In this document: positions 1 to 64,000 of the stretch, one piece after another
How the letters are laid out: each line of letters opens with the position of its first letter
How positions within the stretch are numbered: the stretch's first letter is position 1
Assembly (NCBI GenBank): GCA_012729765.1
Contig: JAAYCM010000109.1
Span: 1 to 64,000, forward strand
Direction of reading: 5' to 3'
Origin: Chloroflexota bacterium
GTDB taxonomy: Bacteria > Chloroflexota > Anaerolineae > Aggregatilineales > Aggregatilineaceae
DNA: 64,000 nt
Position numbers and translations under genes: made by a program
The notes under the pieces: model-generated
What the model was told of the DNA's origin: nothing
The model's input: only the letters and a program-made list of their open reading frames with translations
Database searches by the model: none

Positions 1-182
1 GCTCCGGCATCTTCAAGAGCGGCGATCCGGCCCGGCGTGCCAAGGCGATCGTCGAGGCGGTCACGCACTTCAATGACCCCAAGATTCTGGCCGAGGTCAG
101 CCGCGATCTGGGCGAGCCAATGGTCGGGATCGGCGTCACGAGCCTGCCAACCGAGCAGCGCATCGCCGGGCGCGGGTGGTAG
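1..182 (+). CDS. pdxS: Pyridoxal 5'-phosphate synthase lyase subunit PdxS, C-terminal fragment
   Basis: Only the last 59 codons and stop are inside the window; the reading frame begins at base 3. The translation includes [19 protein letters not shown] and ends GIGVTSL...RGW, the typical PdxS C-terminus. PdxS condenses ribose 5-phosphate, glyceraldehyde 3-phosphate and ammonia to PLP; the ammonia comes from the PdxT glutaminase, whose gene is at 3528-4109. The two genes are usually adjacent; here a GNAT gene, an alcohol dehydrogenase and an SDR-like gene lie between them, with pdxT on the other strand. The last 54 bases recur as a fragment at 983-1036. Confidence 0.9.
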
Positions 183-247
183 CGTCTGATTGATGACGCG
201 GCTGCCTGGAGCCAGAATTTCTCAAGCGCCAGGCCGGCCAATTCTTC

Positions 248-297
248 GAGAGTTGCTTGTTGTACGGCGGTAGTCTGCTGTGCAGCAAGCGACTCTC
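248..297. other. Imperfect inverted repeat downstream of pdxS
   Basis: A 15-bp arm GAGAGTTGCTTGTTG and its partner CAGCAAGCGACTCTC pair with two G-U wobbles around a 20-nt loop. There is no T-run after it, so it is not a convincing intrinsic terminator. It lies inside the segment bounded by the two copies of the pdxS 3' end. The rest of 183-435 holds no gene that I can support. Confidence 0.4.
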
Positions 298-435
298 CTG
301 TCAGGCAACTCAGCCCAACCGGCATGTTTTTGAGTTGTGGATAATTCCCTCATTGTCAAGACCACGAAGCGCCAACAAACAAGGATTTCCGTGCTATCCT
401 AGGGCGTGCGCCTGACATGAATCAACGAGAACAGT

Positions 436-966
436 ATGATGAATTACACTATCCGACTGGCACGCGAAACGGATCTAGAGCATTTACCGGGAATCGAACT
501 GGCGGCGGCAACCCTATTCGCACCGTATGAGCGGTTTCAACATCTGCTCGCGGATGCGATGAGCGTCGAGGAACACCGCGCGTTCTGCGAGGCGGGACGG
601 CTGTGGGTGACGGCAGATGAAAATGATCAGCCGGTGGGATTCGCCGCGGTGGAACTGGTCGATGGACATCCGCATATCCAGGAACTGGACATCCATCCCG
701 ATCATGGGCGGCGCGGATTAGGGGGCGCGATGATCGAGGCGGTCTGCGAGTGGGCGCGCGCGCATAGGCAGACAGTCATCACGCTGACCACTGAGCGCGA
801 TATTCCCTGGAATGCACCTTACTATGCGCGGCTGGGATTCGAGATTCTGCCGGAGGCACAGTGGGGTGCGGACCTGCGCGCGATCGCGGCAGATGAGATC
901 GCACACGGGCTGAATCCAGAGACGCGGGTAGCGATGATCCGCCGGATCGCGGCGAGTGGGGTCTAG
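436..966 (+). CDS. GNAT family N-acetyltransferase
   Basis: This 176-residue protein has the GNAT layout: an N-terminal IRLARETDLEHLPGIE segment, a central ELDIHPDHGRRGLGGAMIEAV acetyl-CoA-binding motif (V/I-x-P-x-x-Q/R-G-x-G/A type, around residues 85-105) and a C-terminal PYYARLGFEIL strand-helix. The acceptor substrate cannot be inferred. Two consecutive ATG codons open the frame and neither has a strong ribosome-binding site. It sits alone between pdxS and a duplicated piece of the pdxS 3' end, which suggests arrival or rearrangement by insertion. Confidence 0.85.
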   Translation: MMNYTIRLARETDLEHLPGIELAAATLFAPYERFQHLLADAMSVEEHRAFCEAGRLWVTADENDQPVGFAAVELVDGHPHIQELDIHPDHGRRGLGGAMIEAVCEWARAHRQTVITLTTERDIPWNAPYYARLGFEILPEAQWGADLRAIAADEIAHGLNPETRVAMIRRIAASGV

Positions 967-982
967 CCCTGCGCTGATAAAC

Positions 983-1036
983 ATCGGCGTCACGAGCCTG
1001 CCAACCGGGCAGCACGTCGCGGGGTGCGGGTGGTAG
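983..1036 (+). pseudogene. Duplicated 3' end of pdxS (remnant)
   Basis: These 54 bases match the last 54 bases of pdxS (129-182) at 49 positions, including the stop codon. The fragment follows the GNAT stop codon by only 16 bases and has no upstream pdxS sequence. The pair forms direct repeats around an 800-bp segment holding the GNAT gene. This is the geometry left when an element inserts into a gene end and regenerates it, or when a tandem duplication partly collapses. Confidence 0.85.
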
Positions 1037-1050
1037 CTTTCGCGAACAGC

Positions 1051-1086
1051 AGGGGCACACTCTTCCAGCCGGAAGGGTGTGCCCCT
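1051..1086 (+). terminator. Strong hairpin, probably the original pdxS terminator
   Basis: AGGGGCACACTCTTCC and GGAAGGGTGTGCCCCT pair over 16 bp with one wobble and a 4-nt loop. No long T-run follows (CACTTTGCCCC). It sits 14 bases after the duplicated pdxS end, where a pdxS terminator would be expected before the GNAT segment was inserted. The remaining bases to 1305 hold only a short perfect hairpin at 1134-1148 and no supported gene. Confidence 0.6.
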
Positions 1087-1305
1087 CACTTTGCCCCTCA
1101 CTTCACATTTTCCAACGATAGAATGGTGATTCTGTCTGCAAAGCAGACGCCCGGTCGGAACGGCTCCAGGGCATCTGCCGCAGGAGACAGTCCAACCAGG
1201 CGTTGGAGTAGCAAATCTACACTGCTCAGGTGCTACGTTTCTGCCCGCAAGCCACGCTTCGCCGACAGCACCGAAGACTGCCTGTGAAGTTGTTCGACCC
1301 CTGAA

Positions 1306-2355
1306 CTAGAAGGTGATCATCGGCTTGATGACGCCTTCCAGCTTTTTCTCCATGATCTCGAACGCTCGGTCGATCTCATTAAACGAGAAGGTGTGCGTGG
1401 TCATCTTGGTGGGATTCACCCGGCCATTTTCCAGGATACGGAGCAGCTGCATCATTCTGAGCCGGCCACCCGGACACAGAATATTCTTGATGTCAACTTC
1501 CGACATCCCCACACCCCATTCAAGGCGGGGAATGTGAAGGAACTCGCCGTGGCCGTGATAGCCGATGTTGGATACCGTGCCGCCGGGCCTGGTGACTTTG
1601 ATACACTGCTGCAGCGTCTGATCGGAGCCGAGTGCTTCAATCGCAGCATCGACTCCCTCGCCACCCGTCAGGTCACGGATTGCCTGTACCACGTCAGTTT
1701 GTGTAAAGTCCACGACCTCGTCGGCCCCATATTCTCGCGCCAGTTTAAACCGCTCAGCCACAGAATCCACGCCGATGATAAGACCCGCGCCGCGCAGTCT
1801 GGCACCCGCAACGGCCATCAAACCCACTGGCCCCAGGGCAAAAACAGCGACCGTCCCCCCGATCGGGATATTGGCGATCTCCGCCCCCGCAAAGCCGGTC
1901 GAGAGCATGTCGCAGCAGTAGACTGCGGCCTCATCCGAGACTGAGTCCGGTATTTGGGCCATGTTCGCGTCGGCCTGATTGACCAGGAAGTACTCGCCAA
2001 ACACCCCGTCCCGCGTGTTGGAGAACTGCCATCCGCCGAGCGGGCCGCCGGATTGAGAGGAGTGCCCTGCCTGGGATTCAAGGGCAAACCAATCGGGAGT
2101 AATCGCCCCGGCGACAACACGATCGCCCGGCTTGAACAGCTTCACATTTGCACCGACTTCATGAACCACCCCAACTGCCTCATGTCCCAGCGTCAGATTC
2201 TCACGCTGCCCGATGGCCCCATGCACGGTGTGGGTGTCAGAAGTGCAAATGAGGGCCCGCGTCGTCTTGATAACCGCGTCATTTGGTCCAGGGGTGGGGA
2301 TCGGCTTGTCCATAAAACCGACCTGGCCGATCTCCTTCATAACGAACGTTTTCAT
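1306..2355 (-). CDS. Zinc-dependent secondary alcohol dehydrogenase (TbADH-like)
   Basis: The 349-residue medium-chain dehydrogenase matches the Thermoanaerobacter/Clostridium secondary alcohol dehydrogenase type along its length. Visible features are the catalytic zinc ligands Cys37, His58 (GHEAVG) and Asp149 (CCDMLSTG), and the Rossmann motif GPVGLMAVAGARLRGAG. At the end of the second Rossmann strand the protein has GVDS rather than the GSRP of NADP-dependent TbADH; the Asp suggests NAD preference (inference). The start has a good ribosome-binding site, TAGGAG. Substrate is unknown; secondary alcohols and ketones are likely. It is transcribed alone. Confidence 0.88.
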   Translation of the reverse strand: MKTFVMKEIGQVGFMDKPIPTPGPNDAVIKTTRALICTSDTHTVHGAIGQRENLTLGHEAVGVVHEVGANVKLFKPGDRVVAGAITPDWFALESQAGHSSQSGGPLGGWQFSNTRDGVFGEYFLVNQADANMAQIPDSVSDEAAVYCCDMLSTGFAGAEIANIPIGGTVAVFALGPVGLMAVAGARLRGAGLIIGVDSVAERFKLAREYGADEVVDFTQTDVVQAIRDLTGGEGVDAAIEALGSDQTLQQCIKVTRPGGTVSNIGYHGHGEFLHIPRLEWGVGMSEVDIKNILCPGGRLRMMQLLRILENGRVNPTKMTTHTFSFNEIDRAFEIMEKKLEGVIKPMITF

Positions 2356-2713
2356 ATTCCAGCTCCTAACGAGTCCCTGCTCTCAGCCGCGCGTGCCCAA
2401 TACAGTAAAGCTTGACCAGGGGATGAATACCCGGTCGGATACTCGCACGTCACAGCTTATCCAACTTATTTTAGGAGTTTAATAAAGCACCAGACCGTTG
2501 CCAAAGCCGGTAGGCCTGCTTCCAAACCGATCCTTATGGCAGGTCTAAAACTGGGGGTAAGGGTCGTACTGGTCTGCAGGTTCGCCTGCTATCCTGGGCG
2601 CTTCACGGCGTTCCAGCCTGCAATTGACCATGCCCCGCGCGCCGGATAGAATGGGAGCCAGATCCGCCTCGCCGCCAATCAGCGCGTCGCAAACCGAAAG
2701 TCACGCTCGATTC

Positions 2714-3517
2714 ATGATCAGGCGCAACTGGAACAAGATTTTCGTCACCGGGGGCACAAGCTTCGTCGGGCTGCGCGTCGTGGCGGCCCTGCTCGACGCC
2801 GGGGCGGATGTAACCGTGCTGATCCAGCCGGAGCACGAGGATAAGCTGGGCGCGCTGCGCCGCCAGGTGCGCCTGGTGCACGGCGATATCTGGAACAGCG
2901 CCAGCCTGAAAGGGCGTTCACGCGGGCATGGGGCGGTGATCCACCTCGTCGGGAGCGTGCGCGCCCAGCCGGAACGCGGCCTAACCTTTCACCAGATCAA
3001 TCTCGTCTCGGCGCGCAACGCGATCGCCATGGCGGTCAGCGACGGCGTGCCCTACTTTGTGCTGCTCAGCACCGTCGCCAGGCCGCCCGGCGTCTCGGCG
3101 GAATATGTGCGCAGTAAGCGCGAGGCCGAGGAGTATCTGGCGGGCAGCGGCTTGCGCGCGGCGATTGTCCGCGCTCCGCTCCTGTTCGAGCGCAGCCAGA
3201 CCGGCGGCGCGCTTTTCAACGTCCTCTCCACGGTCGGATCGCTGCCGCTGCTGCGCGTCTTCTTCGGGCGGCGCGCCCCGCTGCCGGTCGATGTGGCCGC
3301 ACGCGGGATCGCCCACGCCGCGCTCCAGCCGAGCGTGCCGCGCAGCCGGATGCTTTATGCCGGTGAACTGCGCCGCCTGGGCCGCGAGCCAAACGACTCG
3401 CATTCTGGCTCCAAACCGCCCCGCTCCCGGCGCCAGCCGCCCACGCTGCCGGTCGAGCAGGACGAGGAACTGCCCTTCGGCTGGCTGCCGCCCGCTCCAA
3501 CCGACCGGGACGAATAG
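2714..3517 (+). CDS. NAD(P)-binding protein of the atypical SDR family
   Basis: The protein starts with IFVTGGTSFVGLRVV, a Rossmann GxxGxxG-type motif (TGGTSFVG), followed by HGDIWN and VIHLVGS, as in complex-I NDUFA9-like or NAD(P)H-binding atypical SDRs. The YVRSKREAEEYL segment gives the Tyr-x-x-x-Lys pair. The C-terminus after about residue 220 is basic and proline-rich and looks disordered. A TTG at 2624 would add 30 residues lacking family similarity, so I take ATG 2714 as start. A -10-like TGCTATCCT lies at 2587-2595; nothing else is seen in 2356-2713. Confidence 0.75.
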   Translation: MIRRNWNKIFVTGGTSFVGLRVVAALLDAGADVTVLIQPEHEDKLGALRRQVRLVHGDIWNSASLKGRSRGHGAVIHLVGSVRAQPERGLTFHQINLVSARNAIAMAVSDGVPYFVLLSTVARPPGVSAEYVRSKREAEEYLAGSGLRAAIVRAPLLFERSQTGGALFNVLSTVGSLPLLRVFFGRRAPLPVDVAARGIAHAALQPSVPRSRMLYAGELRRLGREPNDSHSGSKPPRSRRQPPTLPVEQDEELPFGWLPPAPTDRDE

Positions 3518-3527
3518 TGCCCGGCTG

Positions 3528-4109
3528 TTAGCCCGCGACGGGCAGCCCGGCCACCTCGCGCAGAAAATAGCGGTGGAAGCGATCATCCGGGGTTAGCTCC
3601 GGGTGGAAAGCGGTTGCCAGCAGGTGCCCCTGCCGCACCGCAACGATGCCGCCGTCTTCCAGCCGCGCCAGCACCCTGGCATCATTTTTCACATCTATCA
3701 CCAGCGGCGCGCGAATGAACACAGCATGGAACGGCTGCTCACCCAGATCCGGGATCACGAGGTCCTGCTCGAAGCTGTCCACCTGCCGCCCGAAGGCGTT
3801 GCGGTTGACCGCGATATCCATCACGCCGAGCAGCGGCTGGCTGCGCCCGATGTCTTTCGCCAGCATGATCATCCCGGCGCAGGTGCCCCAGGTCGGTTTT
3901 TCGGCGGCGAAGGCGCGCAGCGGCTCCAGCAGGTCAAACGCGACAGCCAGCTTGCCGATGGTCGTGCTCTCGCCGCCGGGGATAATCAGCGCGTCCAGGT
4001 GGTCGAGCTGCTGCGGCAGGCGCACCTCGACCGGGTTGGCTCCCAGGCCGCGCAGTGTTTTTTCGTGTTCGATGAAGGCGCCTTGCAGCGCCAGGACTCC
4101 GACGTTCAT
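3528..4109 (-). CDS. pdxT: Pyridoxal 5'-phosphate synthase glutaminase subunit PdxT
   Basis: This class-I glutamine amidotransferase of 193 residues supplies ammonia to PdxS. The family signature MNVGVLALQGAFIEHE opens the protein. PGGESTT, the nucleophile Cys77 in GTCAGM, and the His169/Glu171 pair in FHPELTPD complete the triad. It converges on the preceding SDR-like gene, with 10 bases between the stop codons. Upstream of its start there is an 8-bp inverted repeat (4140-4180) that may be regulatory. Its partner pdxS lies 3.3 kb away on the opposite strand. Confidence 0.95.
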   Translation of the reverse strand: MNVGVLALQGAFIEHEKTLRGLGANPVEVRLPQQLDHLDALIIPGGESTTIGKLAVAFDLLEPLRAFAAEKPTWGTCAGMIMLAKDIGRSQPLLGVMDIAVNRNAFGRQVDSFEQDLVIPDLGEQPFHAVFIRAPLVIDVKNDARVLARLEDGGIVAVRQGHLLATAFHPELTPDDRFHRYFLREVAGLPVAG

Positions 4110-4139
4110 AGCCTGTTGCCTCGCTTGCCTTCGTCATTG

Positions 4140-4180
4140 TGTCACGTAGTTTTGGCAAAAACACCCTTTTGCACGTGACA
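4140..4180. promoter_or_regulatory. Inverted repeat upstream of pdxT
   Basis: TGTCACGT (4140-4147) and ACGTGACA (4173-4180) are perfect inverse complements separated by 25 AT-rich bases, beginning about 30 bp upstream of the pdxT start. The AT-rich spacer could hold the -10 region. It may be a paired operator for a dimeric regulator of PLP synthesis, but no regulator gene is nearby. Confidence 0.35.
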
Positions 4181-4283
4181 ATAACCGACACAATTCTCCA
4201 GGATGGCGCAGGGACGGGTTTCTGGAGCAGGTTAGCATTGGAGTAGTGCAGGTAATGTTTGCAGAGGCAGCGTACTCACATGC

Positions 4284-4685
4284 TTACGCTTCCCAGTCTT
4301 CGATTTTGAGTCCCATGATACGTCCGAATTCGCCCACATTGTGCGTGACTAAGATGAGATCATTAGCAAGTGCAACCGCTGCGATCAACATGTCATATTG
4401 GCCGATGGGTGTTCCTTTGTGCTCCAGGTCTGCGCGCAACGGGCCATATGCGGCAGCCGCCATATCATCGAAGGGTAACGTGAACAGCGTGGTGAGAAAC
4501 TCGATTTGTTTCTCGCGTGAGCGCTGTGGTGTTTGGCTTTTGGCAGAACCGTAAAACATTTCTGCTTTAGTGATCGTGCTGACTGCCACATCTTGGCGCG
4601 GGGTACTGGATAATCTGGCGCGCAATTTTGGCGAACGACCGTTGATATAACGAATGCAAGCGTTCGTATCCAGCAAATACTTCAT
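4284..4685 (-). CDS. vapC: PIN-domain ribonuclease toxin, VapC type
   Basis: At 133 residues it has VapC length. It begins MKYLLDTNACIRYI, with acidic Asp6. Glu42 (TKAEMFYG), Asp98 (GQYDMLIAA) and the THNVGEF motif near residue 115 complete the usual PIN metal site. VapC toxins cleave RNA, often initiator tRNA. The start overlaps the end of the upstream gene by 4 bp (ATGA), as in toxin-antitoxin operons. Base composition is lower in GC than in neighbours, which suggests lateral acquisition. Confidence 0.88.
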   Translation of the reverse strand: MKYLLDTNACIRYINGRSPKLRARLSSTPRQDVAVSTITKAEMFYGSAKSQTPQRSREKQIEFLTTLFTLPFDDMAAAAYGPLRADLEHKGTPIGQYDMLIAAVALANDLILVTHNVGEFGRIMGLKIEDWEA

Positions 4686-4924
4686 TCGATTTCATCTCGC
4701 ACATCGAGCGGAAAATCTGCCGGACGTTCAATGGAATCATCTGCCAAAGCGCCGTATGTACGGTCGAAGAACCCGATTGGCCATCCCAATTCATCAACTT
4801 CCGGTTCTTCAACCGGGTGAATCACGATCAGGACTTCCAATTTACGATTTGCCATTCCCGTCGGCAGTTCAAGCTTCAGGAGGCCGTCATCTGTCACCTG
4901 CACTTCAAGTTTGATCGTTTCCAT
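4682..4924 (-). CDS. Putative VapB-like antitoxin
   Basis: The gene ends inside the start of vapC (4-bp overlap), which places it as the cognate antitoxin. The product of about 80 residues begins METIKLEVQVTDDGLLKLELP, resembling a swapped-hairpin AbrB-like start. Its C-terminal half is acidic (DDSIERPADFPLDVRDEIE), as expected for a segment that wraps a toxin. ATG 4924 is preferred over an ATG 21 bases upstream because a GGAATGAG-like ribosome-binding site precedes it. Function rests on context and is not proven by sequence alone. Confidence 0.65.
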   Translation of the reverse strand: METIKLEVQVTDDGLLKLELPTGMANRKLEVLIVIHPVEEPEVDELGWPIGFFDRTYGALADDSIERPADFPLDVRDEIE

Positions 4925-5041
4925 TGTCTCATTCCTGCTTATCATCTACTTACTACGCAAGGTTAGCCCTGGTAAACGGAAGGCGGCCCCTTCGCGGCGT
5001 CTAAGCTGATCGATTGCGCTTCCGACTCATCACTTTAAAGG

Positions 5042-5055
5042 ACGCCGGGCGGCGT
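5042..5055 (-). terminator. Short GC hairpin downstream of the radical SAM gene
   Basis: ACGCC-GGGC-GGCGT forms a short perfect hairpin, followed on the minus strand by CCTTTAAAG. It lies 45 bases after the radical SAM stop codon. It is a weak intrinsic terminator candidate. Confidence 0.4.
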
Positions 5056-5099
5056 GACAAGCCCCGTTGGACCTGCTTGGTTCGGTGCGGACTCAGTCC

Positions 5100-6326
5100 T
5101 CAGTAGACGAACTCGCGGATGTCGTAGCGGCTGATGTGCGGCATCCCGCCCGCCTGTGAGAAACGCAGCCCGCACTCGACAGCCTCGCCCTGCGCGATAC
5201 GCTCCTGCGGTGTGAGCGGCTGAAGCCCGGCCTGGTAGGCGTCGCGCGCGTAGGCCATGCCCTCGCTGACGATCAGTTCCGAGAAGTAGATCAGGTCGTC
5301 CATATCCAGGCCCATCGCGTTGATCGCCGCGACCGTGTCGCGCACATGCTGTGCGGCATACTGATGCCCGCCCGCGCCCAGCAGCACGATCACGCCCACC
5401 GCCACGCCGCCCGCCTTGATTGCCCGCACCGCCTCGACCACGTCCGCCGGCTGGCCGGGTTTCTTCAAAAAGCGCAGCAGGTCGGCGCTGCCGCTCTCCA
5501 TGCCAATATAGACCGTTTTCAGGCCAAGCGCACGCAGGGCCGCGTAATCGTCAGCGGTTTTCTTCTGGCCGCTGAACCCATCCAGGAAGGCATAGATGCC
5601 GCCCAGCCGCTCCACGTCGTAGACCTCGTGCACGATCTCGACCAGCGGCAGCAGGCGGGGCATAGGGATCACCAGCGCGTTGGCGTCGCCCAGAAAGATC
5701 GTGCGGCGCAGGCTCAGTCCCTCGCCCAGAAAATCGCGCACCGCCCGCGCGTGCGCCCGGAAATCGTCCGGCGGCTTGATGCGAAACGGGCGGCCCTGGT
5801 AGAACGTGCAGAAGGTGCAGGTATTGAACGAGCAGCCCTCGGCGGCTTGCAGCACGACCGCGAAATACTGGTCGGGCGGCAGAATGCCCACCGGCAGATA
5901 GACCTGGCGGTAGCGCGCGGCGTCCTGTTCGGAGCGTGCCGCGTCGAACGCGATTGCGCGCCGGAAGCCGTGATGCCCCTGCTCCGGCAGCGGCGCGCCG
6001 ATCTGTGCGTCCCCTGACTGAATGGCGGCGTACAGGTCCGCAACCTGGGCACGGGCGGGCGCTTCGATCTGCTGGCGGGCTTCGTCGGGCGAAAGCCAGC
6101 GCCGGTCACGCGCGCGGTCGGCCTGCTGCCACTTGGCGACCATCTTGCCATCCAGCCCGCGCCGGTAGGTGATACCGTCCAGCAGGGCGGTCCACAGGCG
6201 GCCCTCATAATCGTAGCTGAGCACCGCCGGCTCACCCCCGCCGCCCTCGATGCTGACCGTCAGGCAGTTGGGCTTGACGCTGATCGTGATCGGGCGCTTG
6301 GCCCATTTTCCCAGGATTACAGCCAA
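5100..6326 (-). CDS. Radical SAM protein of unknown substrate
   Basis: The 408-residue protein has its iron-sulfur motif at GCSFNTCTFCTFYQGRPF: three cysteines in CX4CX2C spacing rather than the common CX3CX2C, seen in a group of COG1032-like radical SAM proteins. A TIM-barrel-like region follows, with IGMESGSADLLRFLKKPG (SAM-ribose contact region) and GVAVGVIVLLGAGG. No B12-binding domain or SPASM extension is visible. The N-terminal 100 residues are unassigned. It is transcribed just upstream of a toxin-antitoxin pair and just downstream of rsmI, with no pathway partner, so the reaction cannot be named. Confidence 0.8.
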   Translation of the reverse strand: MAVILGKWAKRPITISVKPNCLTVSIEGGGGEPAVLSYDYEGRLWTALLDGITYRRGLDGKMVAKWQQADRARDRRWLSPDEARQQIEAPARAQVADLYAAIQSGDAQIGAPLPEQGHHGFRRAIAFDAARSEQDAARYRQVYLPVGILPPDQYFAVVLQAAEGCSFNTCTFCTFYQGRPFRIKPPDDFRAHARAVRDFLGEGLSLRRTIFLGDANALVIPMPRLLPLVEIVHEVYDVERLGGIYAFLDGFSGQKKTADDYAALRALGLKTVYIGMESGSADLLRFLKKPGQPADVVEAVRAIKAGGVAVGVIVLLGAGGHQYAAQHVRDTVAAINAMGLDMDDLIYFSELIVSEGMAYARDAYQAGLQPLTPQERIAQGEAVECGLRFSQAGGMPHISRYDIREFVY

Positions 6327-6352
6327 GACTCTATCTCTTTCCGTCCAATTGC

Positions 6353-7174
6353 TCAGTCCAAATCCAGATTATACACATCGCGGCGGCCCCATCCCGCCGC
6401 CTGCGCGACCGCTTTCGCGGCGGTGTTGCGCGGCTCCCCGGCATCCAGGCGCGCTCGCAGCGCTTCGCGCACCCGCGCTTCGTCCCAGGGCTGATCGTCC
6501 GCCGGCTCGACCGCGCCGCCGATCAGCAGCACGATCTCGCCCTTCGGCGGGTGCGCGCGGTAGTGGGCCAACACCGCGCTGACCGCGCCGCGCCGCACCT
6601 CTTCATACACTTTGGTCAGCTCGCGCGCGACGGCGACCGGGCGGTCGCCCAGCACCTCGAACACGGCTTGCAGCGTATCCAGCAGCCGGTTGGGGCTTTC
6701 GTAGGCGATCACCGTGCCGTGCTCAGCCGCGAGATCGGCCAGCGCCCCGCGCAGCGCCTTGTCCTTGCGCGGCAAAAAGCCGATAAACGTGAAGCGGTCG
6801 GTGGGCAGGCCCGACGCGACCAGCGCCGTGATCACGGCAGATGGGCCGGGCAGTGGCACGACCGGAATCCCATTCTCCAGCGCCACGCGGATCAACTCAT
6901 AGCCCGGATCGGACACTCCCGGTGTCCCCGCGTCCGACACCAGCGCCACATCTCCGGCGGCCAGCGCATCGAAGATCGCGTCGAGCTTGGCGAGCTTGTT
7001 ATGCTCATGATAGCTGGTCAGCGGCGTGTGGATGTCGAAATGCGCCAGCAGCTTGCGCGTCGTGCGCGTGTCTTCGGCGGCGATCAGGCGGACCTCGCGC
7101 AGCACGCGCAGCGCCCGCAGGGTGATATCTTCCAGGTTGCCGAGCGGCGTCGGCACAATATACAGGGTGGGCAT
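6353..7174 (-). CDS. rsmI: 16S rRNA (cytidine1402-2'-O)-methyltransferase
   Basis: MPTLYIVPTPLGNLEDITLRAL is the characteristic RsmI start; the SAM-binding tetrapyrrole-methylase fold shows in AAEDTRTTRKLL and VSDAGTPGVSDPG. The enzyme methylates the ribose of C1402 in the 16S rRNA decoding centre. I place the start at ATG 7174, because the upstream ATG at 7192 adds six residues (MGDGSK) before the conserved start. It is divergent from pcm with a 109-bp intergenic region that must hold both promoters. Confidence 0.92.
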   Translation of the reverse strand: MPTLYIVPTPLGNLEDITLRALRVLREVRLIAAEDTRTTRKLLAHFDIHTPLTSYHEHNKLAKLDAIFDALAAGDVALVSDAGTPGVSDPGYELIRVALENGIPVVPLPGPSAVITALVASGLPTDRFTFIGFLPRKDKALRGALADLAAEHGTVIAYESPNRLLDTLQAVFEVLGDRPVAVARELTKVYEEVRRGAVSAVLAHYRAHPPKGEIVLLIGGAVEPADDQPWDEARVREALRARLDAGEPRNTAAKAVAQAAGWGRRDVYNLDLD

Positions 7175-7283
7175 CTTCGAACCATCTCCCATACGGCGCA
7201 GATAACCGCGTGTTCTGCTCGTCTTATCCGGTACAAGCCTGCTAGTATTGTGATAGAGAAATTGTCAGCGTGGAAAGCCAATT

Positions 7284-7970
7284 ATGCCACCGCAGCCCGA
7301 CTTCGAAGCCCTACGCGAGCGCATGGTCCGCGAGCAGATGATCGCCCGCGATATTGCCGATTCGCGCGTGTTGGAAGCGATGCGGCGGGTGCTGCGCCAT
7401 CGCTTCGTGCCGGAAGCGCTTCAGGCACGGGCCTACGAGGATAATCCCCTGCCGATCGGCAATGACCAGACCATCTCGCAGCCGTACATCGTCGCGCTGA
7501 TGACGCAGGCCCTGGAGTTGAAGCCGGATGATATTGTGCTGGAGATCGGCACCGGCTCCGGCTATCAGACGGCGGTGCTGTGCGAGCTGGCGCGGTTCGT
7601 CTATTCGCTGGAGCGCTTTCCAGAGCTGGGCGAGCAGGCCAGCCGCCGGTTGGACGATCTGGGCTATAACAACATCGAGGTCTATATCGGAGACGGCAGC
7701 CAGGGCCTGCCCGACATGGCCCCGTTCAACGCGATCCTGGTCACAGCCGCCGCCCCGGCCATTCCCGGCCCGCTGCGCTCGCAGTTGGTCCCCCACAACG
7801 GGCGGCTGGTGCTGCCGATCGGCGATCATCATCAGCAGTCGCTTCAGCGCGTGCGGCGCACGGGGGATAGCTGGCAGGTCGAGCGCCTGATCCCGGTGAT
7901 GTTCGTGCCCCTGTATGGGCGGCACGGCTTCCGCCCGCCCGACGAGCCGGAGCCGCCGCGCAGCCCTTAA
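7284..7970 (+). CDS. pcm: Protein-L-isoaspartate O-methyltransferase
   Basis: The 228-residue protein shows PCMT signatures: an N-terminal MVREQMIARDI, DNPLPIGNDQTISQPYIVA, and the SAM-binding motif VLEIGTGSGYQTAVL. It methylates L-isoaspartyl residues in damaged proteins, starting their repair. The C-terminus is proline-rich (RPPDEPEPPRSP). Its stop is two bases from the stop of the convergent methyltransferase gene. Confidence 0.94.
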   Translation: MPPQPDFEALRERMVREQMIARDIADSRVLEAMRRVLRHRFVPEALQARAYEDNPLPIGNDQTISQPYIVALMTQALELKPDDIVLEIGTGSGYQTAVLCELARFVYSLERFPELGEQASRRLDDLGYNNIEVYIGDGSQGLPDMAPFNAILVTAAAPAIPGPLRSQLVPHNGRLVLPIGDHHQQSLQRVRRTGDSWQVERLIPVMFVPLYGRHGFRPPDEPEPPRSP

Positions 7971-7971
7971 C

Positions 7972-8868
7972 TCAGGGGATCGTGTCGAGGTGGTGCAGAT
8001 AGTCTGCCGCGAAGCCGCCCTCGTTGGTCGCCACCAGCACCCCGGTCACCTTCTGGACTTCCAGCTCGCCGAAGTGCCGGATATGGCGCGCGATCAGCTT
8101 CTCGACCATGCTCATGAAATCTTCCCAGGCCAGGTCGTCGGGCAGCAGCGGCTCGCGCAGAGAGCGAGAGCTGTTGAGGTAGGCGACCACCGGCTCGACT
8201 TCGGGGAAGTGGAAGGCGCTGAACACGTCGTAGCGGGCCACCGCGCGGAAATGGCGCGAGAGCATATAGAGGCCGTTTTCCAGCCCAAACCCCCGCACAT
8301 TGAGCGCGGCGGCAAAGTCCGTCTTGGGATACCCCAGCAGCGTGCAGGCGCGCCGCTCCAGCGTGATGAGGGCTTTCATCGACTGGAGACCGTTGGTCGC
8401 GGCGAGCAGCAGCCCATCGCGGCGCAGCACGCGGCAAATCTCCGCGATCGCCCGGTCGATGTCCGGCACATGATAGAGCATGTGGTTCGCCAGCACGATA
8501 TCAAAGGTGCCTTCCGGAAAGGGAAGCTGCTGCACGTCACACGCGATCAGCCCGATCTCTCCGGCATCCGCTTTGGCCTGCGCCTGCTGCACCATTCCAA
8601 ACGATAGATCGCCGGCCACATGCCGCCCGCGCGGAATCCGTTCCTGAACCGGGGCCAGATAGCTGCCCGGCCCGGCCCCCACATCCAGCACCCATTCGTC
8701 GCCGCGCCACTGAATGTTATCCAGCACCCAGCGCGGAAAGTCCACTTTGGGACGGCTGTATAACTCGTGCGTGCGGTAGCGCACAGCCAGATGCTCGTCA
8801 TTGGCATAGGCGTTCCGGGTCAGGGCATCCGGATCGGTGGATGGGTTTGGATCACTCATGATTGTCAA
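7972..8868 (-). CDS. Class I SAM-dependent methyltransferase
   Basis: The SAM motif WVLDVGAGPGSYLAPV (about residues 60-75) is followed by GDLSFGMVQQAQ, LIACDVQQLPFPEGTFD and VLANHMLYHVPD, the UbiE/Methyltransf_11 pattern. The acceptor is unknown. The gene converges on pcm with a one-base gap. The 192 bp between its start and the sirtuin gene carry the divergent promoters of both. Confidence 0.8.
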   Translation of the reverse strand: MTIMSDPNPSTDPDALTRNAYANDEHLAVRYRTHELYSRPKVDFPRWVLDNIQWRGDEWVLDVGAGPGSYLAPVQERIPRGRHVAGDLSFGMVQQAQAKADAGEIGLIACDVQQLPFPEGTFDIVLANHMLYHVPDIDRAIAEICRVLRRDGLLLAATNGLQSMKALITLERRACTLLGYPKTDFAAALNVRGFGLENGLYMLSRHFRAVARYDVFSAFHFPEVEPVVAYLNSSRSLREPLLPDDLAWEDFMSMVEKLIARHIRHFGELEVQKVTGVLVATNEGGFAADYLHHLDTIP

Positions 8869-9061
8869 TTCCGTGTTCAGATGTGGCCCGGCCAGATATG
8901 GGGCTGAGCGCCCAAAAAGGGCAGCAGGCTGGTTGATGCTAGTTTAACACGACACGCGATACGCGTACCAATGCTCGCCCACACGTGGCAGGCGGTTTGA
9001 CGAAACGGGCCTCTCCGGGCCAGAATGAGGGCAGAGCCGAAGCACACACGGAGAGAAGCGC

Positions 9062-9865
9062 GTGAACGATGAACCCGGAGACAGCCCTGCATTACCGGAG
9101 CTGATCGCTGCTGCCGCCGGCGTGCTGCGCGACAGCCAATGCCTGGTCGTGCTGACCGGGGCCGGAATCTCGAAAGAGAGCGGCATCCCGACCTTTCGCG
9201 ACGCGCTGGACGGGCTGTGGGCGCGCTACGATCCGCAAATGCTGGCGACCGCGCTCGCCTTCATGCAGGATCCCAAGCTGGTCTGGGACTGGTACCAGTA
9301 CCGGCGCACACTGCTTGCCGGCGCGCAGCCCAACCCCGGCCACACTGCCATCGCCGCGCTGCAAGACCTGCTGCCCCAGGTCGTGGTCGTGACGCAGAAC
9401 ATCGACGGGCTGCACCACCTGGCCGGCAGCCGCGACGTGATCACGCTGCACGGCGACATCCGGCGCAGCAAGTGTTTCTACAACTGTCAGGGCGACCCGA
9501 CCTATATCGACGTGGAGCAGTTGGAGTGGGACCCCGAAGCCGGGCCGCCGTCCTGCCCGCACTGTGGGCGCTGGGTGCGGCCCGATGTGGTCTGGTTTGG
9601 CGAGATGCTCCCCCAGGCCGCCCTGGCCCGCGCGCGCGAGCTGAGCGAAGCCGCTGACGTGATGCTGGTCGTCGGCACGTCGGGCGTGGTGCAGCCCGCC
9701 GCCGGACTGCCCGCCGTCGCCAAACAGCATGGCGCGGCTGTGATCGAAGTCAATCCCGAGCACAGCCTGATCACGTCGTTCGCCGATTATCACCTGCACG
9801 GGCCGTCGGGCGTGATCCTGCCCCAGGTCGTGGATATCCTGCGCGCGGAGCATCCCGATGCGTAG
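9062..9865 (+). CDS. NAD-dependent protein deacylase (sirtuin), class III-like pocket
   Basis: This 267-residue Sir2 protein has GAGISKESGIPTFRD, TQNIDGLHHLAGS, catalytic His130 in LHGD, and a zinc site formed by Cys138, Cys142, Cys165 and Cys168. Tyr78 and Arg81 in WYQYRR occupy the place of the Tyr-x-x-Arg pair that lets SIRT5 and CobB bind succyl-type acyl groups. Desuccinylase or demalonylase activity is therefore predicted alongside deacetylation (inference). The start is GTG, and the gene overlaps the next by 8 bp, suggesting cotranscription. Confidence 0.92.
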   Translation: MNDEPGDSPALPELIAAAAGVLRDSQCLVVLTGAGISKESGIPTFRDALDGLWARYDPQMLATALAFMQDPKLVWDWYQYRRTLLAGAQPNPGHTAIAALQDLLPQVVVVTQNIDGLHHLAGSRDVITLHGDIRRSKCFYNCQGDPTYIDVEQLEWDPEAGPPSCPHCGRWVRPDVVWFGEMLPQAALARARELSEAADVMLVVGTSGVVQPAAGLPAVAKQHGAAVIEVNPEHSLITSFADYHLHGPSGVILPQVVDILRAEHPDA

Positions 9866-10952
9866 CGGGCAGGTGTGGCTGCTGATCGCGCTGGCGGCGG
9901 TGCTGGTCGCGCTGCCGGGTGGCGTGCAGGCTCAGGACGGGATCGCGGGCTGGGTCGATGTATTCGTGGACCACAACGCGCAGACCGGGCAGGTGCATCT
10001 CTACTTCGTGGACGCGCTCAGCGGTCTGAGCACCGTGACCGAGGTCGATAACGGGCAAAACTTCACCGTTGTGGGCGGCTATGTGCTCTATCAGAAACCG
10101 CTCAGCGGCGCGATCATGCGCGCCAATGTCGATGGCACGCTGGAGCCGCACCCGTTCATCCGGCACTCGTCCGAGCGGCCCCTGATCCGCTGGGTAACAT
10201 CGTCCGACGCGCAGGCGATCGCGTGGGTGCAGTCCGATGCGGCGGGCCGCTCGGAAGCCTATGTCGCGTGGGCCGACGGGCGCGAGCTGCGCCAGCTTCC
10301 GCTCTCGGCGGCGGCAGGTCAGGCGCTCGCGCCCCTGGCGCTGACCAACGGCATGATGCGCTTTTTTTACGATACGGCGCACCCGGCTTTGCCGTCGCTG
10401 ACTTCGCCCTATACACTCTACACGCAGATCAGCGCCTACAATACCGCCGCCGAGACGCTCACCAACCTGCCCCAGGAGCCGAACTGCCCCTGCGGGGCCG
10501 CCGTGACACCCGATGGCCGGATCTATGCCCGGCTGGAAGCAGTCGATGGGCAGGGGCCGTTTGCCCTGCGCGTCTGGGACCTGCCATCCGGCTCCGAAAT
10601 CCTGATCCCGGCATCCGCGCTGCCCTACCGGCTGGCCGGTGATCTGCTGCTCAACTCGGTCGGGACGCTGGCGGTGTACAGCGTGGCGACCGGCTCCGGC
10701 GATCCTGGCGCGCCCCAGGGCGAGCAGTACGGGCTGGTGCTGGTCGATATCGTGGCACAGCAGCAGTATCTGGTGCTCAGCCCCGGCCCGGCCCGCTACC
10801 GGCCCGCCGCCTTCATCGACGAGGACAGCGCCCTGCTGCTGACCGGCGCGCCGGACGGCCCCGGCGGCACATACAAGCTCAACCTCTCGACCGGCGCGCT
10901 GCAAAAGGTGTCGGAGCAGATCTACCTGGGCACGATCCGGCTGGCTCCATGA
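9858..10952 (+). CDS. Secreted beta-propeller-like protein of unknown function
   Basis: The 364-residue protein begins with a Sec signal peptide (VWLLIALAAVLVALPGGVQAQ, cleavage probable after AQA). The mature part has repeated segments such as LYFVDALSG, VLYQKPLSGAIMRANVDG, AIAWVQSD, GRIYARLEA and YKLNLSTGALQKV, spaced as in TolB or DUF5050-like propellers. It lacks a lipobox or a C-terminal anchor. It is translationally coupled to the sirtuin gene, a pairing without obvious functional logic. Confidence 0.6.
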   Translation: MRSGQVWLLIALAAVLVALPGGVQAQDGIAGWVDVFVDHNAQTGQVHLYFVDALSGLSTVTEVDNGQNFTVVGGYVLYQKPLSGAIMRANVDGTLEPHPFIRHSSERPLIRWVTSSDAQAIAWVQSDAAGRSEAYVAWADGRELRQLPLSAAAGQALAPLALTNGMMRFFYDTAHPALPSLTSPYTLYTQISAYNTAAETLTNLPQEPNCPCGAAVTPDGRIYARLEAVDGQGPFALRVWDLPSGSEILIPASALPYRLAGDLLLNSVGTLAVYSVATGSGDPGAPQGEQYGLVLVDIVAQQQYLVLSPGPARYRPAAFIDEDSALLLTGAPDGPGGTYKLNLSTGALQKVSEQIYLGTIRLAP

Positions 10953-10987
10953 CACGCGGCAGATTCTCACCCAGCCGCGCTTGTTGG

Positions 10988-10993
10988 TACAAT
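10988..10993 (+). promoter_or_regulatory. Extended -10 promoter element
   Basis: TGGTACAAT (10985-10993) is an extended -10 box followed by a leader of about 53 bases to the next gene. No good -35 hexamer is visible at 17 bp, consistent with extended -10 promoters. Confidence 0.45.
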
Positions 10994-11052
10994 TGCATTA
11001 GTCGAGCCAAGCCCGCTCGATACCCGGCCAGACACGCTGAAGGATAAACGCC

Positions 11053-12522
11053 ATGCCGATTTCTCTCACGCCCGCTCGCAAATGGGCCACCGTGCTGCTG
11101 CTTGTGCTGCTCGGTGTGATCGGCGTGACCGGCCAGGTCGAGGCGTCCGACGGGATGCGCGGCGACCGCTGTATCGTGCTTGAGAGCGAAACCATCGTCG
11201 AGGACTTCTATTTTTTCTGCCGCGTGCTGGAAGTCTACGGCACGATTGATGGCGACCTGCTGGGCGTGGCCTCGGAGATCACGATCGGGCGCACCGCCGT
11301 TATCACGGGCGATATCTGGACGGCGGGGGGCCGGCTGCGGGTCGAGGGTACCGTTGGGGATGACGTGCACTTCGTCGGTGTCAGCGCCACCATATCAGAC
11401 CGCGCCAACTTCACCCATAACCGCGTGGACCTCTTTTCGGTCGCGGTCAACACCGAGATCGCGCAGGACGCGGCCCTGCCCGGCGATCTGCTGGTCTATG
11501 GCTACCAGGCGCGCGTCAATGGGACGGTGGGCGGCGATGTCGATTTTGGCGGCGAAGCGCTGATCATCAACGGCGTCGTCAACGGGCGCGTCGATGCGGC
11601 GGTGGGCGATGTGCGGCGCAGCACCGATATTCCGGGGCTGCCGATTTATGATGTCTCGTTCAGCAATCCCGGCCTGCGCGTCGGCCCGGAAGCGTATATT
11701 GGCGGCGACCTGAAGTATGAGTCCGCCTCGCGCACGCAGATTCCGTTCGGCGTGGTGCAGGGCCAGATCGACTTCGAGCAGGTGCTCTCGCAGCCGGACA
11801 TCACCCAGGCCGAGCAGGCCGAAGTCATTGCGCGGATTCTCGTCAACTATATCAAGGAGTCGCTGCGCGACGCGATCACGCTGCTGCTGGTCGGCGGGAT
11901 GGCCTTGTGGCTGCTGCCCAACTTCATCCGCCAGCCGGCCCAGCACGTGCAGCGGCGCACCGTGCCGACCATCGGCTGGGGGCTGATCGCGTTCATGCTG
12001 TCCTTCCCGGCGGCGGTGTTGCTGCTGGCTTTCAGCCTGCTGATTCTGCTGATCCTGTTCCTGCTCAAGCTCAACGAGCTGACCGTCATCACGGCGGTGG
12101 GCCTGCTTGTCATCAACCTGGTGACCATCGGCGGGTTCTGGTTCCTGCTGCTGTTCCTGGGCCGGGTCGTGATCAGCTTCGTGATCGGGCAGGTGATCTA
12201 CCGCTATGTGCTGCGGCAGACCGACACTGGCCGGCTGCGCTACTGGCTGGTCATGCTCGCCATCGGCGCGGCGGTCTACGCGCTGATCACCAATGCACCT
12301 ATCCCCGCTTTGGGCCTGACGGTCGAGCTGATCACGGCGCTGGCCGGTATCGGCGCGGTAGTGATGTATGCCCGCACCCTGGTCTACAAGTCCGAGATGC
12401 TGGGGCCGGTCCCGGTGGCCGCTACCGCCGCGCCCGCTGCCCCGCCGCCGCTGCCGGATGATGTCGAAGCGCCGCTCGGCATGGAAAACCTGCCGGAAGG
12501 CTTCCGAGGGTTCGACGACTGA
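11053..12522 (+). CDS. Bactofilin-like beta-repeat protein fused to a polytopic membrane domain
   Basis: After a signal peptide or TM (residues 10-31) comes a repetitive region of short hydrophobic/glycine strands, residues 35-240: [66 protein letters not shown]. This is the polymer-forming cytoskeletal (bactofilin) style of beta-helix. From about residue 275 the protein is strongly hydrophobic, with roughly six membrane segments, ending in a proline-rich acidic tail. The beta-helix would face outside. A role in envelope architecture is an inference. An AAGGA ribosome-binding site precedes the ATG. Confidence 0.65.
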
Positions 12523-12561
12523 GCGCGGCTCAACTCCACTCTCTTCAGTCGGGCGGCGTTG

Positions 12562-12570
12562 TGCTATAAT
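12562..12570 (+). promoter_or_regulatory. Extended -10 promoter of prfA operon
   Basis: TGCTATAAT is a consensus extended -10 element. Transcription would begin near 12577, just upstream of a perfect hairpin (12585-12600) and the prfA start at 12623. Confidence 0.6.
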
Positions 12571-12584
12571 CACGCCGGAAGAAC

Positions 12585-12600
12585 AGCCCCAATTGGGGCT
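12585..12600 (+). terminator. Hairpin with T-run in the prfA leader
   Basis: AGCCCC-AATT-GGGGCT is a perfect hairpin followed by TTTTG. It lies between the prfA promoter and the prfA ribosome-binding site, so it may be an attenuator of the prfA-prmC-Sua5 operon, or a terminator for the upstream gene. Confidence 0.5.
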
Positions 12601-12622
12601 TTTGTGTGAGGGTATCACTGGA

Positions 12623-13687
12623 ATGTTACTGGACAAACTCGCAGGCATCGAAGCCCGTTATACCGAGTTGGAACACCTGATCGCGGATCCGGCCAATGTG
12701 AGCGATTATGGAAAAGTGGCCGAGTACGCGCAGGAAAAAGCCGAGATCGAAGACCTCGTCATGCTGACGCGCGAGTACCGGCAGGCGCTGGACGAACTGG
12801 CCCAGGCCGAAACACTGTTGGCCGATGAAGATATGGCCGACCTGGCGCGCGAAGAGGCCGACCGGTTGAACGCGCTGATCCCGGAGATGGAAGCGAGCCT
12901 GCGCCGGATGCTGCTGCCGCGCGATCCCCGTGACGAGAAAAACGTCATCGTCGAGATTCGCGCCGGGGCGGGCGGCGACGAGGCGGGCATCTTCGCGGCG
13001 GACCTGTTCCGCATGTACTCGCGCTACGCCGAAGAGCACCGCTGGAAGGTCGAGATGCTCAGCGCGCACGATACCGGCGTGGGCGGCTACAAGGAGATCA
13101 TCTTCGAGGTCAAGGGGCGCGGCGCGTACTCGCGGCTCAAGTATGAGAGCGGCGTGCACCGCGTGCAGCGCGTCCCGGTCACAGAGAGCCAGGGCCGCAT
13201 CCACACCTCGACCGCGACGGTCGCTGTGCTGGCCGAGATCGATGACGTGGACATCGAGATCAACCCGAATGACCTGCGGATCGACACCTTCCGATCTGGC
13301 GGCGCAGGCGGGCAGAACGTCCAGAAGAACGAGACGGCGATCCGCATCACGCACCTGCCCACCGGGCTGGTCGTCTCGTGCCAGGACGAGCGCAGCCAGC
13401 TTCAGAATAAGCTGCGCGCCATGAGCATCCTGCGCGCCAAGCTCTACGATATGGAACAGGAACGCCTGCACGAAGAACAGGATGCCGCGCGCCGTACCCA
13501 GGTGGGCAGCGGCGACCGCAGCGAGAAGATCCGCACCTACAATTACCCGCAGAACCGCGTCACCGATCACCGCATCGGCCTGACCAACTACAATCTGCCC
13601 GCCGTGATGGATGGCAACCTGGACGAGTTCATCGACGAACTGGCAACCCGTGAGGAAGCCGAACGGCTGCAAGCGGTAGGGGTGTAA
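12623..13687 (+). CDS. prfA: Peptide chain release factor 1
   Basis: The 354-residue factor recognises UAA and [23 protein letters not shown] is a typical start, and the frame upstream of it is unrelated to RF1. The Pro-x-Thr anticodon-like motif reads RVPVTESQG (RF2 would have SPF), and the catalytic GGQ is at residues 229-231 in [13 protein letters not shown]. The coiled alpha-helical domain 1 and the C-terminal [16 protein letters not shown] region are complete. The stop TAA overlaps the ATG of prmC by one base, coupling it to the enzyme that methylates its GGQ glutamine. Confidence 0.97.
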
Positions 13688-14556
13688 TGCTCGATTTCGA
13701 CCGTGTCGATCAGGCCCTCGCCTGGGCAAATCATACGCTGGCGAGGGCTTCTGATTCAGAAGCGCTGGACGCGGCGCTGCTGCTGGCGCACGTGCTGGAC
13801 ACCGACCGCGCCCGGCTGATCGCGCACCCGGAGCAGCCGCTCAGCACGGCCCAGGCAGCGGAATACCGGCGGCTGATCATGCAGCGCGCCGCGGGGACGC
13901 CGGTCGCCTATCTGACCGGGCAGCGCGCCTTCTACGACCGCGACTTTTGGGTGACGCCCGACGTGCTGATCCCGCGCCCCGAAACCGAGCATCTGATCGA
14001 AGCGGCGCTGGCCTGGGCACGCGGGCGATCCGATCTGCGCGTGGTGGATGTCGGCACAGGCAGCGGTGCGATCGCAGTCACGCTGGCGGCGCACCTGCCT
14101 ACAGCGGCGGTCTGGGCGGTTGACACGTCAGCGGCGGCACTAACGGTCGCGCGGCGGAATGCGGCCCGCTATGGCCTGCAAAAGCGTGTCACGCTGGTGC
14201 CGGGCGATCTGCTCGATCCGCTGATCCAGGCCGGGCAAGACGTGGATCTGATCGCCGCCAACCTGCCGTATATCCCCAGCGCCGAGCTGGACACGCTGCC
14301 GGTCGCGCAGCACGAGCCGCGCCAGGCGCTCGACGGCGGGCCGGACGGCCTCGATCCGATCCGGCGGCTGCTGCGCCAGACTCCCGGCGTGCTGGCCCCC
14401 GCGGGGCTGCTGCTGCTGGAGATCGGCGCGGGACAGGGGACGCAGGTCGCGGCACTGGCCGCCGGGGCGCTGCCGGGGGCGCAGATCATGATCCTGCACG
14501 ATTACGCCGGACACGAGCGCGTGGTCCGCGTCGAGCGCGACGGCGAGCCGGACTGA
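13687..14556 (+). CDS. prmC: Release factor glutamine methyltransferase
   Basis: The enzyme methylates the GGQ glutamine of RF1 and RF2. The N-terminal helical domain (residues 1-80) is followed by FWVTPDVLIPRPETEHLIE, the SAM motif VVDVGTGSGAIAVTLA and the active-site motif IAANLPYIPS. The active-site tetrapeptide is NLPY rather than the usual NPPY. The gene overlaps prfA (TAATG), and the Sua5 gene starts one base after its stop, so the three form one operon. Confidence 0.95.
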   Translation: MLDFDRVDQALAWANHTLARASDSEALDAALLLAHVLDTDRARLIAHPEQPLSTAQAAEYRRLIMQRAAGTPVAYLTGQRAFYDRDFWVTPDVLIPRPETEHLIEAALAWARGRSDLRVVDVGTGSGAIAVTLAAHLPTAAVWAVDTSAAALTVARRNAARYGLQKRVTLVPGDLLDPLIQAGQDVDLIAANLPYIPSAELDTLPVAQHEPRQALDGGPDGLDPIRRLLRQTPGVLAPAGLLLLEIGAGQGTQVAALAAGALPGAQIMILHDYAGHERVVRVERDGEPD

Positions 14557-14557
14557 G

Positions 14558-15190
14558 ATGGCACGCGTGATCCCGATCACCGCTCCGAACGCGGCAGAGC
14601 TGGCGGCGCAGGTCCTCGGCGCGGGCGGGCTGGTCGTGCTGCCGACCGATACGGTTTACGGCGTCGCGGCCTGGCTGGATGCCACCGCGATCGAGCGGAT
14701 TTTCGCCGCCAAGCAGCGCCCACCGGAAAAAGCCGTGCCCGTGCTGCTGGCGAGCGCGGACAATGTGCCATCGGTGGCCGAGCAGTTCCCGGCAGCGGCT
14801 CAACGACTGGCGGCGGCCTTCTGGCCCGGCCCCTTGACGCTCGCCCTGCCCAAACGTGCAGACCTGCCCTCCAATCTCTCCGGCCTGCCGACGATCGGCG
14901 TGCGTGTGCCCGATCATGACGGCACACGGGCGGTGATCGCAGCCACCGGCGGCGCGCTGGCGGTGACGAGCGCCAACCGCTCGGACGAGCCGCCCGCCTG
15001 TACGGTGCGGAACGCCGTCGATGACCTGGGCGATGCAGTGGCGCTCTATCTCGATGGCGGCGACTGCCCCGGCGGTGTGCCCTCGACCGTCGTGAGCTTC
15101 GAAGGGGGCGATCTGCGCGTGGTACGGCCCGGCCCGATCACCGAGGCGATGCTGCGGGCCGCCCTGGCAGATGATAGTCAACGGTCATGA
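14558..15190 (+). CDS. L-threonylcarbamoyladenylate synthase (Sua5/YwlC/TsaC family)
   Basis: This protein makes threonylcarbamoyl-AMP for the t6A modification of ANN-decoding tRNAs. The signature LPTDTVYGVAAWLDATAIERI is near the N-terminus and KQRPPEKAVPVLL follows. GVRVPDH and VTSANRSDEPP are the conserved nucleotide-site segments. At 210 residues it is the short form without the Sua5 C-terminal domain. It is the third gene of the prfA operon, a common arrangement. Confidence 0.94.
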   Translation: MARVIPITAPNAAELAAQVLGAGGLVVLPTDTVYGVAAWLDATAIERIFAAKQRPPEKAVPVLLASADNVPSVAEQFPAAAQRLAAAFWPGPLTLALPKRADLPSNLSGLPTIGVRVPDHDGTRAVIAATGGALAVTSANRSDEPPACTVRNAVDDLGDAVALYLDGGDCPGGVPSTVVSFEGGDLRVVRPGPITEAMLRAALADDSQRS

Positions 15191-15211
15191 AATGCTGGTC
15201 GGGCGATTAGC

Positions 15212-15460
15212 TTACAGGGGCAGTGTGGGGTCCCAGCCGGGATCGTCGTCGTCCGGATCGTCCAGCTCGTCGTCCATCAGGAACTCGAACTCTTCGTCGT
15301 CATCAGACTCATCGATCTCGTCGTACAGCTCGAACTCGTCCTCGTCGCCGGGGCGGACATTGTCGAGCCGATCCCACCAGGCGTAATAGTCGTCGGGGTT
15401 TTCGCCAAAATGTTCGTAGTTGATGCGATGACCGTCGCGGTCGAAATCGTAGAGGGTCAT
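15212..15460 (-). CDS. Small very acidic protein of unknown function
   Basis: The 82-residue product begins MTLYDFDRDGHRINYEHFGENPDDYYAWWDRL and its second half is mostly Asp and Glu (for example DESDDDEEFEFLMDDELDD). ATG 15460 has a clear AAGGAG ribosome-binding site; a longer frame from 15670 adds a cysteine-rich, unlikely N-terminus and is rejected. It has no known domain. Such acidic tails can mimic nucleic acid or bind basic proteins or metal ions, but no function can be named. It is monocistronic between convergent and divergent neighbours. Confidence 0.6.
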   Translation of the reverse strand: MTLYDFDRDGHRINYEHFGENPDDYYAWWDRLDNVRPGDEDEFELYDEIDESDDDEEFEFLMDDELDDPDDDDPGWDPTLPL

Positions 15461-15668
15461 GCTATCGCCACTCCTTATAGCTTGCACCTGTCCCCGTATT
15501 ATAGCCCGATTCTTCCCCGGTTTGGAAGCTTCAATCGCCCGATCTGTCAGGCAAACGCAGGCCGGGCATATGTAGCATTTCGCGGCGGCTTCCGGTAGAG
15601 TTGTGGGCCGTTGGGGGCAGCGCAGACCTGCCCCTTCTCTTTGACGAGCCAGCGAGCCGCAGACGAAC

Positions 15669-17303
15669 ATGAGCGCAGCGATCCCCGATTCTCCACCTGC
15701 TGACCTGCACGAGGCCGCGCCCGACGCGCCGCTCTCGGCAGGTATGGTGCGCGCGACCGGCGTGATCGCGCTGGGGAATATCGCCAGCCGTGTGCTGGGG
15801 CTGGCGCGCGAGAGTATGCTCTCGGCGCTGTTCGGCGCGGGCGCGGCGGTAGACGCCTATAACCTGGCGATCATCGTGCCGCGCGGCCTGTACGATCTGC
15901 TGATCGGCGGGCACGTCAATTCGGCGCTGGTGCCGGTGCTCAGCGACTACGCGGCGCGCAAAGACCGGGCCGCGCTGTGGGAGCTGGTCAACCTGCTGCT
16001 GGGGCTGGTAGTGGTCCTGCTCAGCGCGCTAATCCTGCTGCTGGAAGTGTTCGCGCCCCAGGTGGTCGGCGTCCTGGCCAGCGGCGACACCGCACCCGAA
16101 GTCATGCGCGAGGCCACGCGCCTGCTGCGGGTGACCGCCCCGGCCCTGATGTTCCTCAGCCTGTTCGCGGTCGTCTCCGGCCTGCTCTACGCCCTGCGGC
16201 GCTTCACCTGGCCGGCCTTCGCCTCGGCGGTTTTCAACGGCATGATCGTGCTCACCACGCTGGCCCTGGCCGGATCAATCGGCATCACGGCGGCGGCGGC
16301 GGGCTGGCTGGTGGGGGCGCTGGTGCAGTTGGGGCTGCAGGCGCCCGGCCTGCGCGACGCCCGGCTGCGCATCCGGCTGCGCGGCGCGCTGAGCCATCCC
16401 GGCGTGCGGCGGATCGGGCTGCTGTATGTGCCGGTGATGGCGTCATTGGCGCTGGATGTGCTGGTCAACCGTCCGGTCAGCTACAATCTCGCCTCACGCA
16501 CGGGCATAGGCAGCATCTCGTATATGGGCTGGGCCACAACGCTGATCCAGTTCCCGCAGGGGCTGGTGGCGATCGCGATCTCGGCGGCGATCCTCCCCAC
16601 GCTCTCGCGCCAGGCGGTGCAGATCGGCGTGCAGGGACTCCAGCCGTTCAAGGACACGCTCGGCCAGGGTTTGCGGCTGGCGATCGTGCTGATCATCCCG
16701 GCGACCGTCGGCCTTTTCGTGCTGGCCGAGCCAGTGGTGGGCATGATCTTCGAGCACGGCAAGTTTACCGAAGTCGGCACGTCGATCACAGCGCTGGCCC
16801 TGCGGCTCTACCTGTTGGGGCTACCCTTCGCCGCGATCGATCTGCTGCTGGTGTTCGCCTTCTATGCCCAGCAGAACACCCTGACTCCCGCGCTGATCGG
16901 GCTGGTGAGCCTGGTCGCGTACATGGCGGTCGCGTTCGGACTGCTGCCCTGGTATGGCCTGTTCGCGCTGATGATCGCGGACTCGGTCAAGCACCTGATC
17001 CATACCGGCGTCTCGGCCTGGCTGCTCTACCGCCGGCTGGATGGCTACGGCGACCAACACCTGATCAGCACGACGCTGCGTGCCTCACTCGCGGCGGCGA
17101 TCATGGGCGTGCTGGCGTTCGGTATCGCCGCTGCACTGGAACGCGCGCTGCCCGCCGGGCTGATCCGGCAGACGATCACGGTCATGCTGGCCGGGGGCGT
17201 GGGCGTGATCAGCTTCAGCGTGCTGGCCTCGTGGCTGGGGCTGGAAGAATGGCGCTGGCTGCGGGAAATCCTGCGCCGCCGCCTGGGCATGAACGGCGGC
17301 TGA
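15669..17303 (+). CDS. murJ: Lipid II flippase MurJ (MviN family)
   Basis: The 544-residue polytopic membrane protein has about 14 hydrophobic segments. Segments such as ALGNIASRVLGLARESMLSA, AYNLAIIVPRGLYDLLIGG and PQGLVAIAISAAILPTLSRQ are MurJ hallmarks, with the conserved Arg in RVLGLARE. It flips lipid II across the cytoplasmic membrane for peptidoglycan assembly, which fits the sortase gene nearby. The N-terminal 25 residues are hydrophilic. Confidence 0.93.
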   Translation: MSAAIPDSPPADLHEAAPDAPLSAGMVRATGVIALGNIASRVLGLARESMLSALFGAGAAVDAYNLAIIVPRGLYDLLIGGHVNSALVPVLSDYAARKDRAALWELVNLLLGLVVVLLSALILLLEVFAPQVVGVLASGDTAPEVMREATRLLRVTAPALMFLSLFAVVSGLLYALRRFTWPAFASAVFNGMIVLTTLALAGSIGITAAAAGWLVGALVQLGLQAPGLRDARLRIRLRGALSHPGVRRIGLLYVPVMASLALDVLVNRPVSYNLASRTGIGSISYMGWATTLIQFPQGLVAIAISAAILPTLSRQAVQIGVQGLQPFKDTLGQGLRLAIVLIIPATVGLFVLAEPVVGMIFEHGKFTEVGTSITALALRLYLLGLPFAAIDLLLVFAFYAQQNTLTPALIGLVSLVAYMAVAFGLLPWYGLFALMIADSVKHLIHTGVSAWLLYRRLDGYGDQHLISTTLRASLAAAIMGVLAFGIAAALERALPAGLIRQTITVMLAGGVGVISFSVLASWLGLEEWRWLREILRRRLGMNGG

Positions 17304-17332
17304 TCGCGCTGGCGCGTGGTTCCGGCGCTTTG

Positions 17333-17338
17333 TATAAT
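17333..17338 (+). promoter_or_regulatory. -10 promoter element (TATAAT)
   Basis: A consensus TATAAT lies 34 bases before the TTG start of the methyltransferase at 17372, in the gap after murJ. No clear -35 hexamer is present. It supports a separate promoter and helps set the downstream start. Confidence 0.5.
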
Positions 17339-17371
17339 CGCGCAAAACATTCAGCATATGGGGGCAGCAGC

Positions 17372-18178
17372 TTGGCCGATAAACATCCAGAACCCTTGTC
17401 GTCGTCGCTCTATACGGAAGAGTATTTCCTGACCGCCTGCGAGGGCTATGAAGATTTTTTGAGCAGCGACGGGGAAAATCTCTCGCGGCGGCTCAAGGCG
17501 GCCTTCGAGCTGGCGGCGGTCGAGCCGGGGATGCAGGTTCTGGACGTGGGCTGTGGCCGGGGCGAGATCGTGTGGCACTGCGCGCGGCTGGGGGCGGATG
17601 CCTATGGCGTGGACTATGCCCGCGTCGCCATGCAGCTCTCGCGTGATGTGCTGGCCCGCGACGGTGAGACAGCTTCCGGCGTGGCGGCGCTGGCGCAGTC
17701 GGATGCCAAGATGCTGCCGTTTCCATCGGGCCGCTTCGACCGCGTGCTGATGTTCGACATCGTGGAGCACCTGCACCCCTGGGAGCTGCAATCCGCCCTG
17801 CTCGAAGCGCGGCGCGTGCTCAAGGACGACGGGCGGCTGATCGTCCACACCGCGCCCAACGTGTGGTACGACCGCTACGCCTACCCGGTCGTGCGGTTGT
17901 TCCGGCGGCTGACCGGGCGCGGCGAAGGTTATCCCGCCGACCCGCGCCAGTTCCTCGTGGCGCACAACCGCGACGTGCATGTTAACGAGCAGTCGATGCG
18001 CAGTCTGCGGCGCGCGCTGGCCCAGGCCGGATTCAAGAGCCATGTCTGGCTGGATTCGCCGCCCCAACAGCGGCAGGAAAATCCGCTGCTGGCCGGGCTG
18101 CGCTATGTGCTGTTTCACTGGCCGCCGTTTCGCTGGTTTTTTGAGCGTGAGGTGTTCGCCGTCGCCTGGAAAAAATGA
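17372..18178 (+). CDS. Class I SAM-dependent methyltransferase
   Basis: The SAM-binding motif VLDVGCGRGEIVWHCARLGA is followed by GVDYARVAM, SDAKMLPFPSGRFDRVLMFDIVEHL and a C-terminal sugar/lipid-methyltransferase-like part with HVNEQSMRSLRRALAQAGF. The first in-frame start after the TATAAT box is TTG 17372, preceded by a G-rich segment (GGGGG); the start is moderately certain and gives 268 residues. Between murJ and the sortase gene it may act on cell-envelope glycans or lipids (inference from context only). Confidence 0.75.
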   Translation: MADKHPEPLSSSLYTEEYFLTACEGYEDFLSSDGENLSRRLKAAFELAAVEPGMQVLDVGCGRGEIVWHCARLGADAYGVDYARVAMQLSRDVLARDGETASGVAALAQSDAKMLPFPSGRFDRVLMFDIVEHLHPWELQSALLEARRVLKDDGRLIVHTAPNVWYDRYAYPVVRLFRRLTGRGEGYPADPRQFLVAHNRDVHVNEQSMRSLRRALAQAGFKSHVWLDSPPQQRQENPLLAGLRYVLFHWPPFRWFFEREVFAVAWKK

Positions 18179-18204
18179 GAGTCCTGGAGCGATAGTGGGT
18201 TGTT

Positions 18205-19296
18205 ATGCGGGATAGACGTTCGGTTGACGAGCTGACCATCGAAGAATTGGAGCGTATTCTTGCCATCCGCAAGCGCGCGGAGCGCCAGGAACGGCTGCGA
18301 CGCTATGCCGGTCAGGGACGCGTGGTGGCCGGGCCACCGGCTGCCGCTGCGACGCCTGATCCGCCGCCCTCGCCGCGTGTCGAGCCGCGCCAGCACGAGG
18401 CCGCCGTGCACCTGCCGCCGGTCGAGCCACCGGTTGCCTACGACCTGACCGACGACGTACCGCGTTTCGAGGACGATCTGGAAGCGGAAATCCGCCAGCG
18501 CCAGCCCGCTGCCAAACCGACCGGCCCGGCTCAGAAGGGCCGCAAAGGGTTCGACCGCGTGCTGCTGGCGATCGAGGTGGTGGCCGTGATCGGCGTGGTG
18601 CTCGTCCTGGCGATCGGCGTGTACCTGGTCCTGATCGAGAATGATAAGCTCGACGCGCTGGAACAGAAATCGGCTGAAATCCAGCAGGAAGCCGCCGCTA
18701 TGCTGGCGACGCCCAGCCCCGCGCCGGAACTGCGCGTTTCGGCCTATGTGCTGCCAGGCGGCCACTATTCACCCGACAAAACGGGCGGCGTCCCGGTCTT
18801 CAATTACGACGAGGTCCCGGCCAGCGTGCGCCCGGCTATCGCCGCCCAGGTCAACAGCCCGCAGGCCGCCCTGCCGACTCCATCCGCCGCCAGCCCCAGC
18901 CCCAGCCGGATCGAAATTCCGGCGATCAACGTCTCGGCCTATGTCTTTCCCGGTGACGACTGGGCCTCGCTCCAAAAGGGCGTCGGCCACTATGCGGGCA
19001 GCGCCAACCCCGGCGAGCGGAACAACATGGTCCTGACCGGGCATAACGACATCTACGGCGAGATCTTCCGCGACATCGGCCTGCTGGAGCCGGGCGACGA
19101 GGTGCGCGTCCAGGCACGCAACGGGCGCTGGTATACCTATGTCGTCGAGCGAAAACAGGTCGTCAACCCGACCGATATCTGGGTGCTGGAACCCGGCCAC
19201 GAGCCGATTGTCACGCTGATCACGTGCCATCCCTACCGGGTCGATACGCAGCGCATGATTATATTTGCCCGGTTGGTCGAAGAGACGGTATCCTAG
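18205..19296 (+). CDS. Class D/E-like sortase
   Basis: The 363-residue protein has a basic cytoplasmic N-terminus (residues 1-115), one TM segment (about 118-140, VLLAIEVVAVIGVVLVLAIG) and an extracellular sortase domain. Its catalytic residues are His280 in LTGHND, Cys341 in TLITCHPY and Arg350 in VDTQR. The long linker is rich in Pro and Ala. No LPxTG-type substrate is recognisable in the window. The stop codon lies within the left terminal repeat of a MITE-like element (19293-19472), so the insertion may define the present C-terminus. Confidence 0.88.
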   Translation: MRDRRSVDELTIEELERILAIRKRAERQERLRRYAGQGRVVAGPPAAAATPDPPPSPRVEPRQHEAAVHLPPVEPPVAYDLTDDVPRFEDDLEAEIRQRQPAAKPTGPAQKGRKGFDRVLLAIEVVAVIGVVLVLAIGVYLVLIENDKLDALEQKSAEIQQEAAAMLATPSPAPELRVSAYVLPGGHYSPDKTGGVPVFNYDEVPASVRPAIAAQVNSPQAALPTPSAASPSPSRIEIPAINVSAYVFPGDDWASLQKGVGHYAGSANPGERNNMVLTGHNDIYGEIFRDIGLLEPGDEVRVQARNGRWYTYVVERKQVVNPTDIWVLEPGHEPIVTLITCHPYRVDTQRMIIFARLVEETVS

Positions 19297-19472
19297 AGCG
19301 TGTTATGTACTTCGGAACGCTGAACGAGGCGAACGGCACGTCCCCCCATCCTAAATCCTTCCCCCAAAATGAGGGAAGGACTTGAAAAGCGCTGTCGTTC
19401 TCCCCTTCCCTCCGCGCAGCAGTGGGGGAAGGGGCCGGGGGATGGGGGGTAAAAGTACATAACAGCCTCTAG
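19293..19472. mobile_element. MITE-like element with 20-bp terminal inverted repeats
   Basis: The left end CTAGAGCGTGTTATGTACTT and the right end AAGTACATAACAGCCTCTAG are inverse complements at 18 of 20 positions. Inside, CCCCCCATCC (19342-19351) pairs with GGATGGGGGG (19440-19449), and smaller hairpins (CCTTCCC/GGGAAGG at 19357-19379) follow. There is no coding capacity. The CTAG ends recall IS5-type targets, but no parent transposase is present. It occupies most of the gap between the sortase gene and 19588. Confidence 0.75.
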
Positions 19473-19587
19473 CGGGGCCGGAGCGGATCAATCGTGCTGC
19501 CTCAGGCGGCGTGACATTGAACGATTGTCGATGCAAAACGGTATTTAAGTGGTAGCAAACAAGCTTTAAGGAGCATTCTGCCTCAAG

Positions 19588-19863
19588 ATGGCAAAGAAAA
19601 GTCGCAAGCCCAATCTTTCTGAAGAAGTGCTGGCCCGCGCCCGGCGCGAGCTTTATGGCAAAGAAGCCGTTCAGCCGCGCGTCGAAAAGGCGGTCGAGAA
19701 GGCTGCACCGGCTGCGGTGCGCCCCGCCCACACACCGGTCAAGACCGTGCACGTGGCCGATCTCCGGCGCGAATACGCCTACGTGACTACCGACCTGCGG
19801 AATATGGGCATCCTGGCCGCCGCGCTGATGGCCCTGCTGGTCGTGCTGTCGCTGTTCATCTAG
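19588..19863 (+). CDS. Small tail-anchored membrane protein, unknown function
   Basis: The 91-residue product has a basic N-terminus (MAKKSRKPNLSEEVLARARREL), a Pro/Ala-rich middle and one C-terminal hydrophobic segment (MGILAAALMALLVVLSLFI). A good AAGGAG ribosome-binding site lies at about 15 bases before the ATG. No domain is recognised. It is followed by a strong hairpin (19896-19927). Confidence 0.65.
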   Translation: MAKKSRKPNLSEEVLARARRELYGKEAVQPRVEKAVEKAAPAAVRPAHTPVKTVHVADLRREYAYVTTDLRNMGILAAALMALLVVLSLFI

Positions 19864-19895
19864 CACGCAGCCAGACATCCCCAAACCGGAACAAA

Positions 19896-19927
19896 AACAG
19901 GGACAGTGCGTGGGCGCTGTCCCTGTT
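19896..19927. terminator. Bidirectional terminator between convergent genes
   Basis: AACAGGGACAGTGC and GCGCTGTCCCTGTT pair with one wobble around a GTGG loop. On the minus strand the hairpin is followed by TTTTTG, so it mainly ends the histidine kinase transcript; it can also serve the 19588-19863 gene. Confidence 0.75.
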
Positions 19928-19947
19928 GGTTGCAACCTGTTATGCGC

Positions 19948-21837
19948 TCAGGAGCGGGGGCCAGTCTGGCCCGGCGGGCGCGTCGGCTGGGTGCCGTTCT
20001 CCGCGGTGGGACGCTGCTGGCTTTGCAGTTGCAGCGCCTCGCCAGTCGCCGCGTCGGCGCTGCTGTCGCCATTCTTGCCCGGCTCGCGCACGGCGCAGAG
20101 GATCGTGATCTTGGTCCCCTTGCCCGGCGCGCTCTGGAGATGCAGCGTGCCTTCGATCAGTTCGGTGCGCTCGCGCATGTTGACCATACCGAGGCTGCCC
20201 CGGTTCTCATAGCCGGCATTCACCTCGGCCACGTCGAACCCGACGCCGTTATCCTCGATCTCGGTGACGACAAAGTCATCGCGCCGGTAGAGCCGGACGG
20301 TGATCTGCTCGGCCTGGGCATGCTTGCGGGCGTTGTTGACCGCTTCCTCGATGATGTAGAACAGCACACCCTGGGCCTGCACATCGATCAGTGTCTCGGC
20401 ACCGGGCTGGTTTTGCAGTACGACCTTGGTGTCGTAGGTTTCGCGCATCTTCTCGATCAGCGCTTCGATCGCGGCGATCAGGCCCTGCGTTTCCAGCACG
20501 AGCGGGCGCATCGTAAACAGCATGTGGCGGATTTCTTTGGTCGTGCGGCGCGCCAGCTCCTCGACCTTCCACAACTCCTCGGTCGCCTGCTGCGGCTGGC
20601 GCTCGATCAGGCGGCGGATGTAGTTGACGCGCATCGCAATCGCGGCCACGCTCTGTGTGGGGCCGTCGTGCAGATCGCGGGCCAGCTTCTTACGCGCGCC
20701 CTCTTCGACCTCGACCAGCCGCTCTTTTTCGTCGCGCAGATTCTGGTAGAGCACGGCCTTCTGGAGCGCGATCGTAGCCTGGGTGCCGATCGCGGTCAGC
20801 ATCTCGACATGCTCGTCGGAGAAGGCGTTGGCCTGCTCGCTGCCGAACACCAGCACACCGTAATTGTCGTAGCCGGCGCGCAGCGGCACCACCAACACCG
20901 AGTCCACGTCCTGGAACGCGGCAAAATAGCGCAGCTCCGGGTCATGCTTGGCGCTCCCGCCGAAAACCGGCTGCGCCTGCTTGAGCGCCAGCCCCAGCAC
21001 GCCGCGTGTGCCGGAAAGCGTCACGCTTTCGTCGGCACGCGTCAGGCCGCGCGCCGTGATCACGCGCAGCAGGTTATCCTTGCCCTGAAACAGCAGCACC
21101 ATGCTGATCAGCCGGGCATCGGATGATTTCATCTGCTGCAAGCTGAGCGCGCCGATGTCCTGCGCCGTCTCCAGCACGAGCCGGTAATCCAGCGTGGCGC
21201 TGAGCACGTTCGCCATCTCGTAGATCGCGCGTGTGCGCTCGCGGGCCACCCGCAGCCGCGCCGCCTCGATCTCGCGCTGGTCGGGAACAGCCTGGCCGGG
21301 CCAGCCGCCGTTATGCAGCACGATGCCCAGCACGCCCGATACCGCCAGAAACACCAGGCTCAGCGCCAGGTTGGTCAGGGTCATATCATCGGCGGTCGTG
21401 CTGATTTGCAGCAGGGCCAGCCCGCTGCCGACGATCAGCAGCAGCGCGGCGGCCAGCAGGCCCTTCCACCCAAAACGAAACGCCGCGGGGAGAATCGCCA
21501 GCGTGCCCAGGATCAACAGTGGGGCTGCCGCGCCGCCGTAGCCCCAGAAAAAGAGCGCCGCCAGGGTGCAGTCGAGCAGCAGATTTGCCGCCCCCAGGAT
21601 GCGCGTGTCCAGGCCGCTGATCAGGGTCAGCCCGCCCAGTATGATGTTGCCCGCGATTGCTACCAGGATAATGACCGGCAGATGGCGGTGCGGGGCCGCT
21701 TCATCGCCCAATAAGCTGTTTTTCGCCAGCACGACCATCAGGGCAGCGCTGATCACAAACACCCACCGGAGCCAGAATAACGCCTGGTCCAGGTGGTGGT
21801 TGGAACGGGGTGTCGTTACCTCTGTGCTCAGAGCCAT
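19948..21837 (-). CDS. Sensor histidine kinase, NarL/DegS (HisKA_3) type with GAF domain
   Basis: The 629-residue protein has about six N-terminal TM segments (residues 18-176), a linker, a GAF-like domain (about 205-360), and the HisKA_3 dimerisation segment with phospho-acceptor His390 in ARDLHDGPTQ. The HATPase_c domain follows (EEAVNNARKHAQ, EDNGVGFD, GSLGMVNMRERTELI). The last 50 residues are Gly/Pro/Thr-rich and probably disordered. The Asp-Gly-Pro after the His is typical of NarL-type kinases. No response regulator is adjacent, so the partner is encoded elsewhere. Confidence 0.9.
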   Translation of the reverse strand: MALSTEVTTPRSNHHLDQALFWLRWVFVISAALMVVLAKNSLLGDEAAPHRHLPVIILVAIAGNIILGGLTLISGLDTRILGAANLLLDCTLAALFFWGYGGAAAPLLILGTLAILPAAFRFGWKGLLAAALLLIVGSGLALLQISTTADDMTLTNLALSLVFLAVSGVLGIVLHNGGWPGQAVPDQREIEAARLRVARERTRAIYEMANVLSATLDYRLVLETAQDIGALSLQQMKSSDARLISMVLLFQGKDNLLRVITARGLTRADESVTLSGTRGVLGLALKQAQPVFGGSAKHDPELRYFAAFQDVDSVLVVPLRAGYDNYGVLVFGSEQANAFSDEHVEMLTAIGTQATIALQKAVLYQNLRDEKERLVEVEEGARKKLARDLHDGPTQSVAAIAMRVNYIRRLIERQPQQATEELWKVEELARRTTKEIRHMLFTMRPLVLETQGLIAAIEALIEKMRETYDTKVVLQNQPGAETLIDVQAQGVLFYIIEEAVNNARKHAQAEQITVRLYRRDDFVVTEIEDNGVGFDVAEVNAGYENRGSLGMVNMRERTELIEGTLHLQSAPGKGTKITILCAVREPGKNGDSSADAATGEALQLQSQQRPTAENGTQPTRPPGQTGPRS

Positions 21838-21902
21838 ACCATCTCAGGAAACCAAAATGCCGCGATAGTAGCCCATGCTACCCTGCGGCATCTTCGAAGG
21901 AG

Positions 21903-21976
<74 letters not shown>

Positions 21977-22107
21977 TCACCAGATGCGCGCATTATAGCA
22001 CTAACGCAGCGGGCTGGCAAGATTACAAATATCGGATTAGCGTCAATTATATCCGCAAATGTTACCTGCAAGAAAGTAAAAATCGGCACAATCCGGGCCG
22101 GACAACC

Positions 22108-23391
22108 TCAACTATTGGGCCGGGGGCTGAACGGATCGGATGCGGGCCGGATCTCGCCTGTTTCTTCGGGCACATCACCTTCCAGCGGCGCGCGGCGGGT
22201 GGCGTCCTCACCGGCAGGACGCTCTTCGGGCAGCGGCTGGGCTTCGGCGGATGGCGGCGCGGCGGGCTGCTCCGGCGCGACGGGCTGCAAAGGCGGCGGA
22301 TCATGCCGGTTATCGGTTTCGGTCGGCGTATCGCCATCTGGCACGAGCCAGGTTTCCGGCTCAATCGCCAGCCCCGCCGTCTCCAGCGCGCGGCGCACCT
22401 CGTCCGAGGCCGGATCGATTTCGCTCAGCAGGCTGTACGGGAAGTCGTAGGCGTCCACATAGCGCGGCCAGTCGTTGAGCACCAGCCGGACATCGGTCGC
22501 GCGCAGGCGGTCGAGCGGCACCCCGGCACTCTCCAACGCAGCGCGCAGCGCCGCCGGGTCCTGCCCGTGCAGCGCCGAGAGCAGCAGAATACACGGGCCG
22601 AGCGCCTCGGCGGGATGCAGGCCGGAGCCGTCCTGGGCCAGCAGCGCCTGGGCCAGATAGTGCTCGCCGCCCGCCTGGGCGCGTGCGTGCCCAAGCTGGT
22701 TGTCGAGCTGCACGGCCAGCATCATCAGGTCGAGCAGGGTGCGCAGCGCCTCGACATGCCCCTGCCCGATGGCGGCGGCGCTCTTGATCGCGTGCGAGGC
22801 GAGGCCAGCGGCGACGCTGGCGGCCCAGGGCGCGAAACGCTGCTCCGGCGGGTTCTTCCCTTTCTGGGCGGCGTGGCGCCAGTCGAGCAGCGCGGTCACA
22901 ATCGAGATCACGTCAACAATGCCCACCCCGCGCCGCGACGAGGGAGCCGCATGGATGATGCCCCAGTCCACGATGATCTCGGCTGCCGGGCTGGTTTCCT
23001 GCCAGATCAGCCGGGGTTCTGCGCCATCCTGCCCCTGCACGCGCGCCGCCGGGCGGAGCATGGCGTCTGAATCGAGCGCGGTGGGGATGATGATCAGCGG
23101 CTTGCGGTTGCGCCCGGCGACGATCTTGGCCGCTTCCTGGGCTGCGCCCTCACCAACGGCATAAACTGCCTGCACGGCGGACGGCAGGTTGTCCGCCAGG
23201 TAATCGAACAGGGCACGATCGTAGCGCTCCGGCTCGGCCTGGATCACAACCGGCAGCGTGAGCTGGCTGCTCAGCACAGCCCATGTTTCCTGATTGGTGA
23301 GCAGCGCTACGGGGCGTTTTTCTTCAATCGAGCTGAGTTCCCGCGTTGTGATGCGGGGCAGGGGCCACACCGACATGCCGATTTTCTCCAC
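22108..23391 (-). CDS. Glycerol-1-phosphate dehydrogenase-like protein with divergent nucleotide site
   Basis: The first 340 residues follow the iron-ADH/G1P-dehydrogenase (AraM) fold. IIIPTALDSDAM matches the PTxxSxD segment (Asp109), TALLDWRHA is typical, and GGEHYLAQAL (His244) with GSGLHPAEALG (His259) supplies the other metal ligands. The glycine-rich GGG motif for dinucleotide binding is replaced by YAVGEGAAQEAAK, which may change cofactor use. A Pro/Glu-rich tail of about 75 residues follows. Known relatives make sn-glycerol-1-phosphate; whether this one is active is uncertain. Confidence 0.65.
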   Translation of the reverse strand: MEKIGMSVWPLPRITTRELSSIEEKRPVALLTNQETWAVLSSQLTLPVVIQAEPERYDRALFDYLADNLPSAVQAVYAVGEGAAQEAAKIVAGRNRKPLIIIPTALDSDAMLRPAARVQGQDGAEPRLIWQETSPAAEIIVDWGIIHAAPSSRRGVGIVDVISIVTALLDWRHAAQKGKNPPEQRFAPWAASVAAGLASHAIKSAAAIGQGHVEALRTLLDLMMLAVQLDNQLGHARAQAGGEHYLAQALLAQDGSGLHPAEALGPCILLLSALHGQDPAALRAALESAGVPLDRLRATDVRLVLNDWPRYVDAYDFPYSLLSEIDPASDEVRRALETAGLAIEPETWLVPDGDTPTETDNRHDPPPLQPVAPEQPAAPPSAEAQPLPEERPAGEDATRRAPLEGDVPEETGEIRPASDPFSPRPNS

Positions 23392-23529
23392 ATGATTCGT
23401 AAAATGAGACTAACAGAGCGCCCACAAGATTTTAGACAGGTTTATGTGAGACTCTGTTCTGTTAAGTTTAGTGCTGTTTTGCCCCTGAGTCCAGCGACCA
23501 ACCACACTACTCTTTTTGCCCCTGCCCGC

Positions 23530-23570
23530 TATAATTACTCAGACGCTTTGAGGCTGGTGCATGGCCTCAA
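23530..23570 (+). promoter_or_regulatory. Promoter -10 and leader hairpin before the ABC importer operon
   Basis: TATAAT lies at 23530-23535. Just after the expected start site, TTGAGGC (23548-23554) pairs perfectly with GCCTCAA (23564-23570) around a 9-nt loop. The leader runs to 23620. No known riboswitch class is recognised in it. Confidence 0.4.
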
Positions 23571-23620
23571 TTCTAAAATTGTTTACGCACCAGAAAGTAA
23601 TGCGGGTAAAAGGATATTCT

Positions 23621-24808
23621 ATGGCAACAACTGCTCGTTCACAGCCAACACCCGCCCTGTCCCCCCGATCATCGTCCGGCTTCTCCAGGGTACTGACCGC
23701 GCTGCAAGGTCTGCTGATCCCCGCGCTGTCGGTCTTCACCGCCATTCTGATGGGATCGATTCTGATCCTGCTGAATGGGCGCGACCCGATCACGGCCTTC
23801 GAAGGGCTGTTCGAGGGGGCGCTGCTGGAGCCGCGCGGCCTGCTGGCGACCTTCCGCAACATGACCCCGCTGATTCTCTCCGGGCTGTCGGTTGCATTCG
23901 CCTTCAAGAGCGGGTTGTTCAACATCGGGGCGCAGGGCCAATTGATTGTGGGATCGGTGGTGGCCGCCTGGGTCGGATTCGCGGTGGATGGCCTGCCGCC
24001 CATCCTGCACATTACGCTGGCGATGGTCGCGGCGTGCCTGGCCGGGGCGCTGTGGGGCGCCATCCCCGGCGCGCTGAAGGCGTATGCCGACGCCCACGAA
24101 GTGATCACGACCATCATGCTCAACTATGTCGCCATGCAGCTTGCCGGCTGGCTGATCTCGACCGGCAGCGCGGACGGCACGATCAAGGCGGGGCCGCTCT
24201 CGAATCCGGCTTCGACCGACGCGATCGCGCGCACCCCGCCGATTCTCGAGAGCGCGCGGCTGCCCAGCATCTACACCATTCCGCCCGGCTTCCAGCTGCA
24301 CATCGGCATCTTCATCGCGATCATCGCCGCGATCCTGATCTGGTTCCTGCTCTACCGCACGACCACCGGCTTCCAACTGCGGATGGTCGGCCTCAGCGCC
24401 AGCGCCGCCCGGTATTCGGGCGTCAACGTCAAGCGCATGACCATCCTCACGATGGCGATCGCGGGCCTGTTGGCCGGGATGGCGGGGGGCATCCAGACGC
24501 TCGGCGTCAACTACGGTTACGAGGGCAACCAGAGCCTCGCGCTCGGTTTCGACGGCATCACCGTCGCCTTCCTGGCCGGAAACAACCCGCTGGCGGTCAA
24601 CTTTTCGGCCTTTCTCTTTGGCGCGATGGACGCCGGGACGACACGCATGGCGCGCACGGCGGATGTCGCGCCAGAACTGATCCAGGTGATCCAGGCGATG
24701 ATCCTGACGTTTGTCGCCGCCGATCAGATCATCCGCCGGCTGTATCGGGTACGGGCGGTGGGCGGGCCGCAGGTGCGGATCAGCAACCGAAGCGAAGGTG
24801 AGCTATGA
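23621..24808 (+). CDS. ABC importer permease, BmpA/Nup (COG4603) type
   Basis: This 395-residue membrane protein belongs to the RbsC-like permease family used by nucleoside and other BMP-dependent importers. Segments include FRNMTPLILSGLSVAFAFKS, GLFNIGAQGQL and TIMLNYVAMQLAGWLIS, with about ten TM helices. ATG 23621 is chosen because AAAGGA lies 8 bases before it; ATGs at 23561 and 23600 lack such a site. It overlaps the next gene by 4 bp (ATGA). No BMP-type substrate-binding lipoprotein is encoded next to it. Confidence 0.88.
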   Translation: MATTARSQPTPALSPRSSSGFSRVLTALQGLLIPALSVFTAILMGSILILLNGRDPITAFEGLFEGALLEPRGLLATFRNMTPLILSGLSVAFAFKSGLFNIGAQGQLIVGSVVAAWVGFAVDGLPPILHITLAMVAACLAGALWGAIPGALKAYADAHEVITTIMLNYVAMQLAGWLISTGSADGTIKAGPLSNPASTDAIARTPPILESARLPSIYTIPPGFQLHIGIFIAIIAAILIWFLLYRTTTGFQLRMVGLSASAARYSGVNVKRMTILTMAIAGLLAGMAGGIQTLGVNYGYEGNQSLALGFDGITVAFLAGNNPLAVNFSAFLFGAMDAGTTRMARTADVAPELIQVIQAMILTFVAADQIIRRLYRVRAVGGPQVRISNRSEGEL

Positions 24809-25809
24809 GCGAAGTCGAGCTTGGCCTGGCGATTATCGCCACCATCAACGCCGCGATCCGCTTCTCGGTGCCGATCACGCTGGGCGCGCTGAGCGGCCTC
24901 CTCAGCGAGCGGTCGGGCATCGTCAACATCGGCATTGAGGGGATGCTGCTGATGTCGGCCTTCACCGGCTTTATGGCGAACGTATTCCTCAGCCGGCCCG
25001 ATGTCCCCGACGCGCTGCAAGCCGGCCCGGTGCGGCTGACGCTCGCGCTGGTCGTGGCACTGATCACCGGCGGGCTGATGAGCCTGCTGCACGGCGTCCT
25101 GTCGATCCAGTATAAAGTCGATCAGATCATCAGCGGCACCGTGCTCAACATTCTGGCGGTTGGGCTGACCGGCTATTTCTACCAGCGCGAAGCCCCCACT
25201 CTGGGCAAGCTCCCCAACATGATCAGCAACCCGTTTACCATCGCGGACTCGTGGGAGTTGAAGCTGGCCGACAATTTCAAGTTCTACCTGCCCTACGATA
25301 TCGGGCGCATTCTGTTCGACAAAGACGTGATCACCTACCTTTCGCTGATACTGGTGGTGGTCGTGGGCTGGGCGCTCTACCGCACCACGTGGGGCCTGCG
25401 CACCCGCTCGCTCGGCGAGAACCCGCGCGCCGCCGATACGCTCGGCATCAATGTCTACCGGATGCAGTATACCAACCTGTTCCTGGGCGGGATGCTGGCC
25501 GGGCTGGGCGGCGCGTTCCTGACACTGGCCGCTGTCGGGCTGTTCGAGCAGGGCATGACGACCGGGCGCGGCTTCATCGCGCTGGCCGTGATGATCTTCG
25601 GCAACTGGCGACCGTCCGGCGCGCTGAAAGGGGCGCTGCTGTTCGGGTTTGCGCTGGCGCTGCAAAACCAGCTCCAGTTGTTCGGGATCAACTTCCCACA
25701 CCAGTTGGTCGGTATGCTGCCCTATATCCTGACTATCGTCGTGCTGGCCGGGTTTGTCGGACGGGTACAGCCCCCGGCAGCCGCCGGCAAGGCTTACGAA
25801 CACGAATAG
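24805..25809 (+). CDS. ABC importer permease, BmpA/Nup (COG1079) type
   Basis: The 334-residue second permease of the importer carries the family segment SERSGIVNIGIEGMLLMSAF and GRGFIALAVMIFGNWRPSGAL, with about nine TM helices. It follows the first permease with a 4-bp overlap and precedes the ATPase by 18 bp, so the three form one operon. These transporters typically move nucleosides, purines or sugars; the substrate is not determined by sequence here. Confidence 0.9.
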   Translation: MSEVELGLAIIATINAAIRFSVPITLGALSGLLSERSGIVNIGIEGMLLMSAFTGFMANVFLSRPDVPDALQAGPVRLTLALVVALITGGLMSLLHGVLSIQYKVDQIISGTVLNILAVGLTGYFYQREAPTLGKLPNMISNPFTIADSWELKLADNFKFYLPYDIGRILFDKDVITYLSLILVVVVGWALYRTTWGLRTRSLGENPRAADTLGINVYRMQYTNLFLGGMLAGLGGAFLTLAAVGLFEQGMTTGRGFIALAVMIFGNWRPSGALKGALLFGFALALQNQLQLFGINFPHQLVGMLPYILTIVVLAGFVGRVQPPAAAGKAYEHE

Positions 25810-25827
25810 CGCTTACAGGAAAAACCG

Positions 25828-28800
25828 ATGGCAGAACAAGAAGTCGTTTTAGAAGTCGAAGGAATTGTCAAGCGGTTCCCCGGTGTGCTGGCGAACGACA
25901 ACGTCAGCCTCACGCTGCACCGGGGAGAAATCCTGGCGCTGCTCGGCGAAAACGGCGCGGGCAAAAGCACGCTGATGAACATCGTCTACGGCCTCTATCA
26001 CCAAGATTCCGGCGCGATCCGGGTCAAGGGGCGCGAGGTCCAGTTTGCCAGCCCGCGTGACGCGATTCAAAGCGGGATCGGAATGGTGCACCAGCACTTC
26101 CAGTTGATCCCGGTCATGACGGTGGCCGAAAACGTGGTGCTGGGCGAGGAAGAGGGCGTCGCCTTCACGGGCGGCTCCAATCCACTGCTGCAGCGGCTGA
26201 TCGAACGGCTGCCCAGTGTGCTCGTGTTTATCCTGAGCATGATCCTGGGCTTTTCGCTCGGCGAGTGGCGCTATGTGTTCGGCGGGGCTGTGATCGGCGC
26301 GGCGGCGGGGGTACTGGTGGCCTTTCCACCGCTGGCCCGCTGGCTGTGGGGCGCGGCCTGGCGCGTTGGCGTGGCGTTCCTGGCGATCTGGATCGCCGCC
26401 CGGATGGAGCTGATCACGCAGGTAGCGCTGACCGATATCGCGCTGCGGCAGAAGGTCGAGACGTTCGACGAAGAGCGGCCCCAGGAGATGGACGGCTACA
26501 CCGTCAAGGGCGGCACGGTCGAGCGCGCGCGGATCAGTTTCGACTGGCGGCGCGAGGCGCGTGACGCGGACGGGATTGCCGGGCTGATGGCGTCTGCCAA
26601 AACGCGGCTGGAAGAGTATCGCGATCAGGGCGTGCCCGGCTGGCTGATCGACGCCATCGACGATGTGCCGCCAGTCGCCCACGCGGTAAGCGTGGCGCTG
26701 CTGCTGGCGCTGTTCGGCTGGCACAGTCTCCGTTCGTGGCGCGGGATGCGCACCTCCCCCGGACGGTTGGAAAACCTCGATCTGGGCGTGCTTGGCGCGC
26801 TGGCAGTGGTCTATACGGTGCTGGCGTGGCTCAATCTCGACACGGTGGGGACGGCGGCGCGGGCCGGGCTAACCCTGGTGACGGCGGCGCTGCTGGCGTT
26901 CATCCTCTGGCGAACCATCCAGCAGCGCGCGCAGAGTCACGATGACACAGTGCGCGGCTCGTCACCCTTCGATGGCGTGATGGATGCGGTGTTGAGCGCA
27001 CTGTTCAATGTGGGCCAGATTCGCAACGAGCGCAAGGCCGCCCAGCGTGTGCAGGAACTGTCGAAGCAGTACGGGCTGGAAGTCGATCCCGACGCGGTGA
27101 TCGAGAAGTTGGCCGTTGGCACGCAGCAGCGCGTCGAGATCGTCAAGGCGCTCTACCGCCACGCTGATATCCTGATTCTGGACGAGCCGACCGCCGTGCT
27201 GACCCCGCAGGAAAGCCGCGAGCTGTTCAAGATCATGCGCGAGCTGGCGGCGCAGGGCGTGTCGATCATCTTCATCACGCACAAGCTCAAAGAAGTATTC
27301 GAGGTCGCGACGCATATCGTCGTGATGCGCGACGGGCACGTGGTCGGCACGACGACGCCGCGCGAGGCGACCGAAGCGTCGCTGGCCGAGATGATGGTCG
27401 GGCGCGAGGTGATCCTGGAAGTCGAAAAGGAGCCGGCGCAGCCTGCCGCATCCGTGTTGAAAGTGACCAACCTCAACGCCTACAACGATCGCGGCGCGAA
27501 AGCGCTCAACGATGTCAGCTTCGAGGTGTGCGCCGGCGAGGTATTGGGGATCGCGGGCGTGCAGGGCAACGGCCAGACTGAACTGGTCGAGGTGTTGAGC
27601 GGGCTGCGCGACGCAACCGGCGGCTCGGTGCGAATGCTGGACATCGAGCTTCAGCCGGACGTACAGCCGGAAGGCAAGCCGGGGGCGCGGCTGGCGGCGT
27701 TCGTGGTCGATATGCTGATCGTCGCGGCGCTGGCCTATCTGCTGGGCGCGTTCGTAGCCTACTTCGGCGAGCGGACCTTCGCCAATGCCTCGCTGACCAC
27801 GAAGGCAATCGGGGCGGCGCTGATCGTGATCGTCGTCGATTTCCTCTACTTCTTTGGAAGCTGGAAGGCGACCTCGACCACCATCGGCATGTCGTGGTTT
27901 TCGCTCCAGATCGCGACACGCCAGGATCGCAAGCCGGGATTGGTGCCGCTCTTCAGCCGCTACCTGATCTTCCTGGTGCTGCGCGCGCTGGTCGTGCCGG
28001 GCGTGATCTCGTTCGTCCTGGCCTCGCGCGATCCGCAGCAGCGCAACTGGTTCGACCGGCAGTTGGGGCTGCGCATCATCCACCGCGAGCACATCACGCC
28101 GCGCCGGATCAAGGACGTGGGGACGAGTCATGTCCCCGAAGACCGGCAGCGGCACGGGCTGGTGAAGGACTACTCGGTCGCGGATAACCTGGTGCTCAAC
28201 GACTACTACCTGCGCCCCTATGCGCAGTCACCTAATGGGGCCGAGCTTCCGGTCACGGTGTTGAGCTATGTACTCGTCTTTGGGCTGATCATGCTGGCGC
28301 TCAACACGTTGATGCTCTGGGCCTGGGACGAGTGGCTGTGGACCGCGCTGCTCGATCTGTATGATGTGCCGGAAGCCTTCCGCACCTACGATATGACGAC
28401 GGGTATGAGCGGCGACCAGACTGCCGCGCTCCAGTGGCCGTTCATCATCAGCATGCTCGCGTTAATCGCGGCGGAGCTGGTGTTTGGGCTGATCGCGCAC
28501 CTGATCACGATCGCGGTGCTGGGCCTGGGGCCAATCCGCCGCCTGATCGACGGTATCAATCACGGGCTGCGCCGCGCCGTGTGGCAGGTTCTGGGCCGCG
28601 AAGGCGAGCCGCCCCCACCCGAAGGCGGCCTGATGCGCGATCAGGACGTGATCCGCGCGCACGGCTGGCAGTTGATCGAGGAGTACGATATCCGCACGCC
28701 CTCGACTGAAACATCGGGTGGCGCGCTCTCCGGCGGCAACCAGCAGAAGATGATCGTCGCGCGCGAGTTCAGCCGCAAGCCGCGCCTGCTGATCGCGGCC

Positions 28801-29079
28801 CAGCCGACGCGCGGCATCGACGTTGGCTCCATCGAGTTCATCCACCGCCGGATCATCGACCAGCGCGACGAAGGCGCGGCGGTGCTGCTCGTCTCGGCGG
28901 AGCTGGACGAGATCATGGCCCTCTCGGACCGGATCGCCGTGCTTTACAAGGGCGAGGTCATCGATACGGTGCTGGCCGGAGAAGCAACCCGCGAGCAGCT
29001 TGGCCTGCTCATGGCCGGGATTCGCACCGGCGACGGCTCGCAGCCCGAACGGCTGACCACCGCGCCGGCAGACGCCTGA
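25828..29079 (+). CDS. ABC importer ATPase with three membrane modules inserted into its two NBDs
   Basis: Family members have about 510 residues; this uninterrupted frame has 1083. NBD1 has Walker A GENGAGKST (40-48), Q-loop MVHQHF (86-91), signature AVGTQQRVEI (429-438), Walker B ILILDEPTA (448-456) and His485. Residues about 110-400 are an insertion with five or six TM segments and a soluble part (191-280). NBD2 has the family's degenerate Walker A GVQGNGQTEL (577-586). An RDD-like module with three TM segments sits at about 607-752. The PEDRQRHGLV segment (770-779) is intact. A further insertion with two or three TM segments lies at about 800-932, then signature LSGGNQQK (967-974). All NBD motifs are kept, so it is probably an active ATPase. 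Base composition is uniform across the insertions. Confidence 0.85.
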   Translation: MAEQEVVLEVEGIVKRFPGVLANDNVSLTLHRGEILALLGENGAGKSTLMNIVYGLYHQDSGAIRVKGREVQFASPRDAIQSGIGMVHQHFQLIPVMTVAENVVLGEEEGVAFTGGSNPLLQRLIERLPSVLVFILSMILGFSLGEWRYVFGGAVIGAAAGVLVAFPPLARWLWGAAWRVGVAFLAIWIAARMELITQVALTDIALRQKVETFDEERPQEMDGYTVKGGTVERARISFDWRREARDADGIAGLMASAKTRLEEYRDQGVPGWLIDAIDDVPPVAHAVSVALLLALFGWHSLRSWRGMRTSPGRLENLDLGVLGALAVVYTVLAWLNLDTVGTAARAGLTLVTAALLAFILWRTIQQRAQSHDDTVRGSSPFDGVMDAVLSALFNVGQIRNERKAAQRVQELSKQYGLEVDPDAVIEKLAVGTQQRVEIVKALYRHADILILDEPTAVLTPQESRELFKIMRELAAQGVSIIFITHKLKEVFEVATHIVVMRDGHVVGTTTPREATEASLAEMMVGREVILEVEKEPAQPAASVLKVTNLNAYNDRGAKALNDVSFEVCAGEVLGIAGVQGNGQTELVEVLSGLRDATGGSVRMLDIELQPDVQPEGKPGARLAAFVVDMLIVAALAYLLGAFVAYFGERTFANASLTTKAIGAALIVIVVDFLYFFGSWKATSTTIGMSWFSLQIATRQDRKPGLVPLFSRYLIFLVLRALVVPGVISFVLASRDPQQRNWFDRQLGLRIIHREHITPRRIKDVGTSHVPEDRQRHGLVKDYSVADNLVLNDYYLRPYAQSPNGAELPVTVLSYVLVFGLIMLALNTLMLWAWDEWLWTALLDLYDVPEAFRTYDMTTGMSGDQTAALQWPFIISMLALIAAELVFGLIAHLITIAVLGLGPIRRLIDGINHGLRRAVWQVLGREGEPPPPEGGLMRDQDVIRAHGWQLIEEYDIRTPSTETSGGALSGGNQQKMIVAREFSRKPRLLIAAQPTRGIDVGSIEFIHRRIIDQRDEGAAVLLVSAELDEIMALSDRIAVLYKGEVIDTVLAGEATREQLGLLMAGIRTGDGSQPERLTTAPADA

Positions 29080-29093
29080 TACCGCAAATTTAA

Positions 29094-29142
29094 CGGGGCG
29101 GGGTGAGCGCGCACCAACTCCACGCGCCGCCATCCCGCCCCG
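29094..29142. terminator. Long GC hairpin between convergent genes
   Basis: CGGGGCGGGGTG (29094-29105) pairs with CATCCCGCCCCG (29131-29142) with one wobble, and an inner GCGCG/CGCGC stem extends it. It lies between the ATPase stop (29079) and the ClC stop (29152) and probably ends both transcripts. It lacks a T-run. Confidence 0.55.
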
Positions 29143-29151
29143 CCGCAGTGA

Positions 29152-31182
29152 TCACGCTTCCCCCGACAGTCCGAACGCCCGGCGCGCCTCGTCTACACTC
29201 GTCGGGCTGCACATCACTACCAGGTGATCCCCCTCGCGTACAATCGTGCTCCCGCGCGGAATCAACAGCTTCTTGTCACGCCGGATCGAAACCAGGATGC
29301 ACTCGGACGGTAAAGACGGAGCGATCTCGGCCACCGGCTTCTCGACAAAGGCGTGTGCGCGCGAGATATCCACCTCCAACACGCGCACGTTGCCTTCGTG
29401 AGCCTCGCGCAGTTCCTTGAGACGATAACTGGTATGGACGCGACGCTCCATCGCGCGTTCGTAGGCGTGTACGATGTCCTCACGCCGGACCACACCGCGC
29501 AGCCGGTGCGGGTCGTCACGATCCACGATCGGCAGGCGGCCTACGCCGCGCACTGCCATCCGCCACAGAATGCTGCCCATCGTCTCGTCGGGATAGCCAA
29601 CCGCCAGCCCCTCGACGGTCGCGATGTCAGCAACCGTGCGATCCTCAAGCTGTTCGTCCAGCATCGCGCGGTCCAGATCGCCCAGTGTCACGATGCCGTA
29701 CAGCTTGCCCGCTTCATCTACAACGGTAAAGCCGTGATGATGCGTGCGCTCGAACTCGTCGATCAGATCGCGCACCGGCATGCTGGCCGGGACCGAATCG
29801 AAGTCCTGCGTCATCGCGTCGGCGGCGGTCACGCCTTCGAGCAGGTCCACGTCGCGCGGGCCGCGCTGGGGAATCTGCGCCTCGTACAGGCTGGTATATT
29901 TCGAGAGCGGCGCGAGCGTCACCTGCACGAGATAGCTCAATGTGACAACCAGCGCTGCCGCCGCCAGCAGGTGATAGCCGCCGGTCATCTCGGTGACCAT
30001 GAACAGCGTCGCAATCGGGACGCGGCCCGCCCCGCTGAAGACTGCCGCCATGCCCACCAGCACGAACGCCGCCGGATTCTGGTTGAACACATCGGCCAGC
30101 ACCCCGCCGAGCATCGCGCCCACGAACAGGCTCGGCGCAAATACGCCTCCCGACCCGCCCGATCCCACCGTCAGCGACATCGCCAGGATTTTCGCGAAGA
30201 TCAGGACGAACAGCACGTCGGTCGCCATCTCGCCGTTCATCGCAAGCTGAATCCAGCCGTAGCCGCCGCCCAGCACTTCCGGCAGGGCCAGCGCCATCAG
30301 CCCGACGCCCAGGCCGCCGATCGCTGGCTTGATGTGATTCGGCACGCGCAGCGCGTGGAAGAAATCGCGCGATTTGTAGAATACAACCGGCAGCAGCGCC
30401 GCCACCAGCCCGCCCGCGATCCCCAGCGCGGCATATTCCAGATAGTCGGCGGCATGCTCGACACCCAGATTGGCCGGGATGTCGAACAGCGGCTCCCAGC
30501 CGTCAATCGCACCGTTGATGCTGTAGGCCACCACTGATGCCAGGAGTGTGTACAGCAGCGCCGTCGTCTCGAACTCCATGTCGCTGTAGAGCACTTCGAT
30601 CGCAAAGATCGCTGCGCCGATTGGAGTGCGGAAGATGGCCGACAGCCCGGCGGACATGCCGATCAACACCAGCATGCGGCGCTCTTCATCCGAGCGGCGG
30701 CGCACGGTGGCATACACCGAGCCGATTCCGGCAGCGATCAGCGCGGTTGGGCCTTCGCGCCCGGCGGATCCCCCGGCTCCAATCGTAATGGCCGATGCGA
30801 CCATCTTCAGCGGCGGAATGCGCGCGCGAATCAGGCCCCTGGCGCGGTGCACCGCCTTGACCGCCGAGTCGGTCCCGTGCCCCTCGGCTTCGGGCGCGAT
30901 GCTATACACCAGCACACCTGAGATCAGGCCGCCCAGCGTCGTGACCAGCGGGATCAGCCACAGCTTTGACGAGCCGACTATTTCGATCAATTGGCCGCCT
31001 TCGTTGGGCAGGCCAGGGGGACGATATCCGGCGATACCTTGCAGCAGAAGGTCCTGAGCCAGGTCGAGCAGCAACATGAAAATCTGAGCGGCGACGGCCC
31101 CCACCACGCCTAACCACAATGAGTCGAGCACCAGGCGTCGTTGTCGCTCGTCAGCTAAACTAAACACGCTAAACTCCTTCAA
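29152..31182 (-). CDS. ClC-family chloride channel/antiporter with CBS pair and TrkA-C domain
   Basis: The 676-residue protein has a ClC membrane core (about residues 20-430) with the gating glutamate Glu143 in GGSAGREGPT and the GxFAP motif in GSGGVFAPSLFVG. Two CBS domains follow (about 452-510 and 517-575), then a RCK/TrkA-C domain (about 600-676: LLIPRGSTIVREGDHLVVMC). CBS and RCK-C domains usually bind nucleotides, so gating by adenine nucleotides is likely (family knowledge). Whether it is a channel or a Cl-/H+ antiporter cannot be decided by eye. It is monocistronic. Confidence 0.92.
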   Translation of the reverse strand: MKEFSVFSLADERQRRLVLDSLWLGVVGAVAAQIFMLLLDLAQDLLLQGIAGYRPPGLPNEGGQLIEIVGSSKLWLIPLVTTLGGLISGVLVYSIAPEAEGHGTDSAVKAVHRARGLIRARIPPLKMVASAITIGAGGSAGREGPTALIAAGIGSVYATVRRRSDEERRMLVLIGMSAGLSAIFRTPIGAAIFAIEVLYSDMEFETTALLYTLLASVVAYSINGAIDGWEPLFDIPANLGVEHAADYLEYAALGIAGGLVAALLPVVFYKSRDFFHALRVPNHIKPAIGGLGVGLMALALPEVLGGGYGWIQLAMNGEMATDVLFVLIFAKILAMSLTVGSGGSGGVFAPSLFVGAMLGGVLADVFNQNPAAFVLVGMAAVFSGAGRVPIATLFMVTEMTGGYHLLAAAALVVTLSYLVQVTLAPLSKYTSLYEAQIPQRGPRDVDLLEGVTAADAMTQDFDSVPASMPVRDLIDEFERTHHHGFTVVDEAGKLYGIVTLGDLDRAMLDEQLEDRTVADIATVEGLAVGYPDETMGSILWRMAVRGVGRLPIVDRDDPHRLRGVVRREDIVHAYERAMERRVHTSYRLKELREAHEGNVRVLEVDISRAHAFVEKPVAEIAPSLPSECILVSIRRDKKLLIPRGSTIVREGDHLVVMCSPTSVDEARRAFGLSGEA

Positions 31183-31219
31183 TCTATATCAGGGCAACCA
31201 TCATCGGATGCCAAACAGA

Positions 31220-31257
31220 ACCTACGGCTGCACTGGCGCGATGCCGAACAGCCGTAG
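31220..31257. terminator. Perfect 10-bp hairpin between the sulfolipid and ClC genes
   Basis: CCTACGGCTG and CAGCCGTAGG pair perfectly with an 18-nt loop. It lies downstream of the minus-strand sqdB-like gene and upstream of the ClC gene. A T-run is not evident; it could be a terminator or a leader structure. Confidence 0.4.
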
Positions 31258-31332
31258 GCGGGTGTGCGATCCTTAACTTTAGCGGGCGGCGGCACAGGCC
31301 GCAAATCTGGCGCGGCGGCTGCGCCAGGCCCG

Positions 31333-32544
31333 CTATTTTTCAGTGCCGGAATTGTTCTCGTAATCGACCAGCTCGATATAGTCGGGCGTCGCGCCGCGCT
31401 GCCAGTAGATGCGCGGCACGATCGAGTGCGGGATGATGCGGTCCTGATACTGCACCACGCGCCGGATCACACTTTCCACCAGCGAGTCGGACAGGTAAAG
31501 CGGCTGCAAGCCCAGGTCGAACAGTTCCTTGTGGGCCGGGTTGTAGTAGTGCTCCTCGGCCTCGACGCGCGGATTCTTGTAGTGGGCGATCTTCACGTCG
31601 AGCCCGATCTGGCGCGCGGCCTGCCGGACGTGCAGCGCCAGGTCGAGCACCGAGAAGCGCTCGACCCACTGGTTAAAGACGCGCATCTTGCCGGGCGGGG
31701 CCGGGTTGAGCGTCGCCAGTTCGACACACTGGAGCGTATCGCGCAGGTTGAGATAGCCGCGCGTCTGGTGCCCCTTGCCATACAGCGTCAGCGGGATACC
31801 GGCCACCGCCTGCACGCAGAAGCGGTTGAGCGCCGTCCCAAACGACTCGTCGTAGTCGAAGCGGGTCAGCAGGCGGTCATCCAGGTTGGACTCTTCGGTT
31901 TCGATGCCGTAGACCACGCCCTGATTGAGATCGGTCGCGCGCAGGCCCCAGATTTTGCAGGCGAACATGATGTTGTTGCTGTCGTGCACTTTGGTCAGGT
32001 GATAAAACGAGCCGGGCTGCTTGGGGAAGGGCAGCGTATCCTTGCGCCCGTTGTATTCGATCTCGAAGTAGCCTTCGGCGATGTCGATATTGGGCGTGCC
32101 ATATTCGCCCATCGTGCCGAGCTTGACCAGGTGCGCTTCCGGCGCAAACTCGTGCATGGCCCACAGCACGTTCAACGTGCCGTTGACGTTATTCTCGTGA
32201 ACGCGCACGGCGTGATGCACGTCGATCATCGAGTAGGGCGCGCTGGGAATCTCCCCGTAGTGGATGATCGTGTCGGGCTGGAAGTCGCGCAGCACGCGGC
32301 TGATGAAGTACCAGTCCTGAATATCTCCAACGAATGGCTCGATCGTGCAGCCGGTGACTTCCTGCCACGCTTCGATCCGGGTCTGAAGCGACTGGATCGG
32401 CGTCAGGCTGTCGGTGCTGCGCTCCAGGTGCATCATCCGCCGGGTGAAGTTGTCCACAACGGCGACCGTGTGGCCGCGCTTGCTGAAATACATGGCGGTG
32501 GACCATCCCAGGTAGCCGTCACCGCCGAGAACTAGTATGCGCAT
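31333..32544 (-). CDS. sqdB: UDP-sulfoquinovose synthase (SQD1/SqdB type)
   Basis: The 403-residue extended SDR matches the SQD1 family: MRILVLGGDGYLGWSTAMYF at the N-terminus, DTIIHYGEIPSAPYSM, LGTMGEYGTPNIDI with the active-site Thr, and the Tyr-x-x-x-Lys pair in SFYHLTKVHD. SQD1 converts UDP-glucose and sulfite to UDP-sulfoquinovose, the head-group donor of the sulfolipid SQDG. ATG 32544 is chosen because AGGAG precedes it; an upstream start at 32577 adds 11 unrelated residues. No SqdX or SqdD glycosyltransferase lies adjacent, so the second step would be encoded elsewhere. Confidence 0.9.
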   Translation of the reverse strand: MRILVLGGDGYLGWSTAMYFSKRGHTVAVVDNFTRRMMHLERSTDSLTPIQSLQTRIEAWQEVTGCTIEPFVGDIQDWYFISRVLRDFQPDTIIHYGEIPSAPYSMIDVHHAVRVHENNVNGTLNVLWAMHEFAPEAHLVKLGTMGEYGTPNIDIAEGYFEIEYNGRKDTLPFPKQPGSFYHLTKVHDSNNIMFACKIWGLRATDLNQGVVYGIETEESNLDDRLLTRFDYDESFGTALNRFCVQAVAGIPLTLYGKGHQTRGYLNLRDTLQCVELATLNPAPPGKMRVFNQWVERFSVLDLALHVRQAARQIGLDVKIAHYKNPRVEAEEHYYNPAHKELFDLGLQPLYLSDSLVESVIRRVVQYQDRIIPHSIVPRIYWQRGATPDYIELVDYENNSGTEK

Positions 32545-32751
32545 TCTCGGTTCTTCTCCTAATCGCATAAGCTGCACGCGGTCTGCTTGCTCCCACGTGG
32601 GGCCGTACCCTATACTAACCCAGGCCGCAGCCAGAAGTTGCCCTGGCCGATTATAGCGTGCCCCGGCCAGTGGTCGAGGGCAACCTGCGCGCCGGTATCG
32701 ACTTTTGTAGCAGACCCGGCAAGAATACGATGAATCCCGCCGCGCTGACCG

Positions 32752-32780
32752 TTGACAACGGGCCGGGATGCGGCTATACT
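32752..32780 (+). promoter_or_regulatory. Strong sigma-70-type promoter
   Basis: TTGACA (32752-32757) and TATACT (32775-32780) are spaced by 17 bp, the best promoter match in the window. Transcription would start near 32787. It drives a short unit that ends at the terminator 32953-32989, just before mutS2. Confidence 0.8.
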
Positions 32781-32834
32781 TCTCGCGGTTATTATCCCGC
32801 AGGCATGACTATCTCTGTGGAAAGGAGGCACCCG

Positions 32835-32909
32835 GTGAACCGCGTCAAACTGGACAGGAACGTTCAATCCGCACTCGCGCGGCGCATCAACGCCGGGGCG
32901 TGCCTCTAG
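32835..32909 (+). CDS. 24-residue small ORF, candidate leader peptide
   Basis: A near-perfect ribosome-binding site (AAAGGAGG, 32821-32828) lies 6 bases before GTG 32835. The peptide reads MNRVKLDRNVQSALARRINA then GACL and stops at TAG 32907. It is basic, with no family match known to me. It sits in a unit of about 200 nt between a strong promoter and an intrinsic terminator, upstream of mutS2. It may be a leader peptide controlling read-through, a genuine small protein, or part of a regulatory RNA. Confidence 0.5.
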   Translation: MNRVKLDRNVQSALARRINAGACL

Positions 32910-32952
32910 AAGGTTAACCAGACGGGTTCGAAGCTGGGGCTGCCTTTCAACG

Positions 32953-32989
32953 CCGTGGGTGTCGGAACGACGACATGCCGCGGTTTTTT
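32953..32989 (+). terminator. Intrinsic terminator upstream of mutS2
   Basis: CCGTGG-GTGTCG pairs with CGACAT-G-CCGCGG (12 bp, one bulged G, wobbles) around loop GAACGA, followed by six T residues. It lies 43 bases after the 24-codon ORF stop and 50 bases before the mutS2 start. It could end a small RNA or act as an attenuator for mutS2. Confidence 0.75.
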
Positions 32990-33038
32990 GTTGTTTGCGA
33001 ATATCTACCTACTGAGACAGAGATAGCAGGAACACACC

Positions 33039-35444
33039 ATGAACGATAAATCGGCACACACACTCGAACTGCCGAAGATTCTCGACCGATTGGCGAACTA
33101 CACGTCGTTTTCGGCCAGCGCGGAACTGGCGCGTGATCTCACACCGACCCCCTATCTGGACGAAGCCCAGGATCGCCAGCGCGAAACGACCGAAGCCCGG
33201 CGGCTGCTCGCCAGCCACGATCACATCACCATCGGCGGCGCGCGCGACGTGCGGCCCGATGTCGCGGCGGCAGAGCGCGGCGTCGTGCTCGATCCGCAGG
33301 CGCTGCTCGACATCCGCGCCACGCTGCGCCAGGCGACCACCCTGCATCGCATCCTGGGGCGGCTGAACAACCAGTTCCCGCTGCTGGCCTCAATCGCCGA
33401 CCGGCTGGAAGAATGTACCGCGCTGCAGCACGAGATCAGCCGTGTGCTGGATGACTCCGGGCAGGTGCTCGACTCGGCCAGCCCCAAGCTTTCGACCGTG
33501 CGCCGCGAGATGCGCATCGCCTTCGACCGGCTGCAATCGAAGCTGCACAATATCGTGCACAACGCCAACAACGCGCCCTACCTGCAAGAGACTCTGATCA
33601 CGCAGCGGCATGGTCGCTATGTGGTCCCGCTGCGGGCCGAGTTCAAGGGGCGGATTCAGGGCATCGTGCACGATCAAAGCTCCAGTGGCGCGACGTTGTT
33701 TATCGAGCCGCTGGCAACCGTCGAGCTGAACAACGCCTGGCGCGAGCTTCAGCTTGAGGAAGAAAACGAGGTGCGCCGCATCCTGCGCGAGCTGTGCGAC
33801 CTGGTCGGCCACGAAGCGAAGTACATCATCAGCACCGTCGAAACGCTGGCCGCGCTCGACCTGATCTTCGCCAAAGCCAAGTATGCCGACGCGATCAAGG
33901 CCACCGAGCCGGAGCTGCTGGGCTTCCGCCCGGCTCCGCATCCACATCCCGGCAGCACGCTGCGCCTGTTGGCGGCGCGTCACCCGCTGCTCGATCCCAG
34001 GACGGTGGTGCCGATCGATCTGGAACTGGACGAGGAAACGTTTGCCCTGGTCATCACCGGGCCGAACACCGGCGGCAAGACCGTCGCGCTGAAAACGGTC
34101 GGGCTGCTGACGCTGATGGCGCAGTGCGGCCTGCACCTGCCGACCGCCGAAGGCTCGCGCCTGTCGGTGTTCAAAGAGGTGTTTGCCGACATCGGCGACG
34201 AGCAGAGCATCGAGCAGTCGCTCTCGACCTTCTCCTCGCACATGACCAACATCATCGGCATCCTGGATGTGGCCGACGAGGAATCGCTGGTCATCCTGGA
34301 CGAGTTGGGCGCGGGCACCGATCCGGCAGAAGGCGCGGCCCTGGCGCGCGCGCTGATGGACGATCTGGTCGATCGCGGCGTGACGACGCTCGTCACCACG
34401 CACCACCCGGAGCTAAAAGTCTACAGCCACGAGAAGTCCGGCGTCAGCAACGCCAGCGTCGAGTTCAACCTGAAAACGCTGGCCCCGACCTACCGGCTGA
34501 TCGTTGGCCTGCCAGGGCGCTCGAACGCGCTGGCAATCGCGGAGCGGCTGGGGCTTCCCTCGCGCATCATCCAGCACGCGCGCGGCATGATCACATCGGA
34601 GGACCTGATCGCGGATGACCTGCTGGACGAGATTCACCGCACCCGCGACCGTATCCGCCAGCAGCAGGACGAGACGCTCTACGCCCGGCAGGAAGCCGAG
34701 CAGGTGCGCGAAGAGCTGCGCGAGCGCCTGGAAAACATCGAAACCGAGCGCCGCCAGTTGATGGCCGAGGCGCGCCACGAAGCCGAGCAAGAGTTGGAAG
34801 CGCTGCGGTCCGAGGTCCGGCGCGTGCGCAAACAGCTTATGGCGGCGGGCCAGCCTCTCGACGCGATCCGCCGCGTGGAGCAGGCCGCCGGTGAGTTGGA
34901 AGGCGATCTGCTGCCAATGCCGGAGCCGGCGACCAGTCTGCCCGGCGAAGAGGACGGATTCCGCCCGCGTGTGGGCGACCTGGTATGGGTCACCACGCTC
35001 GGCGCAGAAGGCCAGATCACCGAGCTTTCGGAAGCCGACGCCGAGGTGATGGTTGGACGGCTGCGGCTGCGCGCCCGGCTGGATGAGCTTACCCCCCGGT
35101 CGCGGGCCGAGAGCAAGCGCGAGAAGAAGCGCGGATCGCGGCGCAGTGTGGCGGCAGAGGCTCCGGCGGCGGTCGCATCACGTACGGCCTCGCCCGGCCT
35201 GGAACTGGACCTGCGCGGCCAGACGGTCGAAGACGCCATCCCCGCGATGGAAGACTATCTCGACGCGGCCTATATGGCGGGCCTGCCTTTTGTGCGAATC
35301 ATTCACGGCAAGGGGACCGGCGCGCTGCGCTCCGCCGTGCGCGACCGGCTGCACGGGCATCCGCTGGTCAAGAAGTATGCGCGCGGTGAGGAGAAGGAAG
35401 GCGGCGACGGCGTCACGGTGGTCGACATCGTCCCGACGCACTAA
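33039..35444 (+). CDS. mutS2: Endonuclease MutS2
   Basis: At 801 residues it has normal MutS2 length. The core and clamp region (about 1-320), the ATPase with Walker A TGPNTGGKTVALKT (about residues 340-353) and Walker B LVILDELGAGTDPAEGAALA, a coiled-coil (about 530-610), and the C-terminal Smr nuclease domain (from about 723: LDLRGQTVEDAI, IHGKGTGALRSAV) are all present. MutS2 lacks the mismatch-recognition domain of MutS. It acts in suppressing recombination and in rescue of collided ribosomes. A compact regulatory unit lies just upstream. Confidence 0.96.
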   Translation: MNDKSAHTLELPKILDRLANYTSFSASAELARDLTPTPYLDEAQDRQRETTEARRLLASHDHITIGGARDVRPDVAAAERGVVLDPQALLDIRATLRQATTLHRILGRLNNQFPLLASIADRLEECTALQHEISRVLDDSGQVLDSASPKLSTVRREMRIAFDRLQSKLHNIVHNANNAPYLQETLITQRHGRYVVPLRAEFKGRIQGIVHDQSSSGATLFIEPLATVELNNAWRELQLEEENEVRRILRELCDLVGHEAKYIISTVETLAALDLIFAKAKYADAIKATEPELLGFRPAPHPHPGSTLRLLAARHPLLDPRTVVPIDLELDEETFALVITGPNTGGKTVALKTVGLLTLMAQCGLHLPTAEGSRLSVFKEVFADIGDEQSIEQSLSTFSSHMTNIIGILDVADEESLVILDELGAGTDPAEGAALARALMDDLVDRGVTTLVTTHHPELKVYSHEKSGVSNASVEFNLKTLAPTYRLIVGLPGRSNALAIAERLGLPSRIIQHARGMITSEDLIADDLLDEIHRTRDRIRQQQDETLYARQEAEQVREELRERLENIETERRQLMAEARHEAEQELEALRSEVRRVRKQLMAAGQPLDAIRRVEQAAGELEGDLLPMPEPATSLPGEEDGFRPRVGDLVWVTTLGAEGQITELSEADAEVMVGRLRLRARLDELTPRSRAESKREKKRGSRRSVAAEAPAAVASRTASPGLELDLRGQTVEDAIPAMEDYLDAAYMAGLPFVRIIHGKGTGALRSAVRDRLHGHPLVKKYARGEEKEGGDGVTVVDIVPTH

Positions 35445-35469
35445 GCCCCTTCAGCCTGAAACAATCCCG

Positions 35470-35501
35470 GCCCCGGTAGCAGACATGCTCCGGGGCTTTT
35501 T
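35470..35501 (+). terminator. Intrinsic terminator of mutS2
   Basis: GCCCCGG pairs with CCGGGGC, with an inner AGC/GCT stem, followed by five T residues. It begins 26 bases after the mutS2 stop and just before the stop of the convergent SDR gene. Confidence 0.9.
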
Positions 35502-35509
35502 GTTGGTTG

Positions 35510-36385
35510 CTACATCGTCTGCCCACCGCCGATGTGCAAAAGCTGCCCCGTCACCCAGCGCGCCTGAGTTGAGGCCAGGAACACGATCACGTCGGCTACG
35601 TCTTCGGGCTGGCCGATGCGTCCCAGCGGTGTGGTCGGAACCAGGACTGCTTCCAGCTCCGGCGTGATCCAGCCGGTCTGGATTGGGCCGGGCGACACGA
35701 TATTGACTGTGATGCCCGCCGGGCCAAGCTCGCGCGCGGCACTGCGGCTGTACGATTCGAGCGCGGCCTTGCTGGCCCCATATGACACCTCGCCGGGGAA
35801 GCAGTATGCTCCGCCGGTGCTCAGGTTGATGATCCGGCCCCAGGTCGCGCCGCGCTGGATGTGCCGCCGCGCGAATTCAGCCATCAGCAGGGCGGTGGCG
35901 CGGCTGTTGACCGAAAAGTGGCGGTCGTGGCTGCGCGCCGTGATGGTGGCGGTCGTCTCGCCCTGCCACAGTTCGGGCAGTTCGTTGACTTGCGCGCTCC
36001 CCGGCGGGATGAACGTGTCGGCTTCCCAGTCGGCGGCGTTGTTGACCAGCACCTCGACCGGGCCAAACGCCGCTTCGACCGCGTCGAACAGCCGGGGCAC
36101 GCTGGCCGGATCGCTCAGGTCGAACTCGCCCGCCTCGGCCTGCCCACCCTGATCACGGATGGCGGCCAGCACGGCGTCCGCACCTTCCGCGCGTTCGGCA
36201 GCGTACAGCTCGGCTCCCGGCGCTTGCGGCGACTCCGCCGTCGGATCGAGGTTCGCAGGCAGGCGGAAGTAGTGGACGAATACCCGCGCCCCCTCGGCGG
36301 CAAAGGCGCGCGCTGTGGCCGCCCCGATACCGTGATTGGCCCCCGTGACCAGTACCACCCGGTCCTGCAATCCCGTATCGATCAT
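35510..36385 (-). CDS. Short-chain dehydrogenase/reductase
   Basis: The classical SDR pattern is complete: TGANHGIGAATA cofactor motif, NNAADW, INLSTGGAY with the catalytic Ser, YGASK catalytic Tyr-Lys, and SPGPIQTG. The region after the second strand (YFRLPANLDPTAESPQAPGA) is longer than usual. At 291 residues it is slightly larger than typical. Substrate unknown. It lies 25 bp downstream of the ABC-F gene on the same strand, so it may be cotranscribed with it. Confidence 0.82.
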   Translation of the reverse strand: MIDTGLQDRVVLVTGANHGIGAATARAFAAEGARVFVHYFRLPANLDPTAESPQAPGAELYAAERAEGADAVLAAIRDQGGQAEAGEFDLSDPASVPRLFDAVEAAFGPVEVLVNNAADWEADTFIPPGSAQVNELPELWQGETTATITARSHDRHFSVNSRATALLMAEFARRHIQRGATWGRIINLSTGGAYCFPGEVSYGASKAALESYSRSAARELGPAGITVNIVSPGPIQTGWITPELEAVLVPTTPLGRIGQPEDVADVIVFLASTQARWVTGQLLHIGGGQTM

Positions 36386-36410
36386 GGTTTCCTCGCTCTC
36401 GGTTGGACCT

Positions 36411-38066
36411 TTAGGCCAGCGCCGGCTCGCGGACTTCTTCGGTCAGTGTGCCGTTCTCGATATACCAGACGGTCGTTGCGAAGCGGTCCACGAAGTAGCG
36501 ATCGTGCACCACCGCCAGCACGCTCCCCTGGAACGCGGCCAACGCCTGCTCGAACTGCTCGCGCGAGGGCACGTCCAGGTGATTGATCGGCTCGTCCAGC
36601 ACCAGCAGATTCGCGCCGCGCGCCACCAGCACGGCCAGCATCAGCCGGGCGCGCTCGCCGTAGCTCAGCCGCTCAACCGGCGTAAAAACCTCGTCGCCGG
36701 TGAACAGGAAGAAATGCAGAAACGCGCGCGCGTCGGTCTGGCCCATGGCCGCTTCGGATAGGATCACCTCAAGCGCGTTGCTGGCCGGATCGAGTATCTC
36801 CTGCTCCTGCGCCAGATAGCCGATCTTCACGCTGGCCCCGGTCCGCACACGTCCCGCCAGCGGTGGCAGCGCCCCGATGATCGTCTTCAGCAGCGTGCTT
36901 TTGCCGTGACCGTTCGGCCCCAGCACGGCGATCCGCTCCCGCGCGCGCAGCGCCAGGTTGAGATCGCGCAGCAGCGGCGCGGCGGGATCGTAGCCGATCG
37001 CCAGGTCCTCAAGCGCGATCACGTCCTGGCCGGTGGTAGGCAGATCGCCGAAGTCGAGCTTGAGATTCCAGACCGGCCTGGGCTTCTCGACCCGATCCTC
37101 GGCTTCCAGATAGCGCTTCAGCCGGGTTTCTTTAGACTTGGCGCGTTTGGCGACCTTTTTGGCATAGCGCCGCTGCCGGTCGTCATTGGTCGCGTTTTCC
37201 TTGCACACGGCGCGCGCCATCGTCTGGCGCATATCGGCTTGCAGACGCGCGATCTCGACCTGCTGATCGCGCCACTGTGCCCACTGTTTGTCCAGCTCAG
37301 AACGCACCGCCGCCGCATAGTCGCTGTAAGTGCCCTCGAACACGCGCGCGGTATGCGTCTGGTTGTCGATGGCGACCACGCGGTTGACCGTCTCGTCCAG
37401 AAACGTGCGGTCGTGCGAGACGATCAGCGCCCCGCCGGGGAAGTCTTGCAGCCACGCTTCCAGCCATTCGAGCGCGCTCACGTCAAGATGGTTGGTCGGC
37501 TCGTCCAGGATCAAAAGCTGCGGATGCCCGACCAGCAGCGCGGCCAGCCCCAGGCGCGTCTTCTGCCCGCCGGAGAGCGTGCCGACCGGGGTATCGAGCG
37601 GCACATCGTCCAGGCTCAGCCCGGCCAGCACGCGCTCGCCCTCACCGGATTCAACCACGCGGCTCAGGCTCTCAAGCCGTTCGAGCGCCCCGGCGTAATC
37701 GGCCAGCAGCCGCTCGATCTCGTGATCGGGCGTGCCGCTCATGGCGTCGGCCAGCCGCTCGACTTCGGCCTCAGCCTCGCGCAGGGCGGCGGCCTGCGGA
37801 AAGAGCACGTCGCGCAACGGTGTTTCGTCGGGCACATCCAGCCCTTGCGGCAGATAGCCCACGCGCAGATCGGCGGGCGCAAACTGCACCCCGCCGCCAT
37901 CGGCATCCAGCGCGCCGGTGATGATGCGCAACAGCGTGGTCTTGCCGGAGCCGTTGGGGCCGATCAGCCCGACGCGCTCGCCGGGATTGACGGTAAACGT
38001 GATGTTCTTGAGAACCGGCTCGTCCGCGCCGGGATAGCGTTTGGTGATGTTGGAGACGGTAAGCAT
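36411..38066 (-). CDS. ABC-F family ATPase (ribosome-associated)
   Basis: Two NBDs without membrane segments define ABC-F. NBD1 has GPNGSGKTTLL, LSGGQKTRLGLA and LILDEPTNHLD; NBD2 has GPNGHGKSTLL, LSYGERARLML and LVLDEPINHLD. A highly charged linker (about residues 250-320, with KKVAKRAKSKETRLKRY) inserts toward the ribosomal peptidyl-transferase centre in known members. ABC-F proteins rescue stalled ribosomes or protect against antibiotics. The long leader with a 9-codon ORF and a terminator, as in vmlR/msr-type genes, favours an antibiotic-response role (inference). An AAGGGA site precedes the ATG. Confidence 0.9.
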   Translation of the reverse strand: MLTVSNITKRYPGADEPVLKNITFTVNPGERVGLIGPNGSGKTTLLRIITGALDADGGGVQFAPADLRVGYLPQGLDVPDETPLRDVLFPQAAALREAEAEVERLADAMSGTPDHEIERLLADYAGALERLESLSRVVESGEGERVLAGLSLDDVPLDTPVGTLSGGQKTRLGLAALLVGHPQLLILDEPTNHLDVSALEWLEAWLQDFPGGALIVSHDRTFLDETVNRVVAIDNQTHTARVFEGTYSDYAAAVRSELDKQWAQWRDQQVEIARLQADMRQTMARAVCKENATNDDRQRRYAKKVAKRAKSKETRLKRYLEAEDRVEKPRPVWNLKLDFGDLPTTGQDVIALEDLAIGYDPAAPLLRDLNLALRARERIAVLGPNGHGKSTLLKTIIGALPPLAGRVRTGASVKIGYLAQEQEILDPASNALEVILSEAAMGQTDARAFLHFFLFTGDEVFTPVERLSYGERARLMLAVLVARGANLLVLDEPINHLDVPSREQFEQALAAFQGSVLAVVHDRYFVDRFATTVWYIENGTLTEEVREPALA

Positions 38067-38120
38067 GAGAGATGTCCCTTCTGTGCAGTCGGCTGCATCG
38101 TGAGTCGTCGGAAAACAAAG

Positions 38121-38148
38121 ACGCCGCCGGGCAGGCCCCGTGCGGCGT
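38121..38148 (-). terminator. Terminator/attenuator in the ABC-F leader
   Basis: On the minus strand ACGCCGC-A-CGGG-GCCTG-CCCG-GCGGCGT forms an 11-bp stem with one bulge, followed by CTTTGTTTTCC. It lies about 55 bases before the ABC-F start and downstream of a 9-codon ORF. The repeat GACGACTCACG flanks the hairpin on both sides. Confidence 0.65.
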
Positions 38149-38230
38149 GAGTCGTCTCATAGATGTGGCAGAATGCAGCGGTCAGTCCACGTGCGACAAG
38201 GTCACAGCACACAGCAAGCCCGGAAACGGA

Positions 38231-38260
38231 CTAGCGATTGTTGACCTCGTTGCGCACCAT
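38231..38260 (-). CDS. 9-residue leader peptide of the ABC-F gene (candidate)
   Basis: The minus strand reads ATG GTG CGC AAC GAG GTC AAC AAT CGC TAG (MVRNEVNNR), with AAAGGAT seven bases upstream of the ATG as a good ribosome-binding site. It lies about 65 bases downstream of the predicted transcription start, and about 80 bases before the attenuator hairpin. Ribosome stalling on such uORFs by antibiotics induces several ABC-F genes in Firmicutes. The coding status here is inferred from the site and context. Confidence 0.55.
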   Translation of the reverse strand: MVRNEVNNR

Positions 38261-38332
38261 AGAACATCCTTTGCTCAGGCCGATGAAAGACGGAATGAGA
38301 ACCGACTGGCGATTCCCGCCCCGACAGGACCT

Positions 38333-38362
38333 ATTGTAGCGGGATCAGGCGGGTGCTGTCAA
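38333..38362 (-). promoter_or_regulatory. Promoter of the ABC-F leader
   Basis: On the minus strand TTGACA (38362-38357) and TACAAT (38338-38333) are separated by 18 bp. Transcription would start near 38326, giving a leader of about 260 nt before the ABC-F start codon. Confidence 0.75.
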
Positions 38363-38462
38363 GGCGGGGTGAGGCACGGTGATCGGATCGTGTGGCGCGC
38401 ATGTAGAATAATTGTGCTAGAATCAACCTATCGAACAGCGGTTCTAGCGCTGGCAGACCGGC

Positions 38463-38957
38463 ATGGACGATCACCATTCATACAGTTTTAACGGTCAGTT
38501 ACAGAGCGGCGAGCAGGGTGAAGTATTTCTGGACGAGTATTTTGCGCGCTGGTTCATCCTCGAGCCGGCCAGCCCGGCAGAACAGCGCCAGGGAATCGAC
38601 CGCTTTTTTACGACGCGCAACCGCAAGCGCCGCTTTGCCGTCGAATATAAAACCGACAATGTCGCGGCCCGCACCGGCAACGCCTTCATCGAGACGATCT
38701 CGGTAGATGTGATCAACAAGCCCGGCTGGGCCTATACCTCGCAGGCCGAATACCTGCTCTACTACGTGCCGGGCAAAGCCGTCGTCTACATGATGCCGAT
38801 GGCCGCCATCCGCCGCTGCCTGGCGCTCTGGCTGGAGCATTTCCCCCACCGCCAGATTCCCAACAACGGCTACAACTCCTATGGGCTGCTGGTTCCGCTG
38901 GGCGAGTTCGAGCGCTATGCCGAAGGCGTGTTCATGACCAACAGCAGCCCGGTCTGA
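38463..38957 (+). CDS. Hypothetical protein, possible PD-(D/E)XK nuclease fold
   Basis: This 164-residue protein has QGIDRFF followed 18 residues later by VEYKTD, matching the D-(x)n-E-x-K pattern of PD-(D/E)XK nucleases, and then NAFIETISVD, as seen in several endonuclease-like hypothetical proteins. The C-terminal half (AEYLLYYVPGKAVVYMMP) is consistent with the beta strands of that fold. Substrate and role are unknown. It stands alone, with a short gap after the ABC-F leader promoter and 520 bp of noncoding DNA behind it. Confidence 0.5.
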   Translation: MDDHHSYSFNGQLQSGEQGEVFLDEYFARWFILEPASPAEQRQGIDRFFTTRNRKRRFAVEYKTDNVAARTGNAFIETISVDVINKPGWAYTSQAEYLLYYVPGKAVVYMMPMAAIRRCLALWLEHFPHRQIPNNGYNSYGLLVPLGEFERYAEGVFMTNSSPV

Positions 38958-39477
38958 CACTCATTCCAGGTCCTCAGTCTTCGAGCGTTCTCCGTGCGGC
39001 GGCCCATTTTTCCCCTCAAAATAACCGCTTTCAAACTTTTCAATGGCTCAATAGCGGTAGTTAAAGTGTCCACTTCTGTCCTAGCAGAAGATAAGCCCCC
39101 TGGCTCATTACGAGTGCTGTCTACGCCCTCATCATAATCCCATGAATTCAGAATGCTTAGCTTTCCCCTTGGACCAGAAGCGAGGAAGAAAATTCGGGGC
39201 ACTGTCCTCTTGTCTTAACAGGCGGAATGGACTGTTATGAGGTGCGGCTAGACCAGATATCCAAGCGTTGAGCGGGACCGACTCTTTCTCACACAAACTT
39301 CGCCCAGAGCAGCCACCGCCACCGCCTTTTTCACCCGATTTCACACCCAACGATCACGCTGCCGCAGCGTGTATCCCATCCCGCAAGCCAGCGGATTCCA
39401 CGCTGGCTGATGCTGGATCGCTGCTGGTGATCGGGCGCAGCGCGGTAACCGGCCCGTTGGCGGAAGGACAGACGACA
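38958..39477. other. 520-bp region without a supported gene, lower GC
   Basis: Only short unconvincing frames occur here. The first 300 bases are clearly less GC-rich than the neighbours (for example AAAATAACCGCTTTCAAAC). With the decayed glycosyltransferase genes that follow, it looks like the remains of a rearranged or acquired segment. No terminal repeats or transposase remnants were seen. Confidence 0.5.
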
Positions 39478-39745
39478 TGAGACACAACCGGCAGAAAAAC
39501 GATCATCGGGGCGAGCGGCCCAAAGTGCTCACCTGGCATATTCACGGGACCTACCTCTACTACCTGACGCAGGCCAACTGCGACTTCTACCTGCCTGTCG
39601 CAGCGGCGCTTTTCCCTGGGGCGACAACGTGCACGAGGTCCCGGTCGAAGACGTGAAAGACCTGGACCTGGACGTGATCCTGTTCCAGGCGTGCCAGCAC
39701 TACGAAGCCGACCAGTACGAGATTCTCTCCGACCGCCAGCGGCGG
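39478..39745 (+). pseudogene. Glycosyltransferase N-terminal fragment, frameshifted
   Basis: The first frame reads KVLTWHIHGTYLYYLTQANC then DFYLPV, a recognisable start of a GT4-like glycosyltransferase. Near 39597 the homologous reading moves to another frame (AFPWGDNVHEVPVEDVKDLD then LDVILFQ, DQYEILSDRQRR). The rest of the enzyme is missing; the sequence runs directly into a GT9 fragment in a third frame. Internal deletion and frameshift make it a pseudogene. Confidence 0.75.
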
Positions 39746-40535
39746 CGGCCAGAACTCCAACCCGTTCACACTGCGGTTGGGTGCGCCGTTCAATATTGGG
39801 ATGTGCACGCCTAACGCCCCCCACCCGGATCGCTGGATGCCGTATCTGCTCTACCAGCACGAGATCGCGCGCACCCTGGAGTTGGTCGGCCTGATCGGGG
39901 CGCAGCCGCCAAGCTGGCAGCCGTCATTCGCCGTGCTGGAGCAGGATCGGGTCGAAGCAGCGGCAGTTCTGCCCGATCTGCGCGCGCCCTACGCCGTGCT
40001 GCACCCCGGCGCGTCCGAAGAATCCCGGCACTGGCCCGCCGATCGTTTCGTGCAGGTGGGGAACGCGCTGGCCGCGCAGGGCTGGCAGATCGTGGTGACG
40101 GGGGTTGAATACGAGCACGCGTTGGTGGAGCGGATCGCGGCGGAACTGGAACACCCGGCCATCCCCGCCGTAGGCCGCCTGTCAATTGGCGGGCTGGCGG
40201 CGTTACTGAAGGATGCGGCGCTGGTCGTCTCGAACGACACCGGCCCGATGCACCTCACCAACGCGGTCGGCACGCCCAATGTGGCGATCTTCTGGTGCGG
40301 CAACTATATGAACTGGGCGCACTTCAACCGGCGGGGACACCGCCCGCTGCGCTCGTGGACCGTGATCTGCCCACTGTGCGGCGCGGATATGACGCCGGAC
40401 GAGAAGCCCGACACGGGGTGCGATCACAATGCCTGCTTCGTGGATGGTGTGACGGTCGAGCAGGTCCTGACCGAGGCCTTCGACCTGCTGGCCTATCACG
40501 CTGCGCTGCCGGCTTCCGCCGCGAACCGCACATAA
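39735..40535 (+). pseudogene. Glycosyltransferase family 9 (heptosyltransferase-like), N-terminally truncated
   Basis: The frame reads from about NSNPFTLRLGAPFNIGMC through LHPGASEESRHWPADRF and VVSNDTGPMHLTNAVGTP to the end. These are the C-terminal donor-site motifs of GT9 heptosyltransferases. The N-terminal acceptor domain is missing and there is no convincing start codon or ribosome-binding site (a TTG exists at 39777). The segment after residue 180 has a Cys-rich part (CPLCGADM...DTGCDHNACF). It could still be expressed, but truncation argues for decay. It overlaps the convergent HAD gene by 40 bp. Confidence 0.65.
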
Positions 40536-41194
40536 GCCGCGAGGATGCCGTCCAGGCTGGCATCGGTCAGTGAGGGCAGGATCAGGTCCGCCTCACCGAC
40601 CAGGTGCGGGCTGCCCAGCCCGACCACGAACATCTGCGCGAGGCGCGCGGCAGCGACTCCGGCGGCGGCGTCTTCAAACACGACCGCCCGTGCCACCGGA
40701 ATCCGCAGCGCCCCGGCCACCCACACGAACACATCCGGCTCCGGCTTGGGGCGCGTGACGGTGAAGGCGTCCGCCACCGCATCGAAGTAACGCTCCAGCC
40801 CGGTCTGCCTGAGGATCGGCTGGGCGAAGGTGCTGGACGACGCCACGCCCAATCTGAGGCCATGTGCCTGGGCCGCTTCGAGCAGCGGGAGCACCCCCGG
40901 CAGGATGTCATCTGGCCCCATACCGGGCAGCGCCGCGCCGAACTCCGCATCCTTGACCGCGAAGAAGTCCGCGATCTCCTGGCGGGTCAGCGCGTTAGCG
41001 CGCTCACGGAACAGGTAGCGCAGGCAGTCCAGGCGGTGTTTGCCGCGCAACTGATCCATATCGGCGCGGGTGAAGGGAATCTGGCCCCTGGCGGCCACCT
41101 GCTGCCACGCGCGGTAATGCAGCTCGATGGTGTTGACGAGCACGCCGTCCATATCGAAGATCAACGCCTGAGGAGCACTCACCCTGTTTTCCAT
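40496..41194 (-). CDS. HAD hydrolase, beta-phosphoglucomutase-like
   Basis: The 232-residue protein begins with the HAD nucleophile motif LIFDMDGVLVNT, then a helical cap with LRGKHRLDCLRYL, motif II VASSST, the Lys in RPKPEPDVF and the acidic motif VVFEDAAAGVAAA. The layout matches the beta-phosphoglucomutase/sugar-phosphatase subfamily. The substrate is probably a sugar phosphate. A GTG four codons downstream is an alternative start. Its 3' end overlaps the decayed GT9 gene. Confidence 0.85.
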   Translation of the reverse strand: MENRVSAPQALIFDMDGVLVNTIELHYRAWQQVAARGQIPFTRADMDQLRGKHRLDCLRYLFRERANALTRQEIADFFAVKDAEFGAALPGMGPDDILPGVLPLLEAAQAHGLRLGVASSSTFAQPILRQTGLERYFDAVADAFTVTRPKPEPDVFVWVAGALRIPVARAVVFEDAAAGVAAARLAQMFVVGLGSPHLVGEADLILPSLTDASLDGILAAYVRFAAEAGSAA

Positions 41195-41351
41195 CCTTAC
41201 AACGCGCCCGATAAAATCACCACGAAGCCACCTGGATTATAGCCGTGTCGCCGTTTTATCCCACGCCGCGTCTCCAGCTCAGGCTTGACAAACGCCCGCT
41301 GCTCAAGAGAATGGTTCCCCGACCGATAAAAGGAAACAAGCAGCCCGCCCG

Positions 41352-42203
41352 ATGAGACGCACATCCCGACCCCGATCCGAGCGCCCCCAGGGCCAGCCCA
41401 CACGTGGCAAGACCGCCCGCAACCGCCTGCGCCGCGTCGATAACTTCCTGCTGATCTATGACGGTGAGTTGATCCGGCGGCAGGGCGGGGCGTGGGATCG
41501 CGCTTTCTTCGTGGACCTGGGCTACGGCGCACAGCCGATCACGACGCTGGAGAGCGCGGCGCGGCTGCGGCAGGCCAATCCCCGGCTGCCGGTGCTGGGC
41601 GTCGAGATCGATCCGGAGCGGGTGGCGGTGGCGGGGCCCTATGCCGACACGCTCACGCAGTTCCGGCTGGGCGGGTTCAACCTGCCGCTGCGCGAGGACG
41701 AGGCGGCGCGTGCCATCCGCGCTTTCAACGTGCTGCGCCAGTACGACGCCGATCAGGTGGGGAGCGCGTGGCAGAGCATGGGGCGCGGCCTGCGGCCCGG
41801 CGGGCTGCTGATCGAGGGCACGTCCGATCCGTTCGGGCGCAGTTGGACCGCGAACCTGCTGCGCCGTGTGGGCGACCGGCTTGTGCACGAGGGCCTGCTG
41901 TTCAGCACCAATTTTCACGGCGGCTTCGAGCCGGAGATGTTCCAGTCGATCCTACCCAAGAACTACATCCACCGTATGCTCCCAGGTGAGCCGATCGCGG
42001 ACTTTATGCAGGCGTGGCAGCGGGCCGCGCGTGAGCGCATCGCTTACCGCGATTGGGGGCTGCGCCAGTGGTTCACCGCCAGCGCCGAAGCGTTATCCGC
42101 CTCCGGCTTCCGGCTCGACCTGCGCGGGCGGCTGCTCCAGCGCGGCTACCTGCTGTGGCAGGGCAGCCCAGATGTCGCGCCGCTGCCGCTGTTCCCGGCG
42201 TGA
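41352..42203 (+). CDS. SAM-dependent methyltransferase-like protein
   Basis: After a basic N-terminus (residues 1-25) the sequence shows FFVDLGYGAQPITTLESA, a SAM-binding-like motif, then LGVEIDPERVAVA with the acidic residue that binds the ribose. A later RGLRPGGLLIEGT segment resembles motif post-II. The C-terminus FRLDLRGRLLQRGYLLW fits the final strands. The family is recognised only loosely, and the acceptor is unknown. It ends 44 bp before the promoter of the sugar importer operon. Confidence 0.6.
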   Translation: MRRTSRPRSERPQGQPTRGKTARNRLRRVDNFLLIYDGELIRRQGGAWDRAFFVDLGYGAQPITTLESAARLRQANPRLPVLGVEIDPERVAVAGPYADTLTQFRLGGFNLPLREDEAARAIRAFNVLRQYDADQVGSAWQSMGRGLRPGGLLIEGTSDPFGRSWTANLLRRVGDRLVHEGLLFSTNFHGGFEPEMFQSILPKNYIHRMLPGEPIADFMQAWQRAARERIAYRDWGLRQWFTASAEALSASGFRLDLRGRLLQRGYLLWQGSPDVAPLPLFPA

Positions 42204-42246
42204 TCTCCCACCCCGCAAGCCAACTCAAAATTTTGGCACCAAATGA

Positions 42247-42276
42247 TTGACAGGCGGCGCGCTTTGGGTCTATACT
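42247..42276 (+). promoter_or_regulatory. Promoter of the carbohydrate importer operon
   Basis: TTGACA (42247-42252) and TATACT (42271-42276) with an 18-bp spacer form a strong sigma-70-type promoter. The leader to the binding-protein start is about 155 nt. Confidence 0.8.
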
Positions 42277-42291
42277 AACAGCAAAAAGGAA

Positions 42292-42308
42292 AGTAAGTAA
42301 TCCTTACT
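42292..42308. promoter_or_regulatory. Candidate operator palindrome
   Basis: AGTAAG-TAATC-CTTACT is a perfect 6+6 inverted repeat centred about 17 bases after the predicted transcription start, an ideal repressor position. The ROK repressor encoded at 47503-48693 is the likeliest ligand (inference). Confidence 0.5.
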
Positions 42309-42436
42309 AACTAAATCAACCAGCCCATCCCCTTATTTGCCCGGCCCCGGAGGTGCGTTATCGACAGCACGGACTGCCCGAAGACCCGACCCATCGTTCC
42401 ATCCGATTCGCATGGTTTCTAAGGAGAATTCTCGAA

Positions 42437-43801
42437 ATGAAGCGTTTGACGATTGCTTTGCTCGTGCTTGTCCTGCTGGCTGTCCCGGTCGCTAGCAGCT
42501 TTGCCCAGGGAAGCCCGCGCGACGGCGACCCCTTCTGGAACGCCACCGAAGAGCAGTTTGCCGCGTGGAACGTGATCGAGGGCGTGGAAGACGGCGCTGA
42601 GATCACTTTCTGGACGATGTCGCTCTCGCCCAACTTCGACGAATACATCACCAAGATCGTCGAAAACTTTGAGCTAACCTACCCCGGCGTCACCGTGACC
42701 TGGGAAGACCAGCCCTGGGACAGCCTGCAAGACAAGACCCGTAACAGCTTCGCGGCGGGCGAACCCCCGGACGTGGTCAACCTCAACCCGGCCTGGGTTG
42801 CGGAATTCGCCGAAGCGGGCCTGCTGGTGAATATGGATGAGGCGTTGGCCGCCTATCCTGCCGTCCGCGAGCAGTATTCCGACGGCGCGTGGAACACCAT
42901 GGCCTTCCAGGATGCCAGCTACCAGATTCCCTGGTACCTCGGCCTGTCGAACTTCCTGGGCTACAATCAGGCCGTGCTGGACGAGTTGGGCATCACGGTT
43001 GAAGAGCTGCCCAAGACCTGGCCAGAGCTGTATGCCTTCTCCGAGCGCGTGCGCGAAGAGAGCGGCGGCGACTATTACGGCACCTCGCTCAACTTCGGCA
43101 GCGGCATCGAGCTAAACCTGCTCAACTACCTGATCTACAACGATGTCCCGGTCTATGACGAGAGCGGCGCGGTGGCGCTCAACACCGGCAGCGCGGTCGA
43201 GAACCTGCAATTGTGGGTCGATCTGATCAACAACGACCTGATCCCGCGCGAGAGCCTGACCGACGATCACCGCCGGATGGTCGAGCGCTTCAGCCAGGGC
43301 GAGACGGCGATCATCATGATTGCCCCGCACATGCTGCGCCTGGTGGAAGAGAACAATCCTGATGTGTACGCCACGCTGGGCGTCGCGCCGGGCATCACCG
43401 GCAGCAGCGGTGCAAACGCGGTGGACGTGCAGTCGCTGGTCGTCGCGGCGGAGTCCGAATATCCCAACGCCGCGCTGGCGCTGGCCGTGTTCGTGACCAA
43501 TCCCGAAGTCCAGGCCGCCTTCAGCAAGGAAGTCGGTATCTTCCCGTCGAACCTGCTGAGCTACGAGGACCCGTTCTTCGCGACGGTCGAAGAGGGCAAC
43601 CCGATCTCGACCATCCGCCCGCTGGCGCATGACTACGTGCTGAACGCCGACAACCGCCGCCCGACCTTCCCGAACGATGCGGAAGTGCAGCAGGCGATCA
43701 TCGATGCGCAGAACGCCGCCCTGCTGGGCGAGAAGTCCCCGCAGCAGGCGCTCGATGACCTGGTAGCCGAGATCGAAGAACTGATCGCGGCGGCCCAGTA
43801 G
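42437..43801 (+). CDS. Carbohydrate ABC importer substrate-binding protein
   Basis: The 454-residue family 1 extracellular solute-binding protein has a signal peptide (MKRLTIALLVLVLLAVPVAS, cleavage near SFAQG) without a lipobox Cys. The mature part shows EITFWTMSLSPNFDEYITKI, FAAGEPPDVVNLNPAWVAEF, YQIPWYLGLSNFLGYN and LVVAAESEYPNAALALAVFV, as in sugar-binding proteins. ATG 42437 has AAGGAG upstream. It is followed by a strong terminator before the permease genes, so it can be made in excess over them. The ligand is probably an oligosaccharide or amino sugar, given the GH3 gene. Confidence 0.92.
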   Translation: MKRLTIALLVLVLLAVPVASSFAQGSPRDGDPFWNATEEQFAAWNVIEGVEDGAEITFWTMSLSPNFDEYITKIVENFELTYPGVTVTWEDQPWDSLQDKTRNSFAAGEPPDVVNLNPAWVAEFAEAGLLVNMDEALAAYPAVREQYSDGAWNTMAFQDASYQIPWYLGLSNFLGYNQAVLDELGITVEELPKTWPELYAFSERVREESGGDYYGTSLNFGSGIELNLLNYLIYNDVPVYDESGAVALNTGSAVENLQLWVDLINNDLIPRESLTDDHRRMVERFSQGETAIIMIAPHMLRLVEENNPDVYATLGVAPGITGSSGANAVDVQSLVVAAESEYPNAALALAVFVTNPEVQAAFSKEVGIFPSNLLSYEDPFFATVEEGNPISTIRPLAHDYVLNADNRRPTFPNDAEVQQAIIDAQNAALLGEKSPQQALDDLVAEIEELIAAAQ

Positions 43802-43820
43802 CCCGCCGATGAGGAATATC

Positions 43821-43856
43821 GCGGGAGAACTCAGGCACGGGTTCTCCCGCTTTTTT
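43821..43856 (+). terminator. Intercistronic terminator between binding protein and permeases
   Basis: GCGGGAGAAC pairs with GTTCTCCCGC around a loop, followed by six T residues. It lies 20 bases after the binding-protein stop and upstream of the permease start. Partial read-through would give binding protein in excess, as in other importer operons. Confidence 0.88.
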
Positions 43857-43889
43857 AAACGCACGACCCAAGTCGTAGGAGCATGGCCC

Positions 43890-44825
43890 GTGACAACGTT
43901 TCTCCGCAAGCCCATGCTGCGCCCCGCAGCCAAGCCCTGGCCCCGGATGTCGGTGCTGGAGCAGCGCCGCACGATCACCGCCTATCTGTTCCTCGTGCCC
44001 GCCTTCGCATTCCTGATCGTGTTCCTGTTCATCCCGCTGTTCCAGGTGATCTACTACAGCTTCACCGACTACGATCTGCTCACCGCGCCGACCTGGGTCG
44101 GGCTGGAAAACTATCAGAAGCTGTTTCAGGACGACCTCTTCTGGAAATCGCTCTTTCACTCGTTCATTTACCTGGCCGTGACGCCGATCCTGATCGTGCT
44201 CTCGATCACGCTGGCGATCATCGTCAACCGGCCCCTGCGCGGCGTCTATCTCTTCCGCGCGCTGTACTACATCCCGGTCGTGATCTCGGCGGTCGCCATC
44301 GGCATGATCTTCAACTTCGTGTTCTCCGAGCCGTCGGGCCTGATCAATGGTGCGCTGCGCCAGACGCATATCATCGACAAGCCGATCCACTTCCTGACCG
44401 ACCCGAAATATATCCTCTACTCGATCATGAGTGTGACGGTCTGGCGCGGGATCGGCTACTACATGGTGATGTTCCTGGCCGGACTGCAAGCCATCCCGGA
44501 AGAGCTGTATGAGGCCGCCGCGATTGACGGGGCGAACCGCTGGCAGCAGCACCTCCATATCACCGTGCCGAGCCTGCGCCCGGTGATCACCTTCGTCGCC
44601 GTGATCTCGTCCATCGCCGCGCTGCGCGCCTTCGACGAAATCTTTATTCTGACCAACGGGACGGGCGGCCTGCTCGACAGCGGCCTGACCTCGATCTTCT
44701 ATCTCTATCGCCAGGCGTTCCGCTTCCTGAATATCGGTTACGCGGCGGCGATCGCGGTCGTGTTCACCGCCATCACCATGATCTTCTCACTGATCAACCT
44801 GCACTTCCTGGAGGGCAAGAACTGA
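43890..44825 (+). CDS. Carbohydrate ABC importer permease (MalF/UgpA type)
   Basis: The 311-residue permease has six TM segments, starting with TAYLFLVPAFAFLIVFLFIP. It also has the EAA loop EELYEAAAIDGANRWQQHLHITVPSLRP. GTG 43890 is chosen because TAGGAG lies 8 bases upstream, after the intercistronic terminator; a start at 43809 would place the terminator hairpin inside the coding region. The stop overlaps the ATG of the next permease (TGATG). Confidence 0.9.
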   Translation: MTTFLRKPMLRPAAKPWPRMSVLEQRRTITAYLFLVPAFAFLIVFLFIPLFQVIYYSFTDYDLLTAPTWVGLENYQKLFQDDLFWKSLFHSFIYLAVTPILIVLSITLAIIVNRPLRGVYLFRALYYIPVVISAVAIGMIFNFVFSEPSGLINGALRQTHIIDKPIHFLTDPKYILYSIMSVTVWRGIGYYMVMFLAGLQAIPEELYEAAAIDGANRWQQHLHITVPSLRPVITFVAVISSIAALRAFDEIFILTNGTGGLLDSGLTSIFYLYRQAFRFLNIGYAAAIAVVFTAITMIFSLINLHFLEGKN

Positions 44826-45871
44826 TGGCCGCGCAAGCTTCGTTCCGGGCACCATCCCCGCTGCGCCTGCGTTTGCAGCGCTGGTTCGAGACGACCGGCT
44901 GGTATGTCCTGCTGGTGCTGTTCGCGCTGATCACGGCCCTGCCCTTCTTCTGGACAGGGCTGATGAGCGTGCGCCAAAATTCGAGCAATATCTTCAGCGC
45001 GCGCAAACCGCCGGAGCTGCTGCCCTATCCCGGCATGATCGGCTGGGGCGAGGGCTACCGGGTCGCCTTGCAGCAGGGGAGCTACGACGTTCCGAAGGAA
45101 GAAGCCACGCGCGAGCAGCCCGCCGGATCGTGGCACGACTACGCGCCCACCTGGCAAGCGAGGCTGAAAGGCACCGGCCTGGAGCCGTACACCTTCCCGG
45201 CCACGACGCAGAACTATTACAAGGTCTGGCGCGATATCCCGGTGCCGCGCTATTTCGCCAACAGCCTGCTGGTTTCGATCTGCACGGTCGCGCTCAACCT
45301 GATCACGTGCTCGCTGGCGGCCTATCCCCTGGCGAAAATTCGCTTCAGGGGGCGCAGCGTCGTCTTCTCGATCATCCTCAGCACGCTGGTCTTTCCGCCG
45401 CAGTTGTTGTTCATCCCGCTCTACGTGATGGCGATCAAGGTCTTTCACTTCGATGACACGTTCTATGGGCTGATCCTGCCGTTTGCGACGAGCGCGTTTG
45501 GCATCTTCCTGCTGCGCCAGATTTACCAGGGCATCCCCGACGAGCTGCTCGAAGCGGCGCGGCTGGACGGGGCGAGCGAGTTCGGCATCTGGTGGCGCGT
45601 GCTGCTGCCGCTGATCAAACCCGGTCTGGCGACGCTGGCGATCATCACCTTCGTCAACTCGTGGAACGACTTCCTGTGGCCCATGCTGATGCTCTCGGAT
45701 CGGGACAAGTTCACGCTGCCGTTGGGATTATCGTATCTGCGCGGATTCTTCAGCGGCGATCTGCAAAGCGTGGCCGCCGGGATCGTGATCGCCACCGTCC
45801 CGATGATCATCTTCTTCCTGGTCTTCCAGAAACAGTTTGTGCGCGGCCTGTCTGGTGCGGTCAAGGGCTAG
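44825..45871 (+). CDS. Carbohydrate ABC importer permease (MalG/UgpE type) with enlarged first loop
   Basis: The 348-residue permease has the EAA motif PDELLEAARLDGASEFGIWW and the C-terminal QKQFVRGLSGAVKG of the family. Between TM1 (about residues 27-46) and TM2 (from about 143) there is an unusually long polar region. Residues about 67-124 (for example GYRVALQQGSYDVPKEEATR) have no counterpart in typical family members of about 275-290 residues. This loop faces outside and could contact the binding protein. No ATPase gene is in the operon; a shared MsmX-like ATPase is likely. Confidence 0.9.
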   Translation: MAAQASFRAPSPLRLRLQRWFETTGWYVLLVLFALITALPFFWTGLMSVRQNSSNIFSARKPPELLPYPGMIGWGEGYRVALQQGSYDVPKEEATREQPAGSWHDYAPTWQARLKGTGLEPYTFPATTQNYYKVWRDIPVPRYFANSLLVSICTVALNLITCSLAAYPLAKIRFRGRSVVFSIILSTLVFPPQLLFIPLYVMAIKVFHFDDTFYGLILPFATSAFGIFLLRQIYQGIPDELLEAARLDGASEFGIWWRVLLPLIKPGLATLAIITFVNSWNDFLWPMLMLSDRDKFTLPLGLSYLRGFFSGDLQSVAAGIVIATVPMIIFFLVFQKQFVRGLSGAVKG

Positions 45872-45898
45872 CACGTTCGAACGAAAGAACGGTACATC

Positions 45899-47410
45899 AT
45901 GCAGCAGTTAATGATCAGCTTTGAAGGTGCAGCCGCCCCGCGCGAGATTCTGGACGGGGTGCAGCGCGGCGCAATCGCCAGTTTTTGCCTGTTCGGCCAT
46001 CTCAACAGCCGCGCCCCCGCCCCGCTGCGCGAGCTAACCGAGTCGCTGCGCCATGCGGCCCAACGCGGCGGGCAGCCGGTGCCGCTGCTGGGTATCGACC
46101 AGGAAGGCGGGCAGTTGATGGCGGTAGTGCAGGGAGCGACTGAGCTGCCGGGCAATATGGCCCTGGGCGCGACCCGCTCGCCGGAGCTGGCCGAGCAGGC
46201 CGGGCGTGTGCTGGGCCGCGAGCTGCTGGCGATGGGCATCAACCTCAACTTCGCGCCCTCGCTCGATGTGAACATCAATCCGACCAACCCGGTCGTCGGT
46301 ATCCGCTCATTCGGGGCCGATCCCGCGCTGGTAACAGAACTGGGGCTGGCGATGATCCGGGGGATGCAGGCCGAGGGTGTGATCGCCACCGCCAAGCACT
46401 TTCCGGGGCATGGTGACACCACCACCGACACGCACCACGCCCACGTTGTGGTCAGCCACCCGCTGGAACGGATCGAGACGGTCGAGCTGTACCCGTTCCG
46501 CGCCGCGATCCAGGCTGGAGTCAAAGCGATCATGACCGCGCATATCCTCTTCACCGCGCTGGACGGCGAGCGTCCGGCGACCATCTCGCCGCCGATCCTG
46601 ACCGGCTATCTGCGCGAGCGGCTGGGCTTCAAGGGCGTGCTGATAACCGACGCGATGGATATGCACGCCGTCGCGCGCTATGGCCGCGAAGCCAGCGTGC
46701 GTATGGCGCTCGAAGCCGGGGCCGATCTGGTGCTGCTGGCGCATCTGCCCGGCCAGATGGAACTGATCCGCGATCTCGCCCCGCTGGCGCGCCCGGCGGC
46801 GCTAAATCGAATTGCCGCGCTGCGTGCCCAGGCCGACCGCCCGCTGCCCGATTTCGACGTGATCGGCTGTGCGGAACACCAACAGATCGCGCAGACCATC
46901 GCCGATCGTGCGATTACGCTGGTGCGCGACGCGGGGCGGCTGCCGCTGCACCCGGCCCCGGACGACGAGATCGCCGTGATCACGCCGGAGCCGGTCGATC
47001 TGACCCCTGCCGACACGTCCTCGCACGTGACAATCGCACTGGCCGACGCCATCCGGCAGCGCCACCCCCGCACCCGCGCCTATGAGCTGCCGCACCGCGC
47101 CGGGCCGGACGAGATCGCGGCGCTGCTGCACGCCGTCGAAGAGGCCGATGTCGTGATCGTGGGCACGATCAGCGCCGATCAGCACGCGGGCCAGACCGAA
47201 CTGGTGCGCGCCCTGCACGCGCGCGGCCAGTGCCCGATCGTGATCGCGCTGCGCACGCCCTACGATCTGGCCGCCTTCCCGATGATCGAAACCTACCTGT
47301 GCGCCTACAGCATTCGCCCGGTAGCGGTCGAGGCGGCGGCGCGCGCGCTGTTCGGCGAGATCGAGGCGACCGGCGTGCTGCCCGGCGCGATCCCCGAATC
47401 GCAGGCGTGA
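45899..47410 (+). CDS. GH3 beta-N-acetylhexosaminidase-like glycosidase
   Basis: The 503-residue protein shows LLGIDQEGGQL, the NagZ-type KHFPGHGDTTTDTHH loop with the Asp177-x-His179 acid/base dyad, and the nucleophile Asp251 in LITDAMDMHAV. These favour beta-N-acetylglucosaminidase or phosphorylase activity. A C-terminal alpha/beta domain (about 350-503) follows, as in two-domain members. There is no signal peptide, so it acts on imported oligosaccharides in the cytoplasm. It lies 27 bp after the importer permease and is probably in the same operon. Confidence 0.88.
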   Translation: MQQLMISFEGAAAPREILDGVQRGAIASFCLFGHLNSRAPAPLRELTESLRHAAQRGGQPVPLLGIDQEGGQLMAVVQGATELPGNMALGATRSPELAEQAGRVLGRELLAMGINLNFAPSLDVNINPTNPVVGIRSFGADPALVTELGLAMIRGMQAEGVIATAKHFPGHGDTTTDTHHAHVVVSHPLERIETVELYPFRAAIQAGVKAIMTAHILFTALDGERPATISPPILTGYLRERLGFKGVLITDAMDMHAVARYGREASVRMALEAGADLVLLAHLPGQMELIRDLAPLARPAALNRIAALRAQADRPLPDFDVIGCAEHQQIAQTIADRAITLVRDAGRLPLHPAPDDEIAVITPEPVDLTPADTSSHVTIALADAIRQRHPRTRAYELPHRAGPDEIAALLHAVEEADVVIVGTISADQHAGQTELVRALHARGQCPIVIALRTPYDLAAFPMIETYLCAYSIRPVAVEAAARALFGEIEATGVLPGAIPESQA

Positions 47411-47502
47411 GTCAGCGGGTGGGGGTGGACGAGCAGGGGCCAATGCGAGTATCATCTCTGCGAGGAGTCTGCCCGCCAGCACGCGCAACAGGTTAGCCGC
47501 AC

Positions 47503-48693
47503 ATGGTCAAAGCACGCCACCCATCCGACAAAGCGACGCACAGCCAGCTCAAGCGCCACAACCGCGAGCTGGTGCTGCGCGCGATCTATCACGGCATCGC
47601 CGATAACCGTGCGGCGCTGGCTCAGGAAACCGGGCTGGCGAAGCCGACCGTCTCCGAGTTGGTCGCGGAGCTGATCGACGAGGGGCTGCTGGCCGAAAAC
47701 GGGCACGGGCCATCGGGTGAGGGCGGCGGTAAGCGGCCCCGCCTGGTCAAGTTCGTGCCGACCGCGCGCAATGTGATCGGCATCTCGCTGAGCGAGGAGC
47801 GCGCCGAGGGGGCGCTGGCCTTTCTGGATGGGCGGATCGTGGCGCGCCACCAGGTCGAGCTGCACGGTGCGCAGGGCGATGACGTGATAGCGCGGCTGGC
47901 GGATGTGATCAACGGCCTGCTGGCCCAGCTTGACGCGCCGCTGCTGTGCATCGGGATCGGCGTGCCGGGCGTGGTCAATTCCGACCGGGGCATCGTCAGC
48001 CACACCGCGCGCCTGGGCTGGTACAACGTGCCGCTGGCGAGCATTCTGAGCGAGTTGTACAGCGTGCCGGTGTATGTCGCCAACAATACCGAGCTGGCCG
48101 CGCTGGGGCAGTTCGTCTTCGGTCCGGCGGGCGAAATGGACAGCCTGGCGACCGTGCTGGTCGGCGGCGGCGTCGGCGTGGGGATGGTGGTCAACGGCAC
48201 GGCCTATCACGGCGGGCGCGAGATCGGCTATCTGCGCGTGGCCGATCAAAGCCTGGTGGATGCGCCGCCCGACAGTGAAGGCCGGCTGGAAACGTTCCTG
48301 GGCTGGCACTATGTCCGCCAGCGCGCAGCGGCCCTGTGCCGCGCATACGGCAGCGATCTGCTGCCCGGCCCCGACGAACTCACCTATCTGCACCTCGGCT
48401 ATGCCGCCGCCAATGGTGATCCCGCCGCGCTGGCGCTGCAAGACGAGCTAAGCCGCTATCTGGCACAAGTCTTCGCCTGGATCATCGGCCTGCTGCGGCC
48501 CGATCATATCTCGCTGGCCGGGCCGATGGCCGATTATGGCGAGCCGCTGCTGGCGCAGACCATCGCCTATACGCAGGAATTGATCCTGCCCGACCTGGTC
48601 GAGGAAGTGACATTCTCATTGGCAGAGTCGGCCAACCTGATTCTGATGGGCGCAATCGCGCAGGCGCTACAATACGAGCTGGGATTGGCATGA
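47503..48693 (+). CDS. ROK-family transcriptional repressor
   Basis: The N-terminal winged helix (about residues 15-80: LKRHNRELVLRAIYHG, ALAQETGLAKPTVSELVAEL) marks a NagC/XylR-type ROK regulator. The ROK sugar-binding domain follows, with IGIGVPGVV and VLVGGGVGVGMVVNG. The zinc motif CxCGxxGC usual in ROK proteins is absent; the region after REIGYL reads RVADQSLVD. It probably represses the importer-GH3 operon. It overlaps the next gene by 4 bp (ATGA), coupling it to a LacI-like sensor. Confidence 0.88.
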   Translation: MVKARHPSDKATHSQLKRHNRELVLRAIYHGIADNRAALAQETGLAKPTVSELVAELIDEGLLAENGHGPSGEGGGKRPRLVKFVPTARNVIGISLSEERAEGALAFLDGRIVARHQVELHGAQGDDVIARLADVINGLLAQLDAPLLCIGIGVPGVVNSDRGIVSHTARLGWYNVPLASILSELYSVPVYVANNTELAALGQFVFGPAGEMDSLATVLVGGGVGVGMVVNGTAYHGGREIGYLRVADQSLVDAPPDSEGRLETFLGWHYVRQRAAALCRAYGSDLLPGPDELTYLHLGYAAANGDPAALALQDELSRYLAQVFAWIIGLLRPDHISLAGPMADYGEPLLAQTIAYTQELILPDLVEEVTFSLAESANLILMGAIAQALQYELGLA

Positions 48694-49514
48694 ACGCGAA
48701 ACCGCGCACACTGGGTATCATCACCAATAATCAGCACAATGTCTTTCAGCGGAACGTGCTGGCCGGCGTGCGCGAGGTAGCGGCGCAGCGCGGCTACACG
48801 GTCGCCATCGACTCCTACGCCGAAGACCCGGCACGCCCCCAGCCGATCACGCTCGACTATCACGCCGTCGATGGCGTGCTGGTGATCGCCAACGCCGCGC
48901 CGAATGACCTGCTGCAAGCGATCTACGAATCCGGGACGCCGATCTCACTGGTCAGCCACCACGTGCCCGGCTCGTCGATCCCGGCGGTGATCACCGATAA
49001 CGCGCAGGGCATCACCGAGATGGTGCGCTACGTGGTGGGCGAGTGCGGGCGGCGCAGCCTGATCTTTGTGCGCGGCCTACCCGATCAGCGTGACGGCTTC
49101 GAGCGCGAGAACGCCTTCCGCCGCGAACTGATGCGCTACAACCTGCCCCTGCCCGACGATCGCTTCGTCCCTGGCGATTTTTCGCCCACCGTCGCCGCCC
49201 GTTCGATCCAACGCCTGCTGGATAATGGGACGGCTTTCGACGCGATTGTCTCCGCCGATTACCTGATGGGCATCGCCGCCGCCGAGACACTGCGTGCCAC
49301 CGGGCTGCGCCTGCCGGACGATGTGCTGGTGGTCGGCTTTGGCGACGCGCCCGAAGCCGAGGCCGCCGGGCTGACGACCGTCGCCGCCGACGTGGTGGAG
49401 CAGGGCCGCCGCGCCGCCCGCCAGTTGATCAGCCAGATCGAGGGCCAGCGCATCAGCGGCGTGACGGTGCTCAGCGTGCGCCTGATCGTGCGCGCGCCGT
49501 GCGACCCCCGGTAG
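48690..49514 (+). CDS. LacI/GalR-type ligand-binding protein without DNA-binding domain
   Basis: The 274 residues start directly at the periplasmic-binding-like fold: RTLGIITNNQHNVFQRNVLAGV, then DGVLVIANAAP, FDAIVSADYLMGIAAAETLR and LPDDVLVVGFGDAPEA, all typical LacI-family effector-domain segments. The usual 60-residue HTH and hinge are missing, and there is no signal peptide. The 4-bp overlap with the ROK gene shows the start is real. It may sense a ligand and act through the ROK protein (inference). No relic of an HTH is seen upstream. Confidence 0.75.
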   Translation: MNAKPRTLGIITNNQHNVFQRNVLAGVREVAAQRGYTVAIDSYAEDPARPQPITLDYHAVDGVLVIANAAPNDLLQAIYESGTPISLVSHHVPGSSIPAVITDNAQGITEMVRYVVGECGRRSLIFVRGLPDQRDGFERENAFRRELMRYNLPLPDDRFVPGDFSPTVAARSIQRLLDNGTAFDAIVSADYLMGIAAAETLRATGLRLPDDVLVVGFGDAPEAEAAGLTTVAADVVEQGRRAARQLISQIEGQRISGVTVLSVRLIVRAPCDPR

Positions 49515-49529
49515 TCCCCTTATAGACCG

Positions 49530-49568
49530 ACGCGCCGCACGAACTGTTGTAGCAGCCCGGCGGCGCGT
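49530..49568. terminator. Hairpin between convergent genes
   Basis: ACGCGCCG and CGGCGCGT are perfect inverse complements 23 bases apart, between the LacI-like gene and the convergent oxidase-like gene. No T-run follows on either strand; a probable bidirectional terminator. Confidence 0.45.
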
Positions 49569-49597
49569 GACGGCTGATAGCGGGCTAATCAGGCCCG

Positions 49598-50095
49598 TTA
49601 CCGGCTCTCGAACTTCCAGCGTGTGGTATCATCCGGGAAGCGCGTCCAGGCGAAGGCGACGTGCGGCTTGAGCTGCCAGACCGGCGTGCCGTGCCGCATA
49701 TCATACTTGGCCTCATAGGCGTCGTCGATCTGGGTGAGCAGCTCGGCGCTGGTATTTTCCTCGGTGTGCTTCTCGACGGTCCCTTCCAGAATCACGACCT
49801 GATCCCCGCTTTCAAGGTGGACCACGACCGCCGGATTCTTCGCCAGATTGCGCGCCCAACGGACCTCAGGACTACCGCCGAAATAGACCGTCCCGTTCAC
49901 GTAGACGCCCCATACCGGGCGGGCGTGCGGTCGGCCATCGGGCCGGGTGGACGACACCCAGTAGTTGCGCGCGGCCTTCAACTGCTCCTCAGCGTGTGAC
50001 CAGGGCAGTGTGCCTTCGACGGTGGTGGGGATGCCATAGCCGGGGATATGCGGGCGGCTGGCGGTGGGCGTGGTGACGTGATGTTGATCGTTCAT
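49598..50095 (-). CDS. Pyridoxamine 5'-phosphate oxidase-like (split-barrel) flavin protein
   Basis: The 165-residue protein shows the split-barrel pattern: NYWVSSTRPDGRPHARPVWGVYVNG (in part), GTVYFGGSPEVRWARNLAKNP and VVVHLESGDQVVILEG. It resembles the FMN/F420-dependent PPOX family rather than PdxH, lacking PdxH's PLP-site arginines as far as can be seen. Its substrate is unknown. It is divergent from the FNR-controlled operon, with a 231-bp intergenic region. Confidence 0.8.
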   Translation of the reverse strand: MNDQHHVTTPTASRPHIPGYGIPTTVEGTLPWSHAEEQLKAARNYWVSSTRPDGRPHARPVWGVYVNGTVYFGGSPEVRWARNLAKNPAVVVHLESGDQVVILEGTVEKHTEENTSAELLTQIDDAYEAKYDMRHGTPVWQLKPHVAFAWTRFPDDTTRWKFESR

Positions 50096-50204
50096 CGCTG
50101 TTCCTCGCGTGGTCTAGCCCAACGATGGCGAACCGCTCATTTTAACCGATTCAGACAGAAAAAACGAAATTTCGCAGCGTTTTTAATACAAAAATTTACA
50201 TTCC

Positions 50205-50246
50205 TTGATCTCGATCAAGATACCGGGCCGGGCTTCCGGTTATCAT
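50205..50246 (+). promoter_or_regulatory. FNR/DNR-type class II promoter
   Basis: TTGAT-CTCG-ATCAA (50205-50218) is a perfect FNR/DNR consensus site. A -10-like TATCAT lies at 50241-50246, so transcription would start near 50253 and the site would be centred at about -41.5, the class II activator position. It suggests anaerobic or NO-dependent activation of the membrane-protein pair downstream. Confidence 0.75.
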
Positions 50247-50326
50247 GTGGTTTGGCGGGCACGACCACCGCCGCTACATTCTGGATAGGGTGCGCGGCTG
50301 CATCATGAAAGGACGCTCAACGCATC

Positions 50327-50731
50327 ATGCCACGTCTGGCACGCTGGTATATCAAGGCGGGACTGGTGTATCTGGTGCTGGCGCTGCTGGTCGGCGTGCT
50401 GCTCCAGGCGCGGACCGTGATCGATCTGCCCGGCTGGGCGGGGCGGCTCCAGCCGGTATATCTGCACCTGCTGATCGTGGGCTGGATCACGCAGTTGATC
50501 ATCGGCGTGGCCTACTGGATGTTCCCGAAATTTACGCGCGAGCAGCCGCGCGGCAGCGAAACCCTGGGCTGGCTCACCTTCGGGCTGATCAACGCCGGGC
50601 TGGCGCTGCGCACCATCGCGGAGCCGCAGGCGGGCGACCTGGGATGGGTGCTGGCCGTTTCTGCCGTGCTCCAAGTGATCGCCGGGTGGCTGTTCGTGAT
50701 CAACACCTGGGCGCGCGTCAAGGAGCGCTGA
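50327..50731 (+). CDS. Four-helix membrane protein, heme-copper-oxidase-subunit-I-like, copy 1
   Basis: The 134-residue protein has four hydrophobic segments. Its core HLLIVGWITQLIIGVAYWMFP resembles the histidine-bearing helices of cbb3/NO-reductase subunit I and NnrS-like proteins. The conserved His may ligate heme (inference). It is a paralogue of the next gene: both share the pattern H-x5-GW-x2-Q-L-x2-GVA-x-W-x2-P. The upstream FNR-type site suggests a role in anaerobic respiration or nitrogen-oxide metabolism. Confidence 0.65.
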   Translation: MPRLARWYIKAGLVYLVLALLVGVLLQARTVIDLPGWAGRLQPVYLHLLIVGWITQLIIGVAYWMFPKFTREQPRGSETLGWLTFGLINAGLALRTIAEPQAGDLGWVLAVSAVLQVIAGWLFVINTWARVKER

Positions 50732-50732
50732 C

Positions 50733-51140
50733 ATGCCCCGGCTGAGCGTATGGATGGTGCGCACGGCGCTGCTCTACCTGGGCGTGGGCTTCACGATCGG
50801 CGGGCTGCTGCTGTTCAATAAGGGCGTCTATATCGACGCGGCGATCTGGCGGCTGCGGCCCGTGCACGCCGAGATCGCGCTGATCGGCTGGACGCTGCAA
50901 CTGGCGCTGGGCGTCGCCTTCTGGATTCTGCCGCGCCTGACACGCACCGAGCGCTATGGCCGGACGTGGCTGGCCTGGAGCGGCTATGGCCTGCTCAACG
51001 CGGGTGTGCTGCTGTTGGCCGCAGCGCGCTGGAACAACGGCCCCGCCGAATTGACGCTGGCCGGGCGCGTCCTGGAGCTGCTGGCCGTCGCCGCGTTTGC
51101 CGTTTACCTGTGGCCGCGTGTCAAGCCATTTGGCAAATGA
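50733..51140 (+). CDS. Four-helix membrane protein, heme-copper-oxidase-subunit-I-like, copy 2
   Basis: The 135-residue protein starts one base after the first copy ends. Its central segment HAEIALIGWTLQLALGVAFWIL aligns with copy 1, and both start MPRL and end with a VK-containing tail (WPRVKPFGK here). Tandem duplication and divergence are evident. They could form a heterodimer resembling half an oxidase subunit I. No copper-centre subunit or cytochrome c gene is adjacent. Confidence 0.65.
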   Translation: MPRLSVWMVRTALLYLGVGFTIGGLLLFNKGVYIDAAIWRLRPVHAEIALIGWTLQLALGVAFWILPRLTRTERYGRTWLAWSGYGLLNAGVLLLAAARWNNGPAELTLAGRVLELLAVAAFAVYLWPRVKPFGK

Positions 51141-51185
51141 GCCGCGCAGCCCGATCATCGTAAGCGTACTACGGAGAGCGCATCA

Positions 51186-51659
51186 ATGTACTGGACCGAA
51201 CTCAGCTCTCACCGCCTGCACGCCGTCGCGCCGGATTTCCGGCTGCAAACCGCCGCCGGAGAAACCATCACGCGCGCGCAGTATCGCCAGCGCCAACATC
51301 TCGTGCTGGCCTTTCTGCCCGACCCCACCGCGCCCGAAGTCCAGACTCTGCTGGACGGACTCGCGGCGCAGCATGACGAATTCGCGCAGGCGTCGGCGGC
51401 GCTGTATATCGTCAGCACGCAGCCTGCGCCGCTGCCCGCCCCGCTTGTGCTGCTGATCGATCCAGGCGGGACGGTGCGCGATACCTACGCCGCGATCTTC
51501 GCGCCGGACGAGCAGCCCGCCCCCGGTGAGCCGTTCACCATCATCCTGGATCGCTATGGCACCCCGGCGGGGGCAGCAGTCGGCGTGCCGGATTCGGACA
51601 CCGTCGCGGCGGACCTGCTAAGCTGGGTGTGGGGCATCGAGTACGACTGCCCGGAGTGA
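51186..51659 (+). CDS. Thioredoxin-fold (AhpC/TSA-like) protein without catalytic cysteines
   Basis: The 157-residue protein begins LHAVAPDFRLQTAAGETITR, the usual peroxiredoxin start, and has LVLAFLPDPTAPEVQ where the TPxC motif would be. No resolving or peroxidatic Cys is present; the only Cys is near the C-terminus (EYDCPE). It may be a structural or redox-inactive member. It is 45 bp downstream of the membrane-protein pair and probably in the same FNR-controlled operon. Confidence 0.65.
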   Translation: MYWTELSSHRLHAVAPDFRLQTAAGETITRAQYRQRQHLVLAFLPDPTAPEVQTLLDGLAAQHDEFAQASAALYIVSTQPAPLPAPLVLLIDPGGTVRDTYAAIFAPDEQPAPGEPFTIILDRYGTPAGAAVGVPDSDTVAADLLSWVWGIEYDCPE

Positions 51660-51736
51660 GGCGTCTTCCCTGAATGGCCAGGGTGGTCATAACGAGCAGC
51701 ACGATCAAGTGAAGCACCGGGCACACGGCGGCGTGG

Positions 51737-51742
51737 TACAAT
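51737..51742 (+). promoter_or_regulatory. Extended -10 promoter element
   Basis: TGGTACAAT (51734-51742) lies 40 bases before the thioesterase start and has the same form as the element at 10985-10993. Confidence 0.45.
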
Positions 51743-51781
51743 CGGTCCGGTTTGGGACCCGCCAGCCAACCGGAGTGAAGT

Positions 51782-52567
51782 ATGCCTCTCACGCACGAGC
51801 GAACCTTCCGTGTACGCCATTACGAGTGTGACGCAGCCGGGCAGGTGCATCATGCCAATCTGCTGCGCTATATGCAGGAAGCGGCTATGGATGCCTCGGC
51901 TGCTGCCGGCTACGATCTCGCGCGCTACGAAGCCCTGCACACCCAATGGCTGATCCGCGAAACCGATCTGCGCGTGCTGCGCCCGCTGCACTATGGCGAC
52001 TCGGTCACGGTCAGGACGTATGTCAACGACTTCCGCCGCGTGCGCTCGCGCCGGGCCTATGAGCTGCGCGACGCCGCCAGCGGTGAGCCGGTCGCACGGG
52101 CGCACACCGACTGGATTTACATGGACACCGACACGCTGCGCCCGATCACCGTCCCCGACGAGATGATCGCCGCGTTCTTCCCCGAAGGCCCGGCGGCAGC
52201 CCCGGCGATGCCACGTGATCCCTTCCCGACGCCGCCCCCGCCGCGTGACCCGTTCGGCATCCGGCGGCGTGTGGCCTGGAGCGATCTCGACACGGCCCGG
52301 CACGTCAACAACGCCATGTATCTCGCCTATATCGAGGACTGTACGGTCCAGGCACTCGCGGCGGTCGAGGGCTGGCCGGCTGAGGCTCCGGAAGCGCTCC
52401 ACTACCGGATCGAGTACCAGCAGCCGGCGCTGCTGGATGACGAGGTGGAAATCATGACCTGGACCTCAGATAACGGGGGCGGCGAGCGAGTGCGCCATTA
52501 CACGATCACGCGTGTCGAGGACGGGGTGCAGCTGGCGCGGGCGCGCGTGGTGTGGCAGATTACCTGA
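51782..52567 (+). CDS. Acyl-ACP/acyl-CoA thioesterase with tandem hotdog domains
   Basis: Two hotdog domains are joined by a Pro-rich linker (about residues 140-160). The first has HYECDAAGQVHHANLLRYMQ, with the Asp of YbgC/4HBT enzymes; the second has VAWSDLDTARHVNNAMYLAY, as in plant FatA/FatB-like thioesterases. It probably hydrolyses acyl-ACP or acyl-CoA. It stands alone on the plus strand. Confidence 0.82.
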   Translation: MPLTHERTFRVRHYECDAAGQVHHANLLRYMQEAAMDASAAAGYDLARYEALHTQWLIRETDLRVLRPLHYGDSVTVRTYVNDFRRVRSRRAYELRDAASGEPVARAHTDWIYMDTDTLRPITVPDEMIAAFFPEGPAAAPAMPRDPFPTPPPPRDPFGIRRRVAWSDLDTARHVNNAMYLAYIEDCTVQALAAVEGWPAEAPEALHYRIEYQQPALLDDEVEIMTWTSDNGGGERVRHYTITRVEDGVQLARARVVWQIT

Positions 52568-52659
52568 GATCAGGTAGGGGTGTATTGCAATACGCCCTGG
52601 CGGGCGAGGCAAGCATCGTCTCTACAAAAACCACACACCCATGATCCGCGCCGGGACGG

Positions 52660-54123
52660 TTACGCCTCGCTCACCAGCCAGCGCCAGACCCACGCCATCG
52701 ACTCGACATCGGCGCGCTGATAGGTGCAGGCCTGCGCCAGCACGTCGCTATCGCCGGTTTGCAGCCAGCGGCGGTAATCCTCATAGGCGGCGAACCAGTC
52801 CTGGTAGCCCGGCCAGGAATAGCCCAGGTAGGTCGAGACGGTCTTGATCGAGGTGCTGCCCAGCGGCAGGCTGACGGTGCGCGTCAGGGTGCGGTGCAGA
52901 TCGTGCAGGCGGGGGGCCAGCGCCGCTTTGACATCCGGCGGCGCGGTGCGGTCGAGAATCGCGGCGTCGTAGCCGGTCCAGTGGAAGATCGGGCCGTCAT
53001 GCGCGGCGACCGAGTCCGCGAACGCTTCCCATGCCGCGCCGGGATCGGGCGCGAGCGTCACCGGCTGACCGTCGGGCAGATAGAGCGTTTGGGGGCGCGT
53101 CACCGGCGCGACCAGCGCGATCCGGGTGCGGCCTTGCGTATCGCACCAGCCCAGGCACCAGGGAATCCCCTCGCCCAGCGTCTCCAGGTCGAACATCCAG
53201 CCATCCCGGCGGCAGACATCCGGCAGCGGGGCGAAGCGCACCGGGCGATCCTCGACCCACGCCTGAGCATTGGCGCGGATCACGGGCGCGGTCACCGGGC
53301 CGATTCCCTTGACCTTTTGCAGATCGTCGGGCGGCACGGCGGCGACCTGCGCCAGCGTCGCCAGCCCGGCCCGCTTGAGCGCGTCGCAGGTCTTACGCGG
53401 CACATTATAGAGCAGCTCAATTTGCCCTTCACGGCGCGCCACCTCACGGCAGGCCGAATACCAGGGGCAGTGCTTGCAGTGGGACGCCATGTAAACCGGC
53501 GGCGCGTCCGGCTGGTCGAGCAGCGCCACCGCCCCGGCCAGCGCGTCCAGCAGCCGATCCTCGTCGTAGCGGTGCGTCCAGCGCGAGCGCGGGCGGCCAT
53601 TGGAGTCGGCGCTCAACCACAATTCGGCGGGCGGGGTGCGGCCCTGCATCTGTGCCAGCAGCCAGACATAGAGATCGAGCTGCACCCAGTCGGCGGGGGT
53701 GGAATTCGCGCGCGCCTTGATCTCGATTGGAGCGTAGAGCCATTCGCCGTGCTGCCGCACCCGGATCAACTGGTCGGCGCGGCCCCGCACGTTGAACTCG
53801 CGCGGCGAGAGGTCGAGCGGCCCGCTATATTCCAGGTAGCCGCCGAGAATGACCGGCACCTGCTGGCGCATCAGGTCGCGGGTCACGCGCACGCCCTCGG
53901 CCCACGACTCGACCGTGACCGGCTCGACCGGGCCGACCGTCGCGGCGTGGATCGCCTGCTCGTGCTGGTTGCCGATCTCAAACAGGCGCGCCGTCTCCAA
54001 CGAGACTTCGTCGCGCAGCACGGGATCGCCGTGCCAGTCCAGCCAGGGGCGGCGCGCGCACATCAGCAGGTTGCGGAGCGTCTGGGCGGTGATGATTGGA
54101 AGCGCGTTGGGCGTGCCGGTCAA
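52660..54123 (-). CDS. TM0106-type fused nuclease: RecB/Cas4-like, HhH and DEDD exonuclease domains
   Basis: The 487-residue protein has an N-terminal RecB/Cas4-like nuclease with IEIKARA (E-x-K) and a Cys cluster CKHCPWYSACREV. A helix-hairpin-helix region follows (LATLAQVAAVPPDDLQKVKG). The C-terminal RNase-H-like DEDD exonuclease shows WMFDLETLGEG, WTGYDAAILD and RADVESMAW. TTG 54123 is preferred because GAGGA precedes it; the ATG-type start at 54327 would overlap the isomerase gene with an unlikely N-terminus. Its role is likely in DNA repair or processing; no CRISPR array is present. Confidence 0.8.
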   Translation of the reverse strand: MTGTPNALPIITAQTLRNLLMCARRPWLDWHGDPVLRDEVSLETARLFEIGNQHEQAIHAATVGPVEPVTVESWAEGVRVTRDLMRQQVPVILGGYLEYSGPLDLSPREFNVRGRADQLIRVRQHGEWLYAPIEIKARANSTPADWVQLDLYVWLLAQMQGRTPPAELWLSADSNGRPRSRWTHRYDEDRLLDALAGAVALLDQPDAPPVYMASHCKHCPWYSACREVARREGQIELLYNVPRKTCDALKRAGLATLAQVAAVPPDDLQKVKGIGPVTAPVIRANAQAWVEDRPVRFAPLPDVCRRDGWMFDLETLGEGIPWCLGWCDTQGRTRIALVAPVTRPQTLYLPDGQPVTLAPDPGAAWEAFADSVAAHDGPIFHWTGYDAAILDRTAPPDVKAALAPRLHDLHRTLTRTVSLPLGSTSIKTVSTYLGYSWPGYQDWFAAYEDYRRWLQTGDSDVLAQACTYQRADVESMAWVWRWLVSEA

Positions 54124-54208
54124 GCTGCAATCCTCGTGTTTGAAACGGGACGCGGATTGTAGCACATCTGAGCCACTACCCTCAATTTCCCCGCGCCCGT
54201 GCTGGCCG

Positions 54209-55054
54209 CTACACGTACTCCAGATAGCGCGCGCACAGCAGCGCCAGCACCTCGTCACCGGGCGCATCCCAGATCGCGCGGTTGAAGATTTCGACCTCGA
54301 TCCAGCCGTGATACCCGGCCTGCTCAACCGCCGTCCGCAGGCGACGCAGCTCGATCGCGCCGTCGCCCATCATCCCGCGCCCCAGCAGCACATCGGGCGG
54401 CGGCACCAGCCAGTCATCGACATGGAAGCCGAGGATATGTCCGGCAGCGCGCGCGATCCCGGCGTAGACCTGCGGGTCCCACCAGACATGATAGGCGTCG
54501 ATCACCACGCCCACCTGTGGCGATCCGAGCCGTTCCACAAGCGCGTTGGCCTGCGCCAGCGTGACGATCACGGAGCGGTCGGCGGTGAACATCGGGTGCA
54601 GCGGCTCGATCCCCAGCCGGACCCCGTGCCCGGCGGCATAGGGGATCAGGGCCGCGATCCCGTCCTCGACCATCTGCCGCGCGCCGTCCAGATCGCGATC
54701 GGGCTGGCCGCCGCACACCAGCACCAGCACATCCGTCCCCAGTTCGGCGGCTTCGTCGATTGCGCGCCGGTTGTCCTCGATCCGCGCCCGCCGCTCAGCC
54801 TCGGTCGCCGCCGGGAACATCCCGCCCCGGCACAGACTGGAGACGCGCAGCCCGGCATCGCGCACGATCTGGGCGCTACGCGCCAGCCCGGTTTCGGCCA
54901 CTTTGTCGCGCCACAGGCCGATGGCGGGAATACCGGCGCGCGCGCAGCCTTCGACCGCTTCGGCCACGCTCCAACGCTGCGTGGTGTACTGGTTGAGACT
55001 GAGCCGGGCGAGATCGCGCAGCGGCGGCGCGAGCCGATCTGTCGCAGTAGTCAT
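54209..55054 (-). CDS. Sugar phosphate isomerase/epimerase (xylose-isomerase-like TIM barrel)
   Basis: The 281-residue protein matches the AP_endonuc_2/IolE-type TIM barrel: GLWRDKVAETGLA, VLVLVCGGQPD, LGIEPLHPMF (metal Glu), VGVVIDAYHVWWDP (metal His/Asp) and GFHVDDWLVP. It likely acts on a sugar or sugar acid. The gap to the upstream Gfo/Idh gene is 9 bp, so the two are cotranscribed. Confidence 0.85.
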   Translation of the reverse strand: MTTATDRLAPPLRDLARLSLNQYTTQRWSVAEAVEGCARAGIPAIGLWRDKVAETGLARSAQIVRDAGLRVSSLCRGGMFPAATEAERRARIEDNRRAIDEAAELGTDVLVLVCGGQPDRDLDGARQMVEDGIAALIPYAAGHGVRLGIEPLHPMFTADRSVIVTLAQANALVERLGSPQVGVVIDAYHVWWDPQVYAGIARAAGHILGFHVDDWLVPPPDVLLGRGMMGDGAIELRRLRTAVEQAGYHGWIEVEIFNRAIWDAPGDEVLALLCARYLEYV

Positions 55055-55063
55055 CGCATCACC

Positions 55064-56215
55064 TCACGCCGGGAGATCGGGCACATCCAGCCAGCGGCGC
55101 TCGCCCCACGACTGCAGGCCCAGTTCCGCTAACTGCACGCCCTTCGCGCCCTCGCGCAGTGTCCAGGGGAAGGGGGTATCGCACACCACATGCTGCAAGA
55201 ACAGCTCCCACTGCGCTTTGAAAGCGTTGGGCATCGGGCGGTTATCGGGCACGGCCTGCCAGCCCGCGTAAAAGTCGATCGGGTTGGGCACATCGGGATT
55301 CCAGACCGGCTTGGGCGTGTTGACACGGTGCTGAGTCTTGCAATCGCGCAGCCCGGCGACCGCGCTGCCGTGCGTGCCATCGACCTGGAGCACGAACAAT
55401 TCATCACGGTAGACGCGCACGCACCACGACGAATTGATCTGCGCCACGATCCCGCCGTCCAACTCGAAGGTGGCGTAGGCAGCATCGTCGGCGGTGGCGG
55501 CATAGGGCTGGCCCTGCTCGTCTACCCGCTGCGGGATATGGTTCGCGCCCCGGCACATCACCGACCGGACCGGCGCGATCACGTTATCCAGCACATAGCG
55601 CCAGTGGCACAGCATATCGACAATAATCCCGCCGCCCACTTCCTGGCGATAGTTCCACGAGGGGCGCTGCGCGGCCTGCCAGTCGCCCTCGAATACCCAG
55701 TAGCCAAACTCGCCCCGCACCGACAGAATCCGACCGAAGAACCCGCTCTCCACCAGCCGCCGGAGCTTGATCATTCCCGGCAGAAAGAGTTTGTCCTGCA
55801 CCACGCCGTGCCGGACGCCCGCCGCCTCAGCCCGCCGCGCCAGGTCGAGCGCGGTATGGAGATCGGCGGCGACCGGCTTCTCGCAGTAGATATGCTTACC
55901 GGCCCGGATCGCGGCGCGCACCGCCTCGGCCCGTTCCCCGGTGATCTGCGCGTCGAAGTAGATCGTGTCGCCGGGGTTGCGCAGGCAGTCGTCCAGGCTG
56001 GTGCTCCAGCGCGTGAGGCCGTGCGCCTCGGCCAGCGCGCGGAGCTTGTGCTCGCTGCGCCCCAGCAGAATCGGATCGGGCAGCAGCACATCGCCACCGG
56101 GCAGCGGCAGCCCGCCCTGCTCGCGGATCGCCAGGATCGACCGGATCAAATGCTGGTTGGTGCCCATGCGCCCGGTCACGCCGTTCATAATAATGCCAAT
56201 CGTTTTGACGGCCAC
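55064..56215 (-). CDS. Gfo/Idh/MocA family oxidoreductase
   Basis: The 383-residue NAD(P)-dependent sugar oxidoreductase has the Rossmann start TIGIIMNGVTGRMG, the signature IYCEKPVA with its catalytic Lys, and a long C-terminal beta-sheet domain with GGGIIVDMLCHWRYVLDN. GTG 56215 is preferred because AAAGGA lies just upstream; longer frames extend into noncoding sequence. With the isomerase gene it suggests a pathway for an unusual sugar or inositol-like compound. Confidence 0.87.
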   Translation of the reverse strand: MAVKTIGIIMNGVTGRMGTNQHLIRSILAIREQGGLPLPGGDVLLPDPILLGRSEHKLRALAEAHGLTRWSTSLDDCLRNPGDTIYFDAQITGERAEAVRAAIRAGKHIYCEKPVAADLHTALDLARRAEAAGVRHGVVQDKLFLPGMIKLRRLVESGFFGRILSVRGEFGYWVFEGDWQAAQRPSWNYRQEVGGGIIVDMLCHWRYVLDNVIAPVRSVMCRGANHIPQRVDEQGQPYAATADDAAYATFELDGGIVAQINSSWCVRVYRDELFVLQVDGTHGSAVAGLRDCKTQHRVNTPKPVWNPDVPNPIDFYAGWQAVPDNRPMPNAFKAQWELFLQHVVCDTPFPWTLREGAKGVQLAELGLQSWGERRWLDVPDLPA

Positions 56216-56271
56216 ACTAAAATCCTTTCGATGACAGCCCCGGCAGCGCCACACCGGCCGCCGGGCAAAAA

Positions 56272-57318
56272 TTATTCGGCGGCTTCGGTAGCCGGGACCT
56301 CGCCGCCCATCTCTGGTTCGAATTCCGGCGCAAAACTGCCGTCCCAGTAATCCGATGGCGCGCCGGGGTTCGCCAGCCCGGCATACTCGGCCAGGATATC
56401 GAGCGTGGCCTGCCAGTCTTCCCCGGCATTGATCCCCGGCGGCCAGCCTTCCGTCGCCTCGGAGTGCAGGAACTCGGTCGCCAACTGCCACTGGTGCAGC
56501 AGCACGTCTTCGGCGGGCGCTTCGAGCACCTGCTCAGACATCACGGCGGCGGCCTCTTCGGGATTGGCGGCGGCCTCTTCCCACGAGCGGATCGTCGCGC
56601 GCAGGAAAGCCGCGACCAGTTCGGGTTTGTTCGTAATCGTGTCGGTGTGCGTCAGCAGGCCGCTGCTGAGGAAGTCTACACCGAAGTCAGGATAGCGCAG
56701 CATACAGACTTCCTGCCCGCTCAGCTTCTCGATGGTCGGGGCCTGATCGTGCGCGAAGCCGATCAGCGTATCGGCGCGGCCTTCGATCAGCGCGGCGATC
56801 TTGCCTGCCGGGTCCACATTGACCAGCTCGACATCGTCAACCGTGAGGCCGTTGGCCGTCAGGAAGGCGGGCAGCGTCTGGTAAACGGCGTCGCCGGGCG
56901 TGACGGCGATGGACCTGCCCCGCAAATCCTGCGGCGTTTCGATGCCTTCATCGCAGAAGAACTGGACCGCCGAAGGGTTGCGCTGGAGCAGCACGCCGAT
57001 GCTGCGCACCGGGATTCCCTCGCCGATGCCGCGAATCACCGCCGGGGTGTCGGCGTAACCGAAATCGCCCTGGCCGCTGCCCACCGCCTGGATCGTCCGG
57101 CCTGAGCCGCCGCCCGGCTGGACGATCAGGTTGATGCCTTCTTCGGCATAGTAGCCCTGTTCCAGCCCGTAGTAGAACGGCACATGCTCGCCATAGGGCA
57201 GCCAGTTGAGGATCAGGATCGCCAGTTCGAGGTCGTCCTGGGCGGTGGCCGGGATCGCCCCCAGCATCAGGACGAGGATCAGCACGACGGTTAGCGGAAA
57301 GAAACGGTTGTGTCTCAT
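56272..57318 (-). CDS. NMT1/THI5-like ABC substrate-binding protein
   Basis: The 348-residue protein has a signal peptide (FFPLTVVLILVLMLGAIPAT, cleavage near TAQ). It shows the SsuA/NMT1 pattern: LNWLPYGEHVPFYYGLEQGY, YYAEEGINL, GQGDFGYADTPAV and PQDLRGRSIAVTPGDA. The C-terminus is acidic. Such proteins bind pyrimidine precursors, sulfonates or nitrate analogues. No permease or ATPase is near, so it is an orphan. It leads the minus-strand run before the Gfo/Idh gene. Confidence 0.85.
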   Translation of the reverse strand: MRHNRFFPLTVVLILVLMLGAIPATAQDDLELAILILNWLPYGEHVPFYYGLEQGYYAEEGINLIVQPGGGSGRTIQAVGSGQGDFGYADTPAVIRGIGEGIPVRSIGVLLQRNPSAVQFFCDEGIETPQDLRGRSIAVTPGDAVYQTLPAFLTANGLTVDDVELVNVDPAGKIAALIEGRADTLIGFAHDQAPTIEKLSGQEVCMLRYPDFGVDFLSSGLLTHTDTITNKPELVAAFLRATIRSWEEAAANPEEAAAVMSEQVLEAPAEDVLLHQWQLATEFLHSEATEGWPPGINAGEDWQATLDILAEYAGLANPGAPSDYWDGSFAPEFEPEMGGEVPATEAAE

Positions 57319-57460
57319 TGTAATCACCCGGCACAGGCCCGTTTTTGGCGCGGGCGAGCATGCCGAGACCACTCCTTTCACAGCTTGAAGTTACCGGAAT
57401 AACGGCTACACTGGATGCCACGCGGTGAACTTGCCAGCATATCCTGCGTTCTGCTTGCTT

Positions 57461-57469
57461 TGCTATTAT
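57461..57469 (+). promoter_or_regulatory. Extended -10 promoter element before GH88
   Basis: TGCTATTAT lies about 60 bases upstream of the GH88 start, in the 211-bp gap after the divergent binding-protein gene. No other gene is seen in this gap. Confidence 0.4.
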
Positions 57470-57529
57470 ATGCCATGCGCGCACGTTTTGTGCGCTCAAG
57501 GCTGACTATCCCGCGCCCGGCAATACGAC

Positions 57530-58669
57530 TTGCACCAGGAGAAAGCGTTCACATTGACCACCGACTTACAGACTTTAGCGCAAAAATGCCACCAGGCGTT
57601 CGCCCTGGCCGAGCGCCAGCTCCGCCACCTGATCGAAACGTATCCCGGCTATTTCCCGCTCTATACCGTCGAGGGCAGATGGCAGAACGGCGGCGAAGCG
57701 TGGACCAACTGGTGCGAGGGCTTCCTGGGCGGCCAGTTGTGGCTGGTCTATACGCACAGCGGCGACGAGTGGTGGCGCGCCCAGGCCGAGCGCTACACGC
57801 GGCTGGTCGAGCACCGCAAGCACGACCGCGCCGTGCACGATCTCGGCTTTCTGTTCTGGCCAACCTGGAAGCGCTGGTATGACCAGACCGGCGATCCGGC
57901 GGCCAACGAGGTCGTGATCGAGGCGGGGCGCACCCTGGCGCTGCGCTTCAAGGAAAAGGGCCAGTATCTGCACTCGTTCGTGGCCGACGAGAGCCTGTTC
58001 ATCGACATCATGATGAACGTCGGGATCATCTTCTACGCCGCCCAGCAGACCGGCGACGCCGACCTGTGGCGCATCGCCAGCCAGCACTGCCTGACCACGC
58101 GGCGCTATCTCGTGCGCGGCGACGGCAGCACGGCGCACGAAGGCATCTTCGACACCGAAACGGGCGAGTTTTTGCGCCCCGGCACACACCAGGGCTGGCG
58201 CGCCGATTCGTCCTGGGCACGCGGGCTGGCGTGGGCGCTCTACGGCTTCGGGACGGCCTACAGCTTCGCGCAGGATGTGCGCTTTTTGCAGACGGCGGAA
58301 GCCTGCGCCAACTACTATATCGAGCACACGCCCGCGCACGGCGTCCCGCCCAACGACTGGCGCGAGCCGGAACCCGCCCGGCCCTACGAAAGCTCGGCGG
58401 CGGCGATCGCGGCCAGCGGCCTGCTCAATCTCGCCCACCTGACCGGCGATCCCGCCCGCGCCCGGCTCTACTATGATTACGCGCTGACGATCATGGACAC
58501 GCTGACCGGGCCGGAGTTCCTGGCGACGGATACGCCCGGCTGGGAAGGCATCCTCAGGCACGGGACCTATCACGAGGCGAAAGGTCTGGGCGTGGACGAA
58601 TCGGTGATGTGGGGCGAATACTTCTTCCTCGAAGCCGCCAGCAAGGTGATCGATGATGCCAGCCGCTGA
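57530..58669 (+). CDS. GH88-type unsaturated glucuronyl hydrolase
   Basis: The 379-residue (alpha/alpha)6-barrel protein carries NWCEGFLGGQLWLVYTHSGD, HDLGFLFWPTWKRWY and SLFIDIMMNVGIIFYAA. Asp104 and Asp159 correspond to the two catalytic Asp residues of the family. RADSSWARGLAWALYGF follows. GH88 enzymes hydrate the 4,5-unsaturated uronate left by polysaccharide lyases. The start is a TTG at 57530 with weak support; a TTG at 57554 is an alternative. No signal peptide is seen, so it acts on imported oligosaccharides. It overlaps the SDR gene by 17 bp. Confidence 0.86.
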   Translation: MHQEKAFTLTTDLQTLAQKCHQAFALAERQLRHLIETYPGYFPLYTVEGRWQNGGEAWTNWCEGFLGGQLWLVYTHSGDEWWRAQAERYTRLVEHRKHDRAVHDLGFLFWPTWKRWYDQTGDPAANEVVIEAGRTLALRFKEKGQYLHSFVADESLFIDIMMNVGIIFYAAQQTGDADLWRIASQHCLTTRRYLVRGDGSTAHEGIFDTETGEFLRPGTHQGWRADSSWARGLAWALYGFGTAYSFAQDVRFLQTAEACANYYIEHTPAHGVPPNDWREPEPARPYESSAAAIAASGLLNLAHLTGDPARARLYYDYALTIMDTLTGPEFLATDTPGWEGILRHGTYHEAKGLGVDESVMWGEYFFLEAASKVIDDASR

Positions 58670-59435
58670 GCGCGTCGCCCTGGTTACGGGGGCCAGCCGG
58701 GGCATCGGGCGCGGGATCGCGCTGGCGCTGGGCGGGCACGGCTGGGTGGTGGGGGTCAATTATCGCGGAAACGCCGCCGCCGCGCAGGATACCGTCGCCG
58801 CGATCCAGGCGGCGGGCGGGGCCGCGATCGCGCTCCAGGCCGATATCGCGGCCAGCGCCGACCGCCAGCAGATGCTCGACCAGGTTATGATGGAGTATGG
58901 GCGGATCGATCTGCTGGTGAATAACGCCGGGATGGGGCCACGCCAGCGCGTCGATCTGCTGGAAATGAGCGAGGCCAGCTACGACGAGGTGATGGCGGTC
59001 AACCTCAAGGGGCCGCTCTTCCTGACCCAGGCCGTCGCCCGGCTGATGATCGATCTGCTGGGCGCGGGCGCAATCCGCGGTCCGAAGATCGTCAACATCG
59101 GCTCGATCAGCGCCTACACCAGCAGCCCCAATCGCGGCGAATACTGCCTCTCGAAGGCAGGCATGGGCATGCTGACGCGCCTGTTTGCCGACCGGCTGGC
59201 AGAGCACGGGATCAACGTCTACGAGGTCAGGCCGGGCATCGTCGCCACCGATATGACCAGCGCCGTAACCGGGAAGTACGACCAACTGATCTCCGATGGC
59301 GTGACTCCGATCCGGCGCTGGGGCCAGCCCGACGATGTGGCGCGGGCCGTGCTGGCGATTGCGGAAGATTATTTGCCGTTCTCGACCGGTGAGATCATCA
59401 ACGTCGATGGCGGTTTTCACCTGCACCGGCTGTGA
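58653..59435 (+). CDS. SDR family oxidoreductase (3-ketoacyl-ACP reductase-like)
   Basis: The 260-residue classical SDR has TGASRGIGRGIALAL, NNAGMG, NIGSISAY with the catalytic Ser, YCLSKAG with Tyr-Lys and RPGIVATDM. Its coupling to the GH88 gene suggests it reduces an unsaturated-uronate product such as a keto-deoxy-uronate (inference), though sequence alone would allow FabG-like activity. It ends at a strong hairpin. Confidence 0.85.
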   Translation: MMPAAERVALVTGASRGIGRGIALALGGHGWVVGVNYRGNAAAAQDTVAAIQAAGGAAIALQADIAASADRQQMLDQVMMEYGRIDLLVNNAGMGPRQRVDLLEMSEASYDEVMAVNLKGPLFLTQAVARLMIDLLGAGAIRGPKIVNIGSISAYTSSPNRGEYCLSKAGMGMLTRLFADRLAEHGINVYEVRPGIVATDMTSAVTGKYDQLISDGVTPIRRWGQPDDVARAVLAIAEDYLPFSTGEIINVDGGFHLHRL

Positions 59436-59466
59436 GCGAAACCGGCACACCAGCCAGGGGAAATGA

Positions 59467-59499
59467 ACCGGGCCGCCGGGGAAGATCGGGCGGCCCGGT
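59467..59499. terminator. Strong hairpin between convergent operons
   Basis: ACCGGGCCGCC and GGCGGCCCGGT pair perfectly over 11 bp with an 11-nt loop. It lies between the SDR stop (59435) and the OppF stop (59524) and probably terminates both transcripts; a T-run is not clear. Confidence 0.6.
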
Positions 59500-59523
59500 A
59501 TTATGTCCGTTTTGAAAAGCGCG

Positions 59524-60561
59524 CTAGACCGCCGGCTCAGCCGTCGTGGTGGGGCGCTCGACCCCGGATGGCTGCGGCTGGCGCAGGTGGCACGCGCAGA
59601 GATGCAGGTTGTCCGCGCTGCCCAGATCGAGCAGGGGCGGAATCTCTTGTGAACACAGGTCAATCGCCTCGCGGCAGCGCGTGTGGAAGCGGCAGCCGGG
59701 CGGCGGGTTGAGCGGGCTGGGTGGATCGCCTTGCAGGATGATGCGCTCGCGCCGGACCTTCGGGTTGGCAATCGGGATTGCGGACATGAGCGCCTGGGTG
59801 TAGGGATGCTGCGCGTTGCGGAACAGCTCCTCGCGGCTGGCGACTTCCACGATCTTACCCAGGTACATCACCGCGACCCGGTCGCACAGGTGCTCGACCA
59901 CGCTCATATCGTGCGCGATGAACAGCAGCGTCAGGTCCAGCTCTTTTTGCAGGTCCTTGAGCAGATTGAGCACCTGCGACTGGATCGAGACGTCGAGCGC
60001 CGACACCGGCTCGTCACACACGATGAACGAGGGCCGCAGCACCAGCGCGCGCGCGATCCCGATGCGCTGGCGCTGTCCGCCTGAAAATTCGTGCGGAAAA
60101 CGGCGCATATGCTCTTCCGTCAGGCCGACCATTTGCAGGGCTTCCAGCACGCGCTGGTGACGCTCCTGCGCATCTTTGATGCCGTGCACGCGCAGCCCTT
60201 CGCCCACGATATCCCCGATCTTCGAGCGCGGGTCCAGCGACGAGTAGGGGTCCTGGAACACGATCTGCATCTTGCGCCGGAAGGGTTTCATCTCCGACTG
60301 GCTGAGCGCGGCTAGGTTCTGGCCGTCGAAGTAGATCGCACCATCGGTCGGCTCGATCAGGCGCAGCAGGGCGCGGCCTACGGTCGTCTTGCCGCAGCCG
60401 GATTCGCCCACCAGTCCCAGAATCTCGCCGTGCTTGATCTCCAGATCGACGCCATCGACGGCTTTCACCACGCCCACCGTGCGCTTGAGCAGTCCGCCCT
60501 TGATGTCGAAGTAGACTTTGAGATTGCGAATATCGACCAGAGTGTCGTTGCTATGCTTCAT
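59524..60561 (-). CDS. oppF: Oligopeptide ABC importer ATPase (OppF/DppF type)
   Basis: The 345-residue ATPase has Walker [13 protein letters not shown], signature [15 protein letters not shown], Walker [15 protein letters not shown]-type motif, and the C-terminal OppF extension with the Cys cluster [13 protein letters not shown] 60561 overlaps the end of oppD by 11 bases, with a G-rich site upstream; a start at 60684 would overlap oppD too far. It completes the operon at its 3' end. Confidence 0.92.
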
Positions 60562-61579
60562 CGCCCCCGCCTTCATACAGCCAGCAGCGCGCGAAATGGT
60601 TGGGCTTGACTTCGAACATCGGCGGCTCTTCCACCATACACTTTTCCAGGCCGAACTCGATCCGTGCCCGGCAACGCGGCGCAAACCGGCAGCCCGGCGG
60701 CATATCGATCAGGTTCGGGACGGTGCCGGGGATCACGTCCAGCCGCTCCTTGACTTCGCCCATCACCGGGATCGACGCGATCAGGCCCTGGGTATAGGGG
60801 TGCAGCGGCTCCGCGAACAGGACCTCGGTGGATGCCTCTTCGACGGTTGTGCCGGCGTACATCACCGTGACGTTGTCCGTCATCTCGGCCACCACGCCCA
60901 TATCATGCGTGATCAGCAGCACAGTCATATTGTGATCGTCGCGCAGGCTGCGGATCAGGTCGAGCACCTGGGCCTGGATCGTGACGTCCAGCGCCGTCGT
61001 CGGCTCGTCCGCGATCAGCAGATCGGGCGCACAGGCCATGCCCATCGCGATCATCACGCGCTGCGCCATCCCGCCCGACATCTCGTGCGGATAGTTGTCC
61101 ATGCGCCGCTCCGGATCGGGGATGCCGACCTCGCGCAGCTGCGACACGGCTTTCTTCTGCTCCTGCTCGCGCTTCAGCTCTTCGTGAATATGGAGCACCT
61201 CACGGAGCTGGTTGCCGACCTTGAAGACCGGGTTGAGCGACGAGCGCGGTTCCTGGAAGATGACCGAGATCTGCTTGCCGCGCAGCCGGGACATCTCGCG
61301 CCGCGATTTCTTGACCAGGTCCTCGCCCTTGAACAATATCTCGCCGGAGACGATCTTGCCCGGCTTATCGACCAATTGCAGGATCGACATGGCGGTCATG
61401 CTTTTGCCGCAGCCAGACTCGCCCACCACGCCGCGAATCTCGCCGCAGTTCACGCGGAAGCTCACGCCGTCGATGGCCTTGACGGTGCCGCGCCGGGTGA
61501 AGAAGTAGGTGCGCAGATCGCGCACTTCGAGCAGGGGCTGCTCGCTCAGGGGTGAATTGCCGTTACGTTTATCTACCAT
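60551..61579 (-). CDS. oppD: Oligopeptide ABC importer ATPase (OppD/DppD type)
   Basis: The 342-residue ATPase shows [13 protein letters not shown] as Walker [16 protein letters not shown] as signature, [12 protein letters not shown] as Walker B and the C-terminal [11 protein letters not shown] segment. In known Opp/Dpp ATPases these cysteines bind an iron-sulfur cluster. It lies between oppC (21 bp) and oppF (overlap) in the operon. Confidence 0.93.
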
Positions 61580-61600
61580 CAGTCTACCTGTACATACTCG

Positions 61601-63532
61601 CTAACGATCCAGGCGCGGGTCGAGCGCGTCGCGCAGCCCGTCGCCCAGCAGGTTGAACGCCAGCACCGTGATCATAATCGCGATGCCCGGATAGAACACG
61701 AGATGCGGCGCGGTGAAAATTTGATTACGCTCGGCTCCCAGCATCGCGCCCCATTCCGGCGTGGGAGGCTGGGCGCCCAGCCCCAGGAACGACAGCGCGG
61801 CGGCATCCAGAATCGCCGTGCCGATGCCGAGTGTGGCCTGCACGATCAGTGGAGCCATCGCGTTGGGCAGGATGCGCCGGAACAGAATCCGCACCGAGCT
61901 AACGCCCAGGGCGCGATCCGCGGTGACGAAGTCCTCTTCCTTGACGGCCAGCACGCCCGACCGTGCCACCCGTGCATAAGCGGGAATGAACACAATCGAG
62001 ATGGCGAGCAGCGCGTTGACCAGCCCTGGACCGAGCACCGTCACCACCGCGATCGCCAGGATCAGCGGCGGGAAGGCGAGCATCACATCCATGATGCGCA
62101 TGATGATGTTATCGACCCAGCCGCCGAGAAAGCCGGCTACCGCGCCGGAGATGACGCCGAACACGACGGCAAATGACACCGTCGTAATGCCGACCAGCAG
62201 CGAGAGCCGCGTCCCATAGATCACACGGCTGAACTGGTCGCGCACGTTGCCATCTACCCCCATGATATATTCATAGTCCGAAGTCTTGATCACCCGCAGT
62301 GTGTCACCGCTGGCGACCAGCACCGCCCCGCCGCTGCTCTCCCAGGCGGTATTGCTGATCGGATCTTCCAGCTCGACCGCCATCACCTCGCCGCCGTTGG
62401 TGGCGTTCCACACGCGCACCACATGCTCGCCGTGTGTGAGGATGCGTGTGCCCAGCGGGCTGCCGGAAACACGCTCGACCGGCGCGCCGTGATCGAGTTC
62501 CAGCAGCAGATCGCCGTTCACGGCATTCCACACCACCGCCGTGCTGCCACTGGTCGCCAGCACCTTGCGCACGCCGCGCGAGAGATTTTCGAGCCACGCG
62601 CCATGATCCAGCGGACCGCTGTACTCGGCAGCCAATTCCTGCTGGTAGGACGACGCGTTCCAGATATAGAGGCTGCTGCCGCTCGTCGTCAGGATGCGTG
62701 TGCTGGCCGGGTTGAAGCTGGCGCTGGTCAGCGGCGCGTCATGATCGAGCGTGTTGATCAGCGTCCCGCTGAAGGCATTCCAGAGCTGGACCTGGCTGCC
62801 GCTGGCCGTCATGACCAGCGTGCCGTTGGCGTTCCACGCCGCCGCGATACGTGCGCCATCCAGTTCAATCGTACCGACCGCGTTCCACGAGAGCGTGTCC
62901 CAGATCATGACGGTTTCCTGATCGGCGCTGAGGAAGCGCGTACCGTCGGCATTCCACATGACGAGATCGGCTCCGCCGGGATGCTCCAGCGTGCGGTTGA
63001 GCTGGCGCGTGTTCACGTCCCAGACATACAGCTCTGCGCCGCTGGCGGTGAGCACCTTCTGGCTGTTGGGACTCCACGCTGCCGCCTGAACCGGCGCTTC
63101 GTGGTCCATCTCCATCACCCGGCGGGCGTTTTCGGTGTCCCAGATCGTGACGTTGCTGCCGGTGGCGGACAGCATCAGCGAGCTGCTGACGTTGACCGCG
63201 CTGGCCGTGATCGGCCCGCCAACGTCGATATTGGTCACCGTATCGCCGGCCTCAGGGCAGCCGAACAGGTGAATACACGGCGACATGCGCTTTTCGACAC
63301 CCTCTTCGGGCACGTCGAGCAGCACCGCCAGCGGATCGTGCGTGGCGATCAGCGGAGCGAAGATGGCGATCAGCACCAGCGTGCTCAGGATCACCAATCC
63401 CAGGATGGCCGATGGCTTGCGAATCAGGCGTTCCAGCGTCTCGCGCCAGAGGCTCTTGGGGGGACGGCTGATGACGGCAGCGTCGGCGGTCGTCAGTTTT
63501 GGTTCAGGTGGAAGAGAATCTGCACGTTGCAT
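61601..63532 (-). CDS. OppC/DppC-type permease with an inserted WD40-like beta-propeller
   Basis: Typical OppC proteins have about 300 residues; this one has 643. TM1 (about 42-64) and the start of the P1 loop (SPCIHLFG, 84-91) are normal. Then come about 335 residues (92-425) with WD/WN dipeptides at residues 131, 171, 211, 251, 291, 335 and 375, about 40 apart, each preceded by VTASG/LTTSG-type strands. A last partial unit is at 408-420. The sequence returns with MGVDGNVRDQFSRVIYGTRL (424-442), the second half of the normal FGTDxxGRDxFSR motif. TM2-TM6 and the EAA loop (LPNAMAPLIVQATLGIG) follow. The propeller is extracytoplasmic by position. Frame and composition are uniform, so it is one gene. 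Confidence 0.88.
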   Translation of the reverse strand: MQRADSLPPEPKLTTADAAVISRPPKSLWRETLERLIRKPSAILGLVILSTLVLIAIFAPLIATHDPLAVLLDVPEEGVEKRMSPCIHLFGCPEAGDTVTNIDVGGPITASAVNVSSSLMLSATGSNVTIWDTENARRVMEMDHEAPVQAAAWSPNSQKVLTASGAELYVWDVNTRQLNRTLEHPGGADLVMWNADGTRFLSADQETVMIWDTLSWNAVGTIELDGARIAAAWNANGTLVMTASGSQVQLWNAFSGTLINTLDHDAPLTSASFNPASTRILTTSGSSLYIWNASSYQQELAAEYSGPLDHGAWLENLSRGVRKVLATSGSTAVVWNAVNGDLLLELDHGAPVERVSGSPLGTRILTHGEHVVRVWNATNGGEVMAVELEDPISNTAWESSGGAVLVASGDTLRVIKTSDYEYIMGVDGNVRDQFSRVIYGTRLSLLVGITTVSFAVVFGVISGAVAGFLGGWVDNIIMRIMDVMLAFPPLILAIAVVTVLGPGLVNALLAISIVFIPAYARVARSGVLAVKEEDFVTADRALGVSSVRILFRRILPNAMAPLIVQATLGIGTAILDAAALSFLGLGAQPPTPEWGAMLGAERNQIFTAPHLVFYPGIAIMITVLAFNLLGDGLRDALDPRLDR

Positions 63533-63540
63533 GATCTTCG

Positions 63541-64000
63541 CTATTCTAGTCTGATACGCGGATCAAGATAGGCGTAGAGGGTATCGACCACGAGATTGAT
63601 AAACACGAATATCACCGCGATGATCAGAGTGAAACCCTGGACGACCGTATAATCGCGCCCGGTGATCGAGTCATACAGAATACGCCCAACCCCGGACAGG
63701 CCAAAGACCGTTTCGGTCAGCACCGCGCCGCTCAGCAGCGAGCCAAGCGACAGGCCGATAATCGTGACGACCGGCAGCAGCGCGTTGCGGAAGGCGTGCT
63801 TGAGCACAACTTTCGTCTCGCGGACACCCTTCGCGCGCGCCGTGCGGACATAGTTCAGTCCCAGCACTTCGAGCAGGCTGGAGCGCGTCATCCGGGCGAT
63901 GATCGACATCGGGATTGTGCCGAGCGCCATCGCCGGCAGGATCATATGGCGCAGCGCATCGCCCAGCCCGTTCCAGTCCTGCACGAGCAGCGCGTTGAGC
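63541..64000 (-). CDS. oppB: OppB/DppB-type permease, partial (C-terminal part)
   Basis: The gene runs off the window end; about 152 codons are present in the frame GCTCAACGCG... on the minus strand. It shows LPAMALGTIPMSIIARMTRS, the EAA-type motif NYVRTARAKGVRETKVVLKH, and FGLSGVGRILYDSITGRDY then VVDTLYAYLDPRIRLE, all typical of OppB. The stop is 8 bp before the oppC start. No substrate-binding protein gene is seen inside the window. Confidence 0.92.
   Translation of the reverse strand, partial: LNALLVQDWNGLGDALRHMILPAMALGTIPMSIIARMTRSSLLEVLGLNYVRTARAKGVRETKVVLKHAFRNALLPVVTIIGLSLGSLLSGAVLTETVFGLSGVGRILYDSITGRDYTVVQGFTLIIAVIFVFINLVVDTLYAYLDPRIRLE

Follow-up and report, generated by a model that had tools for sequence, protein, structure and literature searches.

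A putative uORF-dependent transcription attenuator in front of an ABC-F gene of Chloroflexota

In Bacillus subtilis, expression of vmlR is described as depending on an antibiotic that stalls the ribosome on a short upstream ORF (uORF) located inside an anti-antiterminator, which frees an antiterminator; in the accessible part of that report the uORF has three codons (MIN) and several other uORF sequences are tolerated (PMC9226507). For Streptomyces, the available text of a second paper attributes ribosome arrest at the start codons of such uORFs to lincosamides, streptogramins A and pleuromutilins (PMC12421871), and the Streptomyces lmrC leader (PMC8546547, likewise accessible in part) and msrD are further cases. 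The locus presented here lies on the minus strand of a 64-kb window (the whole stretch of DNA that was analysed), between 38362 and 38067, and its features are collected in Table 1. An earlier note made from the sequence alone had proposed a promoter and, behind it, some 260 nt of leader with a ribosome-binding site and an ATG for the peptide MVRNEVNNR, a terminator hairpin with a T-rich tail, the start of an ABC-F gene, and two repeats around the terminator. The promoter is confirmed by the sequence, all the other elements could be located, and the repeats are two exact copies of GACGACTCACG, of which there is no other in the window. The note had also likened this layout to that of the antibiotic-induced ABC-F and erm genes of Firmicutes. 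The likeness stands for the attenuation layout of the vmlR and cplR type and falls for erm, whose control is usually translational, as a close precedent; moreover the leader belongs to Chloroflexota, not to Firmicutes, because eight named relatives of the ABC-F protein, 63-79% identical to it (L019-L026), come from records labelled as Anaerolineae or Chloroflexi MAGs.

Table 1. Positions of the features of the leader and of the genes behind it, in window coordinates
Feature	Position	Strand	Detail or basis
Sigma-70-type promoter TTGACA-18-TACAAT	38333-38362	-	TTGACA 38362-38357, 18-nt spacer, TACAAT 38338-38333
5' hairpin P1	38289-38325	-	predicted fold and covariation; near the inferred transcription start
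uORF Shine-Dalgarno (SD) AAAGGATG	38265-38272	-	sequence
uORF MVRNEVNNR, nine codons and TAG	38231-38260	-	ATG GTG CGC AAC GAG GTC AAC AAT CGC TAG
Anti-antiterminator 5' arm (uORF codons 2-7)	38242-38257	-	predicted fold, cognate test, compensatory changes in families f2/f4
Anti-antiterminator 3' arm	38191-38204	-	predicted fold and covariation; overlaps the antiterminator
Antiterminator 5' strand (predicted)	38183-38213	-	38213-38202 with 38150-38139; 38197-38183 with 38165-38151
Antiterminator 3' strand (predicted)	38139-38165	-	38148-38139 doubles as terminator 5' arm
GACGACTCACG, copy 1	38146-38156	-	inside the antiterminator 3' strand
Intrinsic terminator	38113-38148	-	hairpin 38148-38121 and T-rich tail CTTTGTTTT
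GACGACTCACG, copy 2	38099-38109	-	exact copy of 38156-38146
ABC-F ATPase, 551 aa, ribosomal-protection-like	36411-38066	-	NCBIfam NF000355, 412.5 bits (cut-off 380)
Short-chain dehydrogenase (SDR)	35510-36385	-	Pfam adh_short_C2; 25 nt past the ABC-F stop

The promoter agrees with the consensus at 11 of 12 positions and was the sole promoter-like match returned by a simple scan of the 37500-39000 region (0.4 on average in shuffled sequences); promoter hexamers also stand 5' of the uORF in relatives, among the leaders listed. Transcription would start around 38326, which gives a leader of about 260 nt. The terminator hairpin (-21.6 kcal/mol) lies 54 nt 5' of the ABC-F ATG, which has its own SD. 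A simple terminator scan called none at the leader, presumably because the stem carries a bulge. When both strands of the window were scanned for an SD followed by a uORF of 7-10 codons and by a terminator 60-135 nt 3' of it, a rule fixed after the leader had been seen, the arrangement was found only at the MVRNEVNNR uORF (listed twice, since its second codon, GTG, is a possible start as well). There was no Rfam match in the leader, either at the gathering score or at E-values up to 1, and the leader gives a single match in its own 4.7-Mb assembly, i.e. it is not repeated elsewhere there. No role was found for the second copy of GACGACTCACG, which, judged by eye, is not kept in all relatives.

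The ABC-F protein has EttA, YheS, ExpZ and PoxtA as best matches among solved structures, and it scores below the cut-offs of every named resistance (ARE) family shown. Its match to NF000355 is weak evidence for resistance, and no proof of function, because a Uup-type paralogue (L016) also passes this model with 445.7 bits. Plasmid-borne relatives annotated as ribosomal-protection-like ABC-F proteins are up to about 35% identical to it, and Chloroflexi members are listed within the ARE4a subfamily in the accessible part of a survey (PMC6723617). The SDR gene, which probably shares the ABC-F transcript, follows ABC-F in L008, L010 and L022 (= L048) as well, and may be part of an induced operon. 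On the plus strand, a gene for a 164-aa protein (38463-38957) diverges from the ABC-F promoter; it has no Pfam or NCBIfam match, and a search of the other relatives did not show it next to their ABC-F genes.

We propose, with a probability of about 0.8, that the leader is a three-state, translation-dependent transcription attenuator of the vmlR kind. Healthy ribosomes would translate the nine-codon uORF and be quickly released; codons 2-7, once freed, would pair with the segment just 3' of the uORF to form the anti-antiterminator and would leave the 5' arm of the terminator free, so that the terminator would form near 38121 and ABC-F would not be transcribed. A drug that the ABC-F protein can remove would halt the ribosome on the uORF, and the halted ribosome would cover the 5' arm of the uORF stem. 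The released 38213-38183 segment would then pair with 38165-38139, the 5' arm of the terminator included, and RNA polymerase would read through into ABC-F and probably also into the SDR gene. Three steps of this scheme are inferred: real stalling of ribosomes on the uORF; an antibiotic as the trigger, the likeliest being drugs active at the start or in early elongation, such as lincosamides, pleuromutilins or streptogramins A; and protection of the ribosome by the induced ABC-F protein.

ABC-F orthologues (E ≤ 1e-150) were found in 37 of the 154 genomes of the order, and 36 of them (all but L011) have upstream sequence. The layout searched for, by a rule fixed after looking at leaders, was an SD, a uORF of 4-10 codons and a terminator 40-200 nt further on: it was found for 32 of the 36 orthologues, versus 0-1 of 36 in each of six dinucleotide-shuffle sets. 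For orthologues from other orders of the class the figures were 21 of 80 versus 0-2 of 80 in the shuffles; the upstream sequences of this set come from part of the 110 class genomes that match ABC-F, and one of the 80, L084, is without true upstream sequence as its gene starts at a contig end. The layout was found in none of four Uup-type ABC-F paralogues from the family. Among the orthologues of the order the sequence diverges while the layout stays. Thirty of the 36 leaders, this one included, were picked for having a readable uORF of 7-10 codons (L064-L069 were left out; the automatic layout scan accepts L065 and L068 too). In these 30 leaders the uORF is at the same position, and every one has a terminator hairpin followed by a T-rich tail. 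The peptides vary (MTRTEVNH, MVTRFANS, MTRLTNR, MLVRIASH, MIRVTAR, etc.), their length and place being kept. The P1 hairpin covaries in 23 leaders: none of 500 shuffles reaches its covariation score, and slid versions score lower.

Several side observations came from the same leaders and from others in the class. In all 30 leaders the uORF ends with TAA or TAG and in no case with TGA, the stop of 24 out of 50 long window ORFs; this bias is not a formal test because the 30 leaders are related. Elsewhere in the class, six leaders of family f34 (L127, L135, L140, L142, L149 and L151) have very short uORFs before ABC-F genes (MTDNL, MTDIL, MTDSK, MTDSN, MTDSM) and a different terminator, GCCGAGG...CCTCGGT. 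Another leader type, seen in L090, L092, L101, L113, L120 and L126, has uORFs such as MTEKIAA and MTDTFAA, followed by a stem GGUC..CCCGC / GCGGGACC in which compensatory changes are apparent by eye.

In the predicted fold of the window, the uORF stem is made of two helices, 38257-38253 paired with 38195-38191 (5 bp) and 38250-38242 paired with 38204-38196 (9 bp). When each uORF of the 30 leaders was paired with the segment downstream of it and with the corresponding segments from other species, its own partner gave the better pairing; the centred difference of -3.56 kcal/mol was reached in 0 of 5000 permutations. The same comparison of cognate and non-cognate stems within families gave 134/5000 for f1, 17/5000 for f6 and 210/5000 for f3; it was not significant within f2 alone (1672/5000). 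Among seven f2 and f4 leaders, 8 of the 19 stem pairs are changed on both sides, and the f2/f4 covariation score (0.286) was reached by 0 of 500 shuffles, with slid versions at 0.058-0.165. A MAFFT alignment of the f1 leaders (A1) misplaces the uORF stem, and no pairs were counted on it. Covariation supports the predicted formation of an anti-antiterminator by the uORF codons and the segment just 3' of them.

The nascent RNA was then folded up to the 5' arm of the terminator, with or without a ribosome footprint. With no ribosome, the window RNA folds as the uORF stem; with a ribosome at the start codon or at codon 8, the fold is that of the two antiterminator helices of Table 1, in which the released arm is taken up together with the 5' arm of the terminator. 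For the window, antiterminator pairing is 0.03 when the RNA is free; a ribosome placed at the start codon lifts it to 0.72, footprints over codons 1-9 give 0.72-0.84, and past the uORF it is back to 0.03. Averaged over the 30 leaders, pairing is 0.21 for free RNA, peaks with the P site on the first codons (0.57 at the start codon) and lies at 0.15-0.22 once the uORF has been passed. The rise exceeds 0.1 in 22 of 30 leaders versus 31 of 90 shuffled spacers (Mann-Whitney p 9e-5), masking of the uORF also lifting pairing in shuffled spacers, by 0.11 on average. The other eight leaders gained no more than 0.1 from the footprint, and one of these lost more than 0.1. The cognate tests on the antiterminator were not significant (1332/5000 for the 30 leaders, 830/5000 for 16 class leaders), and on alignment A3 there were 0 compensatory pairs, with 89.7% of the cells paired: the antiterminator is not proven by covariation because its helix is nearly invariant. 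An antiterminator overlapping both other structures is therefore a prediction, drawn from the folding and from the logic of the arrangement. The earlier note had called for two checks, one on the conservation of uORF and terminator in relatives, the other on an antiterminator revealed by RNA folding. Both came out in its favour: the first by the layout and terminator counts given above, the second, in simulation, by a predicted structure that is in competition with the terminator and gains when a ribosome sits on the uORF.

The position of the stalled ribosome is where a first alternative departs from our reading. The attenuator would be the same, and the stall would depend on the nascent peptide and occur at the end of the uORF, which would make it a selective sensor of, for instance, phenicols or oxazolidinones; these drugs prefer Ala, Ser or Thr at the penultimate position. 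The uORF ends do share a pattern, [V/I/L]-[A/S/T]-N-[R/S/H]-stop: in 25 peptides (the 30 after removal of five near-duplicates), A, S or T is at -3 in 18, N at -2 in 13, and R, H or S at -1 in 20, each position being reached in 0 of 10000 within-peptide shuffles. In the window, placing the P site at codon 8 likewise switches the fold. However, the window peptide has N at -3 instead of A, S or T, the simulated switch is strongest at the start codon across the 30 leaders, and the pattern may be an RNA constraint because the 3' end of the uORF and its stop lie in RNA pairings in several leaders, among those listed. We consider this variant rather unlikely. Stalling at or near the start codon accommodates both the variable uORFs and the start-codon peak, since LSAP drugs (lincosamides, streptogramins A and pleuromutilins) are described as stalling ribosomes at start codons in Streptomyces and vmlR as tolerating several uORFs.

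A covariance model of P1, SD and uORF built from 23 leaders (R1) matches at 34 places in 33 of the 154 genomes of the order, i.e. the 23 source leaders and 11 others. Three matches (L169, L170 and L172) lie inside coding DNA and were judged false. Among the 31 places outside coding DNA, 29 precede ABC-F genes. Of the 11 others, one (L165) is at an ABC-F orthologue at a contig end, and five are before other ABC-F paralogues (L163, L164, L166, L167 and L171); among NCBIfam models, TlrC/CarA/OleB ranks first or second for all five, below its cut-off. The uORFs of L164, L166 and L171 end in NNR, as in the window. For L167 (genome G071), no terminator was found after the uORF and the SD of the paralogue may lie in a hairpin, which suggests translational rather than transcriptional control.

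L173 stands before a GNAT acetyltransferase gene. A homologue of this GNAT is present in 26 of the 154 genomes; out of 12 upstream regions examined, leaders were found in L176 (= L173), which R1 matches, and by eye in L177, which it does not. The L177 GNAT, from another genome of the family (G008), is 58% identical and has its own uORF and terminator. The uORFs are MTRTDIATR for L173/L174 (G009, contig 156) and MGSKVTTP for L177, both with a terminator, and these GNATs are candidates for a drug-induced, perhaps drug-modifying enzyme. In L168 (G046), an R1-type leader with the uORF MTLTNRA and a terminator precedes the gene of a PNPOx-like flavin protein; it may be the relic of a lost ABC-F. 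Nine such places were folded, L167 without a terminator among them; simulated antiterminator pairing gained more than 0.1 in five (L164, L165, L166, L171 and L177) and went from 0.31 to 0.38 for L168, from 0.43 to 0.43 for L173 and from 0.00 to 0.00 for L163. A search of 396 class genomes with R1 matched nine, all from the same order, and the 5'-hairpin form consequently appears order-specific. As a tentative extension, the leader could be a portable drug-sensing module, made of P1, a three-state attenuator and a uORF of 7-10 codons whose C-terminal [A/S/T]-N-[R/S/H] would act as the sensor, that has become attached to several ABC-F lineages and to GNAT; if so, it could be used to find unrecognised resistance genes.

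The L167 case bears on another alternative, in which control would be mainly translational, the switch opening the ABC-F ribosome-binding site and the hairpin being an inefficient terminator. Both layers are combined in vmlR and cplR, according to the accessible parts of the two reports (PMC9226507, PMC10201436), and a GGCGGC/GCCGCC pairing occurs at the ABC-F start in some f2 leaders among those listed. The constant presence of a hairpin with a T-rich tail in the 30 leaders and, in the window, its distance from the ABC-F start speak against this view, which we regard as improbable. Our preferred reading, transcription attenuation, also assumes that a drug is what is sensed. A leader responding to the general state of translation, i.e. 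to amino-acid starvation or slow ribosomes, would show the same predicted fold change, as any slow ribosome on the uORF would bring it about; yet the uORF residues vary and contain no run of a single amino acid, unlike those of biosynthetic leaders, and the leader stands before ABC-F genes in most cases, so that we hold such general sensing to be quite improbable. That a chance ORF lies beside an ordinary upstream terminator is barely credible: nine codons are few and terminators are common, but the arrangement is unique in the window, and conservation and covariation in the comparison contradict it.

In the literature searched, which lacks most subscription papers and preprints, we came across no leader of this sort described for Chloroflexota. 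If our reading is correct, antibiotic-inducible control of ABC-F genes extends to the Anaerolineae, which suggests that ribosome-targeting drugs are encountered and sensed by this group of environmental bacteria, most of them uncultured. R1 provides a sequence model with which other drug-induced genes can be sought in the order; it already points to the ABC-F paralogues and the GNAT.

By analogy, the closest known system is vmlR of B. subtilis. As far as the available part of its description goes (PMC9226507), the two have in common an ABC-F gene, a short uORF within an anti-antiterminator, a terminator before the gene and a variable uORF sequence, as well as the freeing of an antiterminator by a stall, which is only predicted for the Chloroflexota leader. 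They differ in the length of the uORF, three codons in vmlR (PMC9226507) versus 7-10 here, where the uORF sequence itself is the stem arm. The Chloroflexota leader has the P1 hairpin in addition, and its host belongs to the Chloroflexota and not to the Bacilli. Clostridioides difficile cplR, lsaA and Listeria lmo0919 are also intrinsic ABC-F genes under uORF-controlled attenuation; their uORFs have three to four codons where these are given in the accessible text (MRI, MAGN), and translational attenuation is a main layer for cplR (PMC10201436). Streptomyces tiaA and are5sc, likened here by their description in the available part of the source, have a uORF (nine codons for tiaAL, MVGDDDISG) and a predicted terminator/antiterminator; they differ in belonging to Actinobacteria and to ABC-F subfamily ARE5 (PMC12421871). 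The mechanism proposed here is thus of a known kind, in a new lineage.

Follow-up and report, generated by a model that had tools for sequence, protein, structure and literature searches.

Type I importers normally leave recognition to a separate binding protein (SBP). A permease gene from an uncultured Chloroflexota bacterium raises the question of what a large folded domain might do when it is carried by the translocator itself. The gene lies in a window of 64,000 nucleotides, the whole stretch of DNA analysed here, which sits within contig C93 (235 kb) of a 4.75-Mb genome. A sequence-only reading had described its product as an OppC permease of 643 residues, interrupted between TM1 and TM2 by an extracellular beta-propeller. 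The permease, the inserted domain, the operon and the relatives of all three are considered below, and the possible roles of the propeller are weighed against each other.

The permease and its inserted domain

The ORF at 61601-63532 of the reverse strand encodes a permease of the OppC/DppC type with the length and identity previously assigned (Table 1). Matches to OppC_N (residues 27-67, 44.3 bits, cut-off 23.9) and BPD_transp_1 (residues 459-642, 116.4 bits, cut-off 26.4) both exceed the Pfam thresholds. Residues 421-642 align without a gap to residues 78-299 of E. coli DppC (E 9e-72), which bears out the view that the permease core following the insertion is normal. No NCBIfam equivalog model reached its cut-off for this protein, and the full-length DppC equivalog scored 282.2 bits, over residues 418-642 only, against a cut-off of 483 bits. 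The permease is thus a DppC-like protein and not a certified DppC, and is shown to be a subunit of a DppABCDF-type ABC peptide importer. It shares its operon partners with E. coli DppC (DppABCDF; PDB 8z1v/8z1y, PMC12136057), whose TM1-TM2 loop is short, whereas here the loop contains a propeller of 320 residues.

Table 1. Coordinates of the permease gene, its parts and the adjoining transporter genes in the window
Feature	Position	Strand	Basis
Permease gene of oppC/dppC type, 643 aa including the propeller	61601..63532	-	ORF, Pfam
OppC_N, N-terminal segment and TM1 (residues 27-67)	63332..63454	-	Pfam PF12911; AlphaFold2 helix 40-57
Left boundary of insertion: CIHLFGC motif (residues 86-92)	63257..63277	-	also in insert-free relatives
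Eight-bladed WD40 beta-propeller insert (residues 98-417)	62282..63241	-	AlphaFold2, Foldseek, Pfam WD40
Right boundary of insertion: intact motif MGVDGNVRDQFSR (residues 424-436)	62225..62263	-	alignments with E. coli DppC and empty-site relatives
BPD_transp_1 permease core (residues 459-642)	61607..62158	-	Pfam, DppC alignment
oppB/dppB partner without insertion, continuing past the window (357 aa in L039)	63541..64000	-	
oppD-type ATPase with oligo_HPY C-terminal region	60551..61579	-	Pfam
oppF-type ATPase with oligo_HPY C-terminal region	59524..60558	-	Pfam; start MKHSNDT chosen by analyst

The edges of the insertion differ from those first proposed. The propeller had been thought to split the motif FGTDxxGRDxFSR, but FGTDxxGRDxxSR is whole after the propeller, and the upstream HLFGC belongs to a separate motif, PCIHL[LF]GC. 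This upstream motif is conserved in relatives without an insert as well, for example in PCIHLLGCPADQPQHLMGTDGNVRDMFSR. The complete downstream motif, G-x-D-x(3)-R-D-x(2)-S-R, precedes TM2 and aligns to DppC. A close comparison is provided by an empty-site Chloroflexota OppC subfamily (PCIHL[LF]GC-PEDQPQ-HIMGIDGNVRDQFSR), in which the flanking motifs and the core are about 58-69% identical to those of the propeller form. Its members read PCIHLLGC-PEDQPQ-HIMGIDGNVRDQFSR, so that the linker between the two motifs comprises six residues (PEDQPQ), as opposed to 329 in the propeller form. Since both flanking motifs are retained with 329 residues between them, GTD..RD..SR is intact and the insert occupies the linker before it. 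In the E. coli cryo-EM structures (PMC12136057), DppC exposes its TM1-TM2 region to the periplasm, and the propeller is therefore extracytoplasmic, on the side of the membrane that had been proposed.

The Pfam WD40 match between OppC_N and BPD_transp_1 reaches 54.7 bits (cut-off 27, E 1.1e-14), a repeat signal far above chance. Seven repeats and a partial one had been counted; the seven W[DN] endings stand, while the remaining repeat, which ends in IKT, is the eighth of eight units of about 40 residues and completes an eight-bladed propeller. AlphaFold2, run on an alignment of 36 rows (9 with the propeller and 27 without it), predicted a closed eight-bladed propeller of 32 strands at residues 98-417, with pLDDT mostly between 90 and 97. 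The predicted blades are four-stranded with a strand-swapped closure, blade 8 being formed by the N-terminal strand 98-103 together with strands 392-397, 403-408, and 411-416. In Foldseek, the best E-value was obtained with the WD40 domain of bacterial PkwA (PDB 5yzv), and the matches also included TBLR1, Sif2, and Tako8, a designed protein with eight blades (TM 0.82 by target length, rmsd about 3). The architecture, a permease with an eight-bladed propeller in its loop, is close to certain. The two linkers have pLDDT below 50 (residues 70-91 and 420-429) and the overall pTM is 0.57, so that the prediction does not fix the orientation of the propeller on the permease.

The propeller is acidic, lacks Cys in nearly all members, and keeps a constant length of 320-321 residues in eight of them. 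Conservation is highest in the a-b loops of the bottom face (0.77), followed by the d-a (0.62) and b-c (0.56) loops. The a-b turns have a structural role in WD40 repeats. A search for conserved surface residues had been suggested; scoring by loop class, and not by mapping onto coordinates, revealed no clear exposed patch, and conservation was weak and mostly structural. In sequence and fold the propeller resembles PkwA (PDB 5yzv) and the WD40 proteins of the same order, although in these the domain occurs in kinase-, TIR-, or NTPase-linked or stand-alone proteins and not in permeases. Such proteins account for the rejected candidates L056, L057, and five of the loci L138-L144.

The operon and its circularly permuted binding protein

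The gene order SBP-oppB-oppC(propeller)-oppD-oppF is found in eight of the ten propeller loci, with the SBP gene adjoining oppB, and the expected operon components (SBP, OppB, and two oligo_HPY ATPases) are present. The two exceptions are G013, where the SBP gene is on a different contig from oppBCDF, and G017, where it was not seen on the short contig. For the permease described here, the cognate SBP was anticipated upstream of oppB and is encoded directly there, just outside the window (L039 8741-10684; L183, G000:C93:64700-67500). No propeller-specific insertion was found in OppB, nor in the SBP when compared with those of empty-site operons. No recurring gene was seen outside the transporter operon in nine neighbourhoods inspected by eye. 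Elsewhere in the window, positions 56275-57381 of the reverse strand encode an NMT1/THI5-like binding protein with a signal peptide, seemingly without a lipobox.

The SBP of the importer is a natural circular permutant of the DppA/SBP_bac_5 family, in which the part corresponding to DppA from about residue 126 to the C-terminus comes first and the N-terminus comes last. In the L050 orthologue (L050:6868-8520, forward strand), residues 52-353 match DppA 126-429 (1dpe numbering). A weak match to the C-terminus of DppA follows at about residues 382-423, and the N-terminal part of DppA (28-146, 8z1z numbering) is matched by residues 429-540. The split of the Pfam domain agrees with this order. AlphaFold2 modelled the permuted protein with a pLDDT of 89.7 and a pTM of 0.87, and a sequential Foldseek alignment to DppA-type structures covered about 386 columns at about 2 A. 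The SBPs of the empty-site subfamily are of the same permuted type and align in the same order, which implies that the permutation predates the propeller; it is common to the Chloroflexota empty-site operons and to an Allorhizobium operon (L123). A circularly permuted SBP of this family was not described among the literature matches listed, and the type is possibly new. In one empty-site operon (L122:5914-8331), the permuted SBP is fused behind an N-terminal family 3 SBP domain identified by Pfam, and L113:5984-8464 and L084:462-2927 resemble this fusion in length and N-terminal sequence.

The signal peptide of the SBP has no lipobox, as classed by regular expression and not by SignalP. When about 85,000 species genomes were scanned, a lipobox was absent from all eight SBPs of the propeller operons recovered and present in all 55 scorable SBPs of Chloroflexota empty-site operons; five truncated or poorly started rows were unscorable, and the Allorhizobium SBP has none. 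Within the order, 58 of 60 sampled SBP_bac_5 loci (L180-L239) were called non-lipobox, a few of them from poorly called starts, and in the window's genome a lipobox is likewise missing from every other SBP_bac_5 protein that was scored. Four genomes of family f2 (G018, G025, G031, G036) combine empty-site operons, non-lipobox SBPs, and no propeller. The association between anchor and propeller is thus a lineage effect, as non-lipobox SBPs also occur without a propeller in the same order. A lineage-wide loss of lipoprotein maturation was rejected, the LspA and Lgt families being present in nearly all genomes. Omp85, the one outer-membrane protein family searched, was not found in the window's genome. 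With the non-lipobox SBP, this fits a single-membrane (monoderm) envelope, from which an unanchored SBP could diffuse away.

Distribution and evolution of the propeller form

Full-length orthologues of 642-646 residues were found in seven other genomes, with 69-72% whole-protein identity and the same junctions, and two length variants of 770 and 678 residues also occur. Orthologues at the same site, which the earlier reading had named as support, are thus present in nine other genomes of the order, and the shared junctions show that the insertion is not an assembly artefact, the possibility it had raised of an artificial junction. The propeller form occurs in 10 of 154 genomes of the order. 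Nine of these belong to the family, which has 18 genomes in all, and one (L054/G062) to another family. In the other half of the family it is absent, and the best OppC matches are only about 50% identical. The window's genome contains a single match.

The scan of about 85,000 genomes used two peptide patterns, kept the best 80 loci, and was not exhaustive; it recovered at least eight propeller loci, the other readable loci being empty sites. When 400 genomes were drawn evenly from the phylum and a small number of candidates was scored in each, the propeller form appeared only in the window's own genome. Ten regions with long open frames were also searched for inserted permeases. Five contained OppC, none of them with an insert, and the remaining five, all from the window's own genome, gave no match with the motif filter.

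In a permease tree built with the propeller left out, the ten propeller rows form one clade with 100/100 support, placed among empty-site relatives, which implies one insertion and no loss within the clade. A single insertion is thereby shown, which took place in the ancestor of one Chloroflexota family within the order, or close to that ancestor. L054, from the other family, pairs with L055 on a long branch, and either horizontal transfer or long-branch attraction is a possible explanation for its placement. The 770-residue orthologue (L055:9812-12121, from G011) has about 127 extra, strongly acidic low-complexity residues inside the propeller.

The domain has been retained under purifying selection. 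In the closest pair, G013/G017 (dS 0.41), on which the estimate is based because dS is larger and partly saturated in more distant pairs, dN/dS was 0.065 for the propeller and 0.006 for the core. Purifying selection on the propeller is well supported by these values. At the same time, the propeller is the fastest-diverging part of the operon. The main members are 54-58% identical to L050 in the propeller, 74-85% in the SBP, 80-85% in OppB, and 88-92% in the core.

Possible roles of the propeller

A complete propeller that was acquired once and kept under selection suggests that this importer, unlike ordinary ones for peptides, has an additional means of docking or capture. The leading guess, to which a probability of about 0.4 is given, is that the propeller may serve as a docking or retention platform for the cognate SBP, in the manner of MalF-P2. 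This is based on its position, the operon context, and precedent. MalF-P2 of MalFGK2, also a type I importer, is likewise a folded extracytoplasmic domain within a loop of one of the two permeases, and the region contacts MalE directly (PMC3150292), although its fold is unrelated and the loop is a different one. AztD, also eight-bladed and extracytoplasmic, serves an ABC importer through its SBP by handing zinc directly to AztC (PMC6689063); unlike the propeller, it is a separate soluble protein and not fused to a permease. Held beside the entrance of the pore by its two linkers, which would be short and flexible, the propeller would contact the non-lipidated, circularly permuted DppA as a permanent extracytoplasmic platform. 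Such a platform might keep the SBP near the translocator, or guide it, in an envelope without sign of an outer membrane. In E. coli, DppA caps DppB/DppC, and it binds the translocator too weakly for co-purification of the wild-type complex (PMC12136057); a tether could therefore matter.

Several observations count against SBP docking. If the propeller met a conserved partner, rapid divergence would not be expected of it; this divergence and the lack of matching changes in the SBP favour an external or wall ligand. OppB has no propeller-specific insertion either. In addition, the four f2 genomes manage with non-lipidated SBPs and no propeller, the window's genome has a single propeller permease although its other scored SBP_bac_5 proteins also lack a lipobox, the SBP gene of G013 lies apart from oppBCDF, and the predicted orientation is not fixed. 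A possible but less likely role is the binding of a wall polymer, of a component of the surface layer, or of a ligand from the environment, for instance proteins or long peptides, which would hold the importer in place or concentrate substrate at the pore entrance. Fast divergence is in keeping with a partner that differs from species to species, WD40 propellers are known to bind peptides (5naf and 2ce8 are among the structural matches), and the acidic, mostly Cys-free composition is also compatible with this role. The lack of a conserved exposed patch, given that the best-conserved loops are structural turns, and of any additional gene recurring beside the operon in the nine neighbourhoods inspected speak against it. 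A permease-borne propeller receptor at the pore entrance that holds or captures a specific partner, be it an external ligand or the permuted SBP, and hence an importer class of this kind, has about even odds.

The other explanations are improbable to different degrees. The propeller might gate transport allosterically, or act as a lid over the pore entrance that alters substrate size selection independently of SBP affinity. It directly precedes the conserved motif leading into TM2, but the linkers are probably flexible and a compensating change in the permease core was not seen, which makes this role unlikely. About as unlikely is a tolerated passenger without an important role, a WD40 domain lodged in a permissive loop. 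Its adjacent N and C termini would make insertion easy, the low-complexity stretch in the G011 protein and the divergent copy L054 are evidently tolerated, and half of the family does without the propeller form; purifying selection, the constant length, and the persistence of the insert throughout the clade weigh on the other side. It is very improbable that the propeller was acquired to replace a lost lipid anchor of the SBP. It was rejected as a specific explanation, because the phylum-level correlation, although complete, is confounded by lineage, propeller-free operons of the order having non-lipobox SBPs as well, and because LspA and Lgt are present.

What is new here is the domain architecture; the kind of transporter is itself known. 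No description of a propeller-bearing permease was found in the open-access literature searched. The permease presents a large folded domain in a peptide importer, found in several genera and accompanied by clean empty-site relatives, and shows that a loop of a membrane transporter can accept a WD40 propeller while the transporter core stays undisturbed. The conserved propeller and the empty-site relatives offer a natural comparison for roles in SBP docking, retention, or substrate selection. If the propeller does act as a receptor at the pore entrance, the translocator of these bacteria would itself contain an extracytoplasmic recognition module, a second one beside the SBP.
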